Source: Nordella sp. HKS 07
GTDB lineage: Bacteria; Pseudomonadota; Alphaproteobacteria; Rhizobiales; Aestuariivirgaceae
DNA length: 64,000 nucleotides
Assembly (NCBI RefSeq): GCF_011046735.1
Contig: NZ_CP049258.1
Span: 3,366,001-3,430,000, forward strand
Reading direction: 5' to 3'
Shown: positions 1 to 64,000 of the stretch, in pieces
How the letters are laid out: each line of letters begins with the position of its first letter
Numbering within the stretch: position 1 is the stretch's first letter
Translations under genes and position numbers: made by a program
Notes under the pieces: generated by a model
Databases searched by the model: none
What the model was told of the DNA's origin: nothing
The model's input: only the letters and a program-made list of their open reading frames with translations

Positions 1-467
1 CTCTCGGCATCATCAGCGAGCCACTGAACATGATCTTCACCGAATTCGCGGTGATCGTCGGCCTCGTCTATGTGCTCATCCCCTTCATGTTCCTGCCGAT
101 CTATGCCAGCGTCGAGCGGCTCGACTGGTCCTTGGTGCAGGCGTCCCAGGATCTCGGCGCCACGCCGTTCCAGACCTTCCGGCGGGTGATCCTGCCGCTC
201 ACCGCCCCCGGCATCGCCGGTGGCGCTGTGATCGTCTTCATACCGGCGCTCGGCAATTTCATCGTGCCGGCCTTTCTCGGCGGCTCGAAAGTGCAGATGA
301 CCGGCAATGTCATCGAGCGGCAGTTCCTTCAGGCGCGCAACTGGCCCTTCGGCTCGACTCTGGCGATGACCGTCATGGCGAGTGTCCTGATCCTGATCCT
401 GCTTTATGTGTTGTGGATGCGCCGGTCCGGCAAGGCGCGGGCGGCCGGGGAGGTGGGGCATGCCTAA
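1..467 (+). CDS. ABC transporter permease, spermidine/putrescine type (5' end outside window)
   Basis: The frame is open from the first bases, so the true start lies to the left; about 154 residues are visible. The protein is hydrophobic, with several membrane segments and the permease-to-ATPase coupling loop (ASQDLGATPFQTFRRV, then LPLTAPG), which is typical of PotB-type inner-membrane permeases. It overlaps the next permease gene by 8 bp, so the two are probably translationally coupled and form a heterodimer. The partners are the permease at 460 and the binding protein at 1312; the ATPase gene should lie left of the window. Polyamine uptake is the family default; the real substrate is not shown by the sequence. 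Confidence 0.9.
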   Translation, partial: LGIISEPLNMIFTEFAVIVGLVYVLIPFMFLPIYASVERLDWSLVQASQDLGATPFQTFRRVILPLTAPGIAGGAVIVFIPALGNFIVPAFLGGSKVQMTGNVIERQFLQARNWPFGSTLAMTVMASVLILILLYVLWMRRSGKARAAGEVGHA

Positions 468-1296
468 GCGGCGGCTTTCCCCCGGCTGGGCAGCGCTCAA
501 TCTCTATGGCGCGGCCTTCCTGCTCTTTCTCTATGCGCCGTTGGCGCTCATCTTCTTCTATTCCTTCAACGCCAATGCCCTCAACATGGCCGTGTGGGAA
601 GGCTTCACGCTCGACTGGTATCGCACCTTGTTCGGCATGCAGCCGGCGGGAGCGGCCTTCGACGCCGCCTTCACGGAAAATCCCGATCGCATCTTCCAGG
701 TTCTCCGGAACAGTCTCATCGTCGCCTTTCTGGCGAGCGCCGTCTCGACCGTGATCGGCACGGCGACGGCGCTCGCCACCGCGCGCTATGACTTCATCGG
801 CAAGCGCATCTATCAGGGACTTCTGTTCCTGCCGATGATGATGCCCGATATCGTGCTCGGCATCGCGCTGCTCATCTTCTTCGTCGGCGTCGGCTTCAAG
901 CTGAGCCTCGCCACCATCATCATCGGCCACTGCACCTTCCTGTCGAGCTATGTCTATATCATCGTGGCGGCGCGCCTTGCCGGCATGGACAACACACTGG
1001 AAGTCGCGTCCGCCGATCTGGGCGCCGGGCCGGTGACGACCTTCAGACGGGTGACGCTGCCTTTGATCCTGCCGGGCGTCATCGGCGGCTTCCTGCTCGC
1101 CTTCATTATTTCGCTCGATGATGTCGTCATCACCTATTTCATCGCCGGCGTCGACACGCAGACCTTGCCACTCTTCATTCTGGCGATGATGCGGCGGGGC
1201 ATCCGGCCGCAGATCAACGCCCTGGCCGTGCTCTTGATCATGTTTTCTTTCGTGGTGGCGAGCGCCGGCCTCTATTTCAGATCGCGTAGAAACTAG
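460..1296 (+). CDS. ABC transporter permease, PotC-like
   Basis: This is a 278-residue inner-membrane permease with about six membrane helices and a second coupling loop (EVASADLGAGPVTTFRRV). I chose the ATG at 460 (MPKRRLSPGW) because it gives the usual family length and the 8-bp overlap with the upstream permease; a start further upstream in the same frame would add an unrelated Arg/Gly-rich extension. It would pair with the upstream permease to form the channel of a spermidine/putrescine-type importer. The binding-protein gene follows 15 bp downstream. Confidence 0.92.
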   Translation: MPKRRLSPGWAALNLYGAAFLLFLYAPLALIFFYSFNANALNMAVWEGFTLDWYRTLFGMQPAGAAFDAAFTENPDRIFQVLRNSLIVAFLASAVSTVIGTATALATARYDFIGKRIYQGLLFLPMMMPDIVLGIALLIFFVGVGFKLSLATIIIGHCTFLSSYVYIIVAARLAGMDNTLEVASADLGAGPVTTFRRVTLPLILPGVIGGFLLAFIISLDDVVITYFIAGVDTQTLPLFILAMMRRGIRPQINALAVLLIMFSFVVASAGLYFRSRRN

Positions 1297-1311
1297 AAGG
1301 AAGAGGAGGAA

Positions 1312-2352
1312 ATGATGAACTGGCTCAGGAAGACCGCACTGACGGGAACTGCTCTTTTGGCATTGGCGGCGGGTCCCGCTTATGCCGCCGGCGAGCTGCA
1401 TCTCTACAATTGGGGCGATTACATCAATCCCGAGATCATCGACAAGTTCGCCAAGGAATTCGACGTGAAGGTGTCGCTCGACACCTATTCGACCAATGAG
1501 GAAATGCTGGCCAAGATCCAGGCTGGCGCCACCGGCTATGATCTCGTCTGGCCGTCGGTCCATATGGCCGACATCATGCTGCAGCTCGGCCTTATCGAGG
1601 AGAGCAAGATCAACCAGTCCAAGGGCTTCGAGAATATCGATCCCACGGCACTGCGCTCCAAACAGGATCCCAAGGCGGATTTCTGTCTTCCCTATGCCTG
1701 GGGACCGGTCGGCATCTTCTACAACAAGACGGTCAGCGGCCAGGACTTCAAGTCGTGGAAGGATCTCTTCGATTATGCGGCGAAGAATCCCGGCCGGGTG
1801 ACATTGCTCGACGACCTGCGCGAGACCCTCGGCATCGGCCTGATCATGAACGGCAAGTCGGTGAACAGCCGCGATCCAGCCGACATCAAGCTCGCCGAGG
1901 AGTTCATCCTCAAGCAGAAGCCCAATATCGCGGCCTTCCGCTATGACGTGATCCCGCTGATCGAGGGCGGCGACATGGCGGCGTCCCATTATTATGTCGG
2001 CGGCGTTCTCTATGTGAACAAGCGGCCGAAGGAGCTGGGTTTCGTGATTCCCGAAGAGGGGGCAACGATGTACCAGGAGAATGTCTGCATGCTGAAGACG
2101 GCGCCCAATAAGGATAATGCCAAGTTGTTCATGGAGTTCCTGCTGCGCCCCGAGATCGCCGCGCAAAATTCCACCATGCTGACCAATGGCGTAGTCAACA
2201 AGGCGGCGCTCGACCTCTTGCCGCCCGAGCTCAAGAACAACGCCGCGATCAACCCGCCTCCCGAGGTGCGCGCGAAACTGCAGATATTCGAGGATCTTGG
2301 CGCCGACCTGAAGCTCTATGATCGGGCCTGGTCACGCATCAAGGCCAACTGA
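1312..2352 (+). CDS. Periplasmic solute-binding protein, PotD/PotF-like
   Basis: The protein has 346 residues. The N-terminus (MMNWLRKTALTGTALLALAA) is a signal peptide with likely cleavage after AYA, near residue 25. The mature protein opens with LHLYNWGDYINPEII, a hallmark of polyamine-binding proteins of the PotD/PotF family. A strong ribosome site (GGAAGAGGAGG) precedes the ATG. It is the capture protein for the two permeases upstream. Next to a class III aminotransferase, a diamine or amino-amide substrate would make sense, but that is inference. Confidence 0.92.
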   Translation: MMNWLRKTALTGTALLALAAGPAYAAGELHLYNWGDYINPEIIDKFAKEFDVKVSLDTYSTNEEMLAKIQAGATGYDLVWPSVHMADIMLQLGLIEESKINQSKGFENIDPTALRSKQDPKADFCLPYAWGPVGIFYNKTVSGQDFKSWKDLFDYAAKNPGRVTLLDDLRETLGIGLIMNGKSVNSRDPADIKLAEEFILKQKPNIAAFRYDVIPLIEGGDMAASHYYVGGVLYVNKRPKELGFVIPEEGATMYQENVCMLKTAPNKDNAKLFMEFLLRPEIAAQNSTMLTNGVVNKAALDLLPPELKNNAAINPPPEVRAKLQIFEDLGADLKLYDRAWSRIKAN

Positions 2353-2371
2353 TGAACTGAGCTGCCTCTCA

Positions 2372-2490
2372 TCTACCCTCACCCTGAGGTGCCCGCCGGA
2401 GGCGGGCCTCGAAGGGTAGGTACAGCAAGCTCACTTTATCCTGAGGGATGCTTCGAGGCTCGCTTCGCTCGCACCTCAGCATGAGGAGCT
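2372..2490. repeat. Pair of inverted REP-like palindromic units (CTGAGGTGC family)
   Basis: Two related units in opposite orientation fill most of the gap between the binding-protein gene and the aminotransferase. The left unit (2375-2418) has an internal hairpin GCCCGCC-GGA-GGCGGGC between CCTGAGGT and CCTCGAAGGG. The right unit (2436-2487) has GAGGCTCGC and GCGAGC-type arms ending in CACCTCAG. The same family occurs at 17537-17646 and 33587-33702. It probably acts as a transcript-end stabiliser or terminator; it has no coding potential. Confidence 0.8.
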
Positions 2491-2587
2491 TAGAGAGATT
2501 GATCCTATTCCAAACGCACCGGTATCGCCGGCGCGAGTGGGTACATATTGTCCAGCACTAGAGGCCATCGAGCCGGGAGCAACCAGA

Positions 2588-3946
2588 ATGAGCAAACGCA
2601 ATTATCCAAGCGCCTTCCTGCATCCTTTTTCACATATACCGACGCTTGAGGAGGAAGGGCCGGTCATCATCGACAAGGGCGAGGGCGTCTACATCTATGA
2701 CGATCGCGGCCGCAAATTTCTCGAGGGCAATTCCGGCCTGTGGAATGTGGTGCTCGGCTTCGACAATAAGAAGCTCATCGAGACGGCGCAGCGCGCCTAT
2801 GCCAAGTTGCCGGCCTATCACGCCTTCTTCGGGCGCGTGGGCCAGTCGGCGCTCGACCTCTCGGAGCGCATCGTCAAGCTGGCGCCGATGGAGGCGAACC
2901 GCGTCTTCTATGCGAATTCGGGCTCCGAGGCGAACGACACGGTGGTGAAGCTTCTGTGGTTCCTGGCGGAATCGGAAGGCAAGCCGCATCGCCGCCTCCT
3001 GCTCAGCCGCAGGAACGCCTATCACGGCATGACGGTGATCACCGCGAGCCTCACCGGCAAGGACTATGTGAAATCGGCCTCCGGCCTGCCGCTGAAAGAG
3101 GTGCGCCATCTCACTTGTCCGCATCATTGGCGCGAGGCGCTGCCAAAAGAGAGCGAGGCGGAGTTCTCTGCGCGCCTGGCGCTCGAGCTCGAGCAGACGA
3201 TCCGCAATACCGGCCCGGACTTCATTGCCGGTTTCTTCGCCGAGCCGGTGATGGGCGCCGGCGGTGTCATTCCCCCGCCGGAAGGCTATTTCCAGGCCAT
3301 CCAGCCGGTCTTGCGGAAATACGGCATCCCGCTCATCGCCGATGAGGTGATCTGCGGTTTCGGCCGTACCGGCGAATTCTGGGGGTCGCAAAAATACGGC
3401 ATGAAGCCTGATATCGTTGTGGCTTCGAAGGTCATCACCGCCGGCTTCTTCCCGATGGGCGCCATCATCCTGTCGCCGGAAATGACCGAGCGTGTGGAGA
3501 AAGCTTCGGCCATATATGAGGAACTACCGACGGGCTTCACCACCGGCGCCCACCCGGTCGGCTGCGCCATAGCGATGGCCGCGCTCGACGAGATCGAAGG
3601 CGGCGCCTTCGCCAATGTCAAAGCCGTTTCGTCCGCATTCCAGAAGCAGCTGAAAGCGATGGCCGATCACCCGATGGTGGGCGAGGCGCGCGGCGTCGGG
3701 CTGATGGGGGCGCTCGAAATGGTGGCCGACAAGAAGACCAAGGCGCCTTTCGCCGGCAATCTCGATGTCAGCGAGCGCGTGTCGCGCCAGGCGTTGAAGA
3801 ACGGCCTGATCTGCCGGCCGCTTGGCGCCTCGATTGTGCTGGCGCCGCCTTTCATCATCACCGAAACGCAAATTTCCGAACTGTTCGGCATCCTGCGCAA
3901 GACGCTGGATGAGGTCCATGGCGCTATCGCCAGGAAAGCGGCGTGA
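2588..3946 (+). CDS. Class III PLP-dependent aminotransferase
   Basis: The 452-residue protein belongs to fold-type I, class III aminotransferases (omega-amino acid:pyruvate, diamine or GABA-type). The PLP lysine is K281 in VASKVITAGFFPMGA, the cofactor-contact aspartate is D252 in ADEVICGFGR, and the phosphate-binding loop is SGSEAND at 111-117. I chose the ATG at 2588 (MSKRNYPS); the in-frame start at 2537 would add 17 residues with no family support. Located after a polyamine-type importer and before the amidase pair, it probably removes a terminal amino group from the imported compound. The exact substrate cannot be read from the sequence. Confidence 0.9.
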   Translation: MSKRNYPSAFLHPFSHIPTLEEEGPVIIDKGEGVYIYDDRGRKFLEGNSGLWNVVLGFDNKKLIETAQRAYAKLPAYHAFFGRVGQSALDLSERIVKLAPMEANRVFYANSGSEANDTVVKLLWFLAESEGKPHRRLLLSRRNAYHGMTVITASLTGKDYVKSASGLPLKEVRHLTCPHHWREALPKESEAEFSARLALELEQTIRNTGPDFIAGFFAEPVMGAGGVIPPPEGYFQAIQPVLRKYGIPLIADEVICGFGRTGEFWGSQKYGMKPDIVVASKVITAGFFPMGAIILSPEMTERVEKASAIYEELPTGFTTGAHPVGCAIAMAALDEIEGGAFANVKAVSSAFQKQLKAMADHPMVGEARGVGLMGALEMVADKKTKAPFAGNLDVSERVSRQALKNGLICRPLGASIVLAPPFIITETQISELFGILRKTLDEVHGAIARKAA

Positions 3947-3992
3947 ACAAGCGGGGCGGCGCGAGCCGCCCCATTTTGGACGAGGAGACGAC

Positions 3993-4322
3993 ATGGCGCG
4001 CTACCAGATCGGTCCGGATGATGTGCCCTTCGCGCGGGAATTTTTGGCCGATCCTTTCGGCTATCGCAGTCCCGGCCTGCAGCGGGTGCTTAATGTCATG
4101 CGCGGCCTCGGGCCCCAGGGCAAATATGTCATCCTGTGCAAGGAGCCCTACCGGCGCTGGCGGCTCGCCCGGCTTCCGGCGAAGCGCGGTGAGCCCATCG
4201 AGGAAGCCGATGGCGTAGACTATGGCGATCTCGCGACCGCCGAGCGCGATGTCTTCCTGCGCCGCTGGCGCGATCTCGGCGGACCGGACCTGCCACTAGA
4301 ACTTCTGACCATGCGGCGCTGA
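3993..4322 (+). CDS. N,N-dimethylformamidase alpha (small) subunit-like protein
   Basis: This is a small soluble protein of 109 residues, rich in Arg and Pro (LCKEPYRRWRLARLPAKRGE), starting at an ATG preceded by GAGGAGAC. It ends 3 bp before the large gene at 4326, whose product resembles the dimethylformamidase large subunit. Known dimethylformamidases have just such a small alpha subunit of roughly 110-135 residues encoded directly before the large one. I call it by this context and its general character; sequence evidence alone is weak. An alpha-beta complex acting on an N-substituted amide in the cytoplasm is the likely role. Confidence 0.75.
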   Translation: MARYQIGPDDVPFAREFLADPFGYRSPGLQRVLNVMRGLGPQGKYVILCKEPYRRWRLARLPAKRGEPIEEADGVDYGDLATAERDVFLRRWRDLGGPDLPLELLTMRR

Positions 4323-4325
4323 ACC

Positions 4326-6515
4326 ATGCTGTCTCTCATTGCCTATACGAACACGCTGAGCGCCGCGCCGGGCGAGACCCTGGCGGTCAAGGTCGGCTCC
4401 TATGGCGCGCAGGTCTATCACGCCGATCTGCGCCGCCTCATCCAGGGCGACCGTCATCCCGATGCGCCGGGCTACAAGGACGAGGCGATCGCGCTCGATC
4501 TCGGCGGCGAGCGCAAAGCGCGCCGGCAGCCGATCAAGCCCGGCTCCTATGTCAGGATCGAGGACCGCGGCGATGTGCTGGCCGATCTCGCAAGCTTCAC
4601 TTTGGCGGTGCCGGTCCAGCCGACCCTCGTAGGAGAGACGGAGCGTACAATCTTTCATCTCGCCGGCATCGGACTCGAACTGCTGATCGACGGCGAGGGC
4701 CATGCATGTGCCAAGCTCGGCGAAACTTGGCTGACGCTCGCGACACCTGTGGTTTGCGGGAAATGGATGCTCCTGGTCCTGTCCTTCGACAAGGGGCGCC
4801 TGCGTCTCGCAAGCCTCACCAGGGACAGCGAGATCATCGCGCAGGATGAAGCAGCCGCCACTTTGCGCCAGAGCGGCGCCGTCACCGCGCTGATCGCGGC
4901 GCGCGCATCAGGCGAGTGTCATTTCGACGGCAAGATCGATTCGCCCGTCCTGTTCGCCCGCGCGATGGAGCCCTTGGAGGCCGCCGCGCGACTGGCCTTG
5001 CCGCAGAGACTGAGCCGCTTGCCCGATCTCGTGGCGTTCTGGGATTTCTCCCGCGCCATAGACGGCACCGAGGTGGTCGATGCTTCGCCGCATCAGCTCC
5101 ATGGCAAAACGTGGCAATGCCCGGCGCGCGCCATGACCGGCTGGCGCTGGGTTGGGCAATGTCATGATTGGCGGCAGATGCCGGAACTCTATTCGGCGAT
5201 GCATTTCCATGCCGATGACATGACAGACGCGCAATGGGAGACCGATTTCGAGGTCAGATTGCCGGACGATCTGAAGAGCGGTCTCTATGCGATCCGTCTC
5301 GTACCCGACGGCGATGAGGCGGCGGCCTATCATTGCGTCTTCGCGGTCAGGCCGCCGCGCCGGTCGCCCAGCGGCAACACGGTCTGCCTCCTGCTGCCGA
5401 CCGCGAGCTATCTCGCTTACGCCAATCACCGGCTGGGCCTCGATGTGCCGGGCACCGAGGTTGGCATGGGGCGCCTCGTCGAGATCGACCGGCATCATGC
5501 TTTCCTGCAGGAGCATCCGGAGCTCGGCTTCTCCTTCTATGAAGTCCATGCCGATGGCAGCGGCGTATTCCATTCGTCGCGCAACCGGCCGGTGGTCGAT
5601 CTGCAGCCCGGCATCAAGGGCTTTCTCGGCGGCCTCGGCTCCAATGTCTGGCAGCTCACCGCCGACACTCATATCACCGGCTGGCTCGAGCACCAGGGCG
5701 TCGCCTATGACGTGATCACCGACGAGGATCTGCATCGCGACGGTCTGGCGCTCTTGCGCCGCTATCATGTGGTGCTGACCGGAACGCATCCCGAATATCA
5801 CTCGCTCCAGATGCTCGATGCGCTGCAGGGCTTCGTCGATCGCGGCGGCAGGCTCATGTATCTGGGCGGCAATGGCTTCTACTGGCGCATTTCCTTCAGC
5901 GACAAGCATCCGGGCGTCATCGAATGCCGGCGCTCGGAAGCGGGCATCCGGCCGTGGGAGCCGGGTCTCGGCCAATTCCATCATGCCTTCACCGGCGAAT
6001 ATGGGGGCCTGTGGCGGCGCAACGGCCGCCCCTCGAGCGAGCTTGCCGGCCTCATCATGAGCTCGCAGGGCTTCGACCGCTCGGAGCCTTATGAACTGAC
6101 CGAAGCCGCGTCCGATCCGAGCGCCGATTTCATCTTCGAAGGCATCGACCGTACGGCGGGACGGAAATTCGGCGCCTTCGGCCTGTCGGGCGGCGGTGCG
6201 GCCGGCATGGAGATCGACCGTGCCGATTTCGCGCTGGGCACGCCCCGCGACGCGCTCATCCTCGGCAGCTCGAAATCACATACCGACATCTATCTGATGA
6301 CGCCCGAGGACATGCTCGATCCGACGCCCGATATGTCGGGCACCCAGAACGAGACGATCCGTGCCGATCTCGTCTATTTCGAGAAGGAAGGCGGCGGCGC
6401 CGTCTTTTCGGTGGGCTCGATCGCCTGGGCCGGCGCCATGGCGTGGAACGGCTACGACAATGAAGTGGCACGGATGACCTGGAACGTGCTCAGGCGGTTC
6501 GACAAGAAAGCTTAG
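4326..6515 (+). CDS. N,N-dimethylformamidase beta (large) subunit-like amidohydrolase
   Basis: The 729-residue protein matches the dimethylformamidase large-subunit family in length and layout: an N-terminal beta-rich, lectin-like half (to about 290) and a C-terminal catalytic half starting near CLLLPTASYLAYANHRLGLD. The studied Paracoccus enzyme uses a mononuclear iron held by two Tyr and one Glu. From memory of that enzyme, the best matches here by spacing are Tyr365, Tyr405 and Glu490, with His488 (THPEYHS) and Asn516 (GGNGFYW) nearby. The iron site therefore appears kept, but I have not aligned it. The start lies 3 bp after the small-subunit stop. The true substrate may be an amide other than dimethylformamide. 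Confidence 0.8.
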   Translation: MLSLIAYTNTLSAAPGETLAVKVGSYGAQVYHADLRRLIQGDRHPDAPGYKDEAIALDLGGERKARRQPIKPGSYVRIEDRGDVLADLASFTLAVPVQPTLVGETERTIFHLAGIGLELLIDGEGHACAKLGETWLTLATPVVCGKWMLLVLSFDKGRLRLASLTRDSEIIAQDEAAATLRQSGAVTALIAARASGECHFDGKIDSPVLFARAMEPLEAAARLALPQRLSRLPDLVAFWDFSRAIDGTEVVDASPHQLHGKTWQCPARAMTGWRWVGQCHDWRQMPELYSAMHFHADDMTDAQWETDFEVRLPDDLKSGLYAIRLVPDGDEAAAYHCVFAVRPPRRSPSGNTVCLLLPTASYLAYANHRLGLDVPGTEVGMGRLVEIDRHHAFLQEHPELGFSFYEVHADGSGVFHSSRNRPVVDLQPGIKGFLGGLGSNVWQLTADTHITGWLEHQGVAYDVITDEDLHRDGLALLRRYHVVLTGTHPEYHSLQMLDALQGFVDRGGRLMYLGGNGFYWRISFSDKHPGVIECRRSEAGIRPWEPGLGQFHHAFTGEYGGLWRRNGRPSSELAGLIMSSQGFDRSEPYELTEAASDPSADFIFEGIDRTAGRKFGAFGLSGGGAAGMEIDRADFALGTPRDALILGSSKSHTDIYLMTPEDMLDPTPDMSGTQNETIRADLVYFEKEGGGAVFSVGSIAWAGAMAWNGYDNEVARMTWNVLRRFDKKA

Positions 6516-6562
6516 CACGATCGTTCAAGACGGGGGCGGCCAGGCGGGTCTAGCCTCGATGC

Positions 6563-7171
6563 ATGCTGCAGGACCTTTCCCTGTCGGGTCTCGTCACGCT
6601 GCTGATATCGGCGGCGGTACTGATGGCGAGTCCGGGGCCGACCACCATGAGCGTCACCGCGACCGCGGCGGCCTTCGGCTTCCGGCGTTCGCTCGCCTAC
6701 TGCGCCGGCCTCAATCTGGGCACCATCCTCGTGCTGCTCGCCGTCGCTGTGGGCGCCACGGCTCTGCTCCATGAGCTGCCCGGTGTCTCCTTCGCCGTCA
6801 GCCTCGCGGCCGCACTTTATATACTCTATCTGGCTTGGCGCATCGCCATGGCGCCGCCTCTCTCCGAGGCCGCGGCGGCCGGGAGCGAGCCGGGCTGGCT
6901 TGCCGGCTTCACGCTGGCGATCGCCAATCCCAAGGCCTATCTCGCCATCGGCGCCGTCTATGCGCAATCGACCCTGCTGGCCGGACGGCCGCTGTCGGAC
7001 GCCCTGCTCAAATGCCTGCTGCTCGCTGTGGCGATCGTGGCGATCCACATGTTCTGGGCGCTCGCCGGCTCAGCGTTGACGCGCGTCCTCCGGCATCCCG
7101 CCGCATCGCGCGCGGTGAATCTCGGCCTCGCTTCGACGCTGGTCCTGCTGGTGCTGGCCGAGTTTCTTTGA
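6563..7171 (+). CDS. LysE/RhtB family amino acid exporter
   Basis: The product is a 202-residue inner-membrane protein with about six helices and the family signature near the N-terminus (LMASPGPTTMSVTATAAAFG, a PGP motif at about 24-26). This family exports amino acids or their analogues. It follows the amidase gene by 47 bp on the same strand and may relieve overflow of an amino product; that link is inference. The neighbour on the right is convergent, with a palindrome between them. Confidence 0.88.
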   Translation: MLQDLSLSGLVTLLISAAVLMASPGPTTMSVTATAAAFGFRRSLAYCAGLNLGTILVLLAVAVGATALLHELPGVSFAVSLAAALYILYLAWRIAMAPPLSEAAAAGSEPGWLAGFTLAIANPKAYLAIGAVYAQSTLLAGRPLSDALLKCLLLAVAIVAIHMFWALAGSALTRVLRHPAASRAVNLGLASTLVLLVLAEFL

Positions 7172-7177
7172 GCTAGA

Positions 7178-7222
7178 GCATCGGACCGAAAAGTGCGAAG
7201 CGGTTTTCGGATAATCCGATGC
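7178..7222. repeat. Palindromic intergenic element (GAAAAGTG...CGGTTTTC family), likely bidirectional terminator
   Basis: Arms GCATCGGA and TCCGATGC match perfectly, as do inner arms CCGAAAA and TTTTCGG. It sits between the convergent ends of the LysE gene and the Lrp gene, so a bidirectional terminator is a natural role. Related elements lie at 35152-35199 and 41552-41602. Confidence 0.75.
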
Positions 7223-7274
7223 GCAAATCAAAGAGTTAGAGCGCCGGCCCGATTCTATGTGAGTGTCCGGAGCC

Positions 7275-7766
7275 CTAGACCTCTGTCGCAAGCGGCACCG
7301 GACCGTTGGTCTTGACATTCTCCATCGAGACGCAGGTGCGGAAGCTCTTCACATTGCCGCCTTCGAAGAAGAGGGCGCGGGTGAGCTCGGTATATTCTTC
7401 CATGTCCCTGACATTGATGATCAGGATGAAGTCCATGTCGCCGGTGACATAGTAACACTGGCGGACCTGCGGGCAGGCGAGGAAGCGCTCCTTCATAGCA
7501 TCGAGGAGATCGAGCCGCTCATTCTCGGTGGTGACCTCGACCACGATGGTGAGCGGCCGGCCCACGGCCGTCTCATCGATCACCGCGATATCGCGGCGGA
7601 TGACACCCGCTTCGCGCAAATATTGCAGCCGGCGCGCCACCGCCGGCGGCGACAGGCCGATGCGGTCGGCGATGAGCCGCTGCGGCATCTGATTGTCGAG
7701 TTGGACGATTCCCAGAATCTTCAGGTCGAAATCATCAAGCGTTTCCGGATGCGGTCGTCTGGCCAT
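7275..7766 (-). CDS. Lrp/AsnC family transcriptional regulator
   Basis: The 163-residue protein has an N-terminal helix-turn-helix (DRIGLSPPAVARRLQYLREAG, about residues 35-56) and a C-terminal ligand-binding domain of the Lrp type (YYVTGDMDFILIINVRDMEE). It is divergent from the diaminopropionate ammonia-lyase gene, with a 104-bp gap that should hold both promoters and the operator. It probably senses an amino acid handled by the downstream operon and controls that operon and itself. Confidence 0.92.
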   Translation of the reverse strand: MARRPHPETLDDFDLKILGIVQLDNQMPQRLIADRIGLSPPAVARRLQYLREAGVIRRDIAVIDETAVGRPLTIVVEVTTENERLDLLDAMKERFLACPQVRQCYYVTGDMDFILIINVRDMEEYTELTRALFFEGGNVKSFRTCVSMENVKTNGPVPLATEV

Positions 7767-7870
7767 GTGCAGGTCTTTCTCGCATTATGCGACTGTGGCG
7801 AAATTTCTTTGCAGAGAATGGGGTAAAATCAAGCGCAATCCTCGTGTGGTTTGCAATATTCTCTCGCCAC

Positions 7871-9079
7871 ATGACCAAGACACTCCATCTGAACACTTTG
7901 CCGGCTTTTGGTTCGCCCTTGAGCGAAGCCGACCGGCTGACCGTCGGGAGCAGCGCGCCGGATTTGGTGCGCCCCTATCTGGGCCTCTGGGGCCCGATCG
8001 ACACGACACCGCTCATCGCCTTGCCCGGGATCGCCGTGGCGGCGGGCGTTGGCCAGGTTCTTCTCAAGAACGAGGCGCTGCGCCTCGGCCAGGGCAGCTT
8101 CAAGGCGCTGGGCGGCGCCTATGCGGTGATGGTGCTGTTCAAGCGCCTGCTCGAAACCCATCTCGGCAGCGAGGTGCGCGTCACGCAGCTTCTCTCGCCG
8201 ACGGCGAAAGATTTCGCGCGCTCCGTCACTGTGTGCTGCGCTACCGATGGCAATCACGGCAAATCGGTCGCGGCCGGCGCTCGTCTCCTCGGCTGCCGCG
8301 CGGTGATCTTTGTGCATCAAGGCGTGTCTGACGCGCGCATCGCGGCGCTCGGCGCCGATGAGATCGTGCGCGTGCCGGGTTCCTATGATGACTCCGTCAA
8401 TGAATCGGAGCGCGTCGCCAAGGAAAAAGGCTGGTTTCTCGTCTCCGATACCTCGTGGCCTGGCTATGAAGAAACCCCCGCTTTCGTGGGGCAGGGCTAT
8501 ACGATCCTGGCGGATGAAGCCTTGCGGCAGATCGAAGAGCAGGGCCAGGCCGCGCCGACCCATGTCTTCCTGCAGGCGGGCGTCGGCGGTTTCGCCGGCA
8601 GCATCGCCGGCCATCTGGCCGATCGTCTGGGCGCATTGAAGCCCACGATCATCATCGTCGAACCGGATCGCGCCGCTTGTGTCTTCGCCAGCGCCAAAGC
8701 GGGCAAGCTCATCAGCGTCGCGCCGACCGAGCCGACCGTGATGGCCATGCTCGAATGCTACACACCCTCGCTCATCGCCTGGCGCGTCCTCGAAAGGACC
8801 GTCGACGCCTTCATGACCGTCGCGGAGCAAGAGGCGAAGCAGGCTATGCGGGCCCTCGCTTTCCCGAAGGGCGGCGAGAAGCCGATCGTCGCCGGCGAAA
8901 GCGGGGCGGCAGGTCTTGCCGGGCTTCTCGCCATCGCGCGCGATCAGGTCGCCAGCGCCGCGCTCAAGCTCGACAAGGACAGCCGCGTCCTCGTCATCAA
9001 CACCGAGACGGCCACCGATCCCGCCTCCTATGAAGCGATCGTCGGCTTGTCGCCCACGACCGTGATGCAGAAAGGATAG
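7871..9079 (+). CDS. dpaL: Diaminopropionate ammonia-lyase
   Basis: The 402-residue PLP enzyme is of fold type II. The PLP lysine is K78 in GQGSFKALGGAYA, and the phosphate loop is near CCATDGNHGKSVA. These and the tail motif KGGEKPIVAGESGAAGL are characteristic of the DpaL/YgeX family, which turns 2,3-diaminopropionate into pyruvate and ammonia and can act on serine. I chose the ATG at 7871 (MTKTLHLNT); 28 more residues upstream would run into the promoter region. It is first in an operon with an M24 hydrolase, an amino acid importer and an M20 amidohydrolase, and is divergent from an Lrp-type regulator. Confidence 0.9.
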   Translation: MTKTLHLNTLPAFGSPLSEADRLTVGSSAPDLVRPYLGLWGPIDTTPLIALPGIAVAAGVGQVLLKNEALRLGQGSFKALGGAYAVMVLFKRLLETHLGSEVRVTQLLSPTAKDFARSVTVCCATDGNHGKSVAAGARLLGCRAVIFVHQGVSDARIAALGADEIVRVPGSYDDSVNESERVAKEKGWFLVSDTSWPGYEETPAFVGQGYTILADEALRQIEEQGQAAPTHVFLQAGVGGFAGSIAGHLADRLGALKPTIIIVEPDRAACVFASAKAGKLISVAPTEPTVMAMLECYTPSLIAWRVLERTVDAFMTVAEQEAKQAMRALAFPKGGEKPIVAGESGAAGLAGLLAIARDQVASAALKLDKDSRVLVINTETATDPASYEAIVGLSPTTVMQKG

Positions 9080-9083
9080 TTCA

Positions 9084-10247
9084 TTGCAGATACCTCAGCG
9101 CGGCTTCTCGGCCGCCGAATTCGAGAAACGCGCGGCGCGCGCGCAGAAAATCATGGACCGCCATGGCTTCGATGCGTTGCTCCTCACGGCGCCGCCCAAT
9201 GTGCGTTATTTCACCGGCTTCGATTCGCAATTCTGGGAAAGCCCGACCCGGCCCTGGTTCGTCGTCGTGCCGCGTGAGGGAGCGCCGATCGCGGTGATCC
9301 CGGAGATCGGCGCGCCAGAAATGGCGCTTACCGGGGTCAAGGATATCCGCACCTGGGCGGCGCCCAATCCGGAAGATGACGGCCTGTCGCTGCTCAAATC
9401 GACAATCGAGAGCCTGCCCCGCAAGCATGGCAAGGTCGGCGCCGAGATGGGCCGCGAAATGGCGCTGCGCATGCCGGTCGCGGAGTTCCTGCAATTGCGG
9501 GGCAGCTTGGGGCTCAGCCTCGAGAACGGATCGCCCTGCATCTGGGAAATCCGCATGGTCAAGACCGAAGCCGAGATCGCCCATATCCACTATATTTGCC
9601 AGATCGCCAGTGACGCCTATGAGGCGCTGCCATCGCAAATCAGGATCGGCGAGAGCGAGCGCGAGGTGGTGCGCAAACTGCGCATCGACATCGCCCGCCG
9701 CGGCGCCGATTCGACACCCTTCATGCCGGCCATATCGGGACTGGGCGGGGTGGCGCAGATCGTCTGCGGCCCGCACGACCGTCTGATCGAGGCGGGCGAC
9801 ATCCTGTTCATCGACACGGGCTCGACCTTCGACGGCTATTTCTGCGACTTCGACCGCAACTATGCGGTGGGCAAGGTATCGGACGAGGCGCATCGCGTGC
9901 ATGAGGCGCTGTGGCTGGCGACCGAGGCCGGCATTGCGGCCGCCGTGCCGGGTGCGAAGACCGACGATGTCTGGCGCGCCATGGCCAGGATCATCGAGGA
10001 CGCGGGCGCCATCGGCAACAATGTCGGCCGTCTCGGCCATGGCCTCGGCATGCAACTCACCGAGCCGCCGTCGCATCGCCTCGGTGACGGTACCGAGATC
10101 GTCGAGAACATGGTGCTCACCATCGAACCCGGCATGGAATATGCGCCGGGCAAGATGATCGTGCATGAGGAGAATATCGCGGTCACCAGGGATGGTCCGC
10201 GCCTCCTGACCAAGCGGGCGCCACGCGAGCTGCCGGTCATCCGCTGA
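9084..10247 (+). CDS. M24 family metallohydrolase (Xaa-Pro peptidase/creatinase/ectoine hydrolase-like)
   Basis: The 387-residue protein has an N-terminal creatinase-like domain (to about 155) and a C-terminal pita-bread catalytic domain. The five metal ligands are present: Asp244 and Asp255 (FIDTGSTFDGYFCDFDRNY), His319 (GRLGHGLGM), Glu348 (TIEPGM) and Glu362 (VHEENIAVT). The start is TTG at 9084, 4 bp after the previous stop, with AGAAAGGA as ribosome site; no ATG fits the N-terminal fold. Its place between an ammonia-lyase and an amino acid importer suggests hydrolysis of a small amino acid derivative, as in the ectoine hydrolase branch of the family. Confidence 0.87.
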   Translation: MQIPQRGFSAAEFEKRAARAQKIMDRHGFDALLLTAPPNVRYFTGFDSQFWESPTRPWFVVVPREGAPIAVIPEIGAPEMALTGVKDIRTWAAPNPEDDGLSLLKSTIESLPRKHGKVGAEMGREMALRMPVAEFLQLRGSLGLSLENGSPCIWEIRMVKTEAEIAHIHYICQIASDAYEALPSQIRIGESEREVVRKLRIDIARRGADSTPFMPAISGLGGVAQIVCGPHDRLIEAGDILFIDTGSTFDGYFCDFDRNYAVGKVSDEAHRVHEALWLATEAGIAAAVPGAKTDDVWRAMARIIEDAGAIGNNVGRLGHGLGMQLTEPPSHRLGDGTEIVENMVLTIEPGMEYAPGKMIVHEENIAVTRDGPRLLTKRAPRELPVIR

Positions 10248-10331
10248 ACCAAGCGCAACGCAGAAGCCAACGCCCGAGCGATTGGGCGAAGGAGACGCGC
10301 TGCCTGAATCATAAAAGCAAGGGAGTGAGAG

Positions 10332-11153
10332 ATGAGAATGACGAAACGCCTTCTGGTAGGACTATGCGCGGTGACACTTGCCTTCGGCCTCGCTGGCGCT
10401 CAGGCGGCCGAAGTGGAGACGATCGAGCAGGGCACACTTCTCATCGGCTCGGACCAGGTCTACCCGCCTTATGACTATATCGAGAATGGCGAGACCAAGG
10501 GGCTCGACGCCGATGTGATGGCCCTGATCGCGCCCAAGCTCGGGCTTTCGGTGAAATTCATCGACACGCGCTTCGCCAATCTGATCTCAGGATTGCAGGC
10601 TCAGCGCTACGACATGATCGCTTCGGCGCTTTATGTGACGCCTGCCCGCGCCAAGGTCGTCGACTACATTCCCTATGCCAAGACCGGCGGCTCGCTCATG
10701 GTGCGCGGCGACGACAGTTTCGCGCCAAAGAAGCCGGAAGAGCTGTGCGGCAAGCGGGTCGGTAATCTCAAAGGCGCCGCCTGGGTGCCCGAGCTCCAGA
10801 AGGTGTCGGACGCGAAATGCGCTTCCGAGCCGATCCAGGTGCAGGAATATGCGACCTCCGCGGAAGCTGTGCAGGCATTGTTCTCGCGCGGTGTCGATGT
10901 CGTCTTCGACGATGCCGGTGTCTCGCAGGCGGCCGTCATCACAGCCGGCGACCGCTTGCGTATCACCTCGGATGAAATTCTCTTCCCGGTGGTCATGGGC
11001 ATTGCCGTCAAGAAGGGCAACACGGCATTGGCGGAGCGCGTCGATACCGAGCTCAAGGCGCTCATCGCGTCCGGCGAATATGTGGAGCTTCTCAAGAAAT
11101 ACAATCTTGCCATGCCGACACCGGAAGAAATCCAGAAATCTCTGACCGAATAG
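10332..11153 (+). CDS. Polar amino acid ABC transporter substrate-binding protein
   Basis: The 273-residue protein has an export signal (cleavage likely after AQA near residue 27) and the family-3 solute-binding fold ([19 protein letters not shown], then [16 protein letters not shown]). It has a good ribosome site (AAGGGAGTGAGAG). It is the capture protein for the fused permease-ATPase that begins 14 bp downstream. The ligand is probably the amino acid or derivative degraded by the two enzymes upstream. Confidence 0.92.
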
Positions 11154-11166
11154 GGCTCGAGATCTC

Positions 11167-12657
11167 ATGGAATTCGATTGGACCTATCTGTTGCAGCTCT
11201 TCTGGAGCCGCGACTTCTGGAAGGCGACCCTTCTCGTCGTCGAATTGAGCCTTGCCGCCTGGGTTCTGAGCGTCGTGTTGGGTTTCCTCGTTGCTTTGGC
11301 ACGGCAGTCACCTTACTGGGCGGTGAGCCGGGCCGCCTCAGTGTACATATGGTTCTTCCGCAGCCTGCCGCTGCTGGTGCTTTTGATCTTCGTCTATAAC
11401 TTGCCGCAGGCTTTTCCCTCGACCGGCGCCTTTCTGTCCTTGCCTTTCGTCGCGGGGCTGATCGCTCTGGTGCTGAGCGAGACCGCCTATATCGCCGAGA
11501 TCCATCGCGGCGCGCTGATGGCGGTCAATCGCGGCCAGTATGAAGCGGGCCGCGTCCTGGGGCTCGGCAAGCTCGGCATCCAGCGCCTGATCGTCATCCC
11601 CCAGGCGCTGCGCATCGCATTGCCGGCGCTCGGCAACGAGTATGTCTCGATCGTCAAATTGACCTCGCTCGTCTCGGTCATATCGCTGTCGGAGATCCTG
11701 CTCGTCGGCCAGCGCTATTACACGCAGAATTTCAAGGTGATGGAGACCATGTTGGCGGTCGCCTTTTATTACGTGTTGATCGTCACCGTATTCGACCGCT
11801 TGCTCAAGCTCCTGGAGAAGCATCTCGATTTTTCGAAGAAAGAGACGGAGCTGTCGACGGCGACGGCCGACGGGCAAGCGTTCGCGGCGGTGCGTTTCAC
11901 CGCTTCTGCGCAACAGCCAGCCATCAGCCTCGAGCGCGGCGAGAAGCGTTTCGGCGAAAGTACTGTCTTCAGTGACCTCTCGTTGGCGGTCAAGCAAGGC
12001 GAGGTGGTGTCGATCATCGGGCCGTCGGGCTCCGGCAAGACGACCCTGATCCGCTCCTTGAACGGGCTCGAAGCCCTCCATCGCGGTGTGGTGCATCTCC
12101 ATGGCGTCGCCATTCTGGCTGGGAATGAGGAGAAGCTGAAGCCGCCGAAACTCAGCCATGAGTTGCTGGAAATCGGCATGGTGTTCCAGAGCTTCAATCT
12201 CTTCCCGCACAAGACGGTGCTGGAGAATGTGATGATGGCGCCCGTCTATCACAAGCGTGGCGGCCGGTCCGAGATCGAGGCGAAGGCCCGCCAGTTGCTT
12301 GACCAGGTCGGCATGCTCATGCATGAGAACAAATATCCGCATCAATTGTCGGGCGGCCAGCAGCAGCGCGTCGCCATCGCCCGGGCGCTGGCCATGGAGC
12401 CCCTGGTGCTGCTTTTCGACGAGCCGACCTCGGCGCTGGACCCTGAGACAGTCGGCGAGGTCCTGCGCATCATCGCGGATCTGGCGAAATCGGGCCGCAC
12501 CATGGTCATCGTCACCCATGAGATGAAATTCGCGCTCGATGTGTCAGACCGCGTGGTCTTCATGGAAAAGGGCCGCATCGCCTTCAACGGCTCGCCGGCC
12601 GAATTGCGCGAACAGGTGTCGCGCGGCGATCGGCTGGCGGACTTCGTCCGATTATAG
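11167..12657 (+). CDS. Amino acid ABC transporter: permease and ATPase fused in one chain
   Basis: The 496-residue protein is a fusion. Residues 1-225 form a HisM/GlnP-type permease with about five helices and the coupling loop near [21 protein letters not shown] (125-146). After a polar linker (226-250), residues 252-496 form a GlnQ-type ATPase with Walker A GPSGSGKT (285-292), Q-loop VFQSFNLFP, signature LSGGQQQ (394-400) and Walker B LLFDEP (415-420). No frame break or internal start is needed to explain it. A homodimer would supply both channel halves and both ATPase halves of the importer. Confidence 0.93.
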
Positions 12658-12668
12658 GAGAATGGCGC

Positions 12669-13895
12669 ATGGCCCTCAGCAATCTCGCGATCGATTCTGA
12701 CCGTCTCCTGAGCCGTCTTAAGCAATTGGGCGAGATCGGCCGAGACGGCGACGGCCGGCTCGTCCGGCTCGCGGCTTCCGATGCCGACAAGGCCGGTCGC
12801 GACCGGTTCGTCGCCTGGGCCAGGGAAGCGGGGCTCGCGGTCAAGGTGGATCGCGTCGGCAATATCTTCGCGCTCTGGACGGAGTCGGAGAACGCGCATG
12901 AGGCACCCTTGATGCTGGGCTCCCATATCGACACGGTGATTGATGCCGGCATCTATGATGGCTGTTATGGCGTGCTGGCCGGGCTCGAGGTGATCGCAAC
13001 CCTGAAGGAGGCACGCCTGACACCGAAACGGCCATTGGTCGTCGCCGCCTTCACCAATGAGGAGGGCGTGCGCTTTTCACCCGACATGATGGGCTCGCTC
13101 GCCTTTGCCGGCGGCATCACCGTCGATGAGGCGCTCGCCGCGCGCGGCACCGACGGCAAGCTCCTCGGCGAGGAACTGGCGCGCATCGGTTATGCCGGGT
13201 CAGATGATGTCGCGCGGCCCGCCGCCTATATCGAGCTCCATATCGAGCAGGGGCCGGTGCTGGAGCGCGAGGGCATCGCCATCGGCGCCGTCGAAAATCT
13301 GCAAGGCATCTCCTGGCAGCGCATCACGCTCGAAGGTGTGGCCAATCACGCCGGCACCACGCCCATGGCGATGCGCCACGATGCCGGCTTTGCCGCCGCC
13401 TCCGTCATCACATTTCTGTATGAGCGCGCCAAGGCTTCGGCGTCGGGCACGGTGGCGACGGTCGGCACCATCGCTTTCGAGCCCAATGCCATCAATGTCA
13501 TACCCGCGCGGTCCATTTTCACAATCGATCTACGCGATCCCGACGAAACGAGCCTCAAGTCCCATGAGCAGGCGCTTGCCGATTACCTGAACGCGCTGGA
13601 AGGGATTACGGTCTCGGTCGAGCGCCTCGCCCGTTTCGAACCGGTTATCTTCGATCAGGGGCTGGTGCGCGAGATCGGAGCGGCGGCGAAGGCGCGCGGC
13701 CACACGGTGCGCCGCATGACCTCGGGCGCCGGGCATGATGCGCAGATGCTCGCGCGCATCGCACCCGCGGCGATGATCTTCGTGCCGAGCATCGGCGGCA
13801 TCAGCCACAATCCGAAGGAATTCACGCCTGATGCCGACCTCATCGCCGGCGCCAATGTGCTGCTCGATGTGGTGCGGACCCTGTCAATCCGCTGA
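12669..13895 (+). CDS. M20 family amidohydrolase (N-carbamoyl amino acid/allantoate hydrolase type)
   Basis: The 408-residue protein has the two-metal M20 site: His and Asp in LGSHIDTVIDAG, the Glu pair in TNEEGVRFSPDMMGS, His in ELHIEQGPVLE and a late His in HNPKEFT. The lid domain lies at about 205-325. This subgroup cleaves N-carbamoyl or ureido amino acids and allantoate. It starts 11 bp after the transporter gene and closes the operon, so it probably opens an N-acyl or N-carbamoyl group on the imported compound. Confidence 0.88.
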   Translation: MALSNLAIDSDRLLSRLKQLGEIGRDGDGRLVRLAASDADKAGRDRFVAWAREAGLAVKVDRVGNIFALWTESENAHEAPLMLGSHIDTVIDAGIYDGCYGVLAGLEVIATLKEARLTPKRPLVVAAFTNEEGVRFSPDMMGSLAFAGGITVDEALAARGTDGKLLGEELARIGYAGSDDVARPAAYIELHIEQGPVLEREGIAIGAVENLQGISWQRITLEGVANHAGTTPMAMRHDAGFAAASVITFLYERAKASASGTVATVGTIAFEPNAINVIPARSIFTIDLRDPDETSLKSHEQALADYLNALEGITVSVERLARFEPVIFDQGLVREIGAAAKARGHTVRRMTSGAGHDAQMLARIAPAAMIFVPSIGGISHNPKEFTPDADLIAGANVLLDVVRTLSIR

Positions 13896-13896
13896 G

Positions 13897-13972
13897 AACA
13901 GCAGATTAACAGGGGAATTTTTACAGCGGATTTACAGGGGAATAACAGCGGATTTGCAGCGATTTGCAGGGA
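13897..13972. repeat. Degenerate short tandem repeats (ACAGNGGATTTACAGGGGAA-like)
   Basis: Three to four imperfect copies of a roughly 21-bp unit follow the stop of the M20 gene: one near 13897, one near 13922 and one near 13943, the last continuing into a shorter GCGATTTGCAGGG copy. They are A/T-richer than the genes and have no coding potential. The role is unknown. Confidence 0.6.
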
Positions 13973-13975
13973 GTT

Positions 13976-14010
13976 GGAAAATACAGTTATGCCCGACACC
14001 GGTATTTTCC
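13976..14010. terminator. Hairpin between convergent genes
   Basis: The perfect 9-bp arms GGAAAATAC and GTATTTTCC enclose a 17-nt loop. The element lies between the plus-strand M20 gene and the minus-strand oxidoreductase, where both transcripts should end. No long T-run follows, so a factor-assisted or REP-like role is also possible. Confidence 0.5.
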
Positions 14011-14046
14011 ATCTCACGCGCCGGCCCACGATCGCAAGAGTAGCGC

Positions 14047-15030
14047 TTATGAAACCTCCAGCAGCAGCTTCCCCGACACTGTGCGTGATGCGAGCAGCTC
14101 ATGCGCCTTGCCGGCCTCCGGCAAAGGCAGGATGGCCTCGATCGGCAGCGTGAGCTTCCCCATCACCAGGCCCTCGGTTATGGCTCTGATGCCGCGCCGC
14201 CAGACAGCCGAGCCTGGCCTCGCATGCAGGAATTCGAACCCTGCCATGGATGTCGAGCGCTGATAGAGCTTGGCGCGGATATTGAAATGCGGATCACCCG
14301 CCGCCTCGCCGATATTGATCAGCCGGCCGAAATAACGCAGCACATCGAAGCTGCGCTCGAGAATGTCGGCGCCCAGCGAATCGATCACCAGATCGACGCC
14401 GCGTCCGTCGGTCAGCCGCATCACCTCGGCGACAAAATCCTGCCGCGAGCGGTCGATGACATGGGCGGCGCCAAGCTTGAGGGGGCCCTCGGCCTTACCG
14501 GCCGAGCCGACCGTCCCAATCACCCGGGCGCCCTTGGCCGAGGCGATCTGCGTCAGCATGAGGCCGACGGCGCCGCCAATGGCATGAATGAGAATTGTCT
14601 CGCCGCGGCGCAACGGATAGGCGGTGTTGAGGAGATGCCAGGCGGTGATGGACGCGGCGGGGATCGCCGCCGCCAGCTTCAGATCGATGCCGGCCGACAA
14701 GTTGATCACATAGTCCGCCGGCACGACGCAATATTCGGCATAGCCGCCGAGCATCCGGGGACCGGTGATCGCCGCCACCGGTGCGCCGATCTTCACGCCG
14801 CGAACCCCAGGCCCTACGGTGTCGACATGGCCCGACACTTCGAGGCCGATGATCGCCGGATAGGCGATCGGATCCGGATAGTTGCCGAGCCGCTTCTGGA
14901 TATCGCCCCAATTCACCCCGCAATAACAAACCTTGATGCGCACCTCGCCGGCGCCGGGTTCGGGTGTCGCGACCTCTTCCCAGCGGAACACCTCCGGGCC
15001 GCCCGTATGAGGAAGGACGAGGGCGCGCAT
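14047..15030 (-). CDS. Quinone oxidoreductase-like zinc-type alcohol dehydrogenase superfamily protein
   Basis: The 327-residue protein is a medium-chain dehydrogenase/reductase of the quinone oxidoreductase branch: an N-terminal GroES-like domain (GPEVFRWEEVATPEPGAGEV) and a Rossmann domain with a nucleotide loop near HAIGGAVGLMLTQIASAKGA. Catalytic-zinc cysteines are not obvious, which fits NADPH-dependent enone reductases. Its ATG overlaps the stop of the ureohydrolase gene by one base (TGATG), so it is translationally coupled as the last gene of the minus-strand operon. The substrate is unknown. Confidence 0.87.
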   Translation of the reverse strand: MRALVLPHTGGPEVFRWEEVATPEPGAGEVRIKVCYCGVNWGDIQKRLGNYPDPIAYPAIIGLEVSGHVDTVGPGVRGVKIGAPVAAITGPRMLGGYAEYCVVPADYVINLSAGIDLKLAAAIPAASITAWHLLNTAYPLRRGETILIHAIGGAVGLMLTQIASAKGARVIGTVGSAGKAEGPLKLGAAHVIDRSRQDFVAEVMRLTDGRGVDLVIDSLGADILERSFDVLRYFGRLINIGEAAGDPHFNIRAKLYQRSTSMAGFEFLHARPGSAVWRRGIRAITEGLVMGKLTLPIEAILPLPEAGKAHELLASRTVSGKLLLEVS

Positions 15031-16013
15031 CAGCGTCTGTCCCAGGCGCGGATCTTGCCGGCCTTGCGGGCGGCGAGGCAGGTAATCGCCTCGACCATCA
15101 ATTTTGCTGCGAGCGTCGAGGTATGTCCGGTCTTCGAATCGTAATCGGGAGAGACTTCGACGACGTCGAAGCCGCAGAAACCCCTTTCGCAGCCGAGCCG
15201 GACTCCATTGATGATCTCGCGCGCCGTGAAGCCGCCCGGCTCGATGCTGTTGGTTCCGGGCGCAAAGGCGGGGTCGATCACGTCGATGTCGACGCTCACA
15301 TAGGGCGGGCGGCCGTCCCGCGACACGATGTCGAGCGCTTCTTCGACGATCGCCTCGATGCCGCGCTTCTGGACGACGCGGTCAGGATAGATGGTGATGC
15401 CGAGCTCACGCGCGAGCGGCGTCCATTCCGGCAGGTTGCGGGCACCCTTGGGGCCGATGATGGCGATGCGCTTGGGATCGATCTCCGGCAGCTCGCAGAT
15501 GCGCAAGACCGGCGAGGCGCGCGTCAGCCGGTCGTTGTTGAAATTCTCGGAAAGATCGAGATGCGTGTCGAACAGCAGGAAGCCGAGCGGCCCGCCTTGG
15601 CGTGCGGCGACCGACTTCACCGCGGGATAAGTCACGCCGTGATCGCCGCCCATCATCAGGGGGACGGCGCCGATGCGCTGGATCTCGGCGATGCGGTCCT
15701 CGAGCCTGCGATAGCTCAAAGGTGTGTCGCCCGGCATGACGTCGATGTCGCCGCAATCGGTCACCGTGACATGATCGAGCGTCTCGAGGTCCCAATCGAA
15801 ATGATAGGAGCCGAAGAGCAGCGAATATTTGCGGATCTCCTGCGGTGCCCGCCGGGTGGCACCACCGCGGAAGGTGGCGATGCCGTCATAGGGCATGCCG
15901 ACGACGACGGCATCGGGATTGCCAGCTTTGGCGAGATCGGGCGTATAGGCCGAGCCCATGAAGGCGGGCACGTCGCCGAAGATCTTGGGGATTTCATTGG
16001 GTGATAGGGCCAT
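15030..16013 (-). CDS. Arginase/agmatinase family ureohydrolase
   Basis: The 327-residue protein carries the two-manganese ureohydrolase motifs: GGDHGVTYP, then DTHLDLSEN (DAHxD in most relatives; Thr for Ala here) and SVDIDVIDPAFAPGT. I chose the ATG at 16013 (MALSPNEIPK); the frame stays open upstream into the next gene but only as a shadow of it. The family removes urea (or a similar group) from guanidino compounds. The neighbours are a creatininase-like enzyme, DUF2848 and DUF1989 proteins, so a guanidino or ureido intermediate is plausible. Confidence 0.88.
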   Translation of the reverse strand: MALSPNEIPKIFGDVPAFMGSAYTPDLAKAGNPDAVVVGMPYDGIATFRGGATRRAPQEIRKYSLLFGSYHFDWDLETLDHVTVTDCGDIDVMPGDTPLSYRRLEDRIAEIQRIGAVPLMMGGDHGVTYPAVKSVAARQGGPLGFLLFDTHLDLSENFNNDRLTRASPVLRICELPEIDPKRIAIIGPKGARNLPEWTPLARELGITIYPDRVVQKRGIEAIVEEALDIVSRDGRPPYVSVDIDVIDPAFAPGTNSIEPGGFTAREIINGVRLGCERGFCGFDVVEVSPDYDSKTGHTSTLAAKLMVEAITCLAARKAGKIRAWDRR

Positions 16014-16033
16014 TCTTGCCTCCGGAATTGAGA

Positions 16034-16702
16034 TCAATACAGCGGCTTGAGCGCCGTGACGGTGAAGCCGTGCCGTATCTCGCGGCCTCTCAGCGGATCG
16101 GTGATCGTCATGTCGATGCGATAGGGCGCCGGCGGATAGGCGCCCTTGCTCGCAATGGTGCCGGAAAAGACCATCCGGCCATTGGCCTCGATGCCGTCCA
16201 GTGCCGCGAGCTTCGCGAGCAAGGTCTCGGGGCGGATCAGGGCGGCGAGCCGGTCCTGCTGCAAAATCGTGCCGTTGCAGGCGAGCCTCAGCTCGAGATC
16301 GTCCCAATGCGCCAGCACATCGTCGAGCGGCCAGGCGCCGCCCGCCAGCACCTTGGGGCAGAGATTCTTGGATTTTTCGCTCGACAGCTCACGCTCGACC
16401 TCGATGTCGCACTGGTCGTTGCCGACCGTGACATAGAACCTGTCCTGCCAGGCGAAGAGGACATATTCCACCTCCGCCACCGTATCCGGCCCATAGACGG
16501 TGATCTCGGCGCCTTGCGTGATGAGGCGCGGCGCGACCGGCCAGAGCATAGGCGCGAAAGGCGGGCGCTTGACGCCCTGGCGCGCCATCTCCTCGATATG
16601 GGCCTCGACGTCGGCGGCGCTGCGCCCGGCGAAGCCTGCCAGCACGAGCCGGCCGATCACCGGCTCGACGCGGCCGCCATCGGCTAGGTTGAAAGACAGC
16701 AT
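16034..16702 (-). CDS. DUF2848 family protein
   Basis: The 222-residue soluble protein matches the DUF2848 family in length and in motifs such as YVTVGNDQCDIEVE and SSEKSKNLCPKVLAGG, with a fumarylacetoacetate-hydrolase-like overall feel (VFSGTIASKGA). Its biochemical role is not established. It lies 7 bp from the creatininase-like gene and 20 bp before the ureohydrolase, and such proteins often sit next to amide and urea-cleaving enzymes. I would treat it as a candidate hydrolase of this pathway. Confidence 0.75.
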   Translation of the reverse strand: MLSFNLADGGRVEPVIGRLVLAGFAGRSAADVEAHIEEMARQGVKRPPFAPMLWPVAPRLITQGAEITVYGPDTVAEVEYVLFAWQDRFYVTVGNDQCDIEVERELSSEKSKNLCPKVLAGGAWPLDDVLAHWDDLELRLACNGTILQQDRLAALIRPETLLAKLAALDGIEANGRMVFSGTIASKGAYPPAPYRIDMTITDPLRGREIRHGFTVTALKPLY

Positions 16703-16709
16703 CGCCGTC

Positions 16710-17495
16710 CTACCGGGCTTTGCCGGCGCCGAACTCCTCGGCGAGCGCCTGCTCCATGCGTGTGATGACGTCGGCCAGCAGCCATTCGCCCTTTTCCGCC
16801 GACGCGCCCGCCGTCATCGACAGGACGCCGGACGGCGGCACTTCCGTAACCGGCCCCGGGAAGCGGTCATAGGGCTTGAACTTCGCCGGTCCGTCATTCT
16901 TCGCCTGGCTCAGATCGACGAGATCGGGCTTGAGCACCTGCATCAGCGACGTCTCGATGACGCTCGCATGTTCGAGCTCGATGCCCGGATAGCCATTGGG
17001 GAAGACGCGGGCCAGCGTCTCGGGGCGCACCAGCTCCCAATGATCGAGGCGCAGGATCTTGAGATCGCCGAGGCGGTCGCGGCCGATATGATCGAGCGCG
17101 AGTTCGATCGCCTCGACCATCGGCCAGGTGTTCTCATAATGTCCGTTGACGATGACGATGCGCCGGGCGCCGTGCCGGAAAAGCTCGGTGAGAATGTCGC
17201 GCAGCAGCAGCGTGAGTGTCGCGGCGGTGATGTTGATGGTTCCCGGAAAGGCCGGGCCGCCGCCGGAGCGCGGCTGCGAGCGGTTGCCATAGGCAACCGT
17301 CGGCGCGACCAACCCGCCGCAGAAGCGGGCGAGCCTTTCGCAAATGGCGGAGGGAATGATGGCATCGACGCCCAGCGGCAGATGCCGGCCATGTTGCTCG
17401 GTAGCGCCGACCGGCACGAAGACGACCGCGCCCTGGGCGATGCGCCGCTCGAATTCCGGCCAGCTGATATCAGCAATATTGATCCGCTCGCTCAT
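16710..17495 (-). CDS. Creatininase family amidohydrolase
   Basis: The 261-residue protein has the creatininase metal site: Glu and His in VGATEQHGRHLPLGVDAI with the following Asp, His in VNGHYEN and a later Glu in IELEHAS. The ATG at 17495 (MSERINIADI) is preceded by GGGAGGAAG; upstream in-frame codons run into a repeat. Relatives open cyclic amides such as creatinine or act on formamides in cofactor pathways. Here the context (deacetylase-like, DUF1989 and ureohydrolase genes) favours a cyclic or N-acyl amide step in catabolism. Confidence 0.87.
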   Translation of the reverse strand: MSERINIADISWPEFERRIAQGAVVFVPVGATEQHGRHLPLGVDAIIPSAICERLARFCGGLVAPTVAYGNRSQPRSGGGPAFPGTINITAATLTLLLRDILTELFRHGARRIVIVNGHYENTWPMVEAIELALDHIGRDRLGDLKILRLDHWELVRPETLARVFPNGYPGIELEHASVIETSLMQVLKPDLVDLSQAKNDGPAKFKPYDRFPGPVTEVPPSGVLSMTAGASAEKGEWLLADVITRMEQALAEEFGAGKAR

Positions 17496-17536
17496 TTCTT
17501 CCTCCCTATCCCGCAAAATGACTATAGTCGTTAACG

Positions 17537-17646
17537 CCCTCATGCTGAGGCGCGAGCGAAGCGAGCCTCGAAGCATGATCCAGGCACGAAGTCTTGCCGC
17601 TTGCCACCCTTCGAGGGCCGCTGCGCGGCCACCTCAGGGTGAGGGT
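17537..17646. repeat. Inverted REP-like pair (CTGAGG family)
   Basis: This is a second copy of the family seen at 2372-2490. One unit reads CATGCTGAGG with a GCGAGC-GAA-GCGAGC-like core and CCTCGAAGCAT; the opposed unit reads CCCTTCGAGGGCC and ends CACCTCAGGGTGAGGG. It lies upstream of the creatininase gene start. Confidence 0.8.
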
Positions 17647-17657
17647 TGCAGATGAGG

Positions 17658-17733
17658 CTAGTGTGCTGAACGCGAAGTTCCTGATATCAGGTGGCTTGCA
17701 CGGACAGGAACTTCGCGTTCAAAAGCACACTAG
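17658..17733. repeat. Long palindrome 1 of a tandem pair (CTAGTGT-ended)
   Basis: The left arm (17658-17683) begins CTAGTGTGCT and the right arm (17705-17733) ends AGCACACTAG. The two arms are reverse complements over about 26 bp except for a 3-base insertion; the loop is about 21 nt. The ends CTAGTGT/ACACTAG are shared with the second palindrome, 14 bp away. It looks like a small non-autonomous palindromic element. No coding potential. Confidence 0.8.
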
Positions 17734-17747
17734 ATTCATTAGGTTTT

Positions 17748-17822
17748 CTAGTGTCCTTCCGAATCCGAAGTTCGCTCGGAAGGTCCCGCTGGCTTTGGCG
17801 AACTTCGGATTCGGGACACTAG
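17748..17822. repeat. Long palindrome 2 of a tandem pair (CTAGTGT-ended)
   Basis: The left arm (17748-17775) and right arm (17798-17822) are reverse complements over 25 bp except for a 3-base insertion. The ends are CTAGTGTC and GACACTAG. A second possible hairpin, CCTTCCGA with TCGGAAGG, is nested in the left half. With palindrome 1 and the REP pair it fills the 344-bp gap 17496-17839 that splits the operon between the deacetylase-like and creatininase-like genes. Confidence 0.8.
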
Positions 17823-17839
17823 TCTCATCACGCCTTAAT

Positions 17840-18763
17840 CTACCCCTTGCGCAGCATCGACGAGGGCGGCGGCGAGGGGATCTGGAGCTTGTCGTAATAG
17901 GGCAGCTTGTCGACGCGCGCCTGATAGGTGCCCTTCTTGCGCAGGCTCTGCACATGGCCGGCAATATCCTCCAGCCGGGCGAACCAGACATCGCCGGTAT
18001 TCAGCATATACTCGATCATCTTCTCGATCCGGAGCCAGCGCGACAGCCGCCCGCTGACGAAAGGATGCCACACGCCGATCCATAAGCCACCGCCGGCGGT
18101 GCGCATCGCCTCGAACTCGGCCATGAAGGTCTCCATGGCGCGGTCGGGCGACATGATCTGGAACATATAATTCAGATCGATCGAATGCACATAGGGCGGC
18201 CAGTCGTCGAGCGCCCAGCTTGACGGCAATTCGACGATCTCGCCCTTGCCATTGTCAAGGATATAGGGGACGTCGTCGCCCATCAGCGAAGAGTCATAGA
18301 GGAAGCCTTCCTCGACCAGGAGATCGGTCGTGTGGATCGAGTAATTGTAGAGCGGCGAGCGGTTGCCGCGCGGCCGTTTGCCGGTGTGTTTCTCGATGAC
18401 GGCGATCGATCGCTGCATCCAATATTGCTCCTCGCTGCGTGACAGCGAATTGGGCGCCTCATGGATATAGCCGTGGAAACCGACCTCGTGACCGTCCTTG
18501 ACCATCGCTTCCACCGCCTGTGGATATTGCTCGATGCACCAGGCGGGAACGAAGAAGGTCTGCTTGAGGCCGTAGCGGCGATAGCCGTCGAGGATGCGCG
18601 GCACACCGACTTCGGGCCCGTATTTCAGCATCGACATGGTCGATACGCGGGTGATCGAATCCTGCGGATGCTCGATGTGCACGAGGCTGTCGGCATCCAT
18701 GTCGAAAGTGATGGCCACGGCGACCTTTGCGCCATTGGGCCACGGAACGGGACGTCTGATCAT
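17840..18763 (-). CDS. Polysaccharide deacetylase family protein (PuuE/cyclic imidase-like)
   Basis: The 307-residue protein belongs to the NodB-fold family. Seen are TFDMDADSL near the N-terminus, VGFHGYIHE for the metal site, and GNRSPLYNYS. These patterns and its soluble nature (no signal peptide) resemble the branch that includes the PuuE allantoinase and bacterial cyclic imide hydrolases rather than sugar deacetylases. I chose the ATG at 18763. In this operon, opening a cyclic imide, hydantoin or ureide ring is a more likely role than polysaccharide deacetylation; that is inference. Confidence 0.83.
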   Translation of the reverse strand: MIRRPVPWPNGAKVAVAITFDMDADSLVHIEHPQDSITRVSTMSMLKYGPEVGVPRILDGYRRYGLKQTFFVPAWCIEQYPQAVEAMVKDGHEVGFHGYIHEAPNSLSRSEEQYWMQRSIAVIEKHTGKRPRGNRSPLYNYSIHTTDLLVEEGFLYDSSLMGDDVPYILDNGKGEIVELPSSWALDDWPPYVHSIDLNYMFQIMSPDRAMETFMAEFEAMRTAGGGLWIGVWHPFVSGRLSRWLRIEKMIEYMLNTGDVWFARLEDIAGHVQSLRKKGTYQARVDKLPYYDKLQIPSPPPSSMLRKG

Positions 18764-18777
18764 GGCTCTGTCCGTTG

Positions 18778-19377
18778 TCAGGAGAGGATCTGGTAGTGGG
18801 CTTCGACGGGCTTGCCCTTGTTGATCGGCAGGATGTCCTGCGGGCATGCCGACATGGCGATGACACAGTCCATCATGGCGCGCAGGATGACATAGTCGCC
18901 GGCCTTCGATACGGGCTCACCCCACCCCGTCTTGCCGTCGGGCGCCACCGGGATGTTCATCCACAGATTGAGCGGGCTCGGCACTTCTGGTGGTGTCAGC
19001 CCGATCTGGCGCATGCCGGCATAGAGATTATCGGTGCAGTTGTCGTGATATTCGGTGCAGCCGAGGAGTCCGTAGCGATAGTCGTCGCAAGCAGCGAGAA
19101 GCGTGTCATGGATGCCTGGCGAGGTGTCTTCCTCGAAGAACAGGATGGGCCGGCGCCGGTTGGTGTGGAGATTGTGGCCCTTGGTCGGGAAAATCGTGCC
19201 GATGGTAGGCCGCAGATGCTCGTTCGACATGAATTCATGCAGGTCTTCGGCGCTGAAGGCCCAGGTATCGACGACCTGATGCCCATGCGTGTTGATGATC
19301 TTGATGGCCTGGCCCTTGGTGAGGCGGCAGGCCCGGCCCTTGCGGGCAGGCAGCGTCAACAGTTCTGATGCGGACAT
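18778..19377 (-). CDS. DUF1989 / urea carboxylase-associated family protein
   Basis: The 199-residue protein shows the DUF1989 pattern: INTHGHQVVDTWAF, GRxLHTN-like GHNLHTNRRRPI, then CTEYHDNCTDN and NLWMNIPV. His and Cys residues could bind a metal. I prefer the ATG at 19377, which has GGAGAAG six bases upstream; an ATG four codons earlier lacks a ribosome site. Relatives accompany urea carboxylase and act in ureide and carboxyguanidine breakdown. It lies 14 bp from the deacetylase-like gene and 13 bp after the lyase gene, in one operon. Confidence 0.85.
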   Translation of the reverse strand: MSASELLTLPARKGRACRLTKGQAIKIINTHGHQVVDTWAFSAEDLHEFMSNEHLRPTIGTIFPTKGHNLHTNRRRPILFFEEDTSPGIHDTLLAACDDYRYGLLGCTEYHDNCTDNLYAGMRQIGLTPPEVPSPLNLWMNIPVAPDGKTGWGEPVSKAGDYVILRAMMDCVIAMSACPQDILPINKGKPVEAHYQILS

Positions 19378-19390
19378 TTTCTTCTCCATT

Positions 19391-20926
19391 TTATGGGCAG
19401 GAACTGGCCGAGCTCAAAGCGAGGTCGGGCGGAAGCATAGCGAGGAACGCGCCGGAAAGGACCAAATCCTTCACCGCCGCGATGTCGGGCGCGAAGAATC
19501 GGTCTTCCTCATAGGCTGGAACAAGTCGGCGGATCCTGGCGTGAATATCTTCGAGGAGTTTGCTGGAGCGCGCAGGACGGCGGAATTCCAGCCCCTGACA
19601 GGCGGCCAGAAGCTCGATGGCGAGGATCGCCGCGACGTTGTCCGCCATGTCGGCGAGACGCCGCGCGGCGAAGGTCGCCATACTGACGAAGTCCTCGTGA
19701 TTGGCGGTGGTGGGGATGGAATCGACGCTTGCCGGATGGGCGAGCGACTTGTTTTCGCTGGCGAGTGCGGCGGCCGTCACCTGGGCCACCATGAATCCTG
19801 AATCGAGGCCGGTTTCCTTGACGAGAAAGGCCGGCAGCCGGCTATGATGGGGATCGGTGAGCATCGCGATACGCCGCTCCGACATGGCGCCGATCTCCGC
19901 CAGAGCGACCGCGATCATGTCGGCGGCCATGCCCACCGGCTCGGCATGGAAATTCCCGCCATAGAGAATGTCGCCGCTCTCGGCGTCGACCATGGGATTG
20001 TCGGTCCAGGCATTGATCTCATGCCCGATGACCGTCGCCGCATGACGCAGCTGATCGAGGCAGGCGCCCATCACTTGCGGCTGGCATCTGAGGCAATAGG
20101 GATCCTGGAGGCGTCCATTGACGCGCGCGTCGACGCGGATGCCGCTCTCGGCGAGAAGCATGCGCAGCATACCGGCAACGGCGATCTGACCAGGCTGGCC
20201 GCGCGCCTGATGCAGGCGGGCGTCGAACGCCATGTCCTGGCCGTGCGCCGCCTCTACGCTGAGCGCGCCCGCGACGAGTGCTGCCGCGAGCAGTTCCTCG
20301 GCGCGGAAGAGGCCGGCGACCGCGAAGGATGTGGAGGCCTGAGTGCCGTTCACGATCGAAAGGCCTTCCTTTGCCGCGAACTTGAAGGGCTTGAGCCCGG
20401 CCGCCTCGAGCGCCGCCGTGGCGGATACGATGCAGCCGGCATGAAGGACATCGCCCGTTCCGATCAAGGCGGCGCCCATATGGGCCAGCGGCGCAAGGTC
20501 GCCCGAGGCGCCGACCGAACCTTTGCTTGGAACGCAAGGGGTGATGTCGTGGTTGAGGAGCGCCAATATGGCTTCGGCCAGTTGCGGTCGTGCACCCGAG
20601 CGCCCCGTTGCCAGCGCCGACGCCTTGAGCAGCATCATGCGGCGCACATCGTTCCGGCCCATGAACTCGCCAGTCCCGGCCGCGTTGGAGACGATGAGCC
20701 GTCGTTGCAACTCGTCGAGGTCGCGCGCCGAGATCAGATGACCAGACAGCGTGCCGAAGCCGGTATTGACGCCATAGGTGGTGATGCCTTGCGCGATACG
20801 ATCCTCGACGACCTGCCGCGACTGCGCCATGCGTTGGCGATCGGCGGGCGCGAGTTCGAGCTCCATATCCTGCGCGGAGAAGTCGCGCAGATCCTTCAGG
20901 GTCAGCGTGCCCGGTTTAAGCAACAT
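19391..20926 (-). CDS. Aromatic amino acid lyase, MIO type (HAL/PAL superfamily)
   Basis: The 511-residue protein has the Ala-Ser-Gly triad (140-142 in GSVGASGDLAPLAHM) that cyclises to the MIO cofactor, the Tyr51 loop (TTYGVNTGFGTL) and other family motifs (NGTQAS, TDNPMVDAE). At the position where histidine ammonia-lyases carry a His (SHAAG), this protein has Asn81 (SNAAGTG), so histidine is not a safe substrate call. No urocanase or imidazolonepropionase is nearby. It ends the run after the BMP-type transporter genes (4 bp gap) and may start breakdown of the imported compound by ammonia (or amine) elimination. Confidence 0.88.
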   Translation of the reverse strand: MLLKPGTLTLKDLRDFSAQDMELELAPADRQRMAQSRQVVEDRIAQGITTYGVNTGFGTLSGHLISARDLDELQRRLIVSNAAGTGEFMGRNDVRRMMLLKASALATGRSGARPQLAEAILALLNHDITPCVPSKGSVGASGDLAPLAHMGAALIGTGDVLHAGCIVSATAALEAAGLKPFKFAAKEGLSIVNGTQASTSFAVAGLFRAEELLAAALVAGALSVEAAHGQDMAFDARLHQARGQPGQIAVAGMLRMLLAESGIRVDARVNGRLQDPYCLRCQPQVMGACLDQLRHAATVIGHEINAWTDNPMVDAESGDILYGGNFHAEPVGMAADMIAVALAEIGAMSERRIAMLTDPHHSRLPAFLVKETGLDSGFMVAQVTAAALASENKSLAHPASVDSIPTTANHEDFVSMATFAARRLADMADNVAAILAIELLAACQGLEFRRPARSSKLLEDIHARIRRLVPAYEEDRFFAPDIAAVKDLVLSGAFLAMLPPDLALSSASSCP

Positions 20927-20930
20927 GTCT

Positions 20931-21875
20931 TCAGGTCTTGGATTCGCGTTGATAGGGCACGCCCACCGCCGCCGGCGGTTTCACCCGGCCATAGAGGCCG
21001 ATAAGGGCGAGGATGGAGGCGACATAGGGGAGAGCGGTGAAGATCTGATAGGGCACGGACGGATTGGCGAATTGCAGCCTGAGCTGCAGCGCGTCGCAGA
21101 AACCGAAGAACCACGAAGCGAGCAATGCACCGATCGGATCCCAGCGGCCGAGGATGATCGCGGCGAGCGCGATGAAGCCCTTGCCGGCGCTCATATGTTC
21201 GGTGAAGACGAAAACCTGCGACACGACGATATAGGCACCGCCGAGGCCGGCGAGCGCGCCACTCAGCAGCACGCAGGCGAAGCGCACCGAATAGACAGGA
21301 ACGCCGGCAGAATCGGCGGCTCCCGGGTTTTCGCCGGTCGCCCTGACAGAGAGGCCCCAGGCGCTCTTGTAGATCAGCCAATAGAGGAAGGGCACGAGCA
21401 GATAGAGGAAATAGATGAGCGGATCCTGGTCGAAGAAGATCGGCCCGATGAAAGGAATTTTGGACAGACCCGATATGGCCCAGGGCGTGAAGCCGGGCAG
21501 CGTCTTGGTCGTGGCATTGAGGCCGAAGATCAGGCGCGCCAGGAAGGCGGTCAGGCCCAGGGCGACGAGATTGATGGCGATACCGCAGACGATCTGATTG
21601 ACCTTCAGGCGGATCGACAGGAGGCCGAGAACGCCGCCGCCCAGCATGCCGCACAATATGCCGACGAGCACGCCGCCAAGGGGATTGCCAGTGAGGAAGG
21701 TGCCGAGTGCCGCGCCGAAGGCGCCCGACAGCATCATGCCTTCGAGCCCGACATTATATATGCCGCCTCGCTCGCAGATGACGCCGCCGAGCGCGGCGAA
21801 GGCGATCGGCACCATGAGGCGCAGGCTGGTGCGCAACAGGTCGGTGATCAGCGCCAGATCCAGAAACTCAAGCAT
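20931..21875 (-). CDS. ABC transporter permease, nucleoside/BMP-associated type (YufQ-like)
   Basis: The 314-residue inner-membrane protein has about eight to nine helices and the family pattern GVICERGGIYNVGLEGMMLSGAF. It overlaps the other permease gene by 8 bp. Together with that permease, the double ATPase and the lipoprotein-like BMP binding protein, it forms an importer of the type that carries nucleosides and related purine-like compounds. Confidence 0.92.
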   Translation of the reverse strand: MLEFLDLALITDLLRTSLRLMVPIAFAALGGVICERGGIYNVGLEGMMLSGAFGAALGTFLTGNPLGGVLVGILCGMLGGGVLGLLSIRLKVNQIVCGIAINLVALGLTAFLARLIFGLNATTKTLPGFTPWAISGLSKIPFIGPIFFDQDPLIYFLYLLVPFLYWLIYKSAWGLSVRATGENPGAADSAGVPVYSVRFACVLLSGALAGLGGAYIVVSQVFVFTEHMSAGKGFIALAAIILGRWDPIGALLASWFFGFCDALQLRLQFANPSVPYQIFTALPYVASILALIGLYGRVKPPAAVGVPYQRESKT

Positions 21876-22962
21876 TCTGCTTCTCCCCCAGCGTGACCGC
21901 CGCTTCCATGGCGCGTCGCCGCGCCAGGATCTTGCCCCAGCGCGAATCGCTGAATTTGATGGCGAGGCTGGCGGCGACGAAGATGACGACGAGGCCCTGG
22001 ATGGCGTCGATCACCGTACTGTCGACGCCGACGGCCCGTTGCATGAACTGCGCGCCGGATCTCAGTCCTGAGAAAAACAGCGCGGAGATGGGAACGAGGA
22101 TCGGGTTGGCGGCCGCCATGAAGGCGACGACGATGCCGTCGAAGCCGTAGCCGGGACTGAACATATGGAACAGGCGATATTTGACGCCAAGAATCTCGAA
22201 GGCGCCGGCGAGACCGGCCAGCGCGCCGCCAAGCGCCATGGTGGCAACCATCTGCCTCTGCACGAAGATGCCGGCATAGCGCGCCGCCTGGGGATTGCTG
22301 CCGACCGTCGTGATGGCGAAGCCGAAGGTCGTGTATTTGAGGGCGAGCGCCAGGGCTATGGCGAGCAGCACGCCGACGATGGCGCCGATATGCGCGTCCG
22401 TCGGGTTCATGATGTGCGGCAGGAACAGGCCGGACGGAATCTCGGCCGAATAGGGGTAGGGTGCGCCTTCCTCCATCATCGGGCCGCCCGCGGCATAGCT
22501 GACGATATTGATGCCGACATAATTGAGCAGCAGCGTCACGATGACTTCGTTGATGCCGCGATAAGCCTTCAGATAGCCGGCGATCGCCGCCCAGAAGGCG
22601 CCGCCCGCCGCACCCGCGAGCGTGCAGATGAGGAGATGCAGCGGCCAGTACATTTCCGGCAGATAGAGGGCGGCGATGGCGCAGAACAGCGCGCCCATAT
22701 AGATCTGGCCCTCGGCGCCGACATTGAAGAGGCCGGCCTGCAGCGGAATGGCGACGGCGAGACCGGCGAGCAGAATGGGCGAGAACTTCACCAGCGTGGC
22801 GCCGAAGCCGTAATAGTCGAAGAACGCTTCGCCGAAGAGCGAGCGATAGGCTTCGATCGGATTGGCGCCGGCGACCAGGATCAGGACCGATCCGGCGAGC
22901 AATGCCAGAAGCACCGCCCACACCGTCTTGGTCACGAAGAGGAATTGCATGAACCGCGCCAT
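21868..22962 (-). CDS. ABC transporter permease, nucleoside/BMP-associated type (YufP-like)
   Basis: The 364-residue inner-membrane protein has the pattern IPLQAGLFNVGAEGQIYMGALF shared with its partner permease. I chose the ATG at 22962 (MARFMQFLFV), which overlaps the ATPase stop by one base (TGATG), so translation is coupled. An upstream in-frame start would add a charged segment that is a shadow of the ATPase gene. Confidence 0.92.
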   Translation of the reverse strand: MARFMQFLFVTKTVWAVLLALLAGSVLILVAGANPIEAYRSLFGEAFFDYYGFGATLVKFSPILLAGLAVAIPLQAGLFNVGAEGQIYMGALFCAIAALYLPEMYWPLHLLICTLAGAAGGAFWAAIAGYLKAYRGINEVIVTLLLNYVGINIVSYAAGGPMMEEGAPYPYSAEIPSGLFLPHIMNPTDAHIGAIVGVLLAIALALALKYTTFGFAITTVGSNPQAARYAGIFVQRQMVATMALGGALAGLAGAFEILGVKYRLFHMFSPGYGFDGIVVAFMAAANPILVPISALFFSGLRSGAQFMQRAVGVDSTVIDAIQGLVVIFVAASLAIKFSDSRWGKILARRRAMEAAVTLGEKQNA

Positions 22963-24476
22963 CAGGCGGCCTCCCCTTTCACGCCCGCCATCAGTTCGCC
23001 CAGACGCTCGCCGGTCGCTTCCTCCGGCGCCAGAATGCCGGTGATGACACCGCGGCACATCACCGCGATGCGGTCCGATATATCCATGACATGTTCGAGC
23101 TCGGTGGAAATATAGAGAACGCCGACGCCCGCTTTCTTGAGATCGAAGATGGTGTTCTGCACGAATTCGATGGCGCCGATATCGAGACCCTTGCAGGCCT
23201 GCATGATCACCAGGATCCGCGGCCGGGCCTCGATCTCGCGCGCCAGGATGACCTTCTGCTGATTGCCGCCCGACAGAAAGCGGGCCAGCTGCTGCGGCGA
23301 GCGCAGGCGCACGTCGTAGCGCTTGACGAGCTCGATGGCGTTCTTTGCCATATAAGCGAAATCGAGGATGCCGCGATGCGAGGCGGGGGGGCGATCATAG
23401 TCGCGTAGGACGAGATTCGTCGCCACCGGATAGTCGAGGACGAGGCCGGTCGTCTGCCGGTCCTCGGGCACGAAGCCGATGCCGGCTTCGTTCTTGCGCT
23501 GCTTCACCCCGAGGCGGGTGATGTCGCGGCCCGAGACCTCGAGCGCGCCGCTGTCGAGAGGGCGCAGGCCGGCGATCACTTCGCTGAGCTCGCGCTGGCC
23601 GTTGCCGTCGACGCCGGTCACGCCGAGCACTTCGCCCTCATGCAGCTCGAAGCTGAGATTGTCGAGCGCCTTGACACCCCTGTCGTTGGTGGCGACAAGA
23701 TCACGGGCCGTGAGGATGACCTTGCCGGGCGTGGTTTTCACACGCTTGAGATTCATGATCACGTCGCGCCCGACCATGCGCCGGGCGAGCTGGCGCGGCG
23801 TCGTGTCCTTGGCATCGATCTCATCGGTGACCTTGCCGTGGCGCATGACCGTCACGCGGTCGGCCACCTGCATGACCTCTTCGAGCTTGTGGGTGATGAG
23901 CAGGATGGTGTGATTGGCGGCCCTGAGCGCCCTGAGGCTTTCGAGGAAGGAGCCGATCTCGCTCGGTGCCAGCACACTGGTTGGTTCATCGAGGATGAGG
24001 ACTTCGGCCTTGCGATAGAGGGCTTTGAGGATCTCGACGCGCTGGCGCATGCCCATGGGGAGCGTCCATATCTGCGCGGTCGGATCGATGTCGAAGCCGA
24101 TCTTGGTGCTCAATTCGCGGATGCGGCTCTCATGGGTCGTGAAATTGACGGTGCTGAGGCCGCCGCTCAGACCCAGCACGATGTTCTCGGTGACGGTCAG
24201 CGAATTCACCAGCATGAAATGCTGATGGATCATGCCGATGCCGTCGGCGATGGCGTCGGCGGGCGACGCCAGCCTGAGTTCCTTACCGTCGAGCAGGATG
24301 CGGCCCTCATCGGGCTGGTAGAGCCCGTAGAGGATGTTCATCAATGTGGTCTTGCCGGCGCCGTTCTCGCCGAGAATGGCGTGGATCGCGCCCTTGGCGA
24401 TCTTGATATCGATGTTGTCGAGCGCCTTGAACTCGCCAAACGACTTGCTGATCCCATCGATGACAATGTGATCCAT
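22962..24476 (-). CDS. ABC transporter ATPase with two nucleotide-binding domains (YufO-like)
   Basis: The protein has 504 residues from the ATG at 24476 (MDHIVIDGIS); a GTG five codons upstream is possible. The first half has a standard Walker A (GENGAGKTT) and Walker B (LILDEPTSVL). In the second half the P-loop is altered (TGVDGNGQRE), the signature is LSGGNQQKV, and Walker B is degenerate (VIMQACKGLDIG). This asymmetry is normal for the sugar/nucleoside importer family. It energises the two permeases downstream. Confidence 0.92.
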   Translation of the reverse strand: MDHIVIDGISKSFGEFKALDNIDIKIAKGAIHAILGENGAGKTTLMNILYGLYQPDEGRILLDGKELRLASPADAIADGIGMIHQHFMLVNSLTVTENIVLGLSGGLSTVNFTTHESRIRELSTKIGFDIDPTAQIWTLPMGMRQRVEILKALYRKAEVLILDEPTSVLAPSEIGSFLESLRALRAANHTILLITHKLEEVMQVADRVTVMRHGKVTDEIDAKDTTPRQLARRMVGRDVIMNLKRVKTTPGKVILTARDLVATNDRGVKALDNLSFELHEGEVLGVTGVDGNGQRELSEVIAGLRPLDSGALEVSGRDITRLGVKQRKNEAGIGFVPEDRQTTGLVLDYPVATNLVLRDYDRPPASHRGILDFAYMAKNAIELVKRYDVRLRSPQQLARFLSGGNQQKVILAREIEARPRILVIMQACKGLDIGAIEFVQNTIFDLKKAGVGVLYISTELEHVMDISDRIAVMCRGVITGILAPEEATGERLGELMAGVKGEAA

Positions 24477-24514
24477 CACCCGCCCACTCACCTGATCCGC
24501 AATGCAAATGATAA

Positions 24515-24539
24515 GGGGACGCCTCTCACGAGGCGCCCC
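24515..24539 (-). promoter_or_regulatory. Intercistronic stem-loop after the binding-protein gene
   Basis: Arms GGGG-A-CGCCTC and GAGGCG-CCCC form a strong hairpin with a TCAC loop in the 74-bp gap between the binding-protein gene and the ATPase gene. No T-run follows. Such stem-loops often protect the binding-protein part of the transcript and lower expression of the downstream transporter genes. Confidence 0.55.
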
Positions 24540-24550
24540 CGGTCACATCG

Positions 24551-25504
24551 TTACGGCTTGAGTTCGCCGGATTTCATCTTCTCGGCGAGCGCCAGCACCT
24601 CGGCCTTGACTTCTTCCGGAACGGCGGAGTGGAAGGTGCCGATACGGGCCGCTTCGGGCGTCGACAGGTCGAAATTGTAGTTCTTGCCCTCGAGCTTGCC
24701 CTCCTGAGCGAGCTTGAGATAGTCGAGCATGGCGCCCTTGATGTCGAAGATGGCCGACTGGAGTACGGTGTCCGGCCAGTCGCTGATCGCATCGTAATAG
24801 AGCCCGAAAGCCCACACGCCCTTTTCCTTGGCGGCCTGCAGGCTGCCGATCACCGCATTGTCCATGGTCGGGAAGATCACGTCGGCGCCCTGGGAGATCT
24901 GGTTGAGGGCGGCTTCCTTGCCCTTGGCGATGTCGTCCCAGTCATTCGTGTAGGCGGTGAAGACCTCCGTGCCGCCGGCATCCTTGAAGCCCTTTTCGTA
25001 GCTCGCATTGAGATCGAGGGAGAATTTGATCTTCTGTCCGCCGATCCAGCCGGCCTTGCCGGTCTTGGACATCTTGCCGGCAATATAGCCCATGAGATAG
25101 CCGAATTGCGAAAAGTTGAAGTCGGCCGAGGCGATATTGCCTTCGCCCTGCTGGCCGTTATTCACGACGAAGATCGTGTCGGGATATTTGGAGGCCACGC
25201 GCTTGGCGGCATCCTGGAATTCGCCGCCATGGCCGATCACCACCTTGTAGCCGCGCCTGGCATAGTCGGCCATCGCCTCGGCCTGATCGGCCTGCGCGAC
25301 CTTTTCGCTATAGGCGACCTCGATGCCGAGCTTCTCCTTGGCCTGGAGAATGCCTTCATAGCCGGACTGGCTCCAGGATTTGTCCGTGATGTTGCCCGGC
25401 ATCACGATGGCCACTTTCATGGTGTCCGCCGAGGCCGGCCTGAGGACGGCAATGCTCGCCGCCGTTCCACACAGGGCAATGAACGATCTTCTGCTGATGA
25501 TCAT
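24551..25504 (-). CDS. BMP family ABC transporter substrate-binding protein
   Basis: The 317-residue protein belongs to the Bmp/PnrA/Med family (VAIVMPGNITDKSWSQSGYE, then YKVVIGHGGEFQDAAKRVA). Its N-terminus SRRSFIALCGTAASIAV is a likely Tat signal, with cleavage near residue 26 after ASA. Relatives bind purine nucleosides or other small heterocycles. It is the first gene of the long minus-strand operon and is divergent from a LysR gene. Confidence 0.92.
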   Translation of the reverse strand: MIISRRSFIALCGTAASIAVLRPASADTMKVAIVMPGNITDKSWSQSGYEGILQAKEKLGIEVAYSEKVAQADQAEAMADYARRGYKVVIGHGGEFQDAAKRVASKYPDTIFVVNNGQQGEGNIASADFNFSQFGYLMGYIAGKMSKTGKAGWIGGQKIKFSLDLNASYEKGFKDAGGTEVFTAYTNDWDDIAKGKEAALNQISQGADVIFPTMDNAVIGSLQAAKEKGVWAFGLYYDAISDWPDTVLQSAIFDIKGAMLDYLKLAQEGKLEGKNYNFDLSTPEAARIGTFHSAVPEEVKAEVLALAEKMKSGELKP

Positions 25505-25633
25505 GACTGTTTTTCCTCACCGCACCAGTTGGTTTTGATGATTGTCCATGCGCCCGCAATGTCGCCGCGGGAGAATGGATGTGGTGCTCACTACAGTCTT
25601 GATCAGAATTCACTTATGATCGATATTAAATAA

Positions 25634-25650
25634 ATGAACTTTATTTTCAT
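25634..25650. promoter_or_regulatory. Candidate LysR operator in divergent promoter region
   Basis: An inverted repeat ATGAA-N7-TTCAT lies in an A/T-rich stretch 13 bp before the LysR start, in the gap shared with the divergent BMP-transporter operon. Position and symmetry fit a LysR autoregulatory site; this is not tested. Confidence 0.4.
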
Positions 25651-25662
25651 CTAGGATAAAGT

Positions 25663-26574
25663 ATGCACCGCGAGGCGAAGGCGCAGATCACCCTGGATGG
25701 CGTGGATGTCAATCTGCTCCGGATTTTCTGTGTCATCGTCGAGAGCAACGGGTTTTCGGCCGCGCAGGCGCGCATGAATGTCAGCGCCGCCTCGATCAGC
25801 AGCAAGATGGCGGCTCTTGAGGAGAGGTTGGGACTGCGCCTGTGCCAGCGTGGGCGCGCCGGTTTCGATCTGACCAGCGAAGGCCGCAAGGTCTATGAAG
25901 CGGCGACGGCGATCTTCAAATCGCATGTCTCCTTCGTGCGCGAAGTGAGCCAGTTGCGCGAGGAACTCGCCGGCCGCCTCGATATTGGTGTCGTCGATTC
26001 GACCGTGACCAATCCGGACATGCGCCTGCCGGATCTGGTGCGCCGCTTCAGCGTCAAATATCCAAATGTGCATCTCTCGCTGCAGATCAGGGAGCCGTCG
26101 CAGATCGAGCGCTCACTCCTCGAGGGCAGCATCAATATCGGCATCTCGGCCTTCTATCACCACGTGCCGGGGCTGAGCTATCGGCCCTTCATCAAGGAGC
26201 TGCATGAGCTCTATTGCGGGCGCGGTCATGCGCTTTTCGACCGGGCGCCCGACCATATCGAGATGGTGGAGCTGCGCGGCTGCCGATATGTCATCCGCAG
26301 CCATTTGCCGTCCAATGTCGAGCTCGCCCCCGACAGCGTGACGGGGGCGGCCACGGTCTCCGACATGGAGGCCATGGCGCATCTGGTTCTGTCGGGCCAG
26401 TTCATCGGCTTCATGCCGGTCCATTATGCCTCGATATGGACGCAGACCGATCGCATGCGCCCGATCCTGCCTGGGCGTTTCACCCATACATCGACTTTCG
26501 AGGTCGCGACCAATCTCGAGCAGAAACACGATCGCCTGACACTCGCCTTCCTGCAGGAGATCCGGGCGAATTAG
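25663..26574 (+). CDS. LysR family transcriptional regulator
   Basis: The 303-residue protein has an N-terminal winged helix-turn-helix (VNLLRIFCVIVESNGFSAAQARMN and SAASISSKMAALEERLG in the first 65 residues) and a C-terminal effector domain. It is divergent from the BMP-type transporter/lyase operon and probably controls it. It is clearly related to the LysR protein at 32590 (shared RIF-VIVE, RLG-RLC-RGR-GF-LT patterns), and each stands divergent to its own ABC operon. Confidence 0.92.
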   Translation: MHREAKAQITLDGVDVNLLRIFCVIVESNGFSAAQARMNVSAASISSKMAALEERLGLRLCQRGRAGFDLTSEGRKVYEAATAIFKSHVSFVREVSQLREELAGRLDIGVVDSTVTNPDMRLPDLVRRFSVKYPNVHLSLQIREPSQIERSLLEGSINIGISAFYHHVPGLSYRPFIKELHELYCGRGHALFDRAPDHIEMVELRGCRYVIRSHLPSNVELAPDSVTGAATVSDMEAMAHLVLSGQFIGFMPVHYASIWTQTDRMRPILPGRFTHTSTFEVATNLEQKHDRLTLAFLQEIRAN

Positions 26575-26587
26575 CACCTCCAAACCG

Positions 26588-26703
26588 TCATGGCCGCCCG
26601 GATGGCCGGGTTTAACCCGGCCATGGAGGCGGCCATCCAGCCTATCCGATCAACAGTTGCACGGCGTCGAGCCTGGATGGCCGGGTCAAGCCCGGCCATG
26701 ACG
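26588..26703. repeat. Palindromic repeats (ATGGCCGGGT..ACCCGGCCAT)
   Basis: Two copies of a unit with arms GATGGCCGGGT/ACCCGGCCAT lie in the gap between the convergent LysR gene and agmatinase-family gene, one near 26600 and one near 26675. The second has loop TCAAGC. They probably serve as a bidirectional transcript end. Confidence 0.75.
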
Positions 26704-26732
26704 AGGGGAGAGCGCCGCGCGCGATGTGGCGC

Positions 26733-27689
26733 TCAACGCCGTGGGCTGTTCGCCATCACGCAGAGAAGCTCGAACATCATGGTGGCGCCGGCGAGCGCGG
26801 TCGAGCCGGTCGGATCGAGCGGCGGCGAGACCTCGACGAGGTCGGCGCCGATGATGTCGACGCCGTCGAGCAGGCGCACCATGGCCTGCGCCTCGCGCGT
26901 GGTGATGCCGCCGATCTCAGGCGTTCCGGTACCGGGCGCAATCGAGGGATCGAGCGCGTCGATGTCGAAGGACACGTAGGTCGGCGCATTCCCGACGAGC
27001 TTGCGCGCTTCTTCCATTACCGATTTCGGTCCCCGCTCGGCGAATTCCTCGATGAAGACGATGCGTACTCCCGCCTCGCGGGCGAAATCGTAATTGGAGG
27101 CGTCCGAGATGGCGCCGCGTATGCCGATCTGGATCACGCGCTTGGGATCGAGCAGGCCCTCCTCGATGGCGCGGCGGAACGGCGTGCCGTGATTGTAGCG
27201 GCTGCCGAAGAAGCTGTCATAGGTGTCGGAATGGGCGTCGAAATGGATCATGCCGACCGGCCCCTTGGCGGCGATGGCACGCAGGATCGGCAGGCTGATC
27301 AGGTGGTCGCCGCCCGCCGTCAACGGCCGCGCGCGTGCCTTGTGGATCTCGGTGTAGAAGGCCGTGATACTTTCAAGCGTCGCCATGAGATCGAGCGGGT
27401 TGATCGGCGCGTCGCCGCAATCGCCGACCTTCATTTTGTCGAAGGGCGACTGGCCGGTGACATGATGGACGCGGCGCACCAGGCTCGACTGGTTGCGGAT
27501 CTCGCGTGGGCCGTGGCGGGCGCCGGTGCGGTTGGTGGTGCCGCCATCGAAGGGAATGCCGACCAGCGCGATATCGACTTGGTCGGGCCGAGCGATCGGC
27601 AGGCGCATGAAGGTCGGGAGACCCGCGAAACGCGGCACGAGTCCCGAATCGAGCGGCTGGAAATCCGCATTGCTTGTTCGTTTGTTCAT
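26733..27689 (-). CDS. Agmatinase/guanidino acid hydrolase family ureohydrolase
   Basis: The 318-residue protein has all manganese ligands: GGDHLISLP, DAHSDTYD and SFDIDALDPSIAPGT. The length and the segment FFGSRYNHGTPFRRAIEEG match the agmatinase/guanidinobutyrase/guanidinopropionase branch. It hydrolyses a guanidino compound to urea and an amine; which one cannot be told from the sequence, and guanidine itself is also possible given newer members of this family. It lies downstream of two SDR genes, separated by a repeat-filled gap. Confidence 0.9.
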   Translation of the reverse strand: MNKRTSNADFQPLDSGLVPRFAGLPTFMRLPIARPDQVDIALVGIPFDGGTTNRTGARHGPREIRNQSSLVRRVHHVTGQSPFDKMKVGDCGDAPINPLDLMATLESITAFYTEIHKARARPLTAGGDHLISLPILRAIAAKGPVGMIHFDAHSDTYDSFFGSRYNHGTPFRRAIEEGLLDPKRVIQIGIRGAISDASNYDFAREAGVRIVFIEEFAERGPKSVMEEARKLVGNAPTYVSFDIDALDPSIAPGTGTPEIGGITTREAQAMVRLLDGVDIIGADLVEVSPPLDPTGSTALAGATMMFELLCVMANSPRR

Positions 27690-27732
27690 AAGGTGCCTCC
27701 GTTTCCTTTGCCTACCAGCGCTTCAACACTTT

Positions 27733-27918
27733 CCCTTCTCCCGCTTGCGGGAGAAGGTGGCCGAAGGCCGGATGAGGGTGTTCTTTCCGCCCATTCCGAT
27801 CTCGAATTCGATGCGCGAATGACGTCCGGTCTTGTGTTCTTATGAGAGACTGGCGCTCGTTGAGCCAGCACCCTCATCCGCCCTGTCGGGCACCTTCTCC
27901 CGCAAGCGGGAGAAGGGG
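27733..27918. repeat. Two inverted copies of a CTTCTCCCGC-type repeat
   Basis: The unit at 27733-27780 (hairpin CTTCTCCCGC-TT-GCGGGAGAAG followed by CCGGATGAGGGTG) recurs inverted at 27869-27918. The two units bracket about 90 bp without coding potential. They occupy most of the 312-bp gap between the agmatinase-family gene and the SDR gene; the rest (27919-28001) shows nothing clear. Confidence 0.8.
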
Positions 27919-28001
27919 AAAGACGGAGGATGGCGTCCCAGTCAGCGAGCATTGCCAATTTCACCTCAGGGTTAGGGGGCTGCTGTCAGTTGTCACAGTC
28001 A

Positions 28002-28745
28002 TCAGAACATCGCCGCGCCGCCATTCGGGCTGACGCATTGGCCGGTCATGAAAGTGCTGCCGGGTCCGGCGAGGAAGAGGGCCGCGGCGGCGATCTCTTC
28101 CGGCCGGCCGAGGCGGCCGAGCGGATTCATCGCTTCCTTGGCCAGCGTTTCGGCCGAGGTTTGCTCGATACCGAGCATCGGCGTATCCGTCGGTCCGGGG
28201 GCGATCGTGTTGACCAGGATCCTCGGCGCGAATTCACGCGCCCAGGATCGCGTCATCGAAAGAACGCCGCCTTTCGAGGCGCAGTAGAGCGAGCAGTTCT
28301 CGCGCCCCAGATAGGCAAGCTCGGAGGCGATATTGATCACCCGTCCGCCGCGATCCTGCGCCACCATCAGCCTGAGCGCCTCGCGCCCGACCAGGAACAC
28401 GCCTTTCAGATTGACGCCGATCTGCCGGTCGAAATCGGCGACGCTTGTCTCGAGCAATGGCTTCTCGACAAGTATGCCGGCGCTATTTACGACAATATCC
28501 ACACCGCCGCTCTCGCGCACGGCGTCGAAAAGCTGAGTGACGTCCGGTTCGTCCGCCACATTGACGCGCCGGCCTGTCGTCGTGCCGCCCGCCGCCTTGA
28601 CCGCTACCGCGATATTCGCATCGCTCGCATAGTCGGCAATGGTGACATGGCAGCCTTCCTTGGCGAAGGCGATAGCGATGGCGCGGCCGATGCCGCTGGC
28701 GCCGCCGGTGACGACCGCATGTTTTCCGCTGAGCACACCCATCAC
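28002..28745 (-). CDS. Short-chain dehydrogenase/reductase (SDR)
   Basis: The 247-residue NAD(P)-dependent enzyme has the cofactor loop GGASGIGRAIA near residue 12 and the catalytic Ser and YxxxK (NIASELAYLG, then LYCASKGG). It overlaps the upstream SDR by 4 bp (ATGA). The two SDRs differ in sequence and may form a pair acting on an alcohol or keto intermediate. Substrate unknown. Confidence 0.9.
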   Translation of the reverse strand: MMGVLSGKHAVVTGGASGIGRAIAIAFAKEGCHVTIADYASDANIAVAVKAAGGTTTGRRVNVADEPDVTQLFDAVRESGGVDIVVNSAGILVEKPLLETSVADFDRQIGVNLKGVFLVGREALRLMVAQDRGGRVINIASELAYLGRENCSLYCASKGGVLSMTRSWAREFAPRILVNTIAPGPTDTPMLGIEQTSAETLAKEAMNPLGRLGRPEEIAAAALFLAGPGSTFMTGQCVSPNGGAAMF

Positions 28746-29518
28746 GCCATCACCTCGCCGCGATCGACATTGACGGCCTGCCCGGTGATGTCGCGCGCCA
28801 GGTCTGAGGCCAGGAAGAGATAAAGATTGGCCACGTCATCGGGCTCCATGAGGCCGGGCAACGCCTGATTGGCCAGGATCTGGCCCAGCATCTCGTCTTC
28901 GCCGATGCCGGCGCGCTCGGAGACCTCGGTCAGCGAGCGAAGCGCGGCACGCGTCTTCACCCAGCCGGGACAGACGGCGTTCACCCGGATTTTGCGTGGT
29001 CCGAGCTCCTTGGCGAGCACACGCATGAAGCCGAGATTGCCGTGCTTGGACGTCACATAGGCGGCGAATTCGGCGGCGGCACTCTTCGACCAGACCGAGG
29101 CGGTGATGATGATGTTCGAGCCTTCCGGCATGCGGATCAGCGCTTCGCGCGTGACATAATATGTGCCGACGAGATTGATCTCGATGATGCGGGCGAAGAG
29201 TTTTTCGACTTCATCGCCTTCCTCATACATGGGGGTGAGCCGCTCAAGCCCGGCATTATTGATGAGCACATCGAGAGGGCCGATGCCGCCGACCGACTTG
29301 CGCACCTGTTCGCGATCGGTGATGTCGCAGATTTCTGACCTGACCGTCTTGCCGGTGGCCTGCGCCATCTGCCTTGCGGCGTCCTGAATGTCGGCCGTGC
29401 TGGAGAGGATCGTCACGTCGGCGCCCTGGCGCACGAAACCTTCGGCAACGGCATAGCCGATGCCATGGCTTGCCCCGGTGACGAGCACCTTCTTGCCGTT
29501 GAAATCAAAAGCCCCCAT
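28742..29518 (-). CDS. Short-chain dehydrogenase/reductase (SDR)
   Basis: The 258-residue enzyme has the cofactor loop GASHGIGYAVAEG and the catalytic Ser/YxxxK (ITASVWSKSA, then YVTSKHGN). Its start codon directly follows the stop of the ABC ATPase gene, so it is part of the transporter operon. It probably oxidises or reduces the compound brought in by that transporter. Confidence 0.9.
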   Translation of the reverse strand: MGAFDFNGKKVLVTGASHGIGYAVAEGFVRQGADVTILSSTADIQDAARQMAQATGKTVRSEICDITDREQVRKSVGGIGPLDVLINNAGLERLTPMYEEGDEVEKLFARIIEINLVGTYYVTREALIRMPEGSNIIITASVWSKSAAAEFAAYVTSKHGNLGFMRVLAKELGPRKIRVNAVCPGWVKTRAALRSLTEVSERAGIGEDEMLGQILANQALPGLMEPDDVANLYLFLASDLARDITGQAVNVDRGEVMA

Positions 29519-30310
29519 TTATTCTGCTGTCTCCATGTTGCGTTCTTCATTGCGGATCAGCGCCAGCACATCGCGGCGGATCTTGCGGAAATCGGAATGA
29601 TCGAGAATGTCGAGGCCACGCTTCTCAGGCAGAGTGGCGCTGACCGGAATGTCGGCGAGGACGCGGGCCGGCCGCTTCGAGAAGACGACAACCCGGTCGG
29701 CGAGCAGCACCGCTTCGTCGACGTCGTGAGTGACGAAGATGACCGTCTTGCGCTCGGCCCGGCGCAGATCCATGAGCTGGAGCTGCAGGCGCTCGCGGCT
29801 CAGGGCGTCGAGGGCGCCGAAAGGCTCGTCCATCAGCAGCACCAGCGGATTGGCGGCGAGCGTGCGGGCGATGGCGACGCGCTGGCGCATGCCGCCCGAG
29901 ATGCGGTTGATCGTGTAGTCGGCGAAGGGCGTCAATCCGACGAGATCGAGATAGTGGCGGGCGATCTTCTCCTTCTCGACCGCCGAGACATCGTCGCGGT
30001 ATTTGAGCCCGAAGCGGATATTGCCGAACACGGTGAGCCAGGGGAAGGACGAATAGGACTGGAACACCATTCCCTTGTCGCGGCTCGGCCCGTCGACGCG
30101 CTTGTCCTTGAGATAGATCTCGCCCGCGCTCGGCGTCTCGAGCCCGCCCACCATGCGCATGACGGTGGTCTTGCCGCAACCGGAGGGGCCGACGAAGACG
30201 ACGAACTCGCCTTCCCGGATGTCGAGCGAGAGCGGTGTGACCACGGGGATCGTGCCGCCATCGGGGGTGGAGAATTCCTTGGCCACGTCGCTGATGCGGA
30301 TGAAGCTCAT
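29519..30310 (-). CDS. ABC transporter ATPase, SsuB/TauB/NrtD-like
   Basis: The 263-residue protein has Walker A GPSGCGKTT, the Q-loop VFQSYSSFPWLTV, signature ISGGMRQRV and Walker B LLMDEPFGALD. This is the ATPase type of nitrate/sulfonate/taurine importers. It works with the permease at 30558-31421 and the binding protein at 31444-32457. Confidence 0.93.
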   Translation of the reverse strand: MSFIRISDVAKEFSTPDGGTIPVVTPLSLDIREGEFVVFVGPSGCGKTTVMRMVGGLETPSAGEIYLKDKRVDGPSRDKGMVFQSYSSFPWLTVFGNIRFGLKYRDDVSAVEKEKIARHYLDLVGLTPFADYTINRISGGMRQRVAIARTLAANPLVLLMDEPFGALDALSRERLQLQLMDLRRAERKTVIFVTHDVDEAVLLADRVVVFSKRPARVLADIPVSATLPEKRGLDILDHSDFRKIRRDVLALIRNEERNMETAE

Positions 30311-30327
30311 TCGCGGCTTCCTCTTTC

Positions 30328-30519
30328 ACCCTCGCCCTGCAAGCGCAGCGCGGCGGGGAGAGGGAAGGGCCCGTCGCGAAGCGACGGGAAGGGTGAGGGG
30401 CAACCTCTGCGACGATTGAACTCTCATGGACGGTCGGGGGGCAATCACGACGAGGCCCCTCACCCTCCCAATGCTTCGCATTGGGTCCCTCCCTCTCCCC
30501 GCTGAAGCGGGGCGAGGGT
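30328..30519. repeat. Two inverted palindromic repeat units
   Basis: The unit at 30328-30400 (CACCCTCGCCCTGC with hairpin CCCGTCGC-GAA-GCGACGGG) and the opposed unit at 30456-30519 (CCAATGC-TTC-GCATTGG and GCTGAAGCGGGGCGAGGG) fill the gap between the permease and ATPase genes of one operon. They may act on mRNA stability between the two genes. Confidence 0.75.
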
Positions 30520-30557
30520 AAGTTCACCGCAATCTTGTCTATCGCCATGCCCGCCCC

Positions 30558-31421
30558 CTAATTCAAATACCGGAACCAGCGCCGGTGCAGGAAGCGGATC
30601 GCCTGGTCGGAAACAAGGCCGATGATGCCGATGGTCAGGATGCCGGCGAAGACGTCCGGCGATTTGCCGTAGCGGCGCGCCGTCCACAGCTCGTAGCCGA
30701 TGCCCGAGCTCGAGGCGACGATCTCGGCGACGATGAGATAGGTCCAGCACCAGCCGAGTGTGATGCGCAGGCTGTCGACCATGTTGGGCAGCATGGCGCG
30801 CAGCAGCACATCCTTCATCAGGGCCGAGTCGGATGCGCCGAGCGTGCGGCCGGTCTCGATATATTCCTTAGGGACCCGCCTGGCGTCGTCGGCGATGAGC
30901 AAGATGAGCTGGAAGAAGGTGCCGATCCACAACAGCGTCACCTTGGAGCCCTCGCCGATGCCGAGCCAGATCAAGGTCAGCGGCACCAGCGCCGGCACCG
31001 GCAGGTAGCGCACGAAATCGATGATCGGCTCGAGAAGAGCCGTGACGGCGCGATAGCCGCTCATCAATATGCCGAGCGGGATGGCGATGACGGCGGAAGC
31101 GAGAAACGCCGCCCAGACGCGCGCGACGCTGATGGCGATATCGCCGATATAGCCGTCGGAAAAGAGGCGCACCCAGGCCGAGATCACCGCCAGGGGCGAG
31201 GGGAGGATCTGCGGCTGGACCAGTCCGCTCTCGGCGACGAACGCCCAGCCGCCCAGCACCGCCAGGAAGGCGGCGATGCTGAGCCAGAGTTCGAGACGCG
31301 GCTGGGCCTGGGCGCGGAAGGTGAAGAGATCCTTCCACGCCGTCGGGCGCGCCGGCCTGGTGGGAACGCGTTCCGCCGCCGGCTTCTCGCTTTCACCGCT
31401 CGTCACGGTCATGCTTTTCAA
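30558..31421 (-). CDS. ABC transporter permease, SsuC/TauC-like
   Basis: The 287-residue inner-membrane protein has about six helices and the coupling loop ETGRTLGASDSALMKDVLLRA. A polar, Pro/Arg-rich tail of about 45 residues precedes the first helix. It forms the channel of the nitrate/sulfonate/taurine-type importer with the ATPase and binding protein of this operon. Confidence 0.92.
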   Translation of the reverse strand: MKSMTVTSGESEKPAAERVPTRPARPTAWKDLFTFRAQAQPRLELWLSIAAFLAVLGGWAFVAESGLVQPQILPSPLAVISAWVRLFSDGYIGDIAISVARVWAAFLASAVIAIPLGILMSGYRAVTALLEPIIDFVRYLPVPALVPLTLIWLGIGEGSKVTLLWIGTFFQLILLIADDARRVPKEYIETGRTLGASDSALMKDVLLRAMLPNMVDSLRITLGWCWTYLIVAEIVASSSGIGYELWTARRYGKSPDVFAGILTIGIIGLVSDQAIRFLHRRWFRYLN

Positions 31422-31443
31422 TTCCGCCCGACCGGTATTCGGC

Positions 31444-32457
31444 CTACTGAAGCTTGTTGATGATCGTCCGGTCGATATGGTCTTCCGGCAAGAGCTTCAC
31501 GTCGGACGAGCCGAATTCGAGATTGAGATCCATGGTCTCCTTGAAGATCTCGTAGACGCGGCCTTCCTTGTCGACGGTCCCGATGAACTCCTTCGCTTCG
31601 GCGAGCGGCGTGTAGCGGAAATTCGGCAAGGTCGCCTTGAAGTCGTCGGCGGTGATCGAGAATTGCTTGGCGATGATCGGGATCGCCGCTTCCTGATTGG
31701 CGTTGAAATAGTCGATGGCGCGATAAATGGCCCGCAGGAATTTCACATATTTGTCAGGATTGGCCTTGAGCTCTCCGGTATGCGCCATGATGATATCGAG
31801 GATCAGGTCCTTCTGGTCCTTTGACGAGGTCAGTATATGGGCGCCGCGGTCTTTGTGCGCGGCGACGACCTGGCTCAGCACCGGCTCATAGGTGCCGATC
31901 GCCACGACCTTGGGATCGGCGAACACGCCGATCGCATCGGCCGCCGCGATATCGGTCAGTACCGTATCCTTGATCGAGAGGTTGCATTCCTTCTTCAGCG
32001 CCATCTGCATGATGAGGCGCGCCGGCAGGTTCGGTTCGACCGCGATGGCCTTGCCCTTGAGATCGCAGACCGACTTGATCGACTGATCTGCCGCCCAGCC
32101 ATCGCCGCCGGTCGACAAATCGATCGTGCCGATGATGATTCCCTGCGTTTCCTTGCGCCGGCCGAGGCCCTGATATTCGCCGACGGTGCGCAGATAGCAG
32201 TCAATGTCGCCGCGCTCCATGGCAGCGATCGCATTGGGCATATCGTCATCGAGGATTTCCTCGACCTCGATGCCTTCTTCCTTGAAGTAGCCGAGCTCAT
32301 TGGCGAGATGGACCGGCCCGAAGCCGACCCAGACCGGATACATGCAGGTTACTTTCTGCGGATTGCCGACGGCCGCATCGGCCGACCCGCCGGCAAATCC
32401 CGCCACGGCCAGAGCCGTGCCGAGGCAAAGTACGAGTGTTCTGAAAGACTTCAGCAT
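31444..32457 (-). CDS. ABC transporter substrate-binding protein, SsuA/NMT1-like
   Basis: The 337-residue protein starts at the ATG at 32457 with a signal peptide (MLKSFRTLVLCLGTALAVAG, cleavage likely after ADA near 28). The mature part has the family pattern MYPVWVGFGPVHLANELGYF and KGKAIAVEPNLPARLIMQMA. The frame stays open 252 codons upstream, but that is a shadow of the divergent LysR gene. Ligand unknown; sulfonates, pyrimidines and riboflavin are all known for the family. Confidence 0.92.
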   Translation of the reverse strand: MLKSFRTLVLCLGTALAVAGFAGGSADAAVGNPQKVTCMYPVWVGFGPVHLANELGYFKEEGIEVEEILDDDMPNAIAAMERGDIDCYLRTVGEYQGLGRRKETQGIIIGTIDLSTGGDGWAADQSIKSVCDLKGKAIAVEPNLPARLIMQMALKKECNLSIKDTVLTDIAAADAIGVFADPKVVAIGTYEPVLSQVVAAHKDRGAHILTSSKDQKDLILDIIMAHTGELKANPDKYVKFLRAIYRAIDYFNANQEAAIPIIAKQFSITADDFKATLPNFRYTPLAEAKEFIGTVDKEGRVYEIFKETMDLNLEFGSSDVKLLPEDHIDRTIINKLQ

Positions 32458-32589
32458 GGTCGTTCTCCCTATCCGCGCGGTCTCTGCAGACTGCCGCGCT
32501 CGATTGCTGCAACTTAATCTTATGGGCTTCCGAAACCATCGGAAAAGAGGCAAGATCAGATCGTTACATTCAGAAAGCGGAAGTATCCA

Positions 32590-33510
32590 ATGCGCCAGCT
32601 GCTCGACATCGATCTCAGGCTCATCCGCATCTTCCGTGTCATTGTCGAAGCCAAGGGATTGGCTGGCGCCCAGCTCGTCCTCAATCTCAGCCAGTCGCGC
32701 ATATCGACCAGCCTCGCCGAGCTCGAGGCGCGGCTCGGCGCCCGTCTTTGCCGGCGTGGCCGCTCGGGCTTCGCGCTGACGGAGGCCGGGCGCGCCGTCT
32801 ATGACGCCTCGCATGATCTCTTCGCGGCGGTCGACCGCTTCTGCAACGAGGCCGGCACGGTATCGCTCAATCTGCGTCGGGTGGTGAAGCTCGGCGCCGT
32901 CGATGCGCTGGCCACCAATGCGGAGATGTCGCTCGCCCGGGCGGTCGGACATTTCCGCGAGGCCGCCCCCTCGGTGCAGATCGATTTCATGATCACCGGC
33001 CCCGAGGAACTGGAAGCGCAGCTCATTGCCGGGGCGCGCGACATCATCATCGTGCCCAGCATCACTAAGCGCTCCGATCTCGCCTATCTGCCGATCTGCG
33101 CGGAGAAGCAGTCGCTCTATTGCGCCAGGGGTCATCCGCTCTTCGGCGAGGAGGAAAAGGTTGTGGAGCGCAATCTGGCGGGCCATGCCATCGTCGCGCG
33201 CGGCTATCTGCACAGCCAGGATCTGAAGCGGCTCGGCTACCGCCAGGCCGATGCGACGGTGGAAATGATGGAAGCGCAGCTCATCCTTATTTTGAGCGGC
33301 GGCTTCATCGGCTATCTACCAGCCCACTATGCGACGCTCTGGGTCGAGCGCGGCGAGCTGCGTTGCCTCTGCGACGATAAATTCGGCTATGACTCGACAT
33401 TTTATGCGGTGAGCCAGAGAAGCGCCACCGAGAACCCGCTGCTGCGACGCTTCCTCGCCAGTTTCGTGGAAACGAAACGCCAGCGCGGCGTATTGGAGGA
33501 GGTTGATTGA
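32590..33510 (+). CDS. LysR family transcriptional regulator
   Basis: The 306-residue protein has an N-terminal helix-turn-helix (LIRIFRVIVEAKGLAGAQLV, NLSQSRISTSLAELEARLGA) and an effector-binding C-terminal domain. It is divergent from the SsuA-like operon across a 132-bp gap and probably regulates it. It is a paralogue of the LysR protein at 25663. Confidence 0.92.
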   Translation: MRQLLDIDLRLIRIFRVIVEAKGLAGAQLVLNLSQSRISTSLAELEARLGARLCRRGRSGFALTEAGRAVYDASHDLFAAVDRFCNEAGTVSLNLRRVVKLGAVDALATNAEMSLARAVGHFREAAPSVQIDFMITGPEELEAQLIAGARDIIIVPSITKRSDLAYLPICAEKQSLYCARGHPLFGEEEKVVERNLAGHAIVARGYLHSQDLKRLGYRQADATVEMMEAQLILILSGGFIGYLPAHYATLWVERGELRCLCDDKFGYDSTFYAVSQRSATENPLLRRFLASFVETKRQRGVLEEVD

Positions 33511-33586
33511 CTGGACAATCAAAAATATTGACTCGTTGCCGCCGAACGCCTTATCCTTGGACTGACTTTGGAAAGCTCTTGCAACA

Positions 33587-33702
33587 CCCCTCATGCTGAG
33601 GTGGCCGCGAAGCGGCCCTCGAAGCATCCATCAGGATAGAGCGAACGAGCTGAAGCATACCCTTCGAGGCTCGCTTTGCTCGCACCTCAGGGTGAGGGGG
33701 AT
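33587..33702. repeat. Inverted REP-like pair (CTGAGG family)
   Basis: This is the third copy of the family at 2372 and 17537: CATGCTGAGGTGGCCGC-GAA-GCGGCC with CCTCGAAGCAT, then an opposed unit CCCTTCGAGGCTCGC ... CACCTCAGGGTGAGGG. It lies just upstream of an aminotransferase gene. Confidence 0.8.
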
Positions 33703-33725
33703 GGTAGTCAATTTAGGGAAACATC

Positions 33726-35120
33726 ATGTCCGACATACAGGGTGCGCAGTGGAATGCCGGCGAGACGGAGGCTGATGCGAAGCTGCATCTTCTGTCGCCT
33801 TCCGAGGAGATGGCGAAGCTCGGCCAGGGCATGCGGCCCTTGATCGCCTATGGCGAGGGAATCCATGTCGTCGATGCTAATGGCCGCCGCATCATCGACG
33901 GGCCGGCCGGCATGTGGTGCACGCAGATCGGTTATGGCCGCAAGGAGATCGCCGACGCGCTCGCCGCCCAGGCGCTCAAGCTCTCCTATAACTCGCCCTG
34001 GTACACGACCAACTCGCCTTCGGTGGAACTGGCAAGACGCATCGCCGAGGTGACACCCGGCGATCTCAACCGCGTCTTCTTCACCACCGGCGGGTCGACC
34101 GCGGTGGATTCGGCGCTGCGCTTCGCCGAATACTACAACAACATGCTGGGCAGGCCCGAGAAGAAGCACATCATCGTGCGCCGCGAGGGCTATCACGGCA
34201 GCACCAGTCTGACCGCCGCCTGTTCCGGCCGCGCCTTCAACTGGCAGAACTTCGACATCGCCGCGCCGCGCATCACCTTCATTTCGAGCCCCAATATCCG
34301 CCTGGCATCAGGGCTGAGGGAAGCCCAGTTCCTCGACCGGCTGGTGCGCGAATTCGAGGATACGGTCGCGAAGATCGGGCCCGACAAGGTCGCGGCCTTC
34401 CTGGCCGAGCCGCTGCTCGCTTCGGGCGGTGTCATCATTCCGCCCAAAGGCTATCATGCCCGCATCAAGGCCATCTGCGAGAAGCATGACATCATCTACA
34501 TCTCGGACGAGGTGGTGACGGCATTCGGGCGCTGCGGCGAATGGTTCGCTTCCGAGAAGGTCTTCGGCGTCGTGCCCGACATTATCACTTTCGCCAAGGG
34601 CGTCACCTCGGGCTATGTGCCGCTGGGCGGCTTCGCGATATCGGACCGTCTCCTCGCCAGGATCGCGGGCGAGAATGCCAAGGGCGGCTATTACAGCAAC
34701 GGCTATACGTATTCCTCGCATCCGGTGAGCTGCGCCGCGGCACTCGCCAATATGGATGTGATCGAGAAGGACGGCATATTGGAGCATGTGCGCGAGGTGG
34801 CGGGGCATTTCGCCGAAGGTCTGCGCAGTCTCAAGGGGCTTCCCCATGTCGCCGATGTCAGGGTGTCGGGTCTCGTCGGCTGCGTCGAGGTTCTGGTCGA
34901 TCCGTCATCGCCGGAAGTGACCGACCGCGACAAGAAGCTGGGCGGCCGCATCGACGCGTTTTGCTTCGATCTGGGTCTCCTGGTGCGCCCGCTCGGCAAT
35001 ATCTGCGTCCTATCGCCGCCGCTCATCATCACCAAGGCCGAGATCGACGAGATGATCGGAATATTGTGGGAAGGCATCCGGAAGGCGGCCGCCGAGGTCA
35101 AGGAACCGGTTGCCGCTTGA
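33726..35120 (+). CDS. Class III PLP-dependent aminotransferase
   Basis: The 464-residue protein has PLP lysine K291 (TFAKGVTSGYVPLGG), D261 (SDEVVTAFGRCGEW) and phosphate loop TTGGSTAVDS (120-129). It is distinct from the aminotransferase at 2588. The long form with an N-terminal extension of about 30 residues matches the omega-amino acid/putrescine:pyruvate group. It is followed by a TetR regulator on the same strand. Substrate unknown. Confidence 0.9.
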   Translation: MSDIQGAQWNAGETEADAKLHLLSPSEEMAKLGQGMRPLIAYGEGIHVVDANGRRIIDGPAGMWCTQIGYGRKEIADALAAQALKLSYNSPWYTTNSPSVELARRIAEVTPGDLNRVFFTTGGSTAVDSALRFAEYYNNMLGRPEKKHIIVRREGYHGSTSLTAACSGRAFNWQNFDIAAPRITFISSPNIRLASGLREAQFLDRLVREFEDTVAKIGPDKVAAFLAEPLLASGGVIIPPKGYHARIKAICEKHDIIYISDEVVTAFGRCGEWFASEKVFGVVPDIITFAKGVTSGYVPLGGFAISDRLLARIAGENAKGGYYSNGYTYSSHPVSCAAALANMDVIEKDGILEHVREVAGHFAEGLRSLKGLPHVADVRVSGLVGCVEVLVDPSSPEVTDRDKKLGGRIDAFCFDLGLLVRPLGNICVLSPPLIITKAEIDEMIGILWEGIRKAAAEVKEPVAA

Positions 35121-35151
35121 CGACAGGACCGGGCCCGCATATCCGGGTTTT

Positions 35152-35199
35152 GCGCGTGATCAGGAAAAGTGGACACCGGTTTTCCGTCCGATCACGCGC
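35152..35199. repeat. Palindromic intergenic element (GAAAAGTG...CGGTTTTC family)
   Basis: Outer arms GCGCGTGAT and ATCACGCGC are perfect, and inner arms GGAAAA and TTTTCC flank GTGGACACCGG. It lies between the aminotransferase stop and the TetR start (18 bp before the ATG), so it could end one transcript or lie in the TetR promoter. Confidence 0.75.
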
Positions 35200-35217
35200 C
35201 GGATATAAGCTACGGCA

Positions 35218-35853
35218 ATGAGTGGAACGGACGTGGGGATCAAAGCCCGCATCGCCTCGCGCGAGGATCAGGTTCAGGAACGCCGGCGTTCGCTCCTCGA
35301 CGCCGCCGCGAAGGTGATCGCGCGCAAGGGCCTCACCGGCATCACCATGAACGACATCGCGCAGGAAGCGGGCTGCAGCTATGGCGTCGCCTCCTTCCAT
35401 TTCAAATCGAAGGAAGGGCTCATTCTGGCGGCGCTCGACCACCTCGTCGCCGAGTATGATGCGGCCCTTAACCGTCCCGGCACCGACGAGGAGGCGCCCG
35501 CCGACCGGTTGAAAGCGATGGTGCTGCTCGACTTCGATCCCAAGATATCCAATGCCGAGCATGTCGCGGTGTGGAGCGCCTTCTGGGCGGAAACGGTCCG
35601 CAATCCCGAATATCGCCGGCGCCTCGTCGAGCTCAAGGCGCGGTACCATGCCTTCGTGAGGGCCGAGGTGGTGGCGCTGGCCAAGGAACGCAAGCTCAAG
35701 GCCGACGCAGGCGTCATCGCCAGCACGCTCAACGCCATTGTCGACGGCTTCTGGATCGCCAATCAGGTGCATGCCAGCGGCATTCTGGGCCAGAAACAGG
35801 CGCGCCATGCCTGCTTCCTCTATCTCAGGTCGATCTTTCCGGACGATTTCTAG
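35218..35853 (+). CDS. TetR family transcriptional regulator, BetI-like
   Basis: The 211-residue protein has the TetR helix-turn-helix (ITMNDIAQEAGCSYGVASFHF, about residues 41-61) and a BetI-like C-terminal domain (LDFDPKISNAEHVAVWSAFWAE). Its 3' end overlaps the convergent MFS gene by 29 bp. It probably represses the aminotransferase gene upstream or the MFS/amidase pair. Confidence 0.9.
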   Translation: MSGTDVGIKARIASREDQVQERRRSLLDAAAKVIARKGLTGITMNDIAQEAGCSYGVASFHFKSKEGLILAALDHLVAEYDAALNRPGTDEEAPADRLKAMVLLDFDPKISNAEHVAVWSAFWAETVRNPEYRRRLVELKARYHAFVRAEVVALAKERKLKADAGVIASTLNAIVDGFWIANQVHASGILGQKQARHACFLYLRSIFPDDF

Positions 35854-37066
35854 GGCGCGTCACCCACAGCGCGATGGCGGCGGCGATGAGGCTCACCGCG
35901 ATGCTGGCCAGGATCGGCAGCCGGTAGCTGTGGTTGATGTCGAAGGCGAAGCCGGCCGCGCTGGGGCCAATCAGCGTGCCGAAAGCGACGCTGGTATAGA
36001 GCACGCCGAGAATGCTGCCGATATGACGGCCGCCGAAATAGTCGGCGGCGACAGAGGGGATGATCGCCACCCAGCCGCCATAGAACATGCCGAACAGGAA
36101 GGCGAAGAGCGCCAGCGTCCAGAAATCTCCGGCAACTGCCCAGATCACCAACGCCGCGGCGATGCCTGCATGCATCAAGACGAGTGAGGCATGCCGCCCC
36201 ATCCGGTCGGCGAGGCCGCCCAGAAAAAATCGTCCGGCGGTGCTGCCGACTCCGATCACGCCGAGCAGCAGCACGGCAGAGGCTGGGCTGATTCCGAGAT
36301 CAAGCGCATAGGGCACGAGATGGACGAAGGGTACGAAGACGCCGAAGGCGCAGGCGAGGCTCGCGGCATAGAGGCCGATGAACTGCCGGGTCCTGACGGC
36401 TTCGCCGACCGTGATGCCTTGGGCCGCGTTCTTTCCCGCCGCCGCATCGAGCGGATCGCCGTCGGGGCCGACGCCGCGCTGGCGTGGATCATTCACCAGG
36501 AGCCATGACATGACGATGCCGAGAAGAGCGGCGAACAGCCCGAGCAGGATATAGGCCTGGCGCCATCCGGCCATGTCGATGAGCCAGGCGGCGAGAGGCG
36601 GCATCACCAGCGTGCCGAGCCCGATGCCGCTCACCGCGAGGCCGGAGGCGAAGCCGCGCCGGCGCACGAACCAGCGCTGCACCACGCCCACTGCCGGCAC
36701 ATAGGCGCAGCCGACGCCGATGCCGACGCCCAGTCCATAGGCCACATAGACCTCGGTGATGTTGCGCGCGAGGCCGGCGAGGACAAGGCCTGTGCCGACC
36801 AGCAGCATGCCGAGCGAGGCCATGAGGCGCGCGCCGAAACGGTCGGCAAGCGGTCCGCTGACGATGCCGAGGGCGAAATAGAGAAAACCCGCCAGCGAGA
36901 AGACGAGCGAGACTTCGCCGCGCGAGGCGCCGAATTCCTGCTCGAGCGGCTTGAGGAAGGCGCTGAACGTATAGGCGCTGCCGAAGCCGAGAAGCGTCAC
37001 GGCGAAGGCCGCGGCGACGATGGCCCAGCCATAGAAGAAACGTGAGGGGGCGGAGGTCGAGGTCAT
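35825..37066 (-). CDS. Major facilitator superfamily transporter (monocarboxylate/OFA-like)
   Basis: The 413-residue protein has 12 predicted membrane helices and the MFS loop GPLADRFGARLMASLG between helices 2 and 3. The N-terminal RFFYGWAIVAAAF is typical of oxalate:formate antiporter and monocarboxylate transporter relatives. Its ATG comes 1 bp after the amidase stop, so the two genes are coupled; it may import the amide or export or import the resulting acid. Confidence 0.9.
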   Translation of the reverse strand: MTSTSAPSRFFYGWAIVAAAFAVTLLGFGSAYTFSAFLKPLEQEFGASRGEVSLVFSLAGFLYFALGIVSGPLADRFGARLMASLGMLLVGTGLVLAGLARNITEVYVAYGLGVGIGVGCAYVPAVGVVQRWFVRRRGFASGLAVSGIGLGTLVMPPLAAWLIDMAGWRQAYILLGLFAALLGIVMSWLLVNDPRQRGVGPDGDPLDAAAGKNAAQGITVGEAVRTRQFIGLYAASLACAFGVFVPFVHLVPYALDLGISPASAVLLLGVIGVGSTAGRFFLGGLADRMGRHASLVLMHAGIAAALVIWAVAGDFWTLALFAFLFGMFYGGWVAIIPSVAADYFGGRHIGSILGVLYTSVAFGTLIGPSAAGFAFDINHSYRLPILASIAVSLIAAAIALWVTRPRNRPERST

Positions 37067-37067
37067 G

Positions 37068-38453
37068 TCAGGCGAGGGGATGGCGCTGATGCCAGGAGGT
37101 GATCGACTGGAAGGCGGCGCCGGCGCGGACCAGCTGGGCTTCGCCGAGATGCGGCGCGACGAGCTGGAAACCGATCGGCATCTCTTGCCGGCTGAAACCG
37201 CCGGGCAAGGTGATGGTCGGATGCCCGCTCATGTCGAAGGGACAGGTGTAGCGCTGCAGTTTCGCGAGGAGCTCCGGCTGCGCGCCGAGCGTTTTGATGC
37301 GGGCGATCGTCAGGGGCGCGAAGGGCTGAACGGGTGTGAGCAGCAGGTCCATGGTGGCGAAGAGGGCGTTGACGCGGCCACGGAATTCCATGCGCCGGAG
37401 CAGGATCTTCTGATAGTCCGTAGCAGAGAGGGCGCGTCCCGTCTCGATCACGGCGCTGAGGATCGCGCCATACTGATCCTTGTGTTTCGCATAGGTCGCC
37501 TCATGCGCGACGGCGGCCTCGATGGCGCAATTGGGCGTCCAGTCGGCGATCGTCTGGGTGATATCGGGCATGCGGATGGGCATGAATTCGGCGCCGAGCG
37601 AGGCGAAGGCTTTCATCGCTTCGGCGAGAACGGTGATCGTCTCGTCATCCGCATCATCAGTGTTCCACGCGGCATCGATGCCGATGCGCAGGGCTTTCAC
37701 GCCGTCATCGGCGGACTTCAGGTAATCGGGCACGGGATCCGGCAACGATGTGGGGTCGTGTGGATCGCTGCCGGCGATCACGCCGAGAAGGGCGCCGGCA
37801 TCTTTCGCGCTGCGCGCCATGGTGCCGACATGGTCGAGCGACGCGGCAAGCTCGACGACGCCGTGTCGGCTGACGCGACCCCAGCTCGGCTTGAGGCCGG
37901 TCACGCCATTGGCGGCGGCGGGCCAGCGGATCGAGCCGCCAGTGTCGGAGGCGATGGCGCCATAGCAGAGGCCCGCGGCGGTCGCGACGCCCGAGCCGCT
38001 GGACGAGATGCCGGTCCAGTAGTCAGCATTCCAAGGGTTGGTCGGAGGCGTGATCGCGGCGTGGTGATCGGAATAAGCGCCCTCGCTGAGTTCGGTCTTG
38101 CCGATCAGCACGACTCCGGCGTCCTTGAGCCGCCGCACCAAGGTCGCATCCTCCGTCGCCGTTTGCCTCATGCCTGGCGCCATGCCGGCGCCGGTCGGAT
38201 GGCCTGCGATCGCGCAGAGATCCTTCACTGCGATCGGAATGCCATGCAGCGGGCCGCGATGGATGCCGCGCGCGATCTCGGCATCCGCCGCCCGCGCCTG
38301 ATCGAGCGCCATATCCGCCGTCACCAGTGCATATGAATGAAGTGTCGGCTCCAGCCTGGCGATTCGGGCGAGGAGGGCCTGCGTCGTCTCCTCCGCCGAG
38401 ATCTCTCGCCTTGCGAGGCGTCCGGCAAGTTCGGTCGCGTCCCAATAATGCAC
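37068..38453 (-). CDS. Amidase signature family hydrolase
   Basis: The 461-residue protein has the Ser-cisSer-Lys triad: K77 (GIPIAVKDL), S150 (GISSSGSG) and S174 (DTGGSIRWPAA). It hydrolyses a C-N amide bond; the substrate is unknown. It is coupled to the MFS transporter gene and divergent from a GcvA-type LysR gene. It is not closely similar to the amidase at 61816, although the motifs are shared. Confidence 0.9.
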   Translation of the reverse strand: MHYWDATELAGRLARREISAEETTQALLARIARLEPTLHSYALVTADMALDQARAADAEIARGIHRGPLHGIPIAVKDLCAIAGHPTGAGMAPGMRQTATEDATLVRRLKDAGVVLIGKTELSEGAYSDHHAAITPPTNPWNADYWTGISSSGSGVATAAGLCYGAIASDTGGSIRWPAAANGVTGLKPSWGRVSRHGVVELAASLDHVGTMARSAKDAGALLGVIAGSDPHDPTSLPDPVPDYLKSADDGVKALRIGIDAAWNTDDADDETITVLAEAMKAFASLGAEFMPIRMPDITQTIADWTPNCAIEAAVAHEATYAKHKDQYGAILSAVIETGRALSATDYQKILLRRMEFRGRVNALFATMDLLLTPVQPFAPLTIARIKTLGAQPELLAKLQRYTCPFDMSGHPTITLPGGFSRQEMPIGFQLVAPHLGEAQLVRAGAAFQSITSWHQRHPLA

Positions 38454-38546
38454 GTCGTTTCCCTCAGAATATTTGAATTATGATCGATACGTGATACTCA
38501 TATATTCCTCCGCTATAGAGATTTTCAAACCAGGATTTCTCTCAGG

Positions 38547-38566
38547 TTTAGATTAGAAATTCTAAA
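38547..38566. promoter_or_regulatory. Candidate LysR operator abutting the regulator start
   Basis: TTTAGA-N8-TCTAAA contains a nested perfect palindrome TTAGAA-A-TTCTAA (38553-38565) that ends at the base before the ATG of the LysR gene. The whole 112-bp gap to the divergent amidase is A/T-rich. An autoregulatory site is likely; no ribosome site is seen between it and the ATG. Confidence 0.5.
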
Positions 38567-39456
38567 TGAACAAATTACCTCCCCTGAACGCGCTCAAGGC
38601 CTTCGAAGCGGCCGCCCGGCATCTCTCCGTCAAGGCGGCGGCCGAGGAATTGTCGGTCACGCCGGGTGCGGTCAGCCAGATGCTGAAGACGCTCGAGCTC
38701 AATCTCGGCCGCAAGCTCTTCGACCGGGTCAATCGCGGCATCGTCCTGACCGAGGCCGGGCGCAACTACCTGCCGCCGGTCCGCAACGCCTTCCGCCAGA
38801 TCGCCGAAGCGTCCCGCCGCGTCGCCCTGGAAGAAGACGGCGGATTGCTGACGGTGAGTGTCACGCCGTTCTTCGCCTCCGCCTGGCTCGTGCCGCGGCT
38901 CGCCTCGTTTCAGGCGGCGCATCGCGATATCGATCTCCGCATCGTCACCAGCAGCGGCCTCGCCGATTTCACCCGCGACGGCGTCGATGTCGCCATCCGC
39001 CATGGCCTCGGCCGCTATCCGGGACTGAGGAGCGACCATGTTCTCGCGGTCGCGATGATCCCGGTGGTGGCACCTTCGCTCGTCGCGCGCCTCGGTCGAC
39101 CGACAAAAGCTGCCGACCTTCTCAGCTGGCCGCTGGTGCAGGATGCCGATCGCAAAGGATGGGCATTGTGGTTCGAGGCGCAAGGCCTTGCCGAGCCGGC
39201 GCCGACGCGCGGACCCTCCTTCGATGATTCAGGCCTGCTGCTGCGCGCGATCATTGCCGGGCAAGGCGCGGGCCTGCTGCCGGACGCCATGGTCGAGACG
39301 GAAGTCAAGGAAGGCCGGCTCGTGCGACTGGCCGAGCCGAAAGAGATCGAGGCCTTCGCCTATTATCTCGTGTACCCAGAGCTCGCGCATGAGCGGGCGA
39401 AGATCCAGGCGTTCCGTGCCTGGCTCCTCGATGCGGCCAGAAGCTTCCACGAGTAA
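38566..39456 (+). CDS. LysR family transcriptional regulator, GcvA-like
   Basis: The 296-residue protein has the GcvA-type N-terminus (LPPLNALKAFEAAARHLSVKAAAEELSVTPGAVSQ...) with the helix-turn-helix in the first 60 residues, and the effector domain with LADFTRDGVDVAIRHGLG. It is divergent from the amidase/MFS pair and probably controls it. Confidence 0.92.
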   Translation: MNKLPPLNALKAFEAAARHLSVKAAAEELSVTPGAVSQMLKTLELNLGRKLFDRVNRGIVLTEAGRNYLPPVRNAFRQIAEASRRVALEEDGGLLTVSVTPFFASAWLVPRLASFQAAHRDIDLRIVTSSGLADFTRDGVDVAIRHGLGRYPGLRSDHVLAVAMIPVVAPSLVARLGRPTKAADLLSWPLVQDADRKGWALWFEAQGLAEPAPTRGPSFDDSGLLLRAIIAGQGAGLLPDAMVETEVKEGRLVRLAEPKEIEAFAYYLVYPELAHERAKIQAFRAWLLDAARSFHE

Positions 39457-39459
39457 TCC

Positions 39460-39562
39460 GTCATCCCGGCGCAAAGCCGGGATCCATTGAATTCATTCCG
39501 CTTCTGCGGCTTTGCCCAGATTGCGCCTATTCAATGGACCCCGACGTTCGTCGGGGTGACGG
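39460..39562. repeat. GTCATCCCGGC-type palindromic repeat pair
   Basis: A unit TCATCCCGGC-GCAAA-GCCGGGA followed by TCCATTGAATTC is met by an opposed unit ATTCAATGG with CCCCGACG-TT-CGTCGGGGTGAC. The pair lies between convergent genes and may act as a transcript end. Confidence 0.75.
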
Positions 39563-39589
39563 AGAATGGGTGGAGCAGGGTCTCTTTCG

Positions 39590-40555
39590 TCAATTTCCGA
39601 TATCCTTCGCGGCGCGTTTCTTATGCGCGGCCAAGGCCATCAGCCGACGATCGCGCCAGACCTGGCGCTCTTGCAGTTCTTGCCTGGGCGTGAGCTTGCG
39701 GCGTTCCGGCTCGATCACATCCATCACGGCGCCTGTCCAGTCGATACGCCGCTGCATCTGCGGGAACAGGTTTTCGTAGATACCCTGATAGCGTTCGGCA
39801 TAATCGCGCACCCCGCCCGGCGCGTTGAGATCGATGGTCTCGAACGGGCCCATGAACGACCAGCGCAGCGCCAGACCGTCGCGTATGCCAATATCGATAT
39901 CCTCGACACTGGCATAGCCGTCGGCCACCAGGCGGAAGGCCTCTTCGAGAAGGGCGCCCTGCATGCGGTTCATGATGAAGCCGTCGAGCTCTTTCTTCAT
40001 GACGAGCGGCGCATGGCCGGCCGACAGCAGGAACTGCCGCGTACGCTCGACCGTCTCGGGCGATGTCCACGGCGCCGGCACCACTTCGGCGGCGGGAATG
40101 AGATAGGGCGGGTTGATCGGATGGACGACGAGGCAGCGCGCCCGGCCTTTGAGTCCTTCCGTAAAGCGCGACGGCAGGATCGCCGAGGTCGAGCTCGCGA
40201 GCACGGCATCGGGCCTGGCGGCCCGGTCGAGCGCTTCGAAAACCTTGATCTTGGTGGCGAGCACTTCCGGCGTATTCTCCTGCACATGAAGGGCTTCGGC
40301 CACTGCCTCCTCGAGCGTCGCCGCGGACGTGATGCGGGCGAGAACGGCGGTCGGCGTAGCGCCATTGAGAAGATCATTCCGGGCCAGGTCCTCGAGCACG
40401 CCCGCGATGTAATCGAGCGCCTTCCCGGCGGCGCCGTCGGCCTGATCCCACAGGCTCACCTGCGAGCCGGCGCGCGCGAAGCTGATCGCCCAGGCCCTGC
40501 CGATGAAGCCCGAACCGATGACCGCGGTCGGAGGCCGCTCAGAGGGTTTCGACAT
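39590..40555 (-). CDS. 3-hydroxyacyl-CoA dehydrogenase family NAD-dependent oxidoreductase
   Basis: The 321-residue protein has an N-terminal Rossmann fold (AVIGSGFIGRAWAISFARAG) and the HPINPPYLIPAAEVV segment typical of L-gulonate/carnitine/3-hydroxybutyrate dehydrogenase relatives, then a helical C-terminal domain. I chose the ATG at 40555 (MSKPSERPP). It overlaps the end of the SDR gene by 17 bp. It probably oxidises a 3-hydroxy acid. Confidence 0.88.
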   Translation of the reverse strand: MSKPSERPPTAVIGSGFIGRAWAISFARAGSQVSLWDQADGAAGKALDYIAGVLEDLARNDLLNGATPTAVLARITSAATLEEAVAEALHVQENTPEVLATKIKVFEALDRAARPDAVLASSTSAILPSRFTEGLKGRARCLVVHPINPPYLIPAAEVVPAPWTSPETVERTRQFLLSAGHAPLVMKKELDGFIMNRMQGALLEEAFRLVADGYASVEDIDIGIRDGLALRWSFMGPFETIDLNAPGGVRDYAERYQGIYENLFPQMQRRIDWTGAVMDVIEPERRKLTPRQELQERQVWRDRRLMALAAHKKRAAKDIGN

Positions 40556-41345
40556 TACCGTCCACTCCCAGTGATTGTCCTGAAACATTGATGCCGGCAT
40601 CGGAGAGCAGGTACGCCACCATGCTGGCGACGTCATAGGGGCTCACCATGCGCCGGAGCGATACTTTCTCGAGATAGTTCTTCTCCATCTCGGCGTGGCT
40701 GATGCCGAGCTGACGGGCGCGGTCGCCGATCACCTTGTCGATGCGCGGGCCTTCGACGATGCCGGGCAATATGGCATTGACGCGGATGCCATGCGGTCCG
40801 AGCTCCTTGGCGAGACTTTGGGTGAAGCCGACAACGGCGAATTTGGCCGAGGAGTAAGGCGTGCGGAACGCATAGCCATGCCGGCCCGCGGCGGACGACA
40901 TGTTGACGATCGAGCCGCCGCCCGAAGCCTTCAGCATCGGGACGGCGAGCCGCGCGCACAGGAATTGTCCAGTGAGACAGACATCGATGCAGCGCCGCCA
41001 CTCGGCGATCGAGATTTCATCGACGCCGCCGGTCGGCCCGGCTATTCCAGCATTGTTGATGAGGGCGTCAAGGCCGCCCCATTCCTTGGCCAGGAGGGCG
41101 AACATCCGATCGACATCTTCATCCCTGGCGACGTCAGCCTTGGTGGCGAGGAGCTTCGGCAAAGTCTTCTTCGCTTCGGCGATGGCGGCATCCGCTATGT
41201 CACAGATTGCGACGCGGGCGCCGAGGGCGATAAGCATGTCGGCGATGGCGAAGCCGATTCCCGACGCGCCCGCCGTGATCAGAACGCGCTGGCCGGCCAG
41301 CCCGGAAAGGAAGCCGGCGGGTGAGTCGGGCGCTTTGTTGCTCAT
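40539..41345 (-). CDS. Short-chain dehydrogenase/reductase (SDR)
   Basis: The 268-residue protein has GASGIGFAIADML for the cofactor and NMSSAAG...YSSAKFA for catalysis. Several starts are close together (GTG 41357, ATG 41348, ATG 41345); I prefer 41345 because GGGAG lies about six bases upstream. It forms an operon with the hydroxyacyl-CoA dehydrogenase-like gene. Confidence 0.88.
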   Translation of the reverse strand: MSNKAPDSPAGFLSGLAGQRVLITAGASGIGFAIADMLIALGARVAICDIADAAIAEAKKTLPKLLATKADVARDEDVDRMFALLAKEWGGLDALINNAGIAGPTGGVDEISIAEWRRCIDVCLTGQFLCARLAVPMLKASGGGSIVNMSSAAGRHGYAFRTPYSSAKFAVVGFTQSLAKELGPHGIRVNAILPGIVEGPRIDKVIGDRARQLGISHAEMEKNYLEKVSLRRMVSPYDVASMVAYLLSDAGINVSGQSLGVDGNVETL

Positions 41346-41418
41346 CATTTCTCCCACAAGGTAGTGAGCAGCGGCGCGCCGCCCAGAATGCGGGGAATAA
41401 TGGCCGCCATCTGGGCCG

Positions 41419-41553
41419 CCCGCAATATCGCCGATTGCGAAGACCGCTATGGTCGACGCGCTGAAAGCCCGCGACGAAAATCGCGTCGCCGACGCGGTGC
41501 GCGCCGATATCGATGATGCCTATCAGGTGCTGCTGGGGTTGGTGAGCCCCTAG
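41419..41553 (+). pseudogene. Remnant of a GntR family regulator (FCD domain C-terminus), copy A
   Basis: About 45 codons are readable, ending in MVDALKARDENRVADAV, then RADIDDAYQVLL and a stop at 41551. This is the last helix region of an FCD-type GntR regulator. No helix-turn-helix or upstream part remains. A related tail lies at 44279-44416. The rest of the 318-bp gap 41346-41663 holds two palindromes (41552-41602, 41617-41664). Confidence 0.65.
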
Positions 41554-41602
41554 CGCGGGATGCGAAAAAGTGGGCACCGGTTTTTCGCAAGAATCCCGCG
41601 CT
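41552..41602. repeat. Palindromic intergenic element (GAAAAAGTG...CGGTTTTTC family)
   Basis: Outer arms AGCGCGGGAT and ATCCCGCGCT and inner arms GCGAAAAA and TTTTTCGC match. It begins inside the stop codon of the GntR remnant. The same family is at 7178 and 35152. Confidence 0.75.
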
Positions 41603-41616
41603 ATTATATGGGAATC

Positions 41617-41664
41617 GATCACGTTTATGAGTTTGGATTGACTCAATCCAAACTCATCGTGATC
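41617..41664. repeat. 48-bp palindrome, terminator-like (GATCACG...CGTGATC family)
   Basis: Perfect arms ATGAGTTTGGATTG and CAATCCAAACTCAT around loop ACT are nested in GATCACG/CGTGATC. It touches the stop codon of the minus-strand M20 gene. A diverged copy occurs at 53527-53574, again at the 3' end of a minus-strand gene. It is probably a terminator or REP-type element. Confidence 0.75.
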
Positions 41665-42821
41665 TAGTCGGTGAGAGGCAGCCGCTGCCGCGCCAGCGTC
41701 GTCCAGAAGGCGATGCCGGGCCCGAGCGCGGCGTCGTTGAAATCATAGCGCGCATTATGCAACGGCAGGCCATGGGCGCCTTCCGTGCCGTTGCCGAGAA
41801 AGGCGAAATTGCCGGGCCGGTGCTTGAGGAAGAGGCCGAAATCCTCCGATCCCATCATCGGCATGGGCTCGGGCTCGATGCTCTGGGCGCCGAGCGCCGC
41901 CTGGGCGGCGGCGAGCGCATGGTCCGTTTCCGCCGCATGATTGACGGTCGAGGAGAATTCGTGGCTGTAATCCACGTCGACCTCGGCGCCGAAGGCGTCG
42001 GCGATGCCGCCGGCGATCTTGCGCATTTCACGCTCGATCATCGCCTGCACCGCGGGCAGATAGCTCCTGGTGTCGCCGCGCAGCGTCACGCGCTCGGGCA
42101 GCACATTGCGGATGCCGTCGGTCAGGATCTCGGTGACCGACACCACCGCATTGTCGAGGGGATCGGCCCGGCGCGACACGATCGCCTGCAGCGCCAGCAC
42201 CAGATGGGCGGCGATGACGATGGGATCGTTGCTGGTATGGGGCCGCGCCGCATGACCGCCCTTGCCGGTGAGGCGGATCTCAAAATTGTCCTCGCAGGCC
42301 ATCAGAGGGCCGGCGCGTGTCGCGAAGCGCCCGACCGGCGTGCCGGGCAGATTATGCAGCCCATAGATCTCATCGAACGGAAACCGCTCGAGCAGGCCGT
42401 CATCGATCATCGCCTGGGCGCCCTTGCCATGCTCCTCCGCGGGCTGGAACAGGAAGACGATGCTGCCCGAAAAATCCTTGCGCTGCGCCAGTTCGCGCGC
42501 CGCGCCGAGCAGCATCGCAGTGTGGCCGTCATGGCCGCAGGCATGCATCACGCCGTCATGGCGGGAGGCATGCGGCAATCCCGTCCGTTCGGTGATCTTG
42601 AGCGCATCCATGTCGGCGCGCAGCGCGATGCAGCGGTTTCCCGTGCCCTGCCGCAACACGCCGATGACACCCGTGCCGCCGATGCCGTCATGGACCTCGA
42701 GGCCGAAATCGCGCAGCTTCGTGGCGACGAAACGCGACGTCTTGATCTCCTCGAAGCCGGGCTCCGGCATTTGATGGAGCGCGCGGCGCCAGTCAGCGAC
42801 ATCGTCAATCTTATCGGCCAT
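41664..42821 (-). CDS. M20 family amidohydrolase (HipO/N-acyl amino acid hydrolase type)
   Basis: The 385-residue protein has the M20D pattern: ALRADMDALKITE, HACGHDGHTAMLLGAA, FQPAEEHGKGA and the lid domain (GKGGHAARPHTSNDP). This group removes acyl groups from amino acids (hippurate hydrolase, indole-acetyl amino acid hydrolase and others). It lies 18 bp downstream of the small alpha/beta hydrolase gene on the same strand. Exact substrate unknown. Confidence 0.9.
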   Translation of the reverse strand: MADKIDDVADWRRALHQMPEPGFEEIKTSRFVATKLRDFGLEVHDGIGGTGVIGVLRQGTGNRCIALRADMDALKITERTGLPHASRHDGVMHACGHDGHTAMLLGAARELAQRKDFSGSIVFLFQPAEEHGKGAQAMIDDGLLERFPFDEIYGLHNLPGTPVGRFATRAGPLMACEDNFEIRLTGKGGHAARPHTSNDPIVIAAHLVLALQAIVSRRADPLDNAVVSVTEILTDGIRNVLPERVTLRGDTRSYLPAVQAMIEREMRKIAGGIADAFGAEVDVDYSHEFSSTVNHAAETDHALAAAQAALGAQSIEPEPMPMMGSEDFGLFLKHRPGNFAFLGNGTEGAHGLPLHNARYDFNDAALGPGIAFWTTLARQRLPLTD

Positions 42822-42839
42822 TGATCGTCCTCTTCTTCG

Positions 42840-43388
42840 TCAGTTCCGCAAGCCCGCGCTGAACGCTTCGAGCAGCATCCGTCCTTGCGGCCAGTCCGCA
42901 AGCCCGCTGGCGCCATTCATGTGACCGAAAGCGCCGGCTATGAGGAAGCCCGCTCCCCAATTATCGGCCTTCCGGCGCGCATAGTCGACACCGCCATAGG
43001 GATCGTTGCTGCTGGCGATCATGAGCGTGGCGAAAGGCAGTCGTTTTGCCGGAGCGGCGGTATAAAAGGAAGGCGCCTCGACCTTGGGAAAGACGGGGCT
43101 TTCAGGATCGGGGACGGAGACAAGGAAGGCGCCCTTGATGCGCGAGGGCTCGCGTCTCGCGGCCCAGTGAATCACCAGAAGGCAGGCGAGGCTGTGCGCG
43201 ACCAGTACCGGCGGCGCGCCGGCTTCGCCGATCGCGCGGTCGAGGGCAGATATCCAGTCATCGAGATCAGGGCGATCCCAGCTCGAGGGCTGGAAGCGGA
43301 TCATGGCCGGATCGGCCGCTTCCCAAAGTGTCTGCCAATGCGACCGGCCGGAGCCGCTAATGCCGGGAAGTGTGATGAGGGGAAACAT
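42840..43388 (-). CDS. Small alpha/beta hydrolase, RBBP9/YdeN family
   Basis: The 182-residue protein has a short serine-hydrolase fold: nucleophile Ser in VAHSLACL, acid Asp in SSNDPYGG and His in FGHMNGASG. The ATG at 43388 (MFPLITLPGI) matches the usual family start. It is probably co-transcribed with the M20 gene. Its natural substrate is unknown, as for most of the family. Confidence 0.87.
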   Translation of the reverse strand: MFPLITLPGISGSGRSHWQTLWEAADPAMIRFQPSSWDRPDLDDWISALDRAIGEAGAPPVLVAHSLACLLVIHWAARREPSRIKGAFLVSVPDPESPVFPKVEAPSFYTAAPAKRLPFATLMIASSNDPYGGVDYARRKADNWGAGFLIAGAFGHMNGASGLADWPQGRMLLEAFSAGLRN

Positions 43389-43501
43389 GTCCTTCCTTTC
43401 ATTTGCTGTTTGCGGCAGATTGACCAGGGCTCGCCGGGATGTACATGGCAAGCCATCGGCTAAAGCGGGAAGTTGCCGATGATTTCAAGGTGAGAGACCA
43501 A

Positions 43502-43966
43502 ATGGATATCGACGCGACCGACGACGCCATTCTCGCCGCCTTGCAGGAAGACGGCCGTCTGCCTCTGTCCGAGCTCGGGCGGCGCATCGGCCTGTCGCAG
43601 CCGGCGGTGTCCGAGCGCGTGAAGCGGCTGGAGGAGCGCGGCATCATCGAGGGCTATGGCGCACGCATCAATCCGCGCGCCCTCGGGCTGTCGACCTCCG
43701 CCATCATCGGACTGCGCACCTCGCATGAGCATATCAAAGCCTGCCTCGACAAATTCGCCGCCATGCCGGAAGTGATGGAGGTTCATCGCGTGACTGGCGA
43801 GAACTGCTTTTTCCTGCGTGTGCTGGTCCCGGCGCCGAGTGATCTCGAGCGCATCGTCGATGCTTTCGGGCGCTATGGCGTGGTGACGACCAGTGTCGTG
43901 TTGCGGAGCGAGAAAGCAAAGCCGATCACACGCGCTTTACGGGAGGCGGCGCGGAACGGCCGATGA
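43502..43966 (+). CDS. Lrp/AsnC family transcriptional regulator
   Basis: The 154-residue protein has the N-terminal helix-turn-helix (LGRRIGLSQPAVSERVKRLEE) and an Lrp ligand domain (VMEVHRVTGENCFFLRVLVP). I chose the ATG at 43502 (MDIDATDDAI); an upstream ATG at 43439 would add 21 residues without support. It is divergent from the alpha/beta hydrolase and M20 genes and probably regulates them. Confidence 0.9.
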   Translation: MDIDATDDAILAALQEDGRLPLSELGRRIGLSQPAVSERVKRLEERGIIEGYGARINPRALGLSTSAIIGLRTSHEHIKACLDKFAAMPEVMEVHRVTGENCFFLRVLVPAPSDLERIVDAFGRYGVVTTSVVLRSEKAKPITRALREAARNGR

Positions 43967-43974
43967 GATGGCGG

Positions 43975-44274
43975 TCAGGCCAGCCAATCGAGTCCGATAT
44001 CGAGCGCCGGGGCGCTGTGGGTCAGCCAGCCGACCGAGATGAGATCGACGCCGGATGCGGCGATGGCCGCGACCGTCTCGCGCGTTACACCGCCCGAGGC
44101 TTCCGTCTGGCGGCGCGGCGAAGATATCATCCAGGGTGAGCGTCGTCCAATAGTGAGCGCCGCGACGCTCCTCACGTGCCAGCGACGATTGCGCGATCAC
44201 CAGCCGACAAGAGCGGGATCGATCGCTTCCGTCTCGCTTTCGGAGAGCGGACGCAGCCTGATGGCGATGCGCAG
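43975..44274 (-). pseudogene. Broken nadB C-terminus fused to nadC C-terminus (scar)
   Basis: On the minus strand, 44274 down to about 44120 reads as the end of L-aspartate oxidase (RPLSESETEAIDPALVG, a frameshift, then [17 protein letters not shown]). It runs directly into the end of nicotinate-nucleotide pyrophosphorylase ([18 protein letters not shown] ... LDIGLDWLA, stop at 43975). The nadB 3' end and most of nadC are missing, so neither part can work. Bases 43986-44082 are identical to 45317-45413 in the intact nadC, while the nadB part is clearly diverged from the intact nadB. Confidence 0.8.
43986..44082. repeat. 97-bp perfect direct repeat, copy 1 (nadC 3' end)
   Basis: This stretch is base-for-base identical to 45317-45413 by eye. 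Identity stops sharply on both sides. The two copies are 1331 bp apart in the same orientation and bracket the nadB/GntR scar and the HIRAN-TerB-like gene. Confidence 0.88.
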
Positions 44275-44278
44275 TCCG

Positions 44279-44416
44279 ACCGCCATGATCGACGCGCTGA
44301 AAGCCCGTGATGAGCAGCGTGCCGGAGACGTGGTGCGTGCCGATATCGACGATGCCTACAAAGTCCTGCTCGATCCGGTTAGTCCGCCACGTGTTTTCAA
44401 TATTCGGCAGGAATGA
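44279..44416 (+). pseudogene. Remnant of a GntR family regulator (FCD domain C-terminus), copy B
   Basis: The sequence reads MIDALKARDEQRAGDVV, then RADIDDAYKVLLDPVSP and a short tail to a stop at 44414. It is a paralogue of the tail at 41419-41553 (roughly three quarters of bases equal by eye). It abuts the broken nadB piece head to head, marking a breakpoint near 44275. No upstream regulator part is present. Confidence 0.65.
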
Positions 44417-44481
44417 TCTGTTTGACGTTGTTGTTGTAATGCCGCACTATCGGGCTTAGAGCGATAAGCATCCGAGCGGCA

Positions 44482-45306
44482 ATGGGCAATTACCGAAAGG
44501 TCAAAGGTGGCGCGACCATGCCAGATGGTAAATGGTCCCGCGTCACGCAGCTGCAACGTGTGGTAGGCGTGCAATATCGAAAAAGAAATGCTGTCGAGTT
44601 TGCCAAGCTAGTATTTGCTGCCGCGAGAAAGGGTAATCCCTACGGTCTTCTGGCAGAACGAGAACCAGATAACCCACATGACCGGAATGCTGTAAAGATC
44701 ATTGGTTGGGGTATCGCGAAGAGTACCTTTCTTGGTCGCAAGGTGCCGGTCAATCTACATCTCGGCTATTTGGATGCGGATACCTCTGGTCGGCTTGCCG
44801 AGAAGTTCCCCGATATTCCCTTAGCTGTCGAGTTCTACAGCCTCTACGAAGGGCGCCTGGGATACATCGACATTTGCTTCTTTCTTGCGGCCCCGCCTGC
44901 GTTGTCGGCAGTCAGTGCGAGATCGCGACGATTGATCGAGTCCATATCGGATGAGCTTCTCATACTTGTCTACGCTTCAAGAGCTGACGGTCGGATGGGA
45001 CGTTTTGAACATGACGTTCTAGGGAAATATGCGGAGCTACGTGCGCAAGACTTAGATATGCCGCTTGATCAGGAGGAGATTGCTGAGATGCGGCGATGGT
45101 GCAAGTCGCAAAGTCCGGAGAGCGAAGATGCCGAAGCTGCCATTGACCGCCTCTCCGAAAGGCCTGAGGCCGATCCGAATGGATTGTGGGAAATGATTGA
45201 GATCGTCTTGACGGTTGACGGCAAAGTAACAAAAACCGAAAAGGCGGCTGCCATAGAGTTGGCAAAGTTCATGGAACAATCATTCGGCAGGAATCCACTT
45301 CGCTAA
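44482..45306 (+). CDS. HIRAN domain and TerB-like domain protein
   Basis: The 274-residue protein is cytoplasmic. Residues about 26-117 resemble a HIRAN domain (VVGVQYRKRN, then LLAEREPDNPHDRNAVKI and LHLGYLDAD), which in HLTF binds DNA 3' ends. Residues about 150-265 look TerB-like, with two acidic DG motifs (YASRADGRMG and LTVDGKVTKTE). An ATG at 44518 is an alternative start. Base composition is visibly A/T-richer than the neighbours, and it sits between two copies of the nadC 3' end, so it looks acquired. Function unknown; a DNA-damage or defence role is a guess. Confidence 0.8.
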   Translation: MGNYRKVKGGATMPDGKWSRVTQLQRVVGVQYRKRNAVEFAKLVFAAARKGNPYGLLAEREPDNPHDRNAVKIIGWGIAKSTFLGRKVPVNLHLGYLDADTSGRLAEKFPDIPLAVEFYSLYEGRLGYIDICFFLAAPPALSAVSARSRRLIESISDELLILVYASRADGRMGRFEHDVLGKYAELRAQDLDMPLDQEEIAEMRRWCKSQSPESEDAEAAIDRLSERPEADPNGLWEMIEIVLTVDGKVTKTEKAAAIELAKFMEQSFGRNPLR

Positions 45307-46145
45307 TCGGAGAGGAAATCGAGTCCGATATCGAGCGCCGGGGCGCTGTGGGTCAGCCAGCCGACCGAGATGAGATCGACGCCGGATGCGGCGATGGCCG
45401 CGACCGTCTCGCGGGTGACGTTCCCTGAGGCTTCGGCGAGGCAGCGGCCGTCGATCATCCGCACCGCCTCGCTGAGCGTCGCGGGAGTCATATTATCGAG
45501 CAGCACTGCATCGACCTCGAGGGCGAGGACTTCTTCCAATTGCGCGAGCGTGTCGACCTCGACTTCGATCTTGGTGAGATGGCCGGCGTGCCTGCGCGCA
45601 CGATCCACCGCCGGGCGGATCCCGCCGGCAATGGCGATGTGATTGTCCTTGATCAACACCGCGTCATCGAGGCCGAAACGGTGATTGCCGCCGCCGCCCA
45701 AACGCACTGCATGTTTTTCGAGCGCCCGCAGGCCCGGTGTCGTCTTGCGGGTGCAGACGATACGCGCTTTGTGGCCTTCGATCGCGGTGCAGAGATGTGC
45801 CGTCGCGGTCGCGATGCCGCTCAGATGGCAGAGAAAATTGAGCGCGGTGCGTTCAGCGGTGAGCAGAGCGCGGGCATTGCCGGTGAAGGTTGCGATGGTC
45901 TCGCCGGTCGCGACTTTCGCGCCGTCCCGATGCCCGATCTTCACCGACATGTTCGGATCGAGCAGGCGGAAAGTTTGGACCGCCACGTCGAGCCCCGCCA
46001 CCACGCCGGGCCTGCGCGCGACGAGAGCGGCGCTTGCCGCGAGAGTCTCCGGCACGATGGCATCGGTGGTGATGTCGCCGGCAAGTCCCAGATCTTCGCG
46101 CAAAGTGGCGCGGATGAGATCATCGAAGAGCAGGGGAATGGTCAT
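45303..46145 (-). CDS. nadC: Nicotinate-nucleotide pyrophosphorylase (quinolinate phosphoribosyltransferase)
   Basis: The 280-residue cytoplasmic enzyme turns quinolinate and PRPP into nicotinate mononucleotide, CO2 and pyrophosphate. Seen are CHLSGIATATAHLC, RIVCTRKTTPGLRALEKHAV, the GGGxNHR motif (LGGGGNHRFGL) and the phosphate loop EASGNVTRETV. It overlaps nadB by 4 bp and the HIRAN-TerB-like gene by 4 bp at its 3' end. Bases 45317-45413 are duplicated in the scar at 43986. Confidence 0.96.
   Translation of the reverse strand: MTIPLLFDDLIRATLREDLGLAGDITTDAIVPETLAASAALVARRPGVVAGLDVAVQTFRLLDPNMSVKIGHRDGAKVATGETIATFTGNARALLTAERTALNFLCHLSGIATATAHLCTAIEGHKARIVCTRKTTPGLRALEKHAVRLGGGGNHRFGLDDAVLIKDNHIAIAGGIRPAVDRARRHAGHLTKIEVEVDTLAQLEEVLALEVDAVLLDNMTPATLSEAVRMIDGRCLAEASGNVTRETVAAIAASGVDLISVGWLTHSAPALDIGLDFLSD
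45317..45413. repeat. 97-bp perfect direct repeat, copy 2 (inside nadC)
   Basis: This is the partner of 43986-44082, within the last 40 codons of the intact nadC. The very end of the protein (LDFLSD) differs from the scar version (LDWLA), so identity ends inside the last few codons. Confidence 0.88.
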
Positions 46146-47638
46146 GACTTTACCTGGCGGGGAAAGGACGAGGACACGAGAACATCTTCGCTTGTGAGGA
46201 ACGACCGCGCGGCGATGGTGGATTTTTGCGGGAAGTCGGTGCGGTAATGGGCGCCGCGGCTTTCCTGACGGGCGAGCGCCGCCTCGGCGATCATCAATCC
46301 GACAAGTGCTGGATCTGCCGCCTCCCTATGGCTTTCGGCGAGCGGTCGCAGGGCCGCGATGGCGGTGTGCAATCCGGCCTCGTCGCGCGTGACGCCAAGA
46401 TATCGGGACAGAATGGGACGCACCGCCGCCGGATCGGAGGAACACGGCAGCTCTTGTATCCTGGGCTTGCGCAAGCGCCGAGGCGAAGTGCCCGAAAGAT
46501 CTTCACCGACTCTGAGGCCGGTGATCAGCGCTTCAGTGAGTGAATTGCTCGCAAGGCGGTTGGCGCCATGAAGGCCGGTGCTGGCCACTTCGCCCGCTGC
46601 CCACAACCCGGCGACGGAACTGCGGCCGCTGCGGTCCACCGCGATCCCGCCCATGTGATAATGCGCGGCTGGCCGCACCGGGAGCGGATCGGTCGCGGGA
46701 TCGATGCCATTGGCGCGGCAGGCGGCAGCGATCACCGGGAAATGTTCGGCGAAGCGTGCGCCGAGGCACTGGCGCGCATCGAGGAAGACGCGTCTGCCCT
46801 GTTGGAGATGTTTCCAGATGGCGCGCGCCACGACATCGCGCGGCTCGAGTTCGCCGCCGAGCCGTGCGCCCGTCTCATCGATCAGGATCGCGCCTTCGCC
46901 GCGCACCGCCTCGCTGATGAGCGGCATGGGCCGCAGCGGCACGTCGAGCGCCGTCGGGTGGAATTGAATGAATTCAAGATCGGCGAGCCTCGCCCCGGCG
47001 CGCGCCGCAAGCGCCAGGCCTTGGCCACAGCTGCCGGCAGGATTGGTGCTGTCGAGGAACAGTCCACCGACACCGCCGGTCGCCAGGACGACCCGATCGG
47101 TGGCGATCGTCACAACGCCCGTCTCGGACTGCGCGAGGATTCCATTTATGATGCCGTCCTCGGTCAGGAGGCGGCGGGCCTCCATGCCTTCGGCGAGCGT
47201 GATCGAGGGTGTCTGCTTCACCGCCTGCGCAAGCGCCCGCATTACTTCCCGTCCGCTGCCGTCGCCCTGGGAGTGGACGATACGGCGGCGGCTATGGGCT
47301 GCCTCGAGGCCGAGATGCTGATCGAAGCGCGCGCCGTAGCGGATGAGGGTATCGATGGCCTGCGGCGCCGCCGACAGCAGGTCCTGGACGACGCCGGCAT
47401 CGCACAGGCCGTCGCCGGCGGCGAGCGTGTCGGCGACATGGAGCGCGACGTCGTCATCCGCGCCGAGGCTCGCGGCGAGACCGCCTTGCGCCCAGGCGCT
47501 CGCGGCCTCGTAGCCGATCGGAGCTTTCGAAAGCAGCAGGACAGGCTCTGGCGCCAGCGTCAGCGCCGTCATCAGCCCGGCGATGCCGCCGCCGATGATC
47601 ACCGGGTGCCCTGAGAGATGGATGAGGTCCGCGCTCAT
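46142..47638 (-). CDS. nadB: L-aspartate oxidase
   Basis: The 498-residue flavoprotein oxidises aspartate to iminoaspartate, the first step of NAD synthesis. Seen are the FAD loop [16 protein letters not shown], the substrate loop [20 protein letters not shown] and [11 protein letters not shown]. It overlaps nadA and nadC by 4 bp on each side, so the three form one coupled operon. The diverged C-terminal remnant at 44120-44274 shows that a second copy once existed or was brought in. Confidence 0.96.
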
Positions 47639-48621
47639 ATGGCGAGCATCCTTTCGACCGCCAGCCGCGCTCTCCCGGCGATCAGGGGATCGATCGTCAC
47701 CTCATGCCGGTTCTCTTCGAGCGCCTGACGGATGTTCTTGAGCGTGATCCGCTTCATATGCGGACAGAGATTGCAGGGGCGCACGAAATCTACCTCCGGA
47801 TTGCTGACGGCGATATTGTCGCTCATCGAGCATTCGGTCAGCAGCGCCACGCTTTTGGGCTTGCGCGTGCCGACATAGTCCGACATCGCCGCGGTGGAGC
47901 CCGAGAAATCCGCTTCCGTCACGACGTCGGGCGGGCATTCGGGATGCGCCAGCACGACGACGCCTGGATGGGCCGCGCGCAACTCCCGCACATCGCCGGC
48001 GGTGAAGCGCTCATGCACCTCGCAGCGCCCGTTCCAGGTGATGATCTCGACATCGGTCTCCGCTGCGATATTGCGCGCCAGATATTCGTCGGGAAGCATG
48101 ATCACGCGCGGCACGCCGAGCGCTTCCACCACCTTGCGGGCATTGCCCGAGGTGCAGCAGATATCGGACTCGGCTTTGACGGCGGCCGACGTGTTCACAT
48201 AGGTGACGATGGGAACGCCCGGGTGGCGCCGGCGCAAGCCCCGCACGTCGTCGGCTGTGATCGATTCGGCGAGCGAGCATCCCGCCTTGAGATCGGGAAT
48301 GAGCACGGTCTTCTGCGGATTGAGGAGCTTCGCCGTCTCGGCCATGAAATGGACGCCGGCGAGCACGATCACCTCGGCTTCCGTCTCCACGGCGAGGCGG
48401 GCGAGTGCCAGGCTGTCGCCGACGAGGTCGGCCACGCAGTGATAGATCTCCGGCGTCTGGTAATTATGCGCGAGGATCACCGCCCGGCGCTGGCGCTTGA
48501 GCGCCAGGATGGCGTCGATATCCTCCGCGAAGACCGGCCATTCGACCGCCGGGATGAAGTGACGGACGCGCTCATGAAGATGCGCGGTGCGTTCCAAGGC
48601 CTGGACTGTGGTCATTGCCAT
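47635..48621 (-). CDS. nadA: Quinolinate synthase
   Basis: The 328-residue enzyme condenses iminoaspartate with dihydroxyacetone phosphate. The three cysteines for the [4Fe-4S] cluster are present: [17 protein letters not shown] and [10 protein letters not shown] chose the ATG at 48621 ([10 protein letters not shown]); an ATG at 48639 would put one NrtR-type operator inside the coding region. The start abuts operator 1, so repressor binding should block initiation directly. First gene of nadABC. Confidence 0.95.
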
Positions 48622-48640
48622 AATACTCACTCTGAGCATT
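48622..48640. promoter_or_regulatory. Candidate NrtR operator 1
   Basis: The imperfect palindrome AATACTCA-N3-TGAGCATT (7 of 8 positions paired) directly precedes the nadA start codon. It shares the core ATACTYA-N3-TRAG-AT with operator 2, whose centre is 26 bp away. The position between nrtR and nadABC supports NrtR as the binding protein; this is inference. Confidence 0.65.
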
Positions 48641-48645
48641 TATGG

Positions 48646-48668
48646 CTTATACTTATCCTGAGTATAAG
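48646..48668. promoter_or_regulatory. Candidate NrtR operator 2
   Basis: A perfect 8-bp inverted repeat CTTATACT-N7-AGTATAAG is also read as TATACTTA-N3-TGAGTATA. It lies in the short gap between nrtR (ends 48674) and nadA (starts 48621), so nadABC must have its own promoter here, overlapped by both operators. Confidence 0.7.
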
Positions 48669-48673
48669 AAATG

Positions 48674-49615
48674 TCAAGGCCTGAGCAGCGGCAATTTGGT
48701 GCCGGCCGCGGCGCGCTCCGCCAGCACCGCCTGGCGGAAACGGAACAATTTGGCCGGCCGGCCGCCGGTTTCGAAGCTCGACTGGCCGGTCTCTTCGACC
48801 AGTTCCTGCTGCTCGATCAGGCGGCGGAAATTCTGCTTGTGCAGAAGCCGGCCGGCCAGGGCCTCGACGCTGCGTTGCAGCTGCAGAAGCGAGAAAGCGG
48901 GCGGCATCAACTCGAAGACGACCGGGCGGTATTTGATCTTGGCGCGCAGGCGCGCAATGCCGGTGGCGAGGATGCGGCGATGGTCGGCGTGCATGGCGCG
49001 GCCCGGCAGCACGGCTTTCTCTCCTTGCCCCGCTTCGCTCACGAGGCCGGCCTCATAGAGAAGCTCGTAGCGCTGCAGCACCAGCTCTTCGTTCCAGGCG
49101 TGCTCATCAAGGCCGAAAGTTATGGCGGCGCGCTGCCAGCGGGCGGCGCGCGCCGCCTTGTCCGGGGCTTCCTTGGACCATCGGCAGAGGCGCGGCGCCA
49201 CCACGGCCTCGAAGAGCTCAGGCGTGCCTTTGCGATGATCCTCCCAGGGGAAATAGTCATACCAGTTCCGCCATTGGGAATCGCGCGCACCACCTTGGCC
49301 TTCCTCGCGTGTGAGTCCTAGATAGCTGATGGATATTGCGCGCCTGTCTTCAAGGCCGCGGTCGCGATCGGCGAAGGTGTAGAGCTGCTCCATATAGCCG
49401 ATCGGATGGCCGGTCTGCCGCTCGACCCATTCCCGCAAGCCCGACTGCAGCGACCGGTGGCTCGATTCGAACGGGCCGGACGGCAAGGCTCGCGCCTCGC
49501 GAATGGTCATGATATTCGGCTCTTCGCCGATGACCGCGACCAGGACCGCGATCAGATCGGCGGCGATCGCATGTGAGGCCGAAGCCGGCGCCGGTGCTTT
49601 GGTTTCCATCGTCAT
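48674..49615 (-). CDS. nrtR: Nudix-related transcriptional regulator of NAD synthesis
   Basis: The 313-residue protein has an N-terminal Nudix-like domain (about 20-160) and a C-terminal winged-helix domain (about 170-300). The Nudix box is degenerate: REWVERQTG replaces the catalytic RExxEExG pattern, so hydrolysis is unlikely and ligand sensing (ADP-ribose in known NrtR proteins) is expected. It is upstream of nadABC on the same strand, with two palindromes between. It probably represses nadABC when NAD is plentiful. Confidence 0.9.
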   Translation of the reverse strand: MTMETKAPAPASASHAIAADLIAVLVAVIGEEPNIMTIREARALPSGPFESSHRSLQSGLREWVERQTGHPIGYMEQLYTFADRDRGLEDRRAISISYLGLTREEGQGGARDSQWRNWYDYFPWEDHRKGTPELFEAVVAPRLCRWSKEAPDKAARAARWQRAAITFGLDEHAWNEELVLQRYELLYEAGLVSEAGQGEKAVLPGRAMHADHRRILATGIARLRAKIKYRPVVFELMPPAFSLLQLQRSVEALAGRLLHKQNFRRLIEQQELVEETGQSSFETGGRPAKLFRFRQAVLAERAAAGTKLPLLRP

Positions 49616-49711
49616 TTCAACAGTGTCATATGATCAATGGCTATAGCACGGCGCCGGAAAACGAAACATAAGAGCGAGCCGGGATTATCTGGCTCGCTCG
49701 ATGTTATGCGC

Positions 49712-50065
49712 CTACCAGTCCCAATAGGGCCGCCTGCGGCACCGGCGGCGCCAGCGGCCATGCCGCCAAAAGCGCCGGCAATGATAGCGCCATCTGCGGC
49801 GGCGCCATCTGCGCCTGTACCGCCTGCGGCGTCGCCAATAATCATGCCGATAGTAATAGCTCCTGTGCGAAGCGAGCTCGACGCCCTCTTCGAGGGCGGC
49901 TTCGGGAGCGGCCTGCAGTTCTTCGAGGTCGGGCAGAACGCTCGGCTCGGGGGCGGGGCCCACGGGTGGAATGCCCGCCTGCGCTTGGGCTTGTGGTAAG
50001 AATGCAGCAGCAGCGGCTGCGCCGGCGATGCCGAATATACCTTTGAGAACGAGTCTCCTGTCCAT
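49712..50065 (-). CDS. Small exported Arg/Tyr/Trp-rich protein, unknown function
   Basis: The 117-residue protein has a Tat-like signal (MDRRLVLKGIFGIAGAAAAA, likely cleavage after AQA near 29), a Pro/Glu-rich acidic middle, and a C-terminal 50 residues made almost wholly of Arg, Tyr, Trp and His (DYWRRRRRYRRRWRRRR and similar). AAGGGTGG precedes the ATG. Such proteins occur in rhizobial relatives without known role. The basic tail could bind polyanions such as LPS, capsule or DNA in the periplasm; that is a guess. Confidence 0.7.
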   Translation of the reverse strand: MDRRLVLKGIFGIAGAAAAAAFLPQAQAQAGIPPVGPAPEPSVLPDLEELQAAPEAALEEGVELASHRSYYYRHDYWRRRRRYRRRWRRRRWRYHCRRFWRHGRWRRRCRRRPYWDW

Positions 50066-50538
50066 TCACTACCACCCTTCAGTTCGACGGAGGCACCAGA
50101 TGTGGAATCCCAGCGTTCCCGATACAGGTGGCAACGAAATGGCAAAAGAATGGTTCCAGTGCGACAAGTTGCGTGCAAGAAACTTACGTTGCGAAAATGG
50201 ACTCGAATGTCACCGTGGGGTGGATGATCGGAGGAAGTTCGAAGAATTTGCGATCGTGTTCCGATCTTGATGTCGTCGATCAGAAGCTCGCCGAAGCGCT
50301 GATTGCTCCAGTACCCCGCGCAAGCGCTGCTCGATTTCTGTCCGGGATCTCCCGGCGGGAGGAGGCGTCGAGGGCGTCGGCCGGCATGTCGGGTGGCAGG
50401 AGGGACGGTGGAAATGGGCGGGAAATGCGCCCGCTGGCCCCTTTGTCCGGACGGCAGGTACTCTGGTGTATAGGGGCTGGCGGAGGGTTGCGGACACCGG
50501 GCTATGCCATTAAAATCCGGCATCCCATAGGAATGAAC
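50066..50538. other. 473-bp stretch without a supported gene
   Basis: Reading frames here are short or lack start sites and family patterns. The region lies between divergent genes and should hold promoters for the Arg-rich protein gene (minus) and the glycosyltransferase-like gene (plus). The frame of the latter stays open through it, but the coding character begins only near 50533. I see no clear repeat or RNA gene. Confidence 0.5.
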
Positions 50539-51453
50539 ATGAAACCTTGTATTTACATTCACACGAACGAGAAGCAGATCATCGGCGCGCTCGTTTCCAA
50601 ATACTCCTTCGAGCGCTTCGCCGCCGACAAGAACGCGTTCGACGTCAAGCTCATCCACACCAAGGATTTTCCCTTCCTGGATGCTCATGAAGGGCGCAAA
50701 TACCTGCGCGGCGGCCTCACCCGCGAATGGGTGAATGACGACCTGCAGTCCTTTACTGTGCTGCGCTTCATGCCGCCCGAGCTGATGGGCTATCAGGGCC
50801 GCTCCGTCGTCGTCGATCCGGACGTGTTTTGCGTTTCGGACGTAGCACCGCTTCTCAACCGGGACATGAAGGGTGCTTCGATCATGGCGCGCAAGCGCGG
50901 CGCCAGCACCGCCAAGGAATTCGCCTCGAGCGTCATGCTGCTCGACAATGCCAAGCTCACGCACTGGCAGGTCGAGAAGAGCTTCGAGGAAATGTTCGCC
51001 TTCAAGCGCGACTATTCCGACTGGATCAATCTCCATCTCGAGCCCAAAGAGTCGATCGGCGTTCTCGAGCCCGTCTGGAACGACTTCGACACGCTGACGC
51101 GCGAGACGCGCATGATTCACAATACGCATCGCCGCACCCAGCCATGGAAGACGGGACTCAAGGTCGACTTCCGTCCCGCCGAGCGGGCGGGCTCCTTCAA
51201 GCTGTCGAACATCATCCACCGGACGCGCCGCACATTGTTCGGCGAATACGGGCTGCTCGGCAGCTACCGCAGCCACCCGGACAGCAACCAGGAGCGGCTG
51301 TTCTTCGCGCTGCTCAAGGAATGCATCGACAAGGGCATCGTGACCCAGGCCATGCTGGACGAGCAGATGAAGCTCAACCATGTGCGCCATGACGCGCGCG
51401 ATGTCCTGGCGCGCACCCGCACGCTGGCCGAGCAGCCGCTCTTCGCAGCCTGA
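50539..51453 (+). CDS. Glycosyltransferase-like protein (nucleotide-sugar fold)
   Basis: The 304-residue cytoplasmic protein starts at MKPCIYIHTNEKQ with AGGA six bases before the ATG at 50539 (an ATG at 50533 is also possible). The segment SVVVDPDVFCVSDVAPLL looks like the DxD metal/nucleotide-sugar site of GT-A/GT8-type transferases. The family is not certain. The next gene starts 10 bp after its stop, so they are one operon of likely surface-glycan genes. Confidence 0.65.
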   Translation: MKPCIYIHTNEKQIIGALVSKYSFERFAADKNAFDVKLIHTKDFPFLDAHEGRKYLRGGLTREWVNDDLQSFTVLRFMPPELMGYQGRSVVVDPDVFCVSDVAPLLNRDMKGASIMARKRGASTAKEFASSVMLLDNAKLTHWQVEKSFEEMFAFKRDYSDWINLHLEPKESIGVLEPVWNDFDTLTRETRMIHNTHRRTQPWKTGLKVDFRPAERAGSFKLSNIIHRTRRTLFGEYGLLGSYRSHPDSNQERLFFALLKECIDKGIVTQAMLDEQMKLNHVRHDARDVLARTRTLAEQPLFAA

Positions 51454-51463
51454 CCGCAAGGCG

Positions 51464-52517
51464 GTGAGCGCGCCGACGGTCTGGATCCTGACGCACAGCC
51501 GGATGGGCGACCGCCAGCAGATGGAAAAGCTGGCGGATGCCCTCGGCTGGCCGAGCATCGTCAAGCGCCTGGTCTTCCGTCCGCCCAACGTGCCTTATCT
51601 GGCGCCCTGGCTGTTGGACCGCAGCCACTCCGATACGATCGGGCCGCCCTGGCCCGATCTCGTTCTCTGCGCCGAGGCGCGCACCAGTGTCTTGGCACTC
51701 GACCTCAAACGCCGATCCGGCGGCCGCTGCAAGGTGATCTGCCTGGGGCGGCCGGCGGGCAATCCGGCGAGGTTCGATCTCGTATTGACCACCGCGCAAT
51801 ACCGGCTGCCGCGGGCGCCGGATGTCGTCGAGCTTTCTCTCCCGCTGGTGGCCGATGCTTCACCTCCACCGGAGCAAGCGGAAGCGCACGCCTTGGAAGC
51901 GCCCGCGCGGCCGGTCACCACGGTCCTGGTCGGTGGAACGGCAGCACCTGAGCGTCTCGATGGCGAAGCGGCTGCGGCATTGGCGCGCGATCTCCTGGCG
52001 CATGCGCAAAGAACGGGCGGGACCTTGCTCGTGGTGACGAGCCCGCGCACCGGCGAGGCGGCCGGATCGGCGCTGGCCCGCGCCATTCCGGCACCGCACA
52101 TCGTTCATCTCTGGCGCAAGGGTGAGGACAATCCCTATCGCCGCTTTCTGGCGCTCGCCGATGAGATCGTCGTGACCAGCGACAGCGTCTCCATGGTCGC
52201 GGATGCGCTGGCGACGCAGAAGAATGTGTCGGTCTATCGCCTCCCGCGCAAGTTGACGCTCAAGGATCGCGTCGTCGAATGGCTCTTCCCGCGCGTATGG
52301 AGCGAGGCCCCCTGTCCCCCTCTGGCTGAGGCCGGCGAAAGGGCTGTTCGATGTCGGACTGATCGAAGTCCGCGCCGACCGGCCGCGATTGTTCGCGCGC
52401 CTTGTTACCGAGGGCCGTCTCGGCTGGTTCGGCGAGGCGCGGACGGAAACGCGCTATGTTGCCCGCGAGGCGGAGCTCGAGACCGTGCTGCCCCGGATCA
52501 AGGCTCTCCTGTTTTAG
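51464..52517 (+). pseudogene. ELM1-family (DUF1022) protein with a frameshift near its 3' end
   Basis: From a GTG at 51464 (VSAPTVWILTHSRMGD) the frame reads as the ELM1/DUF1022 family, a GT-B-like group (VTSDSVSMVADALATQKNVSVYRLP) up to about 52310. It then degenerates. In the frame shifted by +1 the expected C-terminus continues (LRPAKGLFDVGLIEV, then LVTEGRLGWFGEA) to TAG at 52515. The shift falls at or near the C-runs GGCCCCCTGTCCCCCT around 52305-52322, consistent with one extra base. The unshifted frame would end at 52561 with a non-homologous tail. It is either a real mutation or a sequence error. Confidence 0.8.
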
Positions 52518-52599
52518 GTCGTGTATTCATAAATCGAGGCGGTCGGAACAGCCCCGTCTGATGTCCGCTAAGGAGTGCCGGCGAGCAATACTCGAATCC

Positions 52600-53418
52600 T
52601 CACACCCGCGACCATGCACCGATTTCCGCGCGGCCTATGACAATGCCCCTGCTGAAGGCGACCTCTTGAACCAAACGATCCGCGATGGTGTCCGGACCGA
52701 CATCGGCAGATGTCGCGACACCGTACTGCTCCATTGCCGACTGCAAAGTTATAACAATCTCGGCGACGGCACGAAGCCATGCCTCAGCACTGACCGCATC
52801 ACCGACGACTGTCCGCATGTGCATCGTCGGTGGAGGCAAGTCGGCGACCAGAAACGCCCGGTGCAGGCGTGTAACCATGTTGGTCAGACTGGCATTGGAG
52901 TGGTCAAAGGTTTCGATGATCCAGCGGCAGCAACGGTCATAGGTTGGCACTGCCGGTTCGGAGCGCACGAAACTCCAATCTAATTCATGAAAGAGGATTA
53001 CGCCGCCAGGCCGAAGGTGCTTCGCGACTTTGCGCAGCATTTCACTCGGATCGGCTTGTGCCCACAGCACATAGCGACCAACAACAAAATCGAACGCCCT
53101 CTCGAACACCATTTCGCCTGGATCGCCCTCGCGAAACGAGACTTGAGCTTTTCCACCCGCCATGGCAGCTTTTCGCGCCATCGAAATCGCGGCTGGCGCA
53201 ACATCGGTCCCCACCACTTCGCCCGACGGACCCACCAACTCGGCTGCCAGGAAGGCGACGGCGCCTGTCCCGCTGCCGACATCGAGCACGCGCATGCCCG
53301 GCGCCATGCCTGCGATTCGAAAATACTCACGTGTTGTCGGTTCGAGGAATTGCGCCTGGCGAGCCAAGCGTTGAAGTTCGAAATCGGAATGGCCGAGGAC
53401 GTAACGTGGGGTGGTCAT
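52600..53418 (-). CDS. Class I SAM-dependent methyltransferase
   Basis: The 272-residue protein has the SAM-binding motif VLDVGSGTGAVAFLAAELVG (about 44-63), the acidic residue in VVGTDVAP and motif PGGVILFHELDWSF. I chose the ATG at 53418 (MTTPRYVLGH); an upstream start adds 13 residues. The C-terminal part is helical and may bind the substrate, which is unknown. It stands alone, convergent with the ELM1-family gene. Confidence 0.88.
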   Translation of the reverse strand: MTTPRYVLGHSDFELQRLARQAQFLEPTTREYFRIAGMAPGMRVLDVGSGTGAVAFLAAELVGPSGEVVGTDVAPAAISMARKAAMAGGKAQVSFREGDPGEMVFERAFDFVVGRYVLWAQADPSEMLRKVAKHLRPGGVILFHELDWSFVRSEPAVPTYDRCCRWIIETFDHSNASLTNMVTRLHRAFLVADLPPPTMHMRTVVGDAVSAEAWLRAVAEIVITLQSAMEQYGVATSADVGPDTIADRLVQEVAFSRGIVIGRAEIGAWSRV

Positions 53419-53526
53419 GGTTATCCGATGTGCGAGTGATGACCGCATGCGGTTCATTCGAAAAGCACAGATTGTGACTTTAGCCGTGGGCGAGCGGCGA
53501 GTCTACCGAACTCGGCGTCCGCTTAG

Positions 53527-53574
53527 GGTCACTATGATGAGCCTGGATTGTGTCGATCCAAACTCATCGTGATC
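53527..53574. repeat. Palindrome of the GATCACG...CGTGATC family, diverged copy
   Basis: The right half (AACTCATCGTGATCTAG) is identical to that of the element at 41617-41664. The left arm ATGAGCCTGGATTG pairs at 11 of 14 positions. It overlaps the last codons and the stop of the minus-strand gene at 53564, supplying its final residues. Confidence 0.7.
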
Positions 53575-54841
53575 TAGCCTCCCATTTCTCCGCCAGCGGC
53601 TTGCTCAGGATGACGAGCTCGCCTTCGTACTTCTCGAGCGTCTCCAGAATGAAATCGAGCTCGCTCGTGCGCTCATGGACGACGACATAGTCATTGGGCG
53701 TCGCCGTGTCGCCCGGATAGGCGCCGGCGGGATCTTCGAAGAGATCGATGCCGGAAATGACGAGCCGCTTCGGTGCAAGCGCTACGGCGGCGGCGAGCAT
53801 GGTCGCGCCATTGGTGGGCCGCACCCCGTCCCAGTCGAGCCCGCCCAGAATATCCAGGCGCTCGAGCGTCACGAAGCGCATGTGCCGGCAGAAGGGATTG
53901 AAGATCTGATGCGTAACGAGCAGCGCCTCGGCCCGCCGTGTCTGGAACGCGAAGATCGGCTTGCTGCGCAGGGCGAAGAGCGTGCGTTTCTGCCCGGTGA
54001 ACACGACCTGTGGATCGGCATAGAGGCCGCGCGTGGCCCAGCGGTGATTGACGCGGAACAGGCAGTCATAGGGATGCTGGGCGAGTGCCGGATCTTCGGA
54101 GGAGGGGCCGTTGCCGAGGCAGAGGATCGTCTGCGGCTGATTGAGCGTGGCCTTGAGATCGGTGAGAGTCTCGATGCGCTCGGCCCTGAGGCCCAGAATG
54201 CGTCGCCCGGTCGAGTTGTCGAGCCAGCCGGCGATCAGCGTCTGCAGCGGATTGCGGGCAGGCGGGCGCCGCGCCATCAGGAAATTGATACGGTTCAGCG
54301 CCGGGGATTGCGGAGCGAGGGATGAGGCATCTGCGAGGACGGCGATCCGGTCCGGTGCCACGCCTTTCGCCGTCAAGACCCCCTCGAGCGGAGGCGCTTG
54401 CGGCAGCCACAGATCGACGAAGCCGAGAAGCTCGGCCGCGGGAGTGTCGATCTCGGATTCGTCGGCGGCGACGGCGGCCACGCCGATCCCCATCAGATAG
54501 GCCTCGCGCAGCAGGCTCTTCGGCAAGGCGTCGATGGCGCCCAATGTGACGAGCAGGCGTGCCCGCGAGGTGAGCAGGAAGGCCTGGCTGCTCAGACGAT
54601 TGTTCCAGGGCGGGGCGATGACCGCGTCGTCGCCGAAACGCGCGATGAGCGCCTGCTTCACGTCCTCGGCCCCTGGGATGAACAGGAAGGACAGGCGCTC
54701 GCGGTGCAGCGCCGCGAGCAGCGGCTCGACCCTGTCGAGATCCGCTGGGCCCGCGAGCGAGACCAGGATGGTGCGGTTGAAGGGAATGGGCACCCAGCCG
54801 CTTCTTTGCAGCGCCGATCGCGGCTTGTGACGCAGGGCCAT
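53564..54841 (-). CDS. Sialyltransferase-like (GT29-type motif) protein with a glycosyltransferase-like N-terminus
   Basis: The 425-residue protein has two parts. The first half (to about 215) resembles the N-terminal half of GT-B enzymes such as Kdo transferase (FIPGAEDVKQALIARFGDD). The second half has ILCLGNGPSSEDP followed by DCLFRVNHRWATRG, close to the sialylmotif of eukaryotic-type GT29 transferases, then VISGIDLFEDP. I chose the ATG at 54841. It lies 1 bp after the phospholipase D-like gene. It may add a sugar to a surface glycan; the donor is unknown. Confidence 0.65.
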   Translation of the reverse strand: MALRHKPRSALQRSGWVPIPFNRTILVSLAGPADLDRVEPLLAALHRERLSFLFIPGAEDVKQALIARFGDDAVIAPPWNNRLSSQAFLLTSRARLLVTLGAIDALPKSLLREAYLMGIGVAAVAADESEIDTPAAELLGFVDLWLPQAPPLEGVLTAKGVAPDRIAVLADASSLAPQSPALNRINFLMARRPPARNPLQTLIAGWLDNSTGRRILGLRAERIETLTDLKATLNQPQTILCLGNGPSSEDPALAQHPYDCLFRVNHRWATRGLYADPQVVFTGQKRTLFALRSKPIFAFQTRRAEALLVTHQIFNPFCRHMRFVTLERLDILGGLDWDGVRPTNGATMLAAAVALAPKRLVISGIDLFEDPAGAYPGDTATPNDYVVVHERTSELDFILETLEKYEGELVILSKPLAEKWEARSR

Positions 54842-54842
54842 C

Positions 54843-55877
54843 TTATCCTTCGGAGAGCTTCTGGAATTTTGCGGTTTCCGCCAGCATATGCGCGAAGCGG
54901 GCCTCGAATGCAGCAAAAATATCCGGCTCATCGTCGAGCGCGACCAGCACCTCGTTATTGAGGAAGCGCGAGGTCAAAGTGAGATTCATGCTGCCGAACA
55001 GGACGCGCCGGAAGCCTGCCGCCTCGAGCAGGATGAACTTGGCATGCATCGGAAGATTTTCCGGATGCGCATAGCGGATGAAGCTCAGGCCATTGGACTT
55101 GGCGAAGGCCTCGATCCGGCGCGGCACGCGCCGCAGCGTGTCATGCGCGATCACCGTGACGGACGTTCCCGCTTGCGCCTGGCGGGCGAGAAGACGAGCG
55201 AGCGACATGTCGCGGAAATGCGACGCGGCGATGCGGATCCGGTGATACTTCCGCCCGCCGATCAGCCGCGCGACGATGGCGGAATCCCAGCGCGGATAAT
55301 AAAAGATGTTGAGCCGCTCGCTTTTGTAGTCCGACCGTGCAGGTCGGTCGAAATAGGCGGATACACCACCGCCTCCGGCATGGAGCGAAAGGACATGCCG
55401 TCTGAGGTTCGCTACTGCCGCCGGATGTTCGAGCGCAATGAGGCAATTATGTCCACGATCCTGATCGCCGATCTCGCGAATGACGTCCGCGTCTTCCGGC
55501 GTGTTTCCGGAGGGGTTGAACGAGCCCACCAGGGCGACCGGGGAAGGGTGGCTGAAGTAGTAGATTTTCTCATGAAGATGCGCCGGCAGGAGGTGCTTGA
55601 TGGCCTTGAAGTTATCTCCCAAGCCTGCAGCGGAGGCGAGCCGTTCGCGCACGGGCTGGTTGGCGGAGGCGAGTTTCGGCGACGCCTCCAGACAGAGCTT
55701 GACGGTGACGCCTCTCTGTCTGGCGCGGACGAGGGCTTCGGCCAAGGCGAGATCGCGGAAATAATAGGTCGACCAGAGGATTTCGCCGCCCTGGGGTACG
55801 GCGTCCACATGGCGGGCCAGCAGATCGCGTAAATGGCCGGACGGTTGATCCGGGCCGCCAAAGTAAACTTGCGTCAT
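54843..55877 (-). CDS. Phospholipase D-like protein
   Basis: The 344-residue protein has two HKD motifs: HEKIYYFSHPSPVALVGSFN and MHAKFILLEAAGFRRV with FGSMNLT. Both keep His and Lys; the Asp is replaced by Ser/Asn-type residues, as in some relatives. No signal peptide is seen. It could be a phospholipase, cardiolipin-synthase-like enzyme or nuclease. It is first in a two-gene operon with the sialyltransferase-like gene. Confidence 0.85.
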   Translation of the reverse strand: MTQVYFGGPDQPSGHLRDLLARHVDAVPQGGEILWSTYYFRDLALAEALVRARQRGVTVKLCLEASPKLASANQPVRERLASAAGLGDNFKAIKHLLPAHLHEKIYYFSHPSPVALVGSFNPSGNTPEDADVIREIGDQDRGHNCLIALEHPAAVANLRRHVLSLHAGGGGVSAYFDRPARSDYKSERLNIFYYPRWDSAIVARLIGGRKYHRIRIAASHFRDMSLARLLARQAQAGTSVTVIAHDTLRRVPRRIEAFAKSNGLSFIRYAHPENLPMHAKFILLEAAGFRRVLFGSMNLTLTSRFLNNEVLVALDDEPDIFAAFEARFAHMLAETAKFQKLSEG

Positions 55878-55917
55878 ACACTCTTTTGTCCGGGCCCCCT
55901 CGGGCCGCTCCGGGGCC

Positions 55918-55946
55918 TATATAATTGACGGGATAAGGCCGGGCAA
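55918..55946 (-). promoter_or_regulatory. Candidate promoter of the phospholipase D-like gene
   Basis: On the minus strand TTGCCC (55946-55941) and TATATA (55923-55918) are separated by 17 bp, about 40 bp before the ATG at 55877. The match to a sigma-70 type promoter is fair, not strong. Confidence 0.35.
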
Positions 55947-55963
55947 ATCGCCTCTGGCTGCTT

Positions 55964-55983
55964 ACTTAGAGTGAGTTCTAAGT
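55964..55983. promoter_or_regulatory. Candidate operator upstream of the aldoxime-nitrile operon
   Basis: The perfect inverted repeat ACTTAGA-N6-TCTAAGT lies in the 194-bp gap between the divergent phospholipase D-like gene and the transporter operon, 89 bp before the operon's first ATG. No regulator gene is adjacent in the window, so the binding protein is unknown. Confidence 0.5.
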
Positions 55984-56071
55984 GAATATTGTTACATTCG
56001 GATTTTTCAAAGACAAGCCGTCCGCTAGGCTCCGTCGCAACAAATAAAGCAGATGCAGTCGGGAGGAACAC

Positions 56072-57391
56072 ATGACTGAAGCATCACACGGGCCTGTCAC
56101 GTCGCGTCGTTCATTTCTCTCCAAGGCGGGAGCCGGTGCCGGCTCGCTGGCTTTGCTCGCCGGCCTCAACCTGCAGGCCGGCGCGCAAGACAATTCACCC
56201 GTCATTGTCGGCGGACCTCTGCCGCTGACCGGCCCCATCGCCGCCGACGGCGTCGAGTTCAAGCGCGGCCTCGAAATGGCGGCGGAAGAGATCAATGCGC
56301 TAGGTGGCGTATTGGGCCGTCCGATCCAGCTCGCCTTCGAGGACACCGAGTCCAAGGGCGACGACGTCATCATCAGCGCCGGCCAGAGACTTGTCGACAA
56401 GCACAATGCCAATGTCCTGATCTCAGGCTACAATCTGGGCTCGCAGACAGCACTTCAGGGCGTGGCCTCGGGCGCCTCGCTCATCTATTTGCATGCCGAC
56501 ACGGCGCGCGCCCATACCGATCTCGTGAGCAAGGAGCCGGACAAATACTGGAGCTGCTTCATGTATTGTCCCTCGGAGCTCTATTATGGTTTCGCTTATC
56601 TCGATTTCGTCAAGCATCTCGAGACCTCGGGCCAGCTCAAGCTGCCGAACCGGAAGCTGGCGCTGATCACCGGTCCAATCACCTATTCGATCAATATCGC
56701 CAAATCGATCGAGGGCAAGGCCGCCGAATATGGCTATGAGCTCTCTCTCTATGAGACCGTGCAGGCGCCGATTTCCGAATGGGGCCCGACCCTCGCCAAG
56801 CTCAGGGAGAATCCGCCGGGGCTCATCGTCGTGACGCATTTCTTCCCGCAGGATCAGGCGCAATTCATGATCCAGTTCCTGACCAATCCGACCGACAGCC
56901 TGGTCTATCTGCAATATGGCGCCTCGCTCGCCGCCTTCCGCGACATCGCCGGCGACGCCTCGGTCGGAGTACTCTATGCGACCAATATCGGTGTGCTCCA
57001 GGATGAGATCGGCAGCAACTTCACCAATGCCTATCTGGCGCGCAACGACCAGAAGGCTTCGCCCAATGGCGGCGGCCAGACCTATTCGGCGTTGCATCTC
57101 TATGCGGTCGCCGCCGCTCTCGCCGGAGGGCCGGGCGTGCCTTACGAGGAAGAGCAGAACCGCAAGATCGCGGCGCGCCTCAAATCGATGATCTTCCGCT
57201 GCCCGATGGGTGTCATCCGCTTCGATCAGACGACCCAGGCGGCATTGTCCTATCCGGTGCAGACCAAGGACCCGTCGCTCGGCATGTCCCACATCTTCAG
57301 CCAGATCAAGAACAAGGCGGAGAACGGGCATATCATCTCGCCGTCGCCCTATGACATTGCCAAATTCGAGAAGCCGGCCTGGATGAAGTGA
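56072..57391 (+). CDS. ABC transporter substrate-binding protein, urea/branched-chain amino acid (LivK/AmiC) type
   Basis: The 439-residue protein has a Tat-like signal (TSRRSFLSKAGAGAGSLALL, cleavage near 38) and the type-I periplasmic fold (VGGPLPLTGPIAADGVEFKRG, AAEEINALGGVLGRPIQL). It resembles the urea/short-chain amide binders more than leucine binders. A GGGAGGAA ribosome site precedes the ATG. It is the first gene of an eight-gene plus-strand operon that ends in nitrile hydratase, so its ligand may be an aldoxime, nitrile, amide or a precursor amino acid. Confidence 0.92.
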   Translation: MTEASHGPVTSRRSFLSKAGAGAGSLALLAGLNLQAGAQDNSPVIVGGPLPLTGPIAADGVEFKRGLEMAAEEINALGGVLGRPIQLAFEDTESKGDDVIISAGQRLVDKHNANVLISGYNLGSQTALQGVASGASLIYLHADTARAHTDLVSKEPDKYWSCFMYCPSELYYGFAYLDFVKHLETSGQLKLPNRKLALITGPITYSINIAKSIEGKAAEYGYELSLYETVQAPISEWGPTLAKLRENPPGLIVVTHFFPQDQAQFMIQFLTNPTDSLVYLQYGASLAAFRDIAGDASVGVLYATNIGVLQDEIGSNFTNAYLARNDQKASPNGGGQTYSALHLYAVAAALAGGPGVPYEEEQNRKIAARLKSMIFRCPMGVIRFDQTTQAALSYPVQTKDPSLGMSHIFSQIKNKAENGHIISPSPYDIAKFEKPAWMK

Positions 57392-57395
57392 CGGC

Positions 57396-58163
57396 ATGTC
57401 TGGTCCGCCGCTTCTCGAATGCCGCAACGTAGCCAAGCATTATGGTGCGCTGGCCGCCGTCGATGGCGTCGATCTCGTGATTGCTCCCGGCGAGACCGTC
57501 GGCATCGGCGGTCCCAATGGCGCCGGCAAGACGACCTTCTTCGACCTGATATCAGGGCTCATCACGGTCAGCTCGGGCCAGGTCCTTTATCGCGGTGAGG
57601 ACATCACCGGCAGGGCGCCCTACCGGCTGTTCCACGACGGCATGGCGCGCACCTTCCAGGTGACCAGCGGCTTCGGCGGCCTTACCGTGCTCCAGAACAT
57701 TCTGGCCGCGGTCATCTATGGCAGCGGGCGGACGAAGCCCGGACTGCTGATCGGGCGCGCCGACAGAGACCGGGCGATGGCCTCGCTCGATGCTTTCGGA
57801 CTGGCGGACCTCGCCGAGAGGCGGGTGTCCGACATCCCTGTGCTCGCACGCAAGAAGTTGATGGTGGCGACGGCGGTTGTGCATGAACCCAAGATATTGC
57901 TCCTCGACGAGCCAGTAGGCGGCCTGCTGCCGAAGGAGGTCGACGAGTTCATCGCGCTGATGGGAGGCTTGCGCGCCCGCGGCATCTCCATCGTCTTCAT
58001 CGAGCATGTCATGCGCTTCCTCACCGCGGTCGCCAATCGAGCGCTCATCATGCATCAGGGCAAGCTCATCTATGACGGTGAGCCGCGCGGTATCGCCAAG
58101 GATGCGTTGGTGCGATCGGTCTATCTAGGCTCGGAAGCGGACGCGATGGAGGCATCGGCATGA
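57396..58163 (+). CDS. ABC transporter ATPase, LivG type
   Basis: The 255-residue protein has Walker A GGPNGAGKTTFFD and Walker B ILLLDEPVGGLLPKEV. The signature region is unusual (SDIPVLARKKLMVATAVV): the normal LSGGQ is replaced by IPVLARKK, so its ATP site may be weak or asymmetric. It starts 4 bp after the binding-protein gene and overlaps the LivF-type gene by 4 bp. It would pair with LivF to drive uptake. Confidence 0.9.
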   Translation: MSGPPLLECRNVAKHYGALAAVDGVDLVIAPGETVGIGGPNGAGKTTFFDLISGLITVSSGQVLYRGEDITGRAPYRLFHDGMARTFQVTSGFGGLTVLQNILAAVIYGSGRTKPGLLIGRADRDRAMASLDAFGLADLAERRVSDIPVLARKKLMVATAVVHEPKILLLDEPVGGLLPKEVDEFIALMGGLRARGISIVFIEHVMRFLTAVANRALIMHQGKLIYDGEPRGIAKDALVRSVYLGSEADAMEASA

Positions 58164-58873
58164 GCCGGCTTCTTGCGGTCAAGGGCCTGACGACCGGCTA
58201 TCGCCAGATCCGCGTCCTGCATGATGTGAGCTTCGAGATCGAGCGCGGCGGCATCACCGCGATCATCGGGCCCAATGGCCATGGCAAGTCGACGTTGCTG
58301 CGCACGATTTCCGGTCTGCTGCCGGCTTGGTCGGGCGCGATCGAGTTCGACGGCGCCACGGTTGCAAATGGTGCGCCTCGCCGCGCGCAAGCGGGCCTCG
58401 TGCTCGTCCCGCAAGGCGACCAGCTCTTTGCCGGCATGACGGTGGAGGAGAATCTGATGATGGGCGGCTATGTGCGCAAGGAGATGGCGGAGGTCCGGCA
58501 CACTCTGGCCGAGGTGTTCGAGCTGTTTCCGCGTCTCCACGAGCGTCGAGCCCAGCACGCCAGCAGCCTGTCGGGCGGTGAACGCCGCATGGTGGGCATC
58601 GGCCGCGGACTGATGGCCAAGGCGAAATTGATCATGATCGACGAGCCTTCGCTGGGCCTGGCGCCTCTCATCATCGAGCAGATCTATGCCGCGCTGTCGG
58701 CTCTCGCCGCGCGCGGCCAGTCGATCCTGGTCGTCGAGGAGAATCCCGGCCGTGTTGCGAAGGTGGCATCATCCTTCCATTTGATGGATGGCGGCCGCTT
58801 CACCTGGAGTGGCTCGGCCGCGGATCTCTTGCGTTCGGGCCACATGATCAAAACCTATCTGGGCGGGAACTGA
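58160..58873 (+). CDS. ABC transporter ATPase, LivF type
   Basis: The 237-residue protein has Walker A GPNGHGKSTLL, signature SLSGGERRMVGIGRG and Walker B LIMIDEPSLGLAP. It is a standard LivF-type subunit, with a proper signature motif in contrast to its LivG partner. The LivH-type gene follows after 1 bp. Confidence 0.93.
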   Translation: MSRLLAVKGLTTGYRQIRVLHDVSFEIERGGITAIIGPNGHGKSTLLRTISGLLPAWSGAIEFDGATVANGAPRRAQAGLVLVPQGDQLFAGMTVEENLMMGGYVRKEMAEVRHTLAEVFELFPRLHERRAQHASSLSGGERRMVGIGRGLMAKAKLIMIDEPSLGLAPLIIEQIYAALSALAARGQSILVVEENPGRVAKVASSFHLMDGGRFTWSGSAADLLRSGHMIKTYLGGN

Positions 58874-58874
58874 C

Positions 58875-59753
58875 ATGCAGGCCGTACTGCAGATCCTCAT
58901 CACCGGCCTGACGCTCGGCGCCATGTATGCGCTCGCCTCCGTCGGTCTCGCTTTGACCTACGGCACCATGCGCATGTTCAACATGGCGCATGGAATCTTC
59001 ATGGCGATCGGGGCCTATGCCACCTATTCGGCCGCCTCCGTCTGGGGATGGCCGCTGCCGCTGGCTTTTCTTGCAGGTCTCGCCGCAGGCGGCCTCATTG
59101 GCGCCATCGTGCATCTCCTCGTCGTGCGCTTCATGCTCGAAACCGAAGGCTTCGAGGTCAATATCATCGTGGCCACGGCCGGCGTGAGCATCCTGCTGCA
59201 GGATCTCCTGCTCAAATATTACGGCGCCTATCCGTTTCGCCAGCCGGCCCAGATCGAGGGCGTATTCCGCATCGGCGAGGTCGCCGTTACCTATCAATCG
59301 GTCGCCATCCTGGTCACCGCCGCCGCCTTGATCAGCGGCATCGCCTGGCTTCTTACCCATACCCGCTTCGGGCTCGCCATCCGCGCCACCGCGATGAACC
59401 GTGAGGCGGCGCTGCTCATGGGCGTCGAGGCGGGCCGCACCTATCTTCAGGTCCTCATCATCGCCGGTGTGCTGGCGGCAGCGGCCGGCGTCCTCATCTC
59501 GTCGCTGGCGACCCTTTCGCCTGATATGGGCGCCAATCCGCTGCTGCGCGCCTTCGTCATCTGCGTCGTGGCGGGCCTCGGCAGCGTGACCGGCGCCGGC
59601 ATCGCGGCGCTGGCGCTCGGCCTCTTCGAGGCGGCGATCCAGTATTATCTCGGCGTCCGCTACGGCTTTCCTGTCATGCTGCTCCTCGTCATCATCGTCC
59701 TCATCTGGAAGCCGGCCGGCCTGTTCGGGCAGCAGGAGGTCGTGCGCTCATGA
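58875..59753 (+). CDS. ABC transporter permease, LivH type
   Basis: The 292-residue inner-membrane protein has about eight helices and the LivH pattern LTLGAMYALASVGLALTYG and TAMNREAALLMGVEAGRTY. It overlaps the next gene by 4 bp. It forms one half of the channel; the other half is the permease part of the fusion protein downstream. Confidence 0.93.
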   Translation: MQAVLQILITGLTLGAMYALASVGLALTYGTMRMFNMAHGIFMAIGAYATYSAASVWGWPLPLAFLAGLAAGGLIGAIVHLLVVRFMLETEGFEVNIIVATAGVSILLQDLLLKYYGAYPFRQPAQIEGVFRIGEVAVTYQSVAILVTAAALISGIAWLLTHTRFGLAIRATAMNREAALLMGVEAGRTYLQVLIIAGVLAAAAGVLISSLATLSPDMGANPLLRAFVICVVAGLGSVTGAGIAALALGLFEAAIQYYLGVRYGFPVMLLLVIIVLIWKPAGLFGQQEVVRS

Positions 59754-61810
59754 TCTCTTCCCGTGAAATGGTCCGCCATCTTATGGGCGCCGTGCTTCTT
59801 CTTGCCGCCCTGTCGGTGTTGCCCTTCGTCATCACTGAGCGTTATGCGCTGGGCGAGATCATCACCTTCCTCATCTGGGCGGCCGTCGCAGTGCAATGGA
59901 ACGTGCTCACCGGCCATGCCGGCGTCTTCTCGCTGGGCCAGATGCTGTTCTTCGCGATCGGTTCCTATGCCGTCGCCATGCTCGCGGTCTATTTCGGCCT
60001 GTCGCCTTGGGCGTCGATGCCGGTGGCGGGCCTCGCGGCGGCGGTCGCGGCACTGCTCATCGGGCTCGCTTGCCTGCGCCTTGCAGCCGCTTATGTGGCG
60101 CTCTTGACCTTCGCCATCGCCTATATGATCTACACGCTGATCATCACCGATTCCGCCTGCTACATCACCACCGGCGGCACCTGCACGCCCTTCTTCGGCG
60201 GCACCAACGGCTTCTCCCAGTTCGCCGATCTGGGATTCCGCAAGCTGCTCAAGGGCAGCTGGATCATCGGTAACTACTACTCAGTGCTCGCCATCTTTGC
60301 GCTTTCCTTCATCGCCTCGATTGTTGTGATCCATGGAAGGCTCGGCCTCGCTTTCCGCGCCACCAGCGACAGCGCCACCTATGCCGCAGCGCGCGGCATC
60401 AACCGGACGAAATTCCAGATCATCGCCTTCGTCGTCACTGCCTTCTTCACCGGGCTCGCGGGCGCTGGCTATGCGGCGCATTTCCGCTTCGCCGGTCCCA
60501 GCCTGTTCGAGCTCTCGACGCTGATGTTCGTCCTGTCGATGGTGATCGTCGGCGGCCTCAAATCCACCTGGGGACCGATCTTCGGAGCCGCGTTGATGAT
60601 GATCCTGGTGGAAGTCGGCAAGAGCATGGGCGATGTGCGTAATACCTTGATCGGGCTTGTGCTGGTGATCTTCGTGCTGCTCCTGCCCAAGGGTCTGGCC
60701 GGCGCCTGGGCCATGCTTCTTGACAGATTCCGCCGACCGAAGTCAGCTGAACCGTCCAACCGGCTCGAACCGGCCATCCCGTCGCATCTCCAGGTACCGC
60801 GCACGCGCCCGCTCGCGGCACCCGAAGGATTCGTGCCGCCGACGCCGTCCTATTCCGCCCGCTTCAGCCGCGCTGTGACCGCACTGCCGATGGCCTTCTT
60901 CGGCGTGCAATTCAGCAAGGCCTCCCCTGAGAGCGCCCAGGCGATCGCGTTGCAACAGAAGGGATTTGAAGGGGCCTTCGGTCCGGCCTTCTGGGACCGC
61001 GCCGAATATGTCGACGAATGCGGCTGCACCAACAGCGTTATCGTCGGTTATTGGGACAGCCGCGAAACCTATGACCGCTGGCGCGCGAACCTGGCTCCGG
61101 ACTGGTGGCGCGCCGGCGCCAGCCTCGATGGCGAGCTCGGCTTCTTCCGCGAATGCTACACGCCCTCCATTTCAGACACCGAGACGACCTTCTCCCATCC
61201 TGATCCGGAAGGCTATGCGAAGATCGCGCACGTCATGAGCGGGATGACCGACACGCATGGCTATTGGGGAAGTGCGCGCGACCGGATTCCGCGCGCCCAG
61301 ACCGACGATCTGACGGCACGGGGCGAGCCGGGCGCCGAGCTCGCCGGCGGCAACGACACCTTGCGGCGCCATGTCGTCGTCACGCCGCACGACAATCTGT
61401 GCCTGTTGCGCTCAGGCCAGGACTGGAGCGATACGAGTGCCGAAGAGCGAAGCTTCTATCTCGAGCAGGTCAAGCCGAAGCTCGACGAGGGCATGGCCTT
61501 CATCCGCGACCAGGGCGAGAAGGTCGGCTGCTATTTTAACCGCTATATGACGCTCCTCAACCTCGAGGGAGCGGGCGGCAAGACCTACAGTCTCAGCGCC
61601 TGGCGTAGCCTGACTGAGCTCGAGGCCTGGGTGAAGACCGACAGTCATCTGGCAATCTTCGCGGCGGGCACGCGGCAATACCGTACCTTCAAAGACGCTG
61701 AACTGCGCCTCTATCACGAGATGAGTGTGATCCGCGCCGCCGACCAGTCCTTCGAATATTTCAACTGCCATGACCGCACCGGCATGTTGAATGCCCTGAA
61801 CAGGGCGTAG
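59750..61810 (+). CDS. LivM-type ABC permease fused to a complete aldoxime dehydratase
   Basis: The 686-residue protein is one open frame. Residues 1-325 are a LivM-type permease (VLTGHAGVFSLGQMLFFAIG, FRATSDSATYAAARGINRTK, multiple helices). Residues about 340-686 match heme-dependent aldoxime dehydratases end to end, from SHLQVPRTRPL at the start to FNCHDRTGML near the end. Expected key residues are kept: His633 (SHLAIF, likely proximal heme ligand), His656 (LRLYHEMSV, likely catalytic), Ser555 (LLRSGQDWSD) and Arg in ARDRIPRAQTD. The enzyme converts R-CH=N-OH to R-CN. There is no Met between 322 and 381; a GTG at 60833 behind GAAGGA could allow a separate shorter product. Confidence 0.9.
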   Translation: MISSREMVRHLMGAVLLLAALSVLPFVITERYALGEIITFLIWAAVAVQWNVLTGHAGVFSLGQMLFFAIGSYAVAMLAVYFGLSPWASMPVAGLAAAVAALLIGLACLRLAAAYVALLTFAIAYMIYTLIITDSACYITTGGTCTPFFGGTNGFSQFADLGFRKLLKGSWIIGNYYSVLAIFALSFIASIVVIHGRLGLAFRATSDSATYAAARGINRTKFQIIAFVVTAFFTGLAGAGYAAHFRFAGPSLFELSTLMFVLSMVIVGGLKSTWGPIFGAALMMILVEVGKSMGDVRNTLIGLVLVIFVLLLPKGLAGAWAMLLDRFRRPKSAEPSNRLEPAIPSHLQVPRTRPLAAPEGFVPPTPSYSARFSRAVTALPMAFFGVQFSKASPESAQAIALQQKGFEGAFGPAFWDRAEYVDECGCTNSVIVGYWDSRETYDRWRANLAPDWWRAGASLDGELGFFRECYTPSISDTETTFSHPDPEGYAKIAHVMSGMTDTHGYWGSARDRIPRAQTDDLTARGEPGAELAGGNDTLRRHVVVTPHDNLCLLRSGQDWSDTSAEERSFYLEQVKPKLDEGMAFIRDQGEKVGCYFNRYMTLLNLEGAGGKTYSLSAWRSLTELEAWVKTDSHLAIFAAGTRQYRTFKDAELRLYHEMSVIRAADQSFEYFNCHDRTGMLNALNRA

Positions 61811-61815
61811 GTCCT

Positions 61816-63201
61816 ATGCCGCATTTCCTGACCCTTGTCTCCGCGGCCGGGGCCCTGCGCGCGAAGAACGTTTCGGCGCGGGAGCTACTCGGTGAGATTC
61901 TCGACCGGATCGACAGCGACGACCGTTTCATTCGTGCCTATAGTGATCTGACCCGCGAAACCGCCGAGCGAGAGGCAGCGGAATCCGATCTCCGCCATGC
62001 GCGCAACGAAGCCCGGGGGCCGCTCGACGGCATTCCCGTCGCCGTGAAGGATCTGATCGACACGACGCCGGCCAGATGCCGCGCCGGCCTCCCGCATCTC
62101 GTTCACTACCGGCCCCAGCGCGATGCCGATGCCGTGACGCTGTTGCGCCAAGCGGGCGCGGTGGTCGTCGGCGTCCTCGAGACCGACGCTGGCGCCTTCG
62201 GTACGCGCACGCCCCAAGTGATCAACCCGATCGCGCCCGGCCTTATTGCCGGCGGATCGAGCGGCGGCGCGGGGGCGGCGGTCTGCGCCGGGCTCGCTTA
62301 TGGTGCGATCGGCACTGATACCGGCGGCAGCATCCGCATTCCGGCCGCGTGTTGCTCGGTGTTGGGATTCAAGCCGACATGGGGAAGGGTGAGCGCGCAT
62401 GGGGTCCGCCCGCTGGCCCAATCCTGCGACCATGTCGGGCCTCTGGCACGCACTGTCGCGGATCTGCAGGCGATTCAGGCCGTGCTCGATCCGCTGCCCA
62501 GGGAGGTGTTTGAGACGCCGACGCGTCTGCGGATCGGCGTTTCACCCGATTATTTCGGCGACGCCGATCCGCTCGTGGCAGAGGCCATGGCTCTTGTCGT
62601 GTCTGCGCTCACCAGAGCGCGTCACTCGGTCCGCGAGGTGCGGATGCCGCTTCCGGACGCCATCATGGGTTCGCATATGGTCACCGTCACGCGGGAAGCG
62701 GCCAAGTATCACACGGAGCAGTTTCCCGGCCTGTGGCAGGCGCATCCAGACATTGCCCGCGATGCGATAGAGTTTGGCCGCACTGTGAGCGATGCAGACT
62801 ATGCCGTGGCACAGGCGCGGCGCCGGCAGGTTGCAGATGCCGTCGAAGGGCTGTTTTCGGGTCTCGATATACTGATCCTGCCGACCCTGCCGGTCGATGC
62901 CCCGGATCGCGATGTCGAAACCGTCCGCCTGGATGGATGTGAGATATCTGTCCTCGAGGCCACGATCCGCTATACGGCGATGTTCAACCATACCGGCCAT
63001 CCGGTGGTGTCGATCCCGGCATCCCGACTGCCGGATGGCCGCGCGCTGAGTGTCCAGATCGTCGGCGCGCGCCACAACGATCAGAGGTTGCTCGCTATTG
63101 CGCGGCAGTTGGAGGATATATTGGCGGTGACCGTCGATTATGGGTCGCTGGCAAGAGCGGCGCAGATGAATGTCCGGCGCCTGCGCCGCCGTTATACTTG
63201 A
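61816..63201 (+). CDS. Amidase signature family hydrolase
   Basis: The 461-residue protein has K78 (GIPVAVKDL), cis-Ser148 ([11 protein letters not shown]) and nucleophile Ser172 ([11 protein letters not shown]). It starts 5 bp after the fusion gene and is followed by nitrile hydratase. It should convert the amide made by nitrile hydratase into the acid plus ammonia, the last step of the aldoxime-nitrile route. This pairing of amidase and nitrile hydratase genes is well known. Confidence 0.92.
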
Positions 63202-63212
63202 GGAGGCTACGC

Positions 63213-63827
63213 ATGCCGCACGATCACGATGACGCCGATCATGATCACGACCATGATCCCCTGGAGCAGGGCGCGAGCCTCAGAGTCAGGGCGCTCGAGG
63301 AATTGATGATCGCCAAGGGGCTGGTCGATCCGGCAGCTCTCGATCGTATAGTCGAATACTATGAGCGCGAGACAGGCCCGCGCAACGGCGCCAAGGTCGT
63401 CGCGCGGGCCTGGCTCGAGCCGGATTTCCACGACTGGCTGCTCCGTGACGGCACCGCCGCCATCCATTCCATGGGCTTCACGGGCTATCAGGGCGAGCAT
63501 ATGCGCGTGGTGGAGAACTCAGCGCGCGTGCACAATGTCATCGTCTGCACTCTGTGCTCCTGCTATCCCTGGCCGGTGCTTGGCCTGCCGCCCGCCTGGT
63601 ACAAGGGCGCCGCCTATCGCTCGCGCGTCGTGCGCGAGCCGCGCGCCGTCCTGAAAGAGTTTGGTCTCGAGTTCGGCACGGATGTCGAGATCAAGGTCTG
63701 GGATTCGACCGCCGAGATTCGCTACATGGTGCTCCCTCAGCGCCCGGCCAATACGGAAACATTCACCTCCGATCAGCTCGCTACCCTCGTCACCCGCGAC
63801 GGCATGATCGGAACCGCACTTCTGTAG
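63213..63827 (+). CDS. nthA: Nitrile hydratase alpha subunit
   Basis: The 204-residue protein has the metal-binding claw [20 protein letters not shown] with Cys112, Cys115 and Cys117. Thr in the CTLCSC motif points to the cobalt type; iron types usually have CSLCSC. The N-terminus is unusually His/Asp-rich ([13 protein letters not shown]), which might help metal loading. I chose the ATG at 63213 behind AGGAGG; a TTG at 63198 lacks this. It converts nitriles to amides with the beta subunit that follows. Confidence 0.95.
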
Positions 63828-63838
63828 GAGGTCTATCC

Positions 63839-64000
63839 ATGGACGGAATACATGATCTGGGCGGAATGCATGGTTTCGGCCCGGTCCCGATCAAAAAAGG
63901 CGACTATGTGTTCAAGGCGGATTGGCAGCGTCGCGCTTTCGCGCTCGCGGAGATTCTGGCCGGACCCGCGCATTATGGCGCCGACCAGCACCGGCAGGCG
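63839..64000 (+). CDS. nthB: Nitrile hydratase beta subunit (3' end outside window)
   Basis: Only the first 54 codons are visible: MDGIHDLGGMHGFGPVPIKK, then FKADWQRRAFALAEILAG. This is the standard start of the beta subunit. It begins 11 bp after the alpha stop, with TAGGAGG as ribosome site. A metallochaperone/activator gene would be expected further right. Confidence 0.95.
   Translation, partial: MDGIHDLGGMHGFGPVPIKKGDYVFKADWQRRAFALAEILAGPAHYGADQHRQA

Follow-up and report, generated by a model that had tools for sequence, protein, structure and literature searches.

Introduction

Transporters that are joined to an enzyme acting on the transported compound have a precedent in the LplT-Aas system. 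Tandem-fused LplT-Aas homologs occur in some bacteria, and in E. coli the separate proteins LplT and Aas form a complex for which substrate tunnelling has been proposed, as stated in the consulted portion of PMC11416262. The genes of the aldoxime-nitrile pathway are known to be physically clustered, with oxd found in operons with nitrilase or nitrile hydratase genes (PMC8955678, in the portion consulted). The main text of that review contains neither "transporter" nor "permease", and a review on the enzyme itself (PMC11568032) contains neither "transporter" nor "fusion". A fusion between a permease and an aldoxime dehydratase was not found described in the titles and first parts of the abstracts of the open-access literature searched, a body of work to which most subscription journals do not belong.

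Here we analyze a stretch of 64,000 nucleotides from Nordella sp. HKS 07 (contig NZ_CP049258.1, positions 3,366,001 to 3,430,000 of the forward strand), hereafter the window, in which a gene of an importer operon continues in frame into an aldoxime dehydratase.

An importer permease and an aldoxime dehydratase share one frame

An earlier, sequence-only reading of this DNA had described a single uninterrupted frame of 686 codons with a LivM-type permease at its front and a full-length aldoxime dehydratase at its back, and our analysis bears out all three points. The frame runs on the plus strand from an ATG to a TAG (59750..61810) without interruption and encodes a protein of 686 aa. The permease part (residues ~1-330; 59750..60739) contains a BPD_transp_2 domain at residues 37-308, with 102.5 bits against the Pfam cut-off of 26.8, and shares 68-70% identity with the stand-alone Epibacterium permeases (L007/L009). 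A variable linker follows (residues 331-338; 60740..60763), and then the dehydratase part (residues 339-686; 60764..61807), in which residues 382-679 match the Dehydratase_hem profile (PF13816) from position 1 to 310 of 310, with 268.1 bits against the Pfam cut-off of 25. The solved aldoxime dehydratases 3a15 and 3w08 align from residues 337 and 339, respectively, and both to residue 681, so the enzyme part is complete at its N-terminus; another solved enzyme, 7f2y, aligns from residue 358 on only. Identity to the stand-alone Dactylosporangium enzyme (L008) is 62-63%. The gene is a real in-frame fusion of two complete domains. Its product stays below the cut-offs of the OxdA equivalog model NF050090 (314.1 of 600 bits), the LivM model PRK11301 (110.2 of 366 bits) and the UrtC model TIGR03408 (89.1 of 296.2 bits).

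A long frame alone is no evidence of fusion, since three unfused dehydratase places also lie in open frames of 556, 551 and 780 aa (L035, L039 and L060, respectively) and there the enzyme starts at its own Met. A chance long frame could be rejected for the window gene, as the same two-domain frame is present in two other assemblies, those of Aestuariivirga sp. YIM B02566 (L005) and Rhizobiales bacterium Y(2018) (L006).

The residues expected of a working enzyme, which the sequence-only reading had listed as a heme ligand and catalytic His, Ser and Arg, are in place. In the alignment to 3w08, His633 (61646..61648) corresponds to OxdA His299, which we take to be the heme ligand, and would be its counterpart here. 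Ser555 (61412..61414) and His656 (61715..61717) correspond to OxdA Ser219 and His320 in the same alignment, and Arg510 (61277..61279) to OxdA Arg178. All four positions are retained in the three fusions. Active-site roles have been assigned to OxdA Arg178, Ser219 and His320, the last being the acid-base catalyst (PMC5391958, in the portion consulted).

The fusion gene lies in an operon with importer and nitrile genes

All operon genes in the window lie on the plus strand. The fusion gene is preceded by genes encoding a periplasmic substrate-binding protein (Peripla_BP_6; 56072..57391), two ABC ATPases (both ABC_tran; 57396..58163 and 58160..58873) and a LivH-type permease (BPD_transp_2; 58875..59753), the last overlapping the start of the fusion gene by 4 bases. 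Given its BPD_transp_2 match over the cut-off and an operon that also encodes LivH, both ATPases and the binding protein, the front half of the fusion has what is expected of an ABC importer permease of the LivM/UrtC group. An amidase gene (61816..63201) and the gene of the nitrile hydratase alpha subunit (63213..63827, with the ATG at 63213 taken as its start) follow the fusion. Past the window end lie genes for the nitrile hydratase beta subunit and accessory proteins, a LysR-like gene in the opposite orientation, so called for its likeness to an annotated Aminobacter gene, and a gene for an M20 amidohydrolase. Genes for an aldoxime dehydratase, a nitrile hydratase and an amidase are thus found in one operon, as in aldoxime-nitrile pathway operons, and judged by its gene content this operon is predicted to encode a pathway from aldoxime through nitrile and amide to acid, together with an importer dedicated to it.

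The nitrile hydratase alpha subunit has an N-terminus rich in His and Asp and a CTLCSC metal motif, presumably of the cobalt type. The LysR-like regulator is located 3' of the operon in the window genome (L012 7008-8294); it is located 5' of it in Aminobacter (L032 4137-5060, annotated) and in Epibacterium (L007 1078-2016, likeness judged by eye).

The fusion recurs in related genomes

The fusion was present in three of the five genomes of the genus that were examined, and the remaining two, one of them 87% complete, had no Dehydratase_hem match. The proteins of L005 and L006 are 86-87% identical to the window protein over residues 1-686, with an in-frame difference in linker length of two codons (6 bases), the window linker being the longer one. 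The gene order around the fusion is that of the window operon in both, and in each of the three carriers the fusion is the sole PF13816 match. The sequence-only reading had held that the fusion would fall if all close relatives had two separate genes at this point; instead, the two-domain architecture is found with the same operon in two more species of the genus, and it is in Aminobacter that two genes are seen.

Matches to the dehydratase family were found in 4 of the 60 relatives (3 over the cut-off) and in 8 of 385 genomes of the class (5 over), 24 of 397 of the order (22 over), 17 of 398 of the phylum (13 over) and 19 of 150 of the Dactylosporangium family (3 over), where the sets overlap, contain the window genome or the source of the query, and include short fragments among the matches. 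The 41 loci with a dehydratase match of more than 200 aa come down to 35 distinct places after removal of 6 repeats of the three fusions; loci with a short or weak PF13816 match (among them L004, L016-L019, L052-L054, L062, L063 and L087-L105) were not counted as dehydratases. None of the 32 distinct places other than the three fusions showed the fusion, as judged from gene lists or annotation for six (L008, L010, L013-L015 and L032), from inspection of the long frame for three (L035, L039 and L060), and for 23 from open frames of 346-403 aa, which leave no space for a permease. A LivM gene adjoins the enzyme in only one of the 32, that of Aminobacter, most loci spanning just 1.5 kb per side.

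The dehydratase part was matched by 34 of 72,556 plasmid records, and only one plasmid record, again that of Aminobacter, covered at least 80% of the fusion query, as two genes. Eleven phage records matched, all with less than 60% identity and, among the five matches listed, in the permease part only.

Unfused relatives and a probable route to the fusion

The unfused state is represented by plasmid pANY103d of Aminobacter sp. SS-2016 (L032), which carries the same operon, in which permease and dehydratase are encoded by two genes that overlap by 4 bases (GTGA). The sequence-only reading had suggested that loss of a stop codon in a coupled gene pair created the fusion. The overlapping pair agrees with a coupled gene pair as the starting point, but the two Aminobacter genes are in different frames, with an offset of 2, so loss of the stop would not by itself fuse such a pair and a frame change is needed; stop loss alone is therefore ruled out for an Aminobacter-like pair. 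Beyond the Glu-Pro near the departure point the Aminobacter permease continues for nine residues, and some fifteen residues precede the shared AIP..HL motif in the Aminobacter dehydratase, compared with six residues from Glu-Pro to AIP in the window fusion. A small deletion across the junction would account for both the missing residues and the frame.

In the LivM tree, the six nitrile-operon permeases form one group (100/100) made up of the fusions (97/97) and their unfused sister group (97/96). We take the fusion to be derived, since neither the outgroup permeases nor the remaining dehydratases are fused; this tree was rooted at its midpoint only. In the Oxd tree, the fusions (98/97) lie inside a clade (100/100) with the enzymes of Dactylosporangium (L008) and Aminobacter (L032), although the program flags long branches, that of Aminobacter included, as unsure. 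This enzyme clade is thus found in an actinobacterium (L008) as well. The plasmid with the unfused Aminobacter operon (L032 4137-14249) is typed as conjugative (MOBQ) and the operon lies ~2.6 kb from traR, suggesting horizontal spread. The operon was also present in two Epibacterium ulvae genomes, with no dehydratase-family match in either.

Is one joint protein made?

Comparison of the window with L005 gave a dN of 0.046 and a dS of 0.61 for the LivM half and a dN of 0.123 and a dS of 0.85 for the Oxd half; purifying selection acts on both halves. It is strong in the N-terminal segment of the dehydratase (residues 339-361; 60764..60832), where synonymous and nonsynonymous changes stand at 13:1 between the window and L005, 10:1 between the window and L006 and 8:2 in the third pair. 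Equally low values were reached in 0, 0 and 9 of 20,000 neutral draws, respectively, in a rough test that assumes uniform mutation. No ATG, GTG or TTG between codons 310 and 361 is common to all three fusions. The first shared start on the enzyme side is GTG 362, ATG 381 is shared too, and the shared GTG codons 304, 306 and 309 are within the last hydrophobic stretch of LivM. Selection on a segment that precedes the first start shared on the enzyme side speaks for production of the joint protein: the segment would be translated only within the fusion, unless each species uses a private start or one of GTG 304, 306 and 309 is used. The open linker is weak evidence alone, as it is free of stops in 54-65% of neutral draws, and a selection bias at codons 319-338 is seen in just one of the three pairs (0.11, 0.007 and 0.27).

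The two-gene state of the Aminobacter operon could invite the suspicion that two normal neighboring genes were joined in the window through an error of sequencing or assembly. We consider this next to impossible, since the same fusion in three separate assemblies is not a sequencing slip, their linkers are different and show a 6-base in-frame length difference, and the genome with the window was assembled into a single contig of 7.18 Mb. Very improbable, too, is that the gene is a decaying, inactive relic, given a dN/dS of ~0.11-0.15 for the enzyme half between the window and the other two carriers and the four active-site positions kept in all three fusions. Two products, the fusion and a shorter free enzyme started at the in-frame GTG of codon 362 (60833..60835), seem unlikely to us. 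This possible weak internal start is common to all three fusions with a GAAGG just 5' of it, and the late start of the 7f2y alignment would suit an enzyme of that length. Its upstream pairing of -6.0 kcal/mol falls between the 5% (-7.2) and 25% (-4.8) marks of 300 random places, compared with -9.8 kcal/mol for the fusion's own start. On the other hand, 3-4 bases make a short spacing, the stand-alone L008 enzyme retains the Glu-Gly-Phe codons too, GTG accounts for 57 of all 127 Val codons of the three genes, which makes a shared one nothing unusual, and the free enzyme would lack the selected segment 339-361.

A more serious contender, which we regard as a real possibility though not the favored one, is that the joint protein is made but that the joining is neutral, bringing nothing beyond 1:1 expression, with the enzyme acting like a soluble one. 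The stretch 319-345 is the least conserved (68-72% amino acid identity) and varies in length, as would be expected if only the frame matters, and the Aminobacter operon does with two separate genes. Yet the fusion is kept in all three carriers, whose synonymous sites are 0.34-0.73 apart. Neutral joining overlaps with the tethered enzyme that we prefer, as the latter claims no benefit.

A putative tethered enzyme at the importer

We think it quite probable that the gene encodes one membrane protein, in which a LivM-type importer subunit carries a tethered aldoxime dehydratase in the cytoplasm, and that it goes back to a single event in an overlapping livM-oxd gene pair, probably the small deletion across the junction. 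The front half would be the LivM-type subunit of an ABC importer, and the complete heme enzyme would sit on its cytoplasmic tail behind a connecting stretch of ~20 residues (319-338). The importer, made up of binding protein, two ATPases, LivH and LivM, would take up a nitrogen compound; the tethered enzyme would convert aldoxime to nitrile next to the importer, and the nitrile hydratase and amidase of the operon would take the nitrile to the amide and then to acid and ammonia.

The sequence-only reading had placed the LivM C-terminus in the cytoplasm, and this gained support from a 618-aa LivM-ATPase fusion encoded elsewhere in the Nordella genome (L086 1146-3002), in which the ATPase is at the LivM C-terminus. 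The 60 residues past the last hydrophobic stretch of our fusion contain 9 Lys/Arg against 4 Asp/Glu, and the hydropathy profile has overlapping segments that give no clean helix count. The L086 fusion and the Lys/Arg excess make the cytoplasmic face of the importer the likely site of the tether. Aldoxime dehydratases are known as soluble dimers, so the tethered form would have to dimerize across or within importers.

The Epibacterium operon encodes the importer with nitrile hydratase and amidase but without a dehydratase, so a nitrile or an amide may be what is imported. Distant relatives of the importer adjoin histone-deacetylase-like amidohydrolases (L077 12155-13423, L078 2151-3251 and, in Roseovarius, L064 2241-3272), a hint that acylated amines may be substrates in this subfamily, and one (L079) adjoins an amidase. 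The first annotated gene to follow LivM on the Roseovarius plasmid encodes an IS3 transposase (L064 8246-9474), the place of the amidase or Oxd in nitrile operons. Judged by gene neighborhoods, which speak against a simple hand-over, the importer itself may be specific for an amide, a nitrile or an acylated amine, and the uptake of aldoxime may be a special case.

Our confidence in a tethered enzyme does not extend to a hand-over of substrate. That the permease brings its own first catabolic enzyme, so that imported aldoxime is dehydrated at the channel exit and the reactive aldoxime, perhaps also nitrile, is hardly free in the cytoplasm, is a tentative and rather doubtful extension.

A permease and a complete pathway enzyme in one chain are, at the level of the genome, strong evidence for cooperation between the importer and the aldoxime-nitrile pathway. 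The fusion gives a lead on the importer substrate, which may be an aldoxime, a nitrile or a related amide. It also lends itself to tests of whether uptake and first reaction are coupled, and the Aminobacter operon with its two separate genes can serve as the comparison.

Comparison with known systems

The enzyme part of the fusion resembles the OxdA/OxdRE-type dehydratases (3w08, 3a15; PF13816) in its full-length alignment and its Arg, Ser and His positions, but those entries are stand-alone, whereas here a membrane permease leads directly into the N-terminus of the enzyme. The front half has the same domain and operon partners as LivM/UrtC-type permeases. LivM-LivG permease-ATPase fusions also have a C-terminal cytoplasmic domain; the partner there is an ATPase and here a metabolic heme enzyme. 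Compared with the aldoxime-nitrile pathway operons as presented in the consulted portion of PMC8955678, the importer is here inside the operon and fused to Oxd. The precedent in kind, going by the consulted portion of PMC11416262, is LplT-Aas, a transporter with an enzyme acting on the transported compound. As in that system, one frame encodes both a transporter and an enzyme from its operon, and the arrangement is kept in several species; LplT, however, flips lipids, whereas the present case joins an ABC importer to a heme enzyme. Fusion of a transporter to an enzyme is thus known as a kind, and as far as our searches reach the pairing of BPD_transp_2 with Dehydratase_hem is new.
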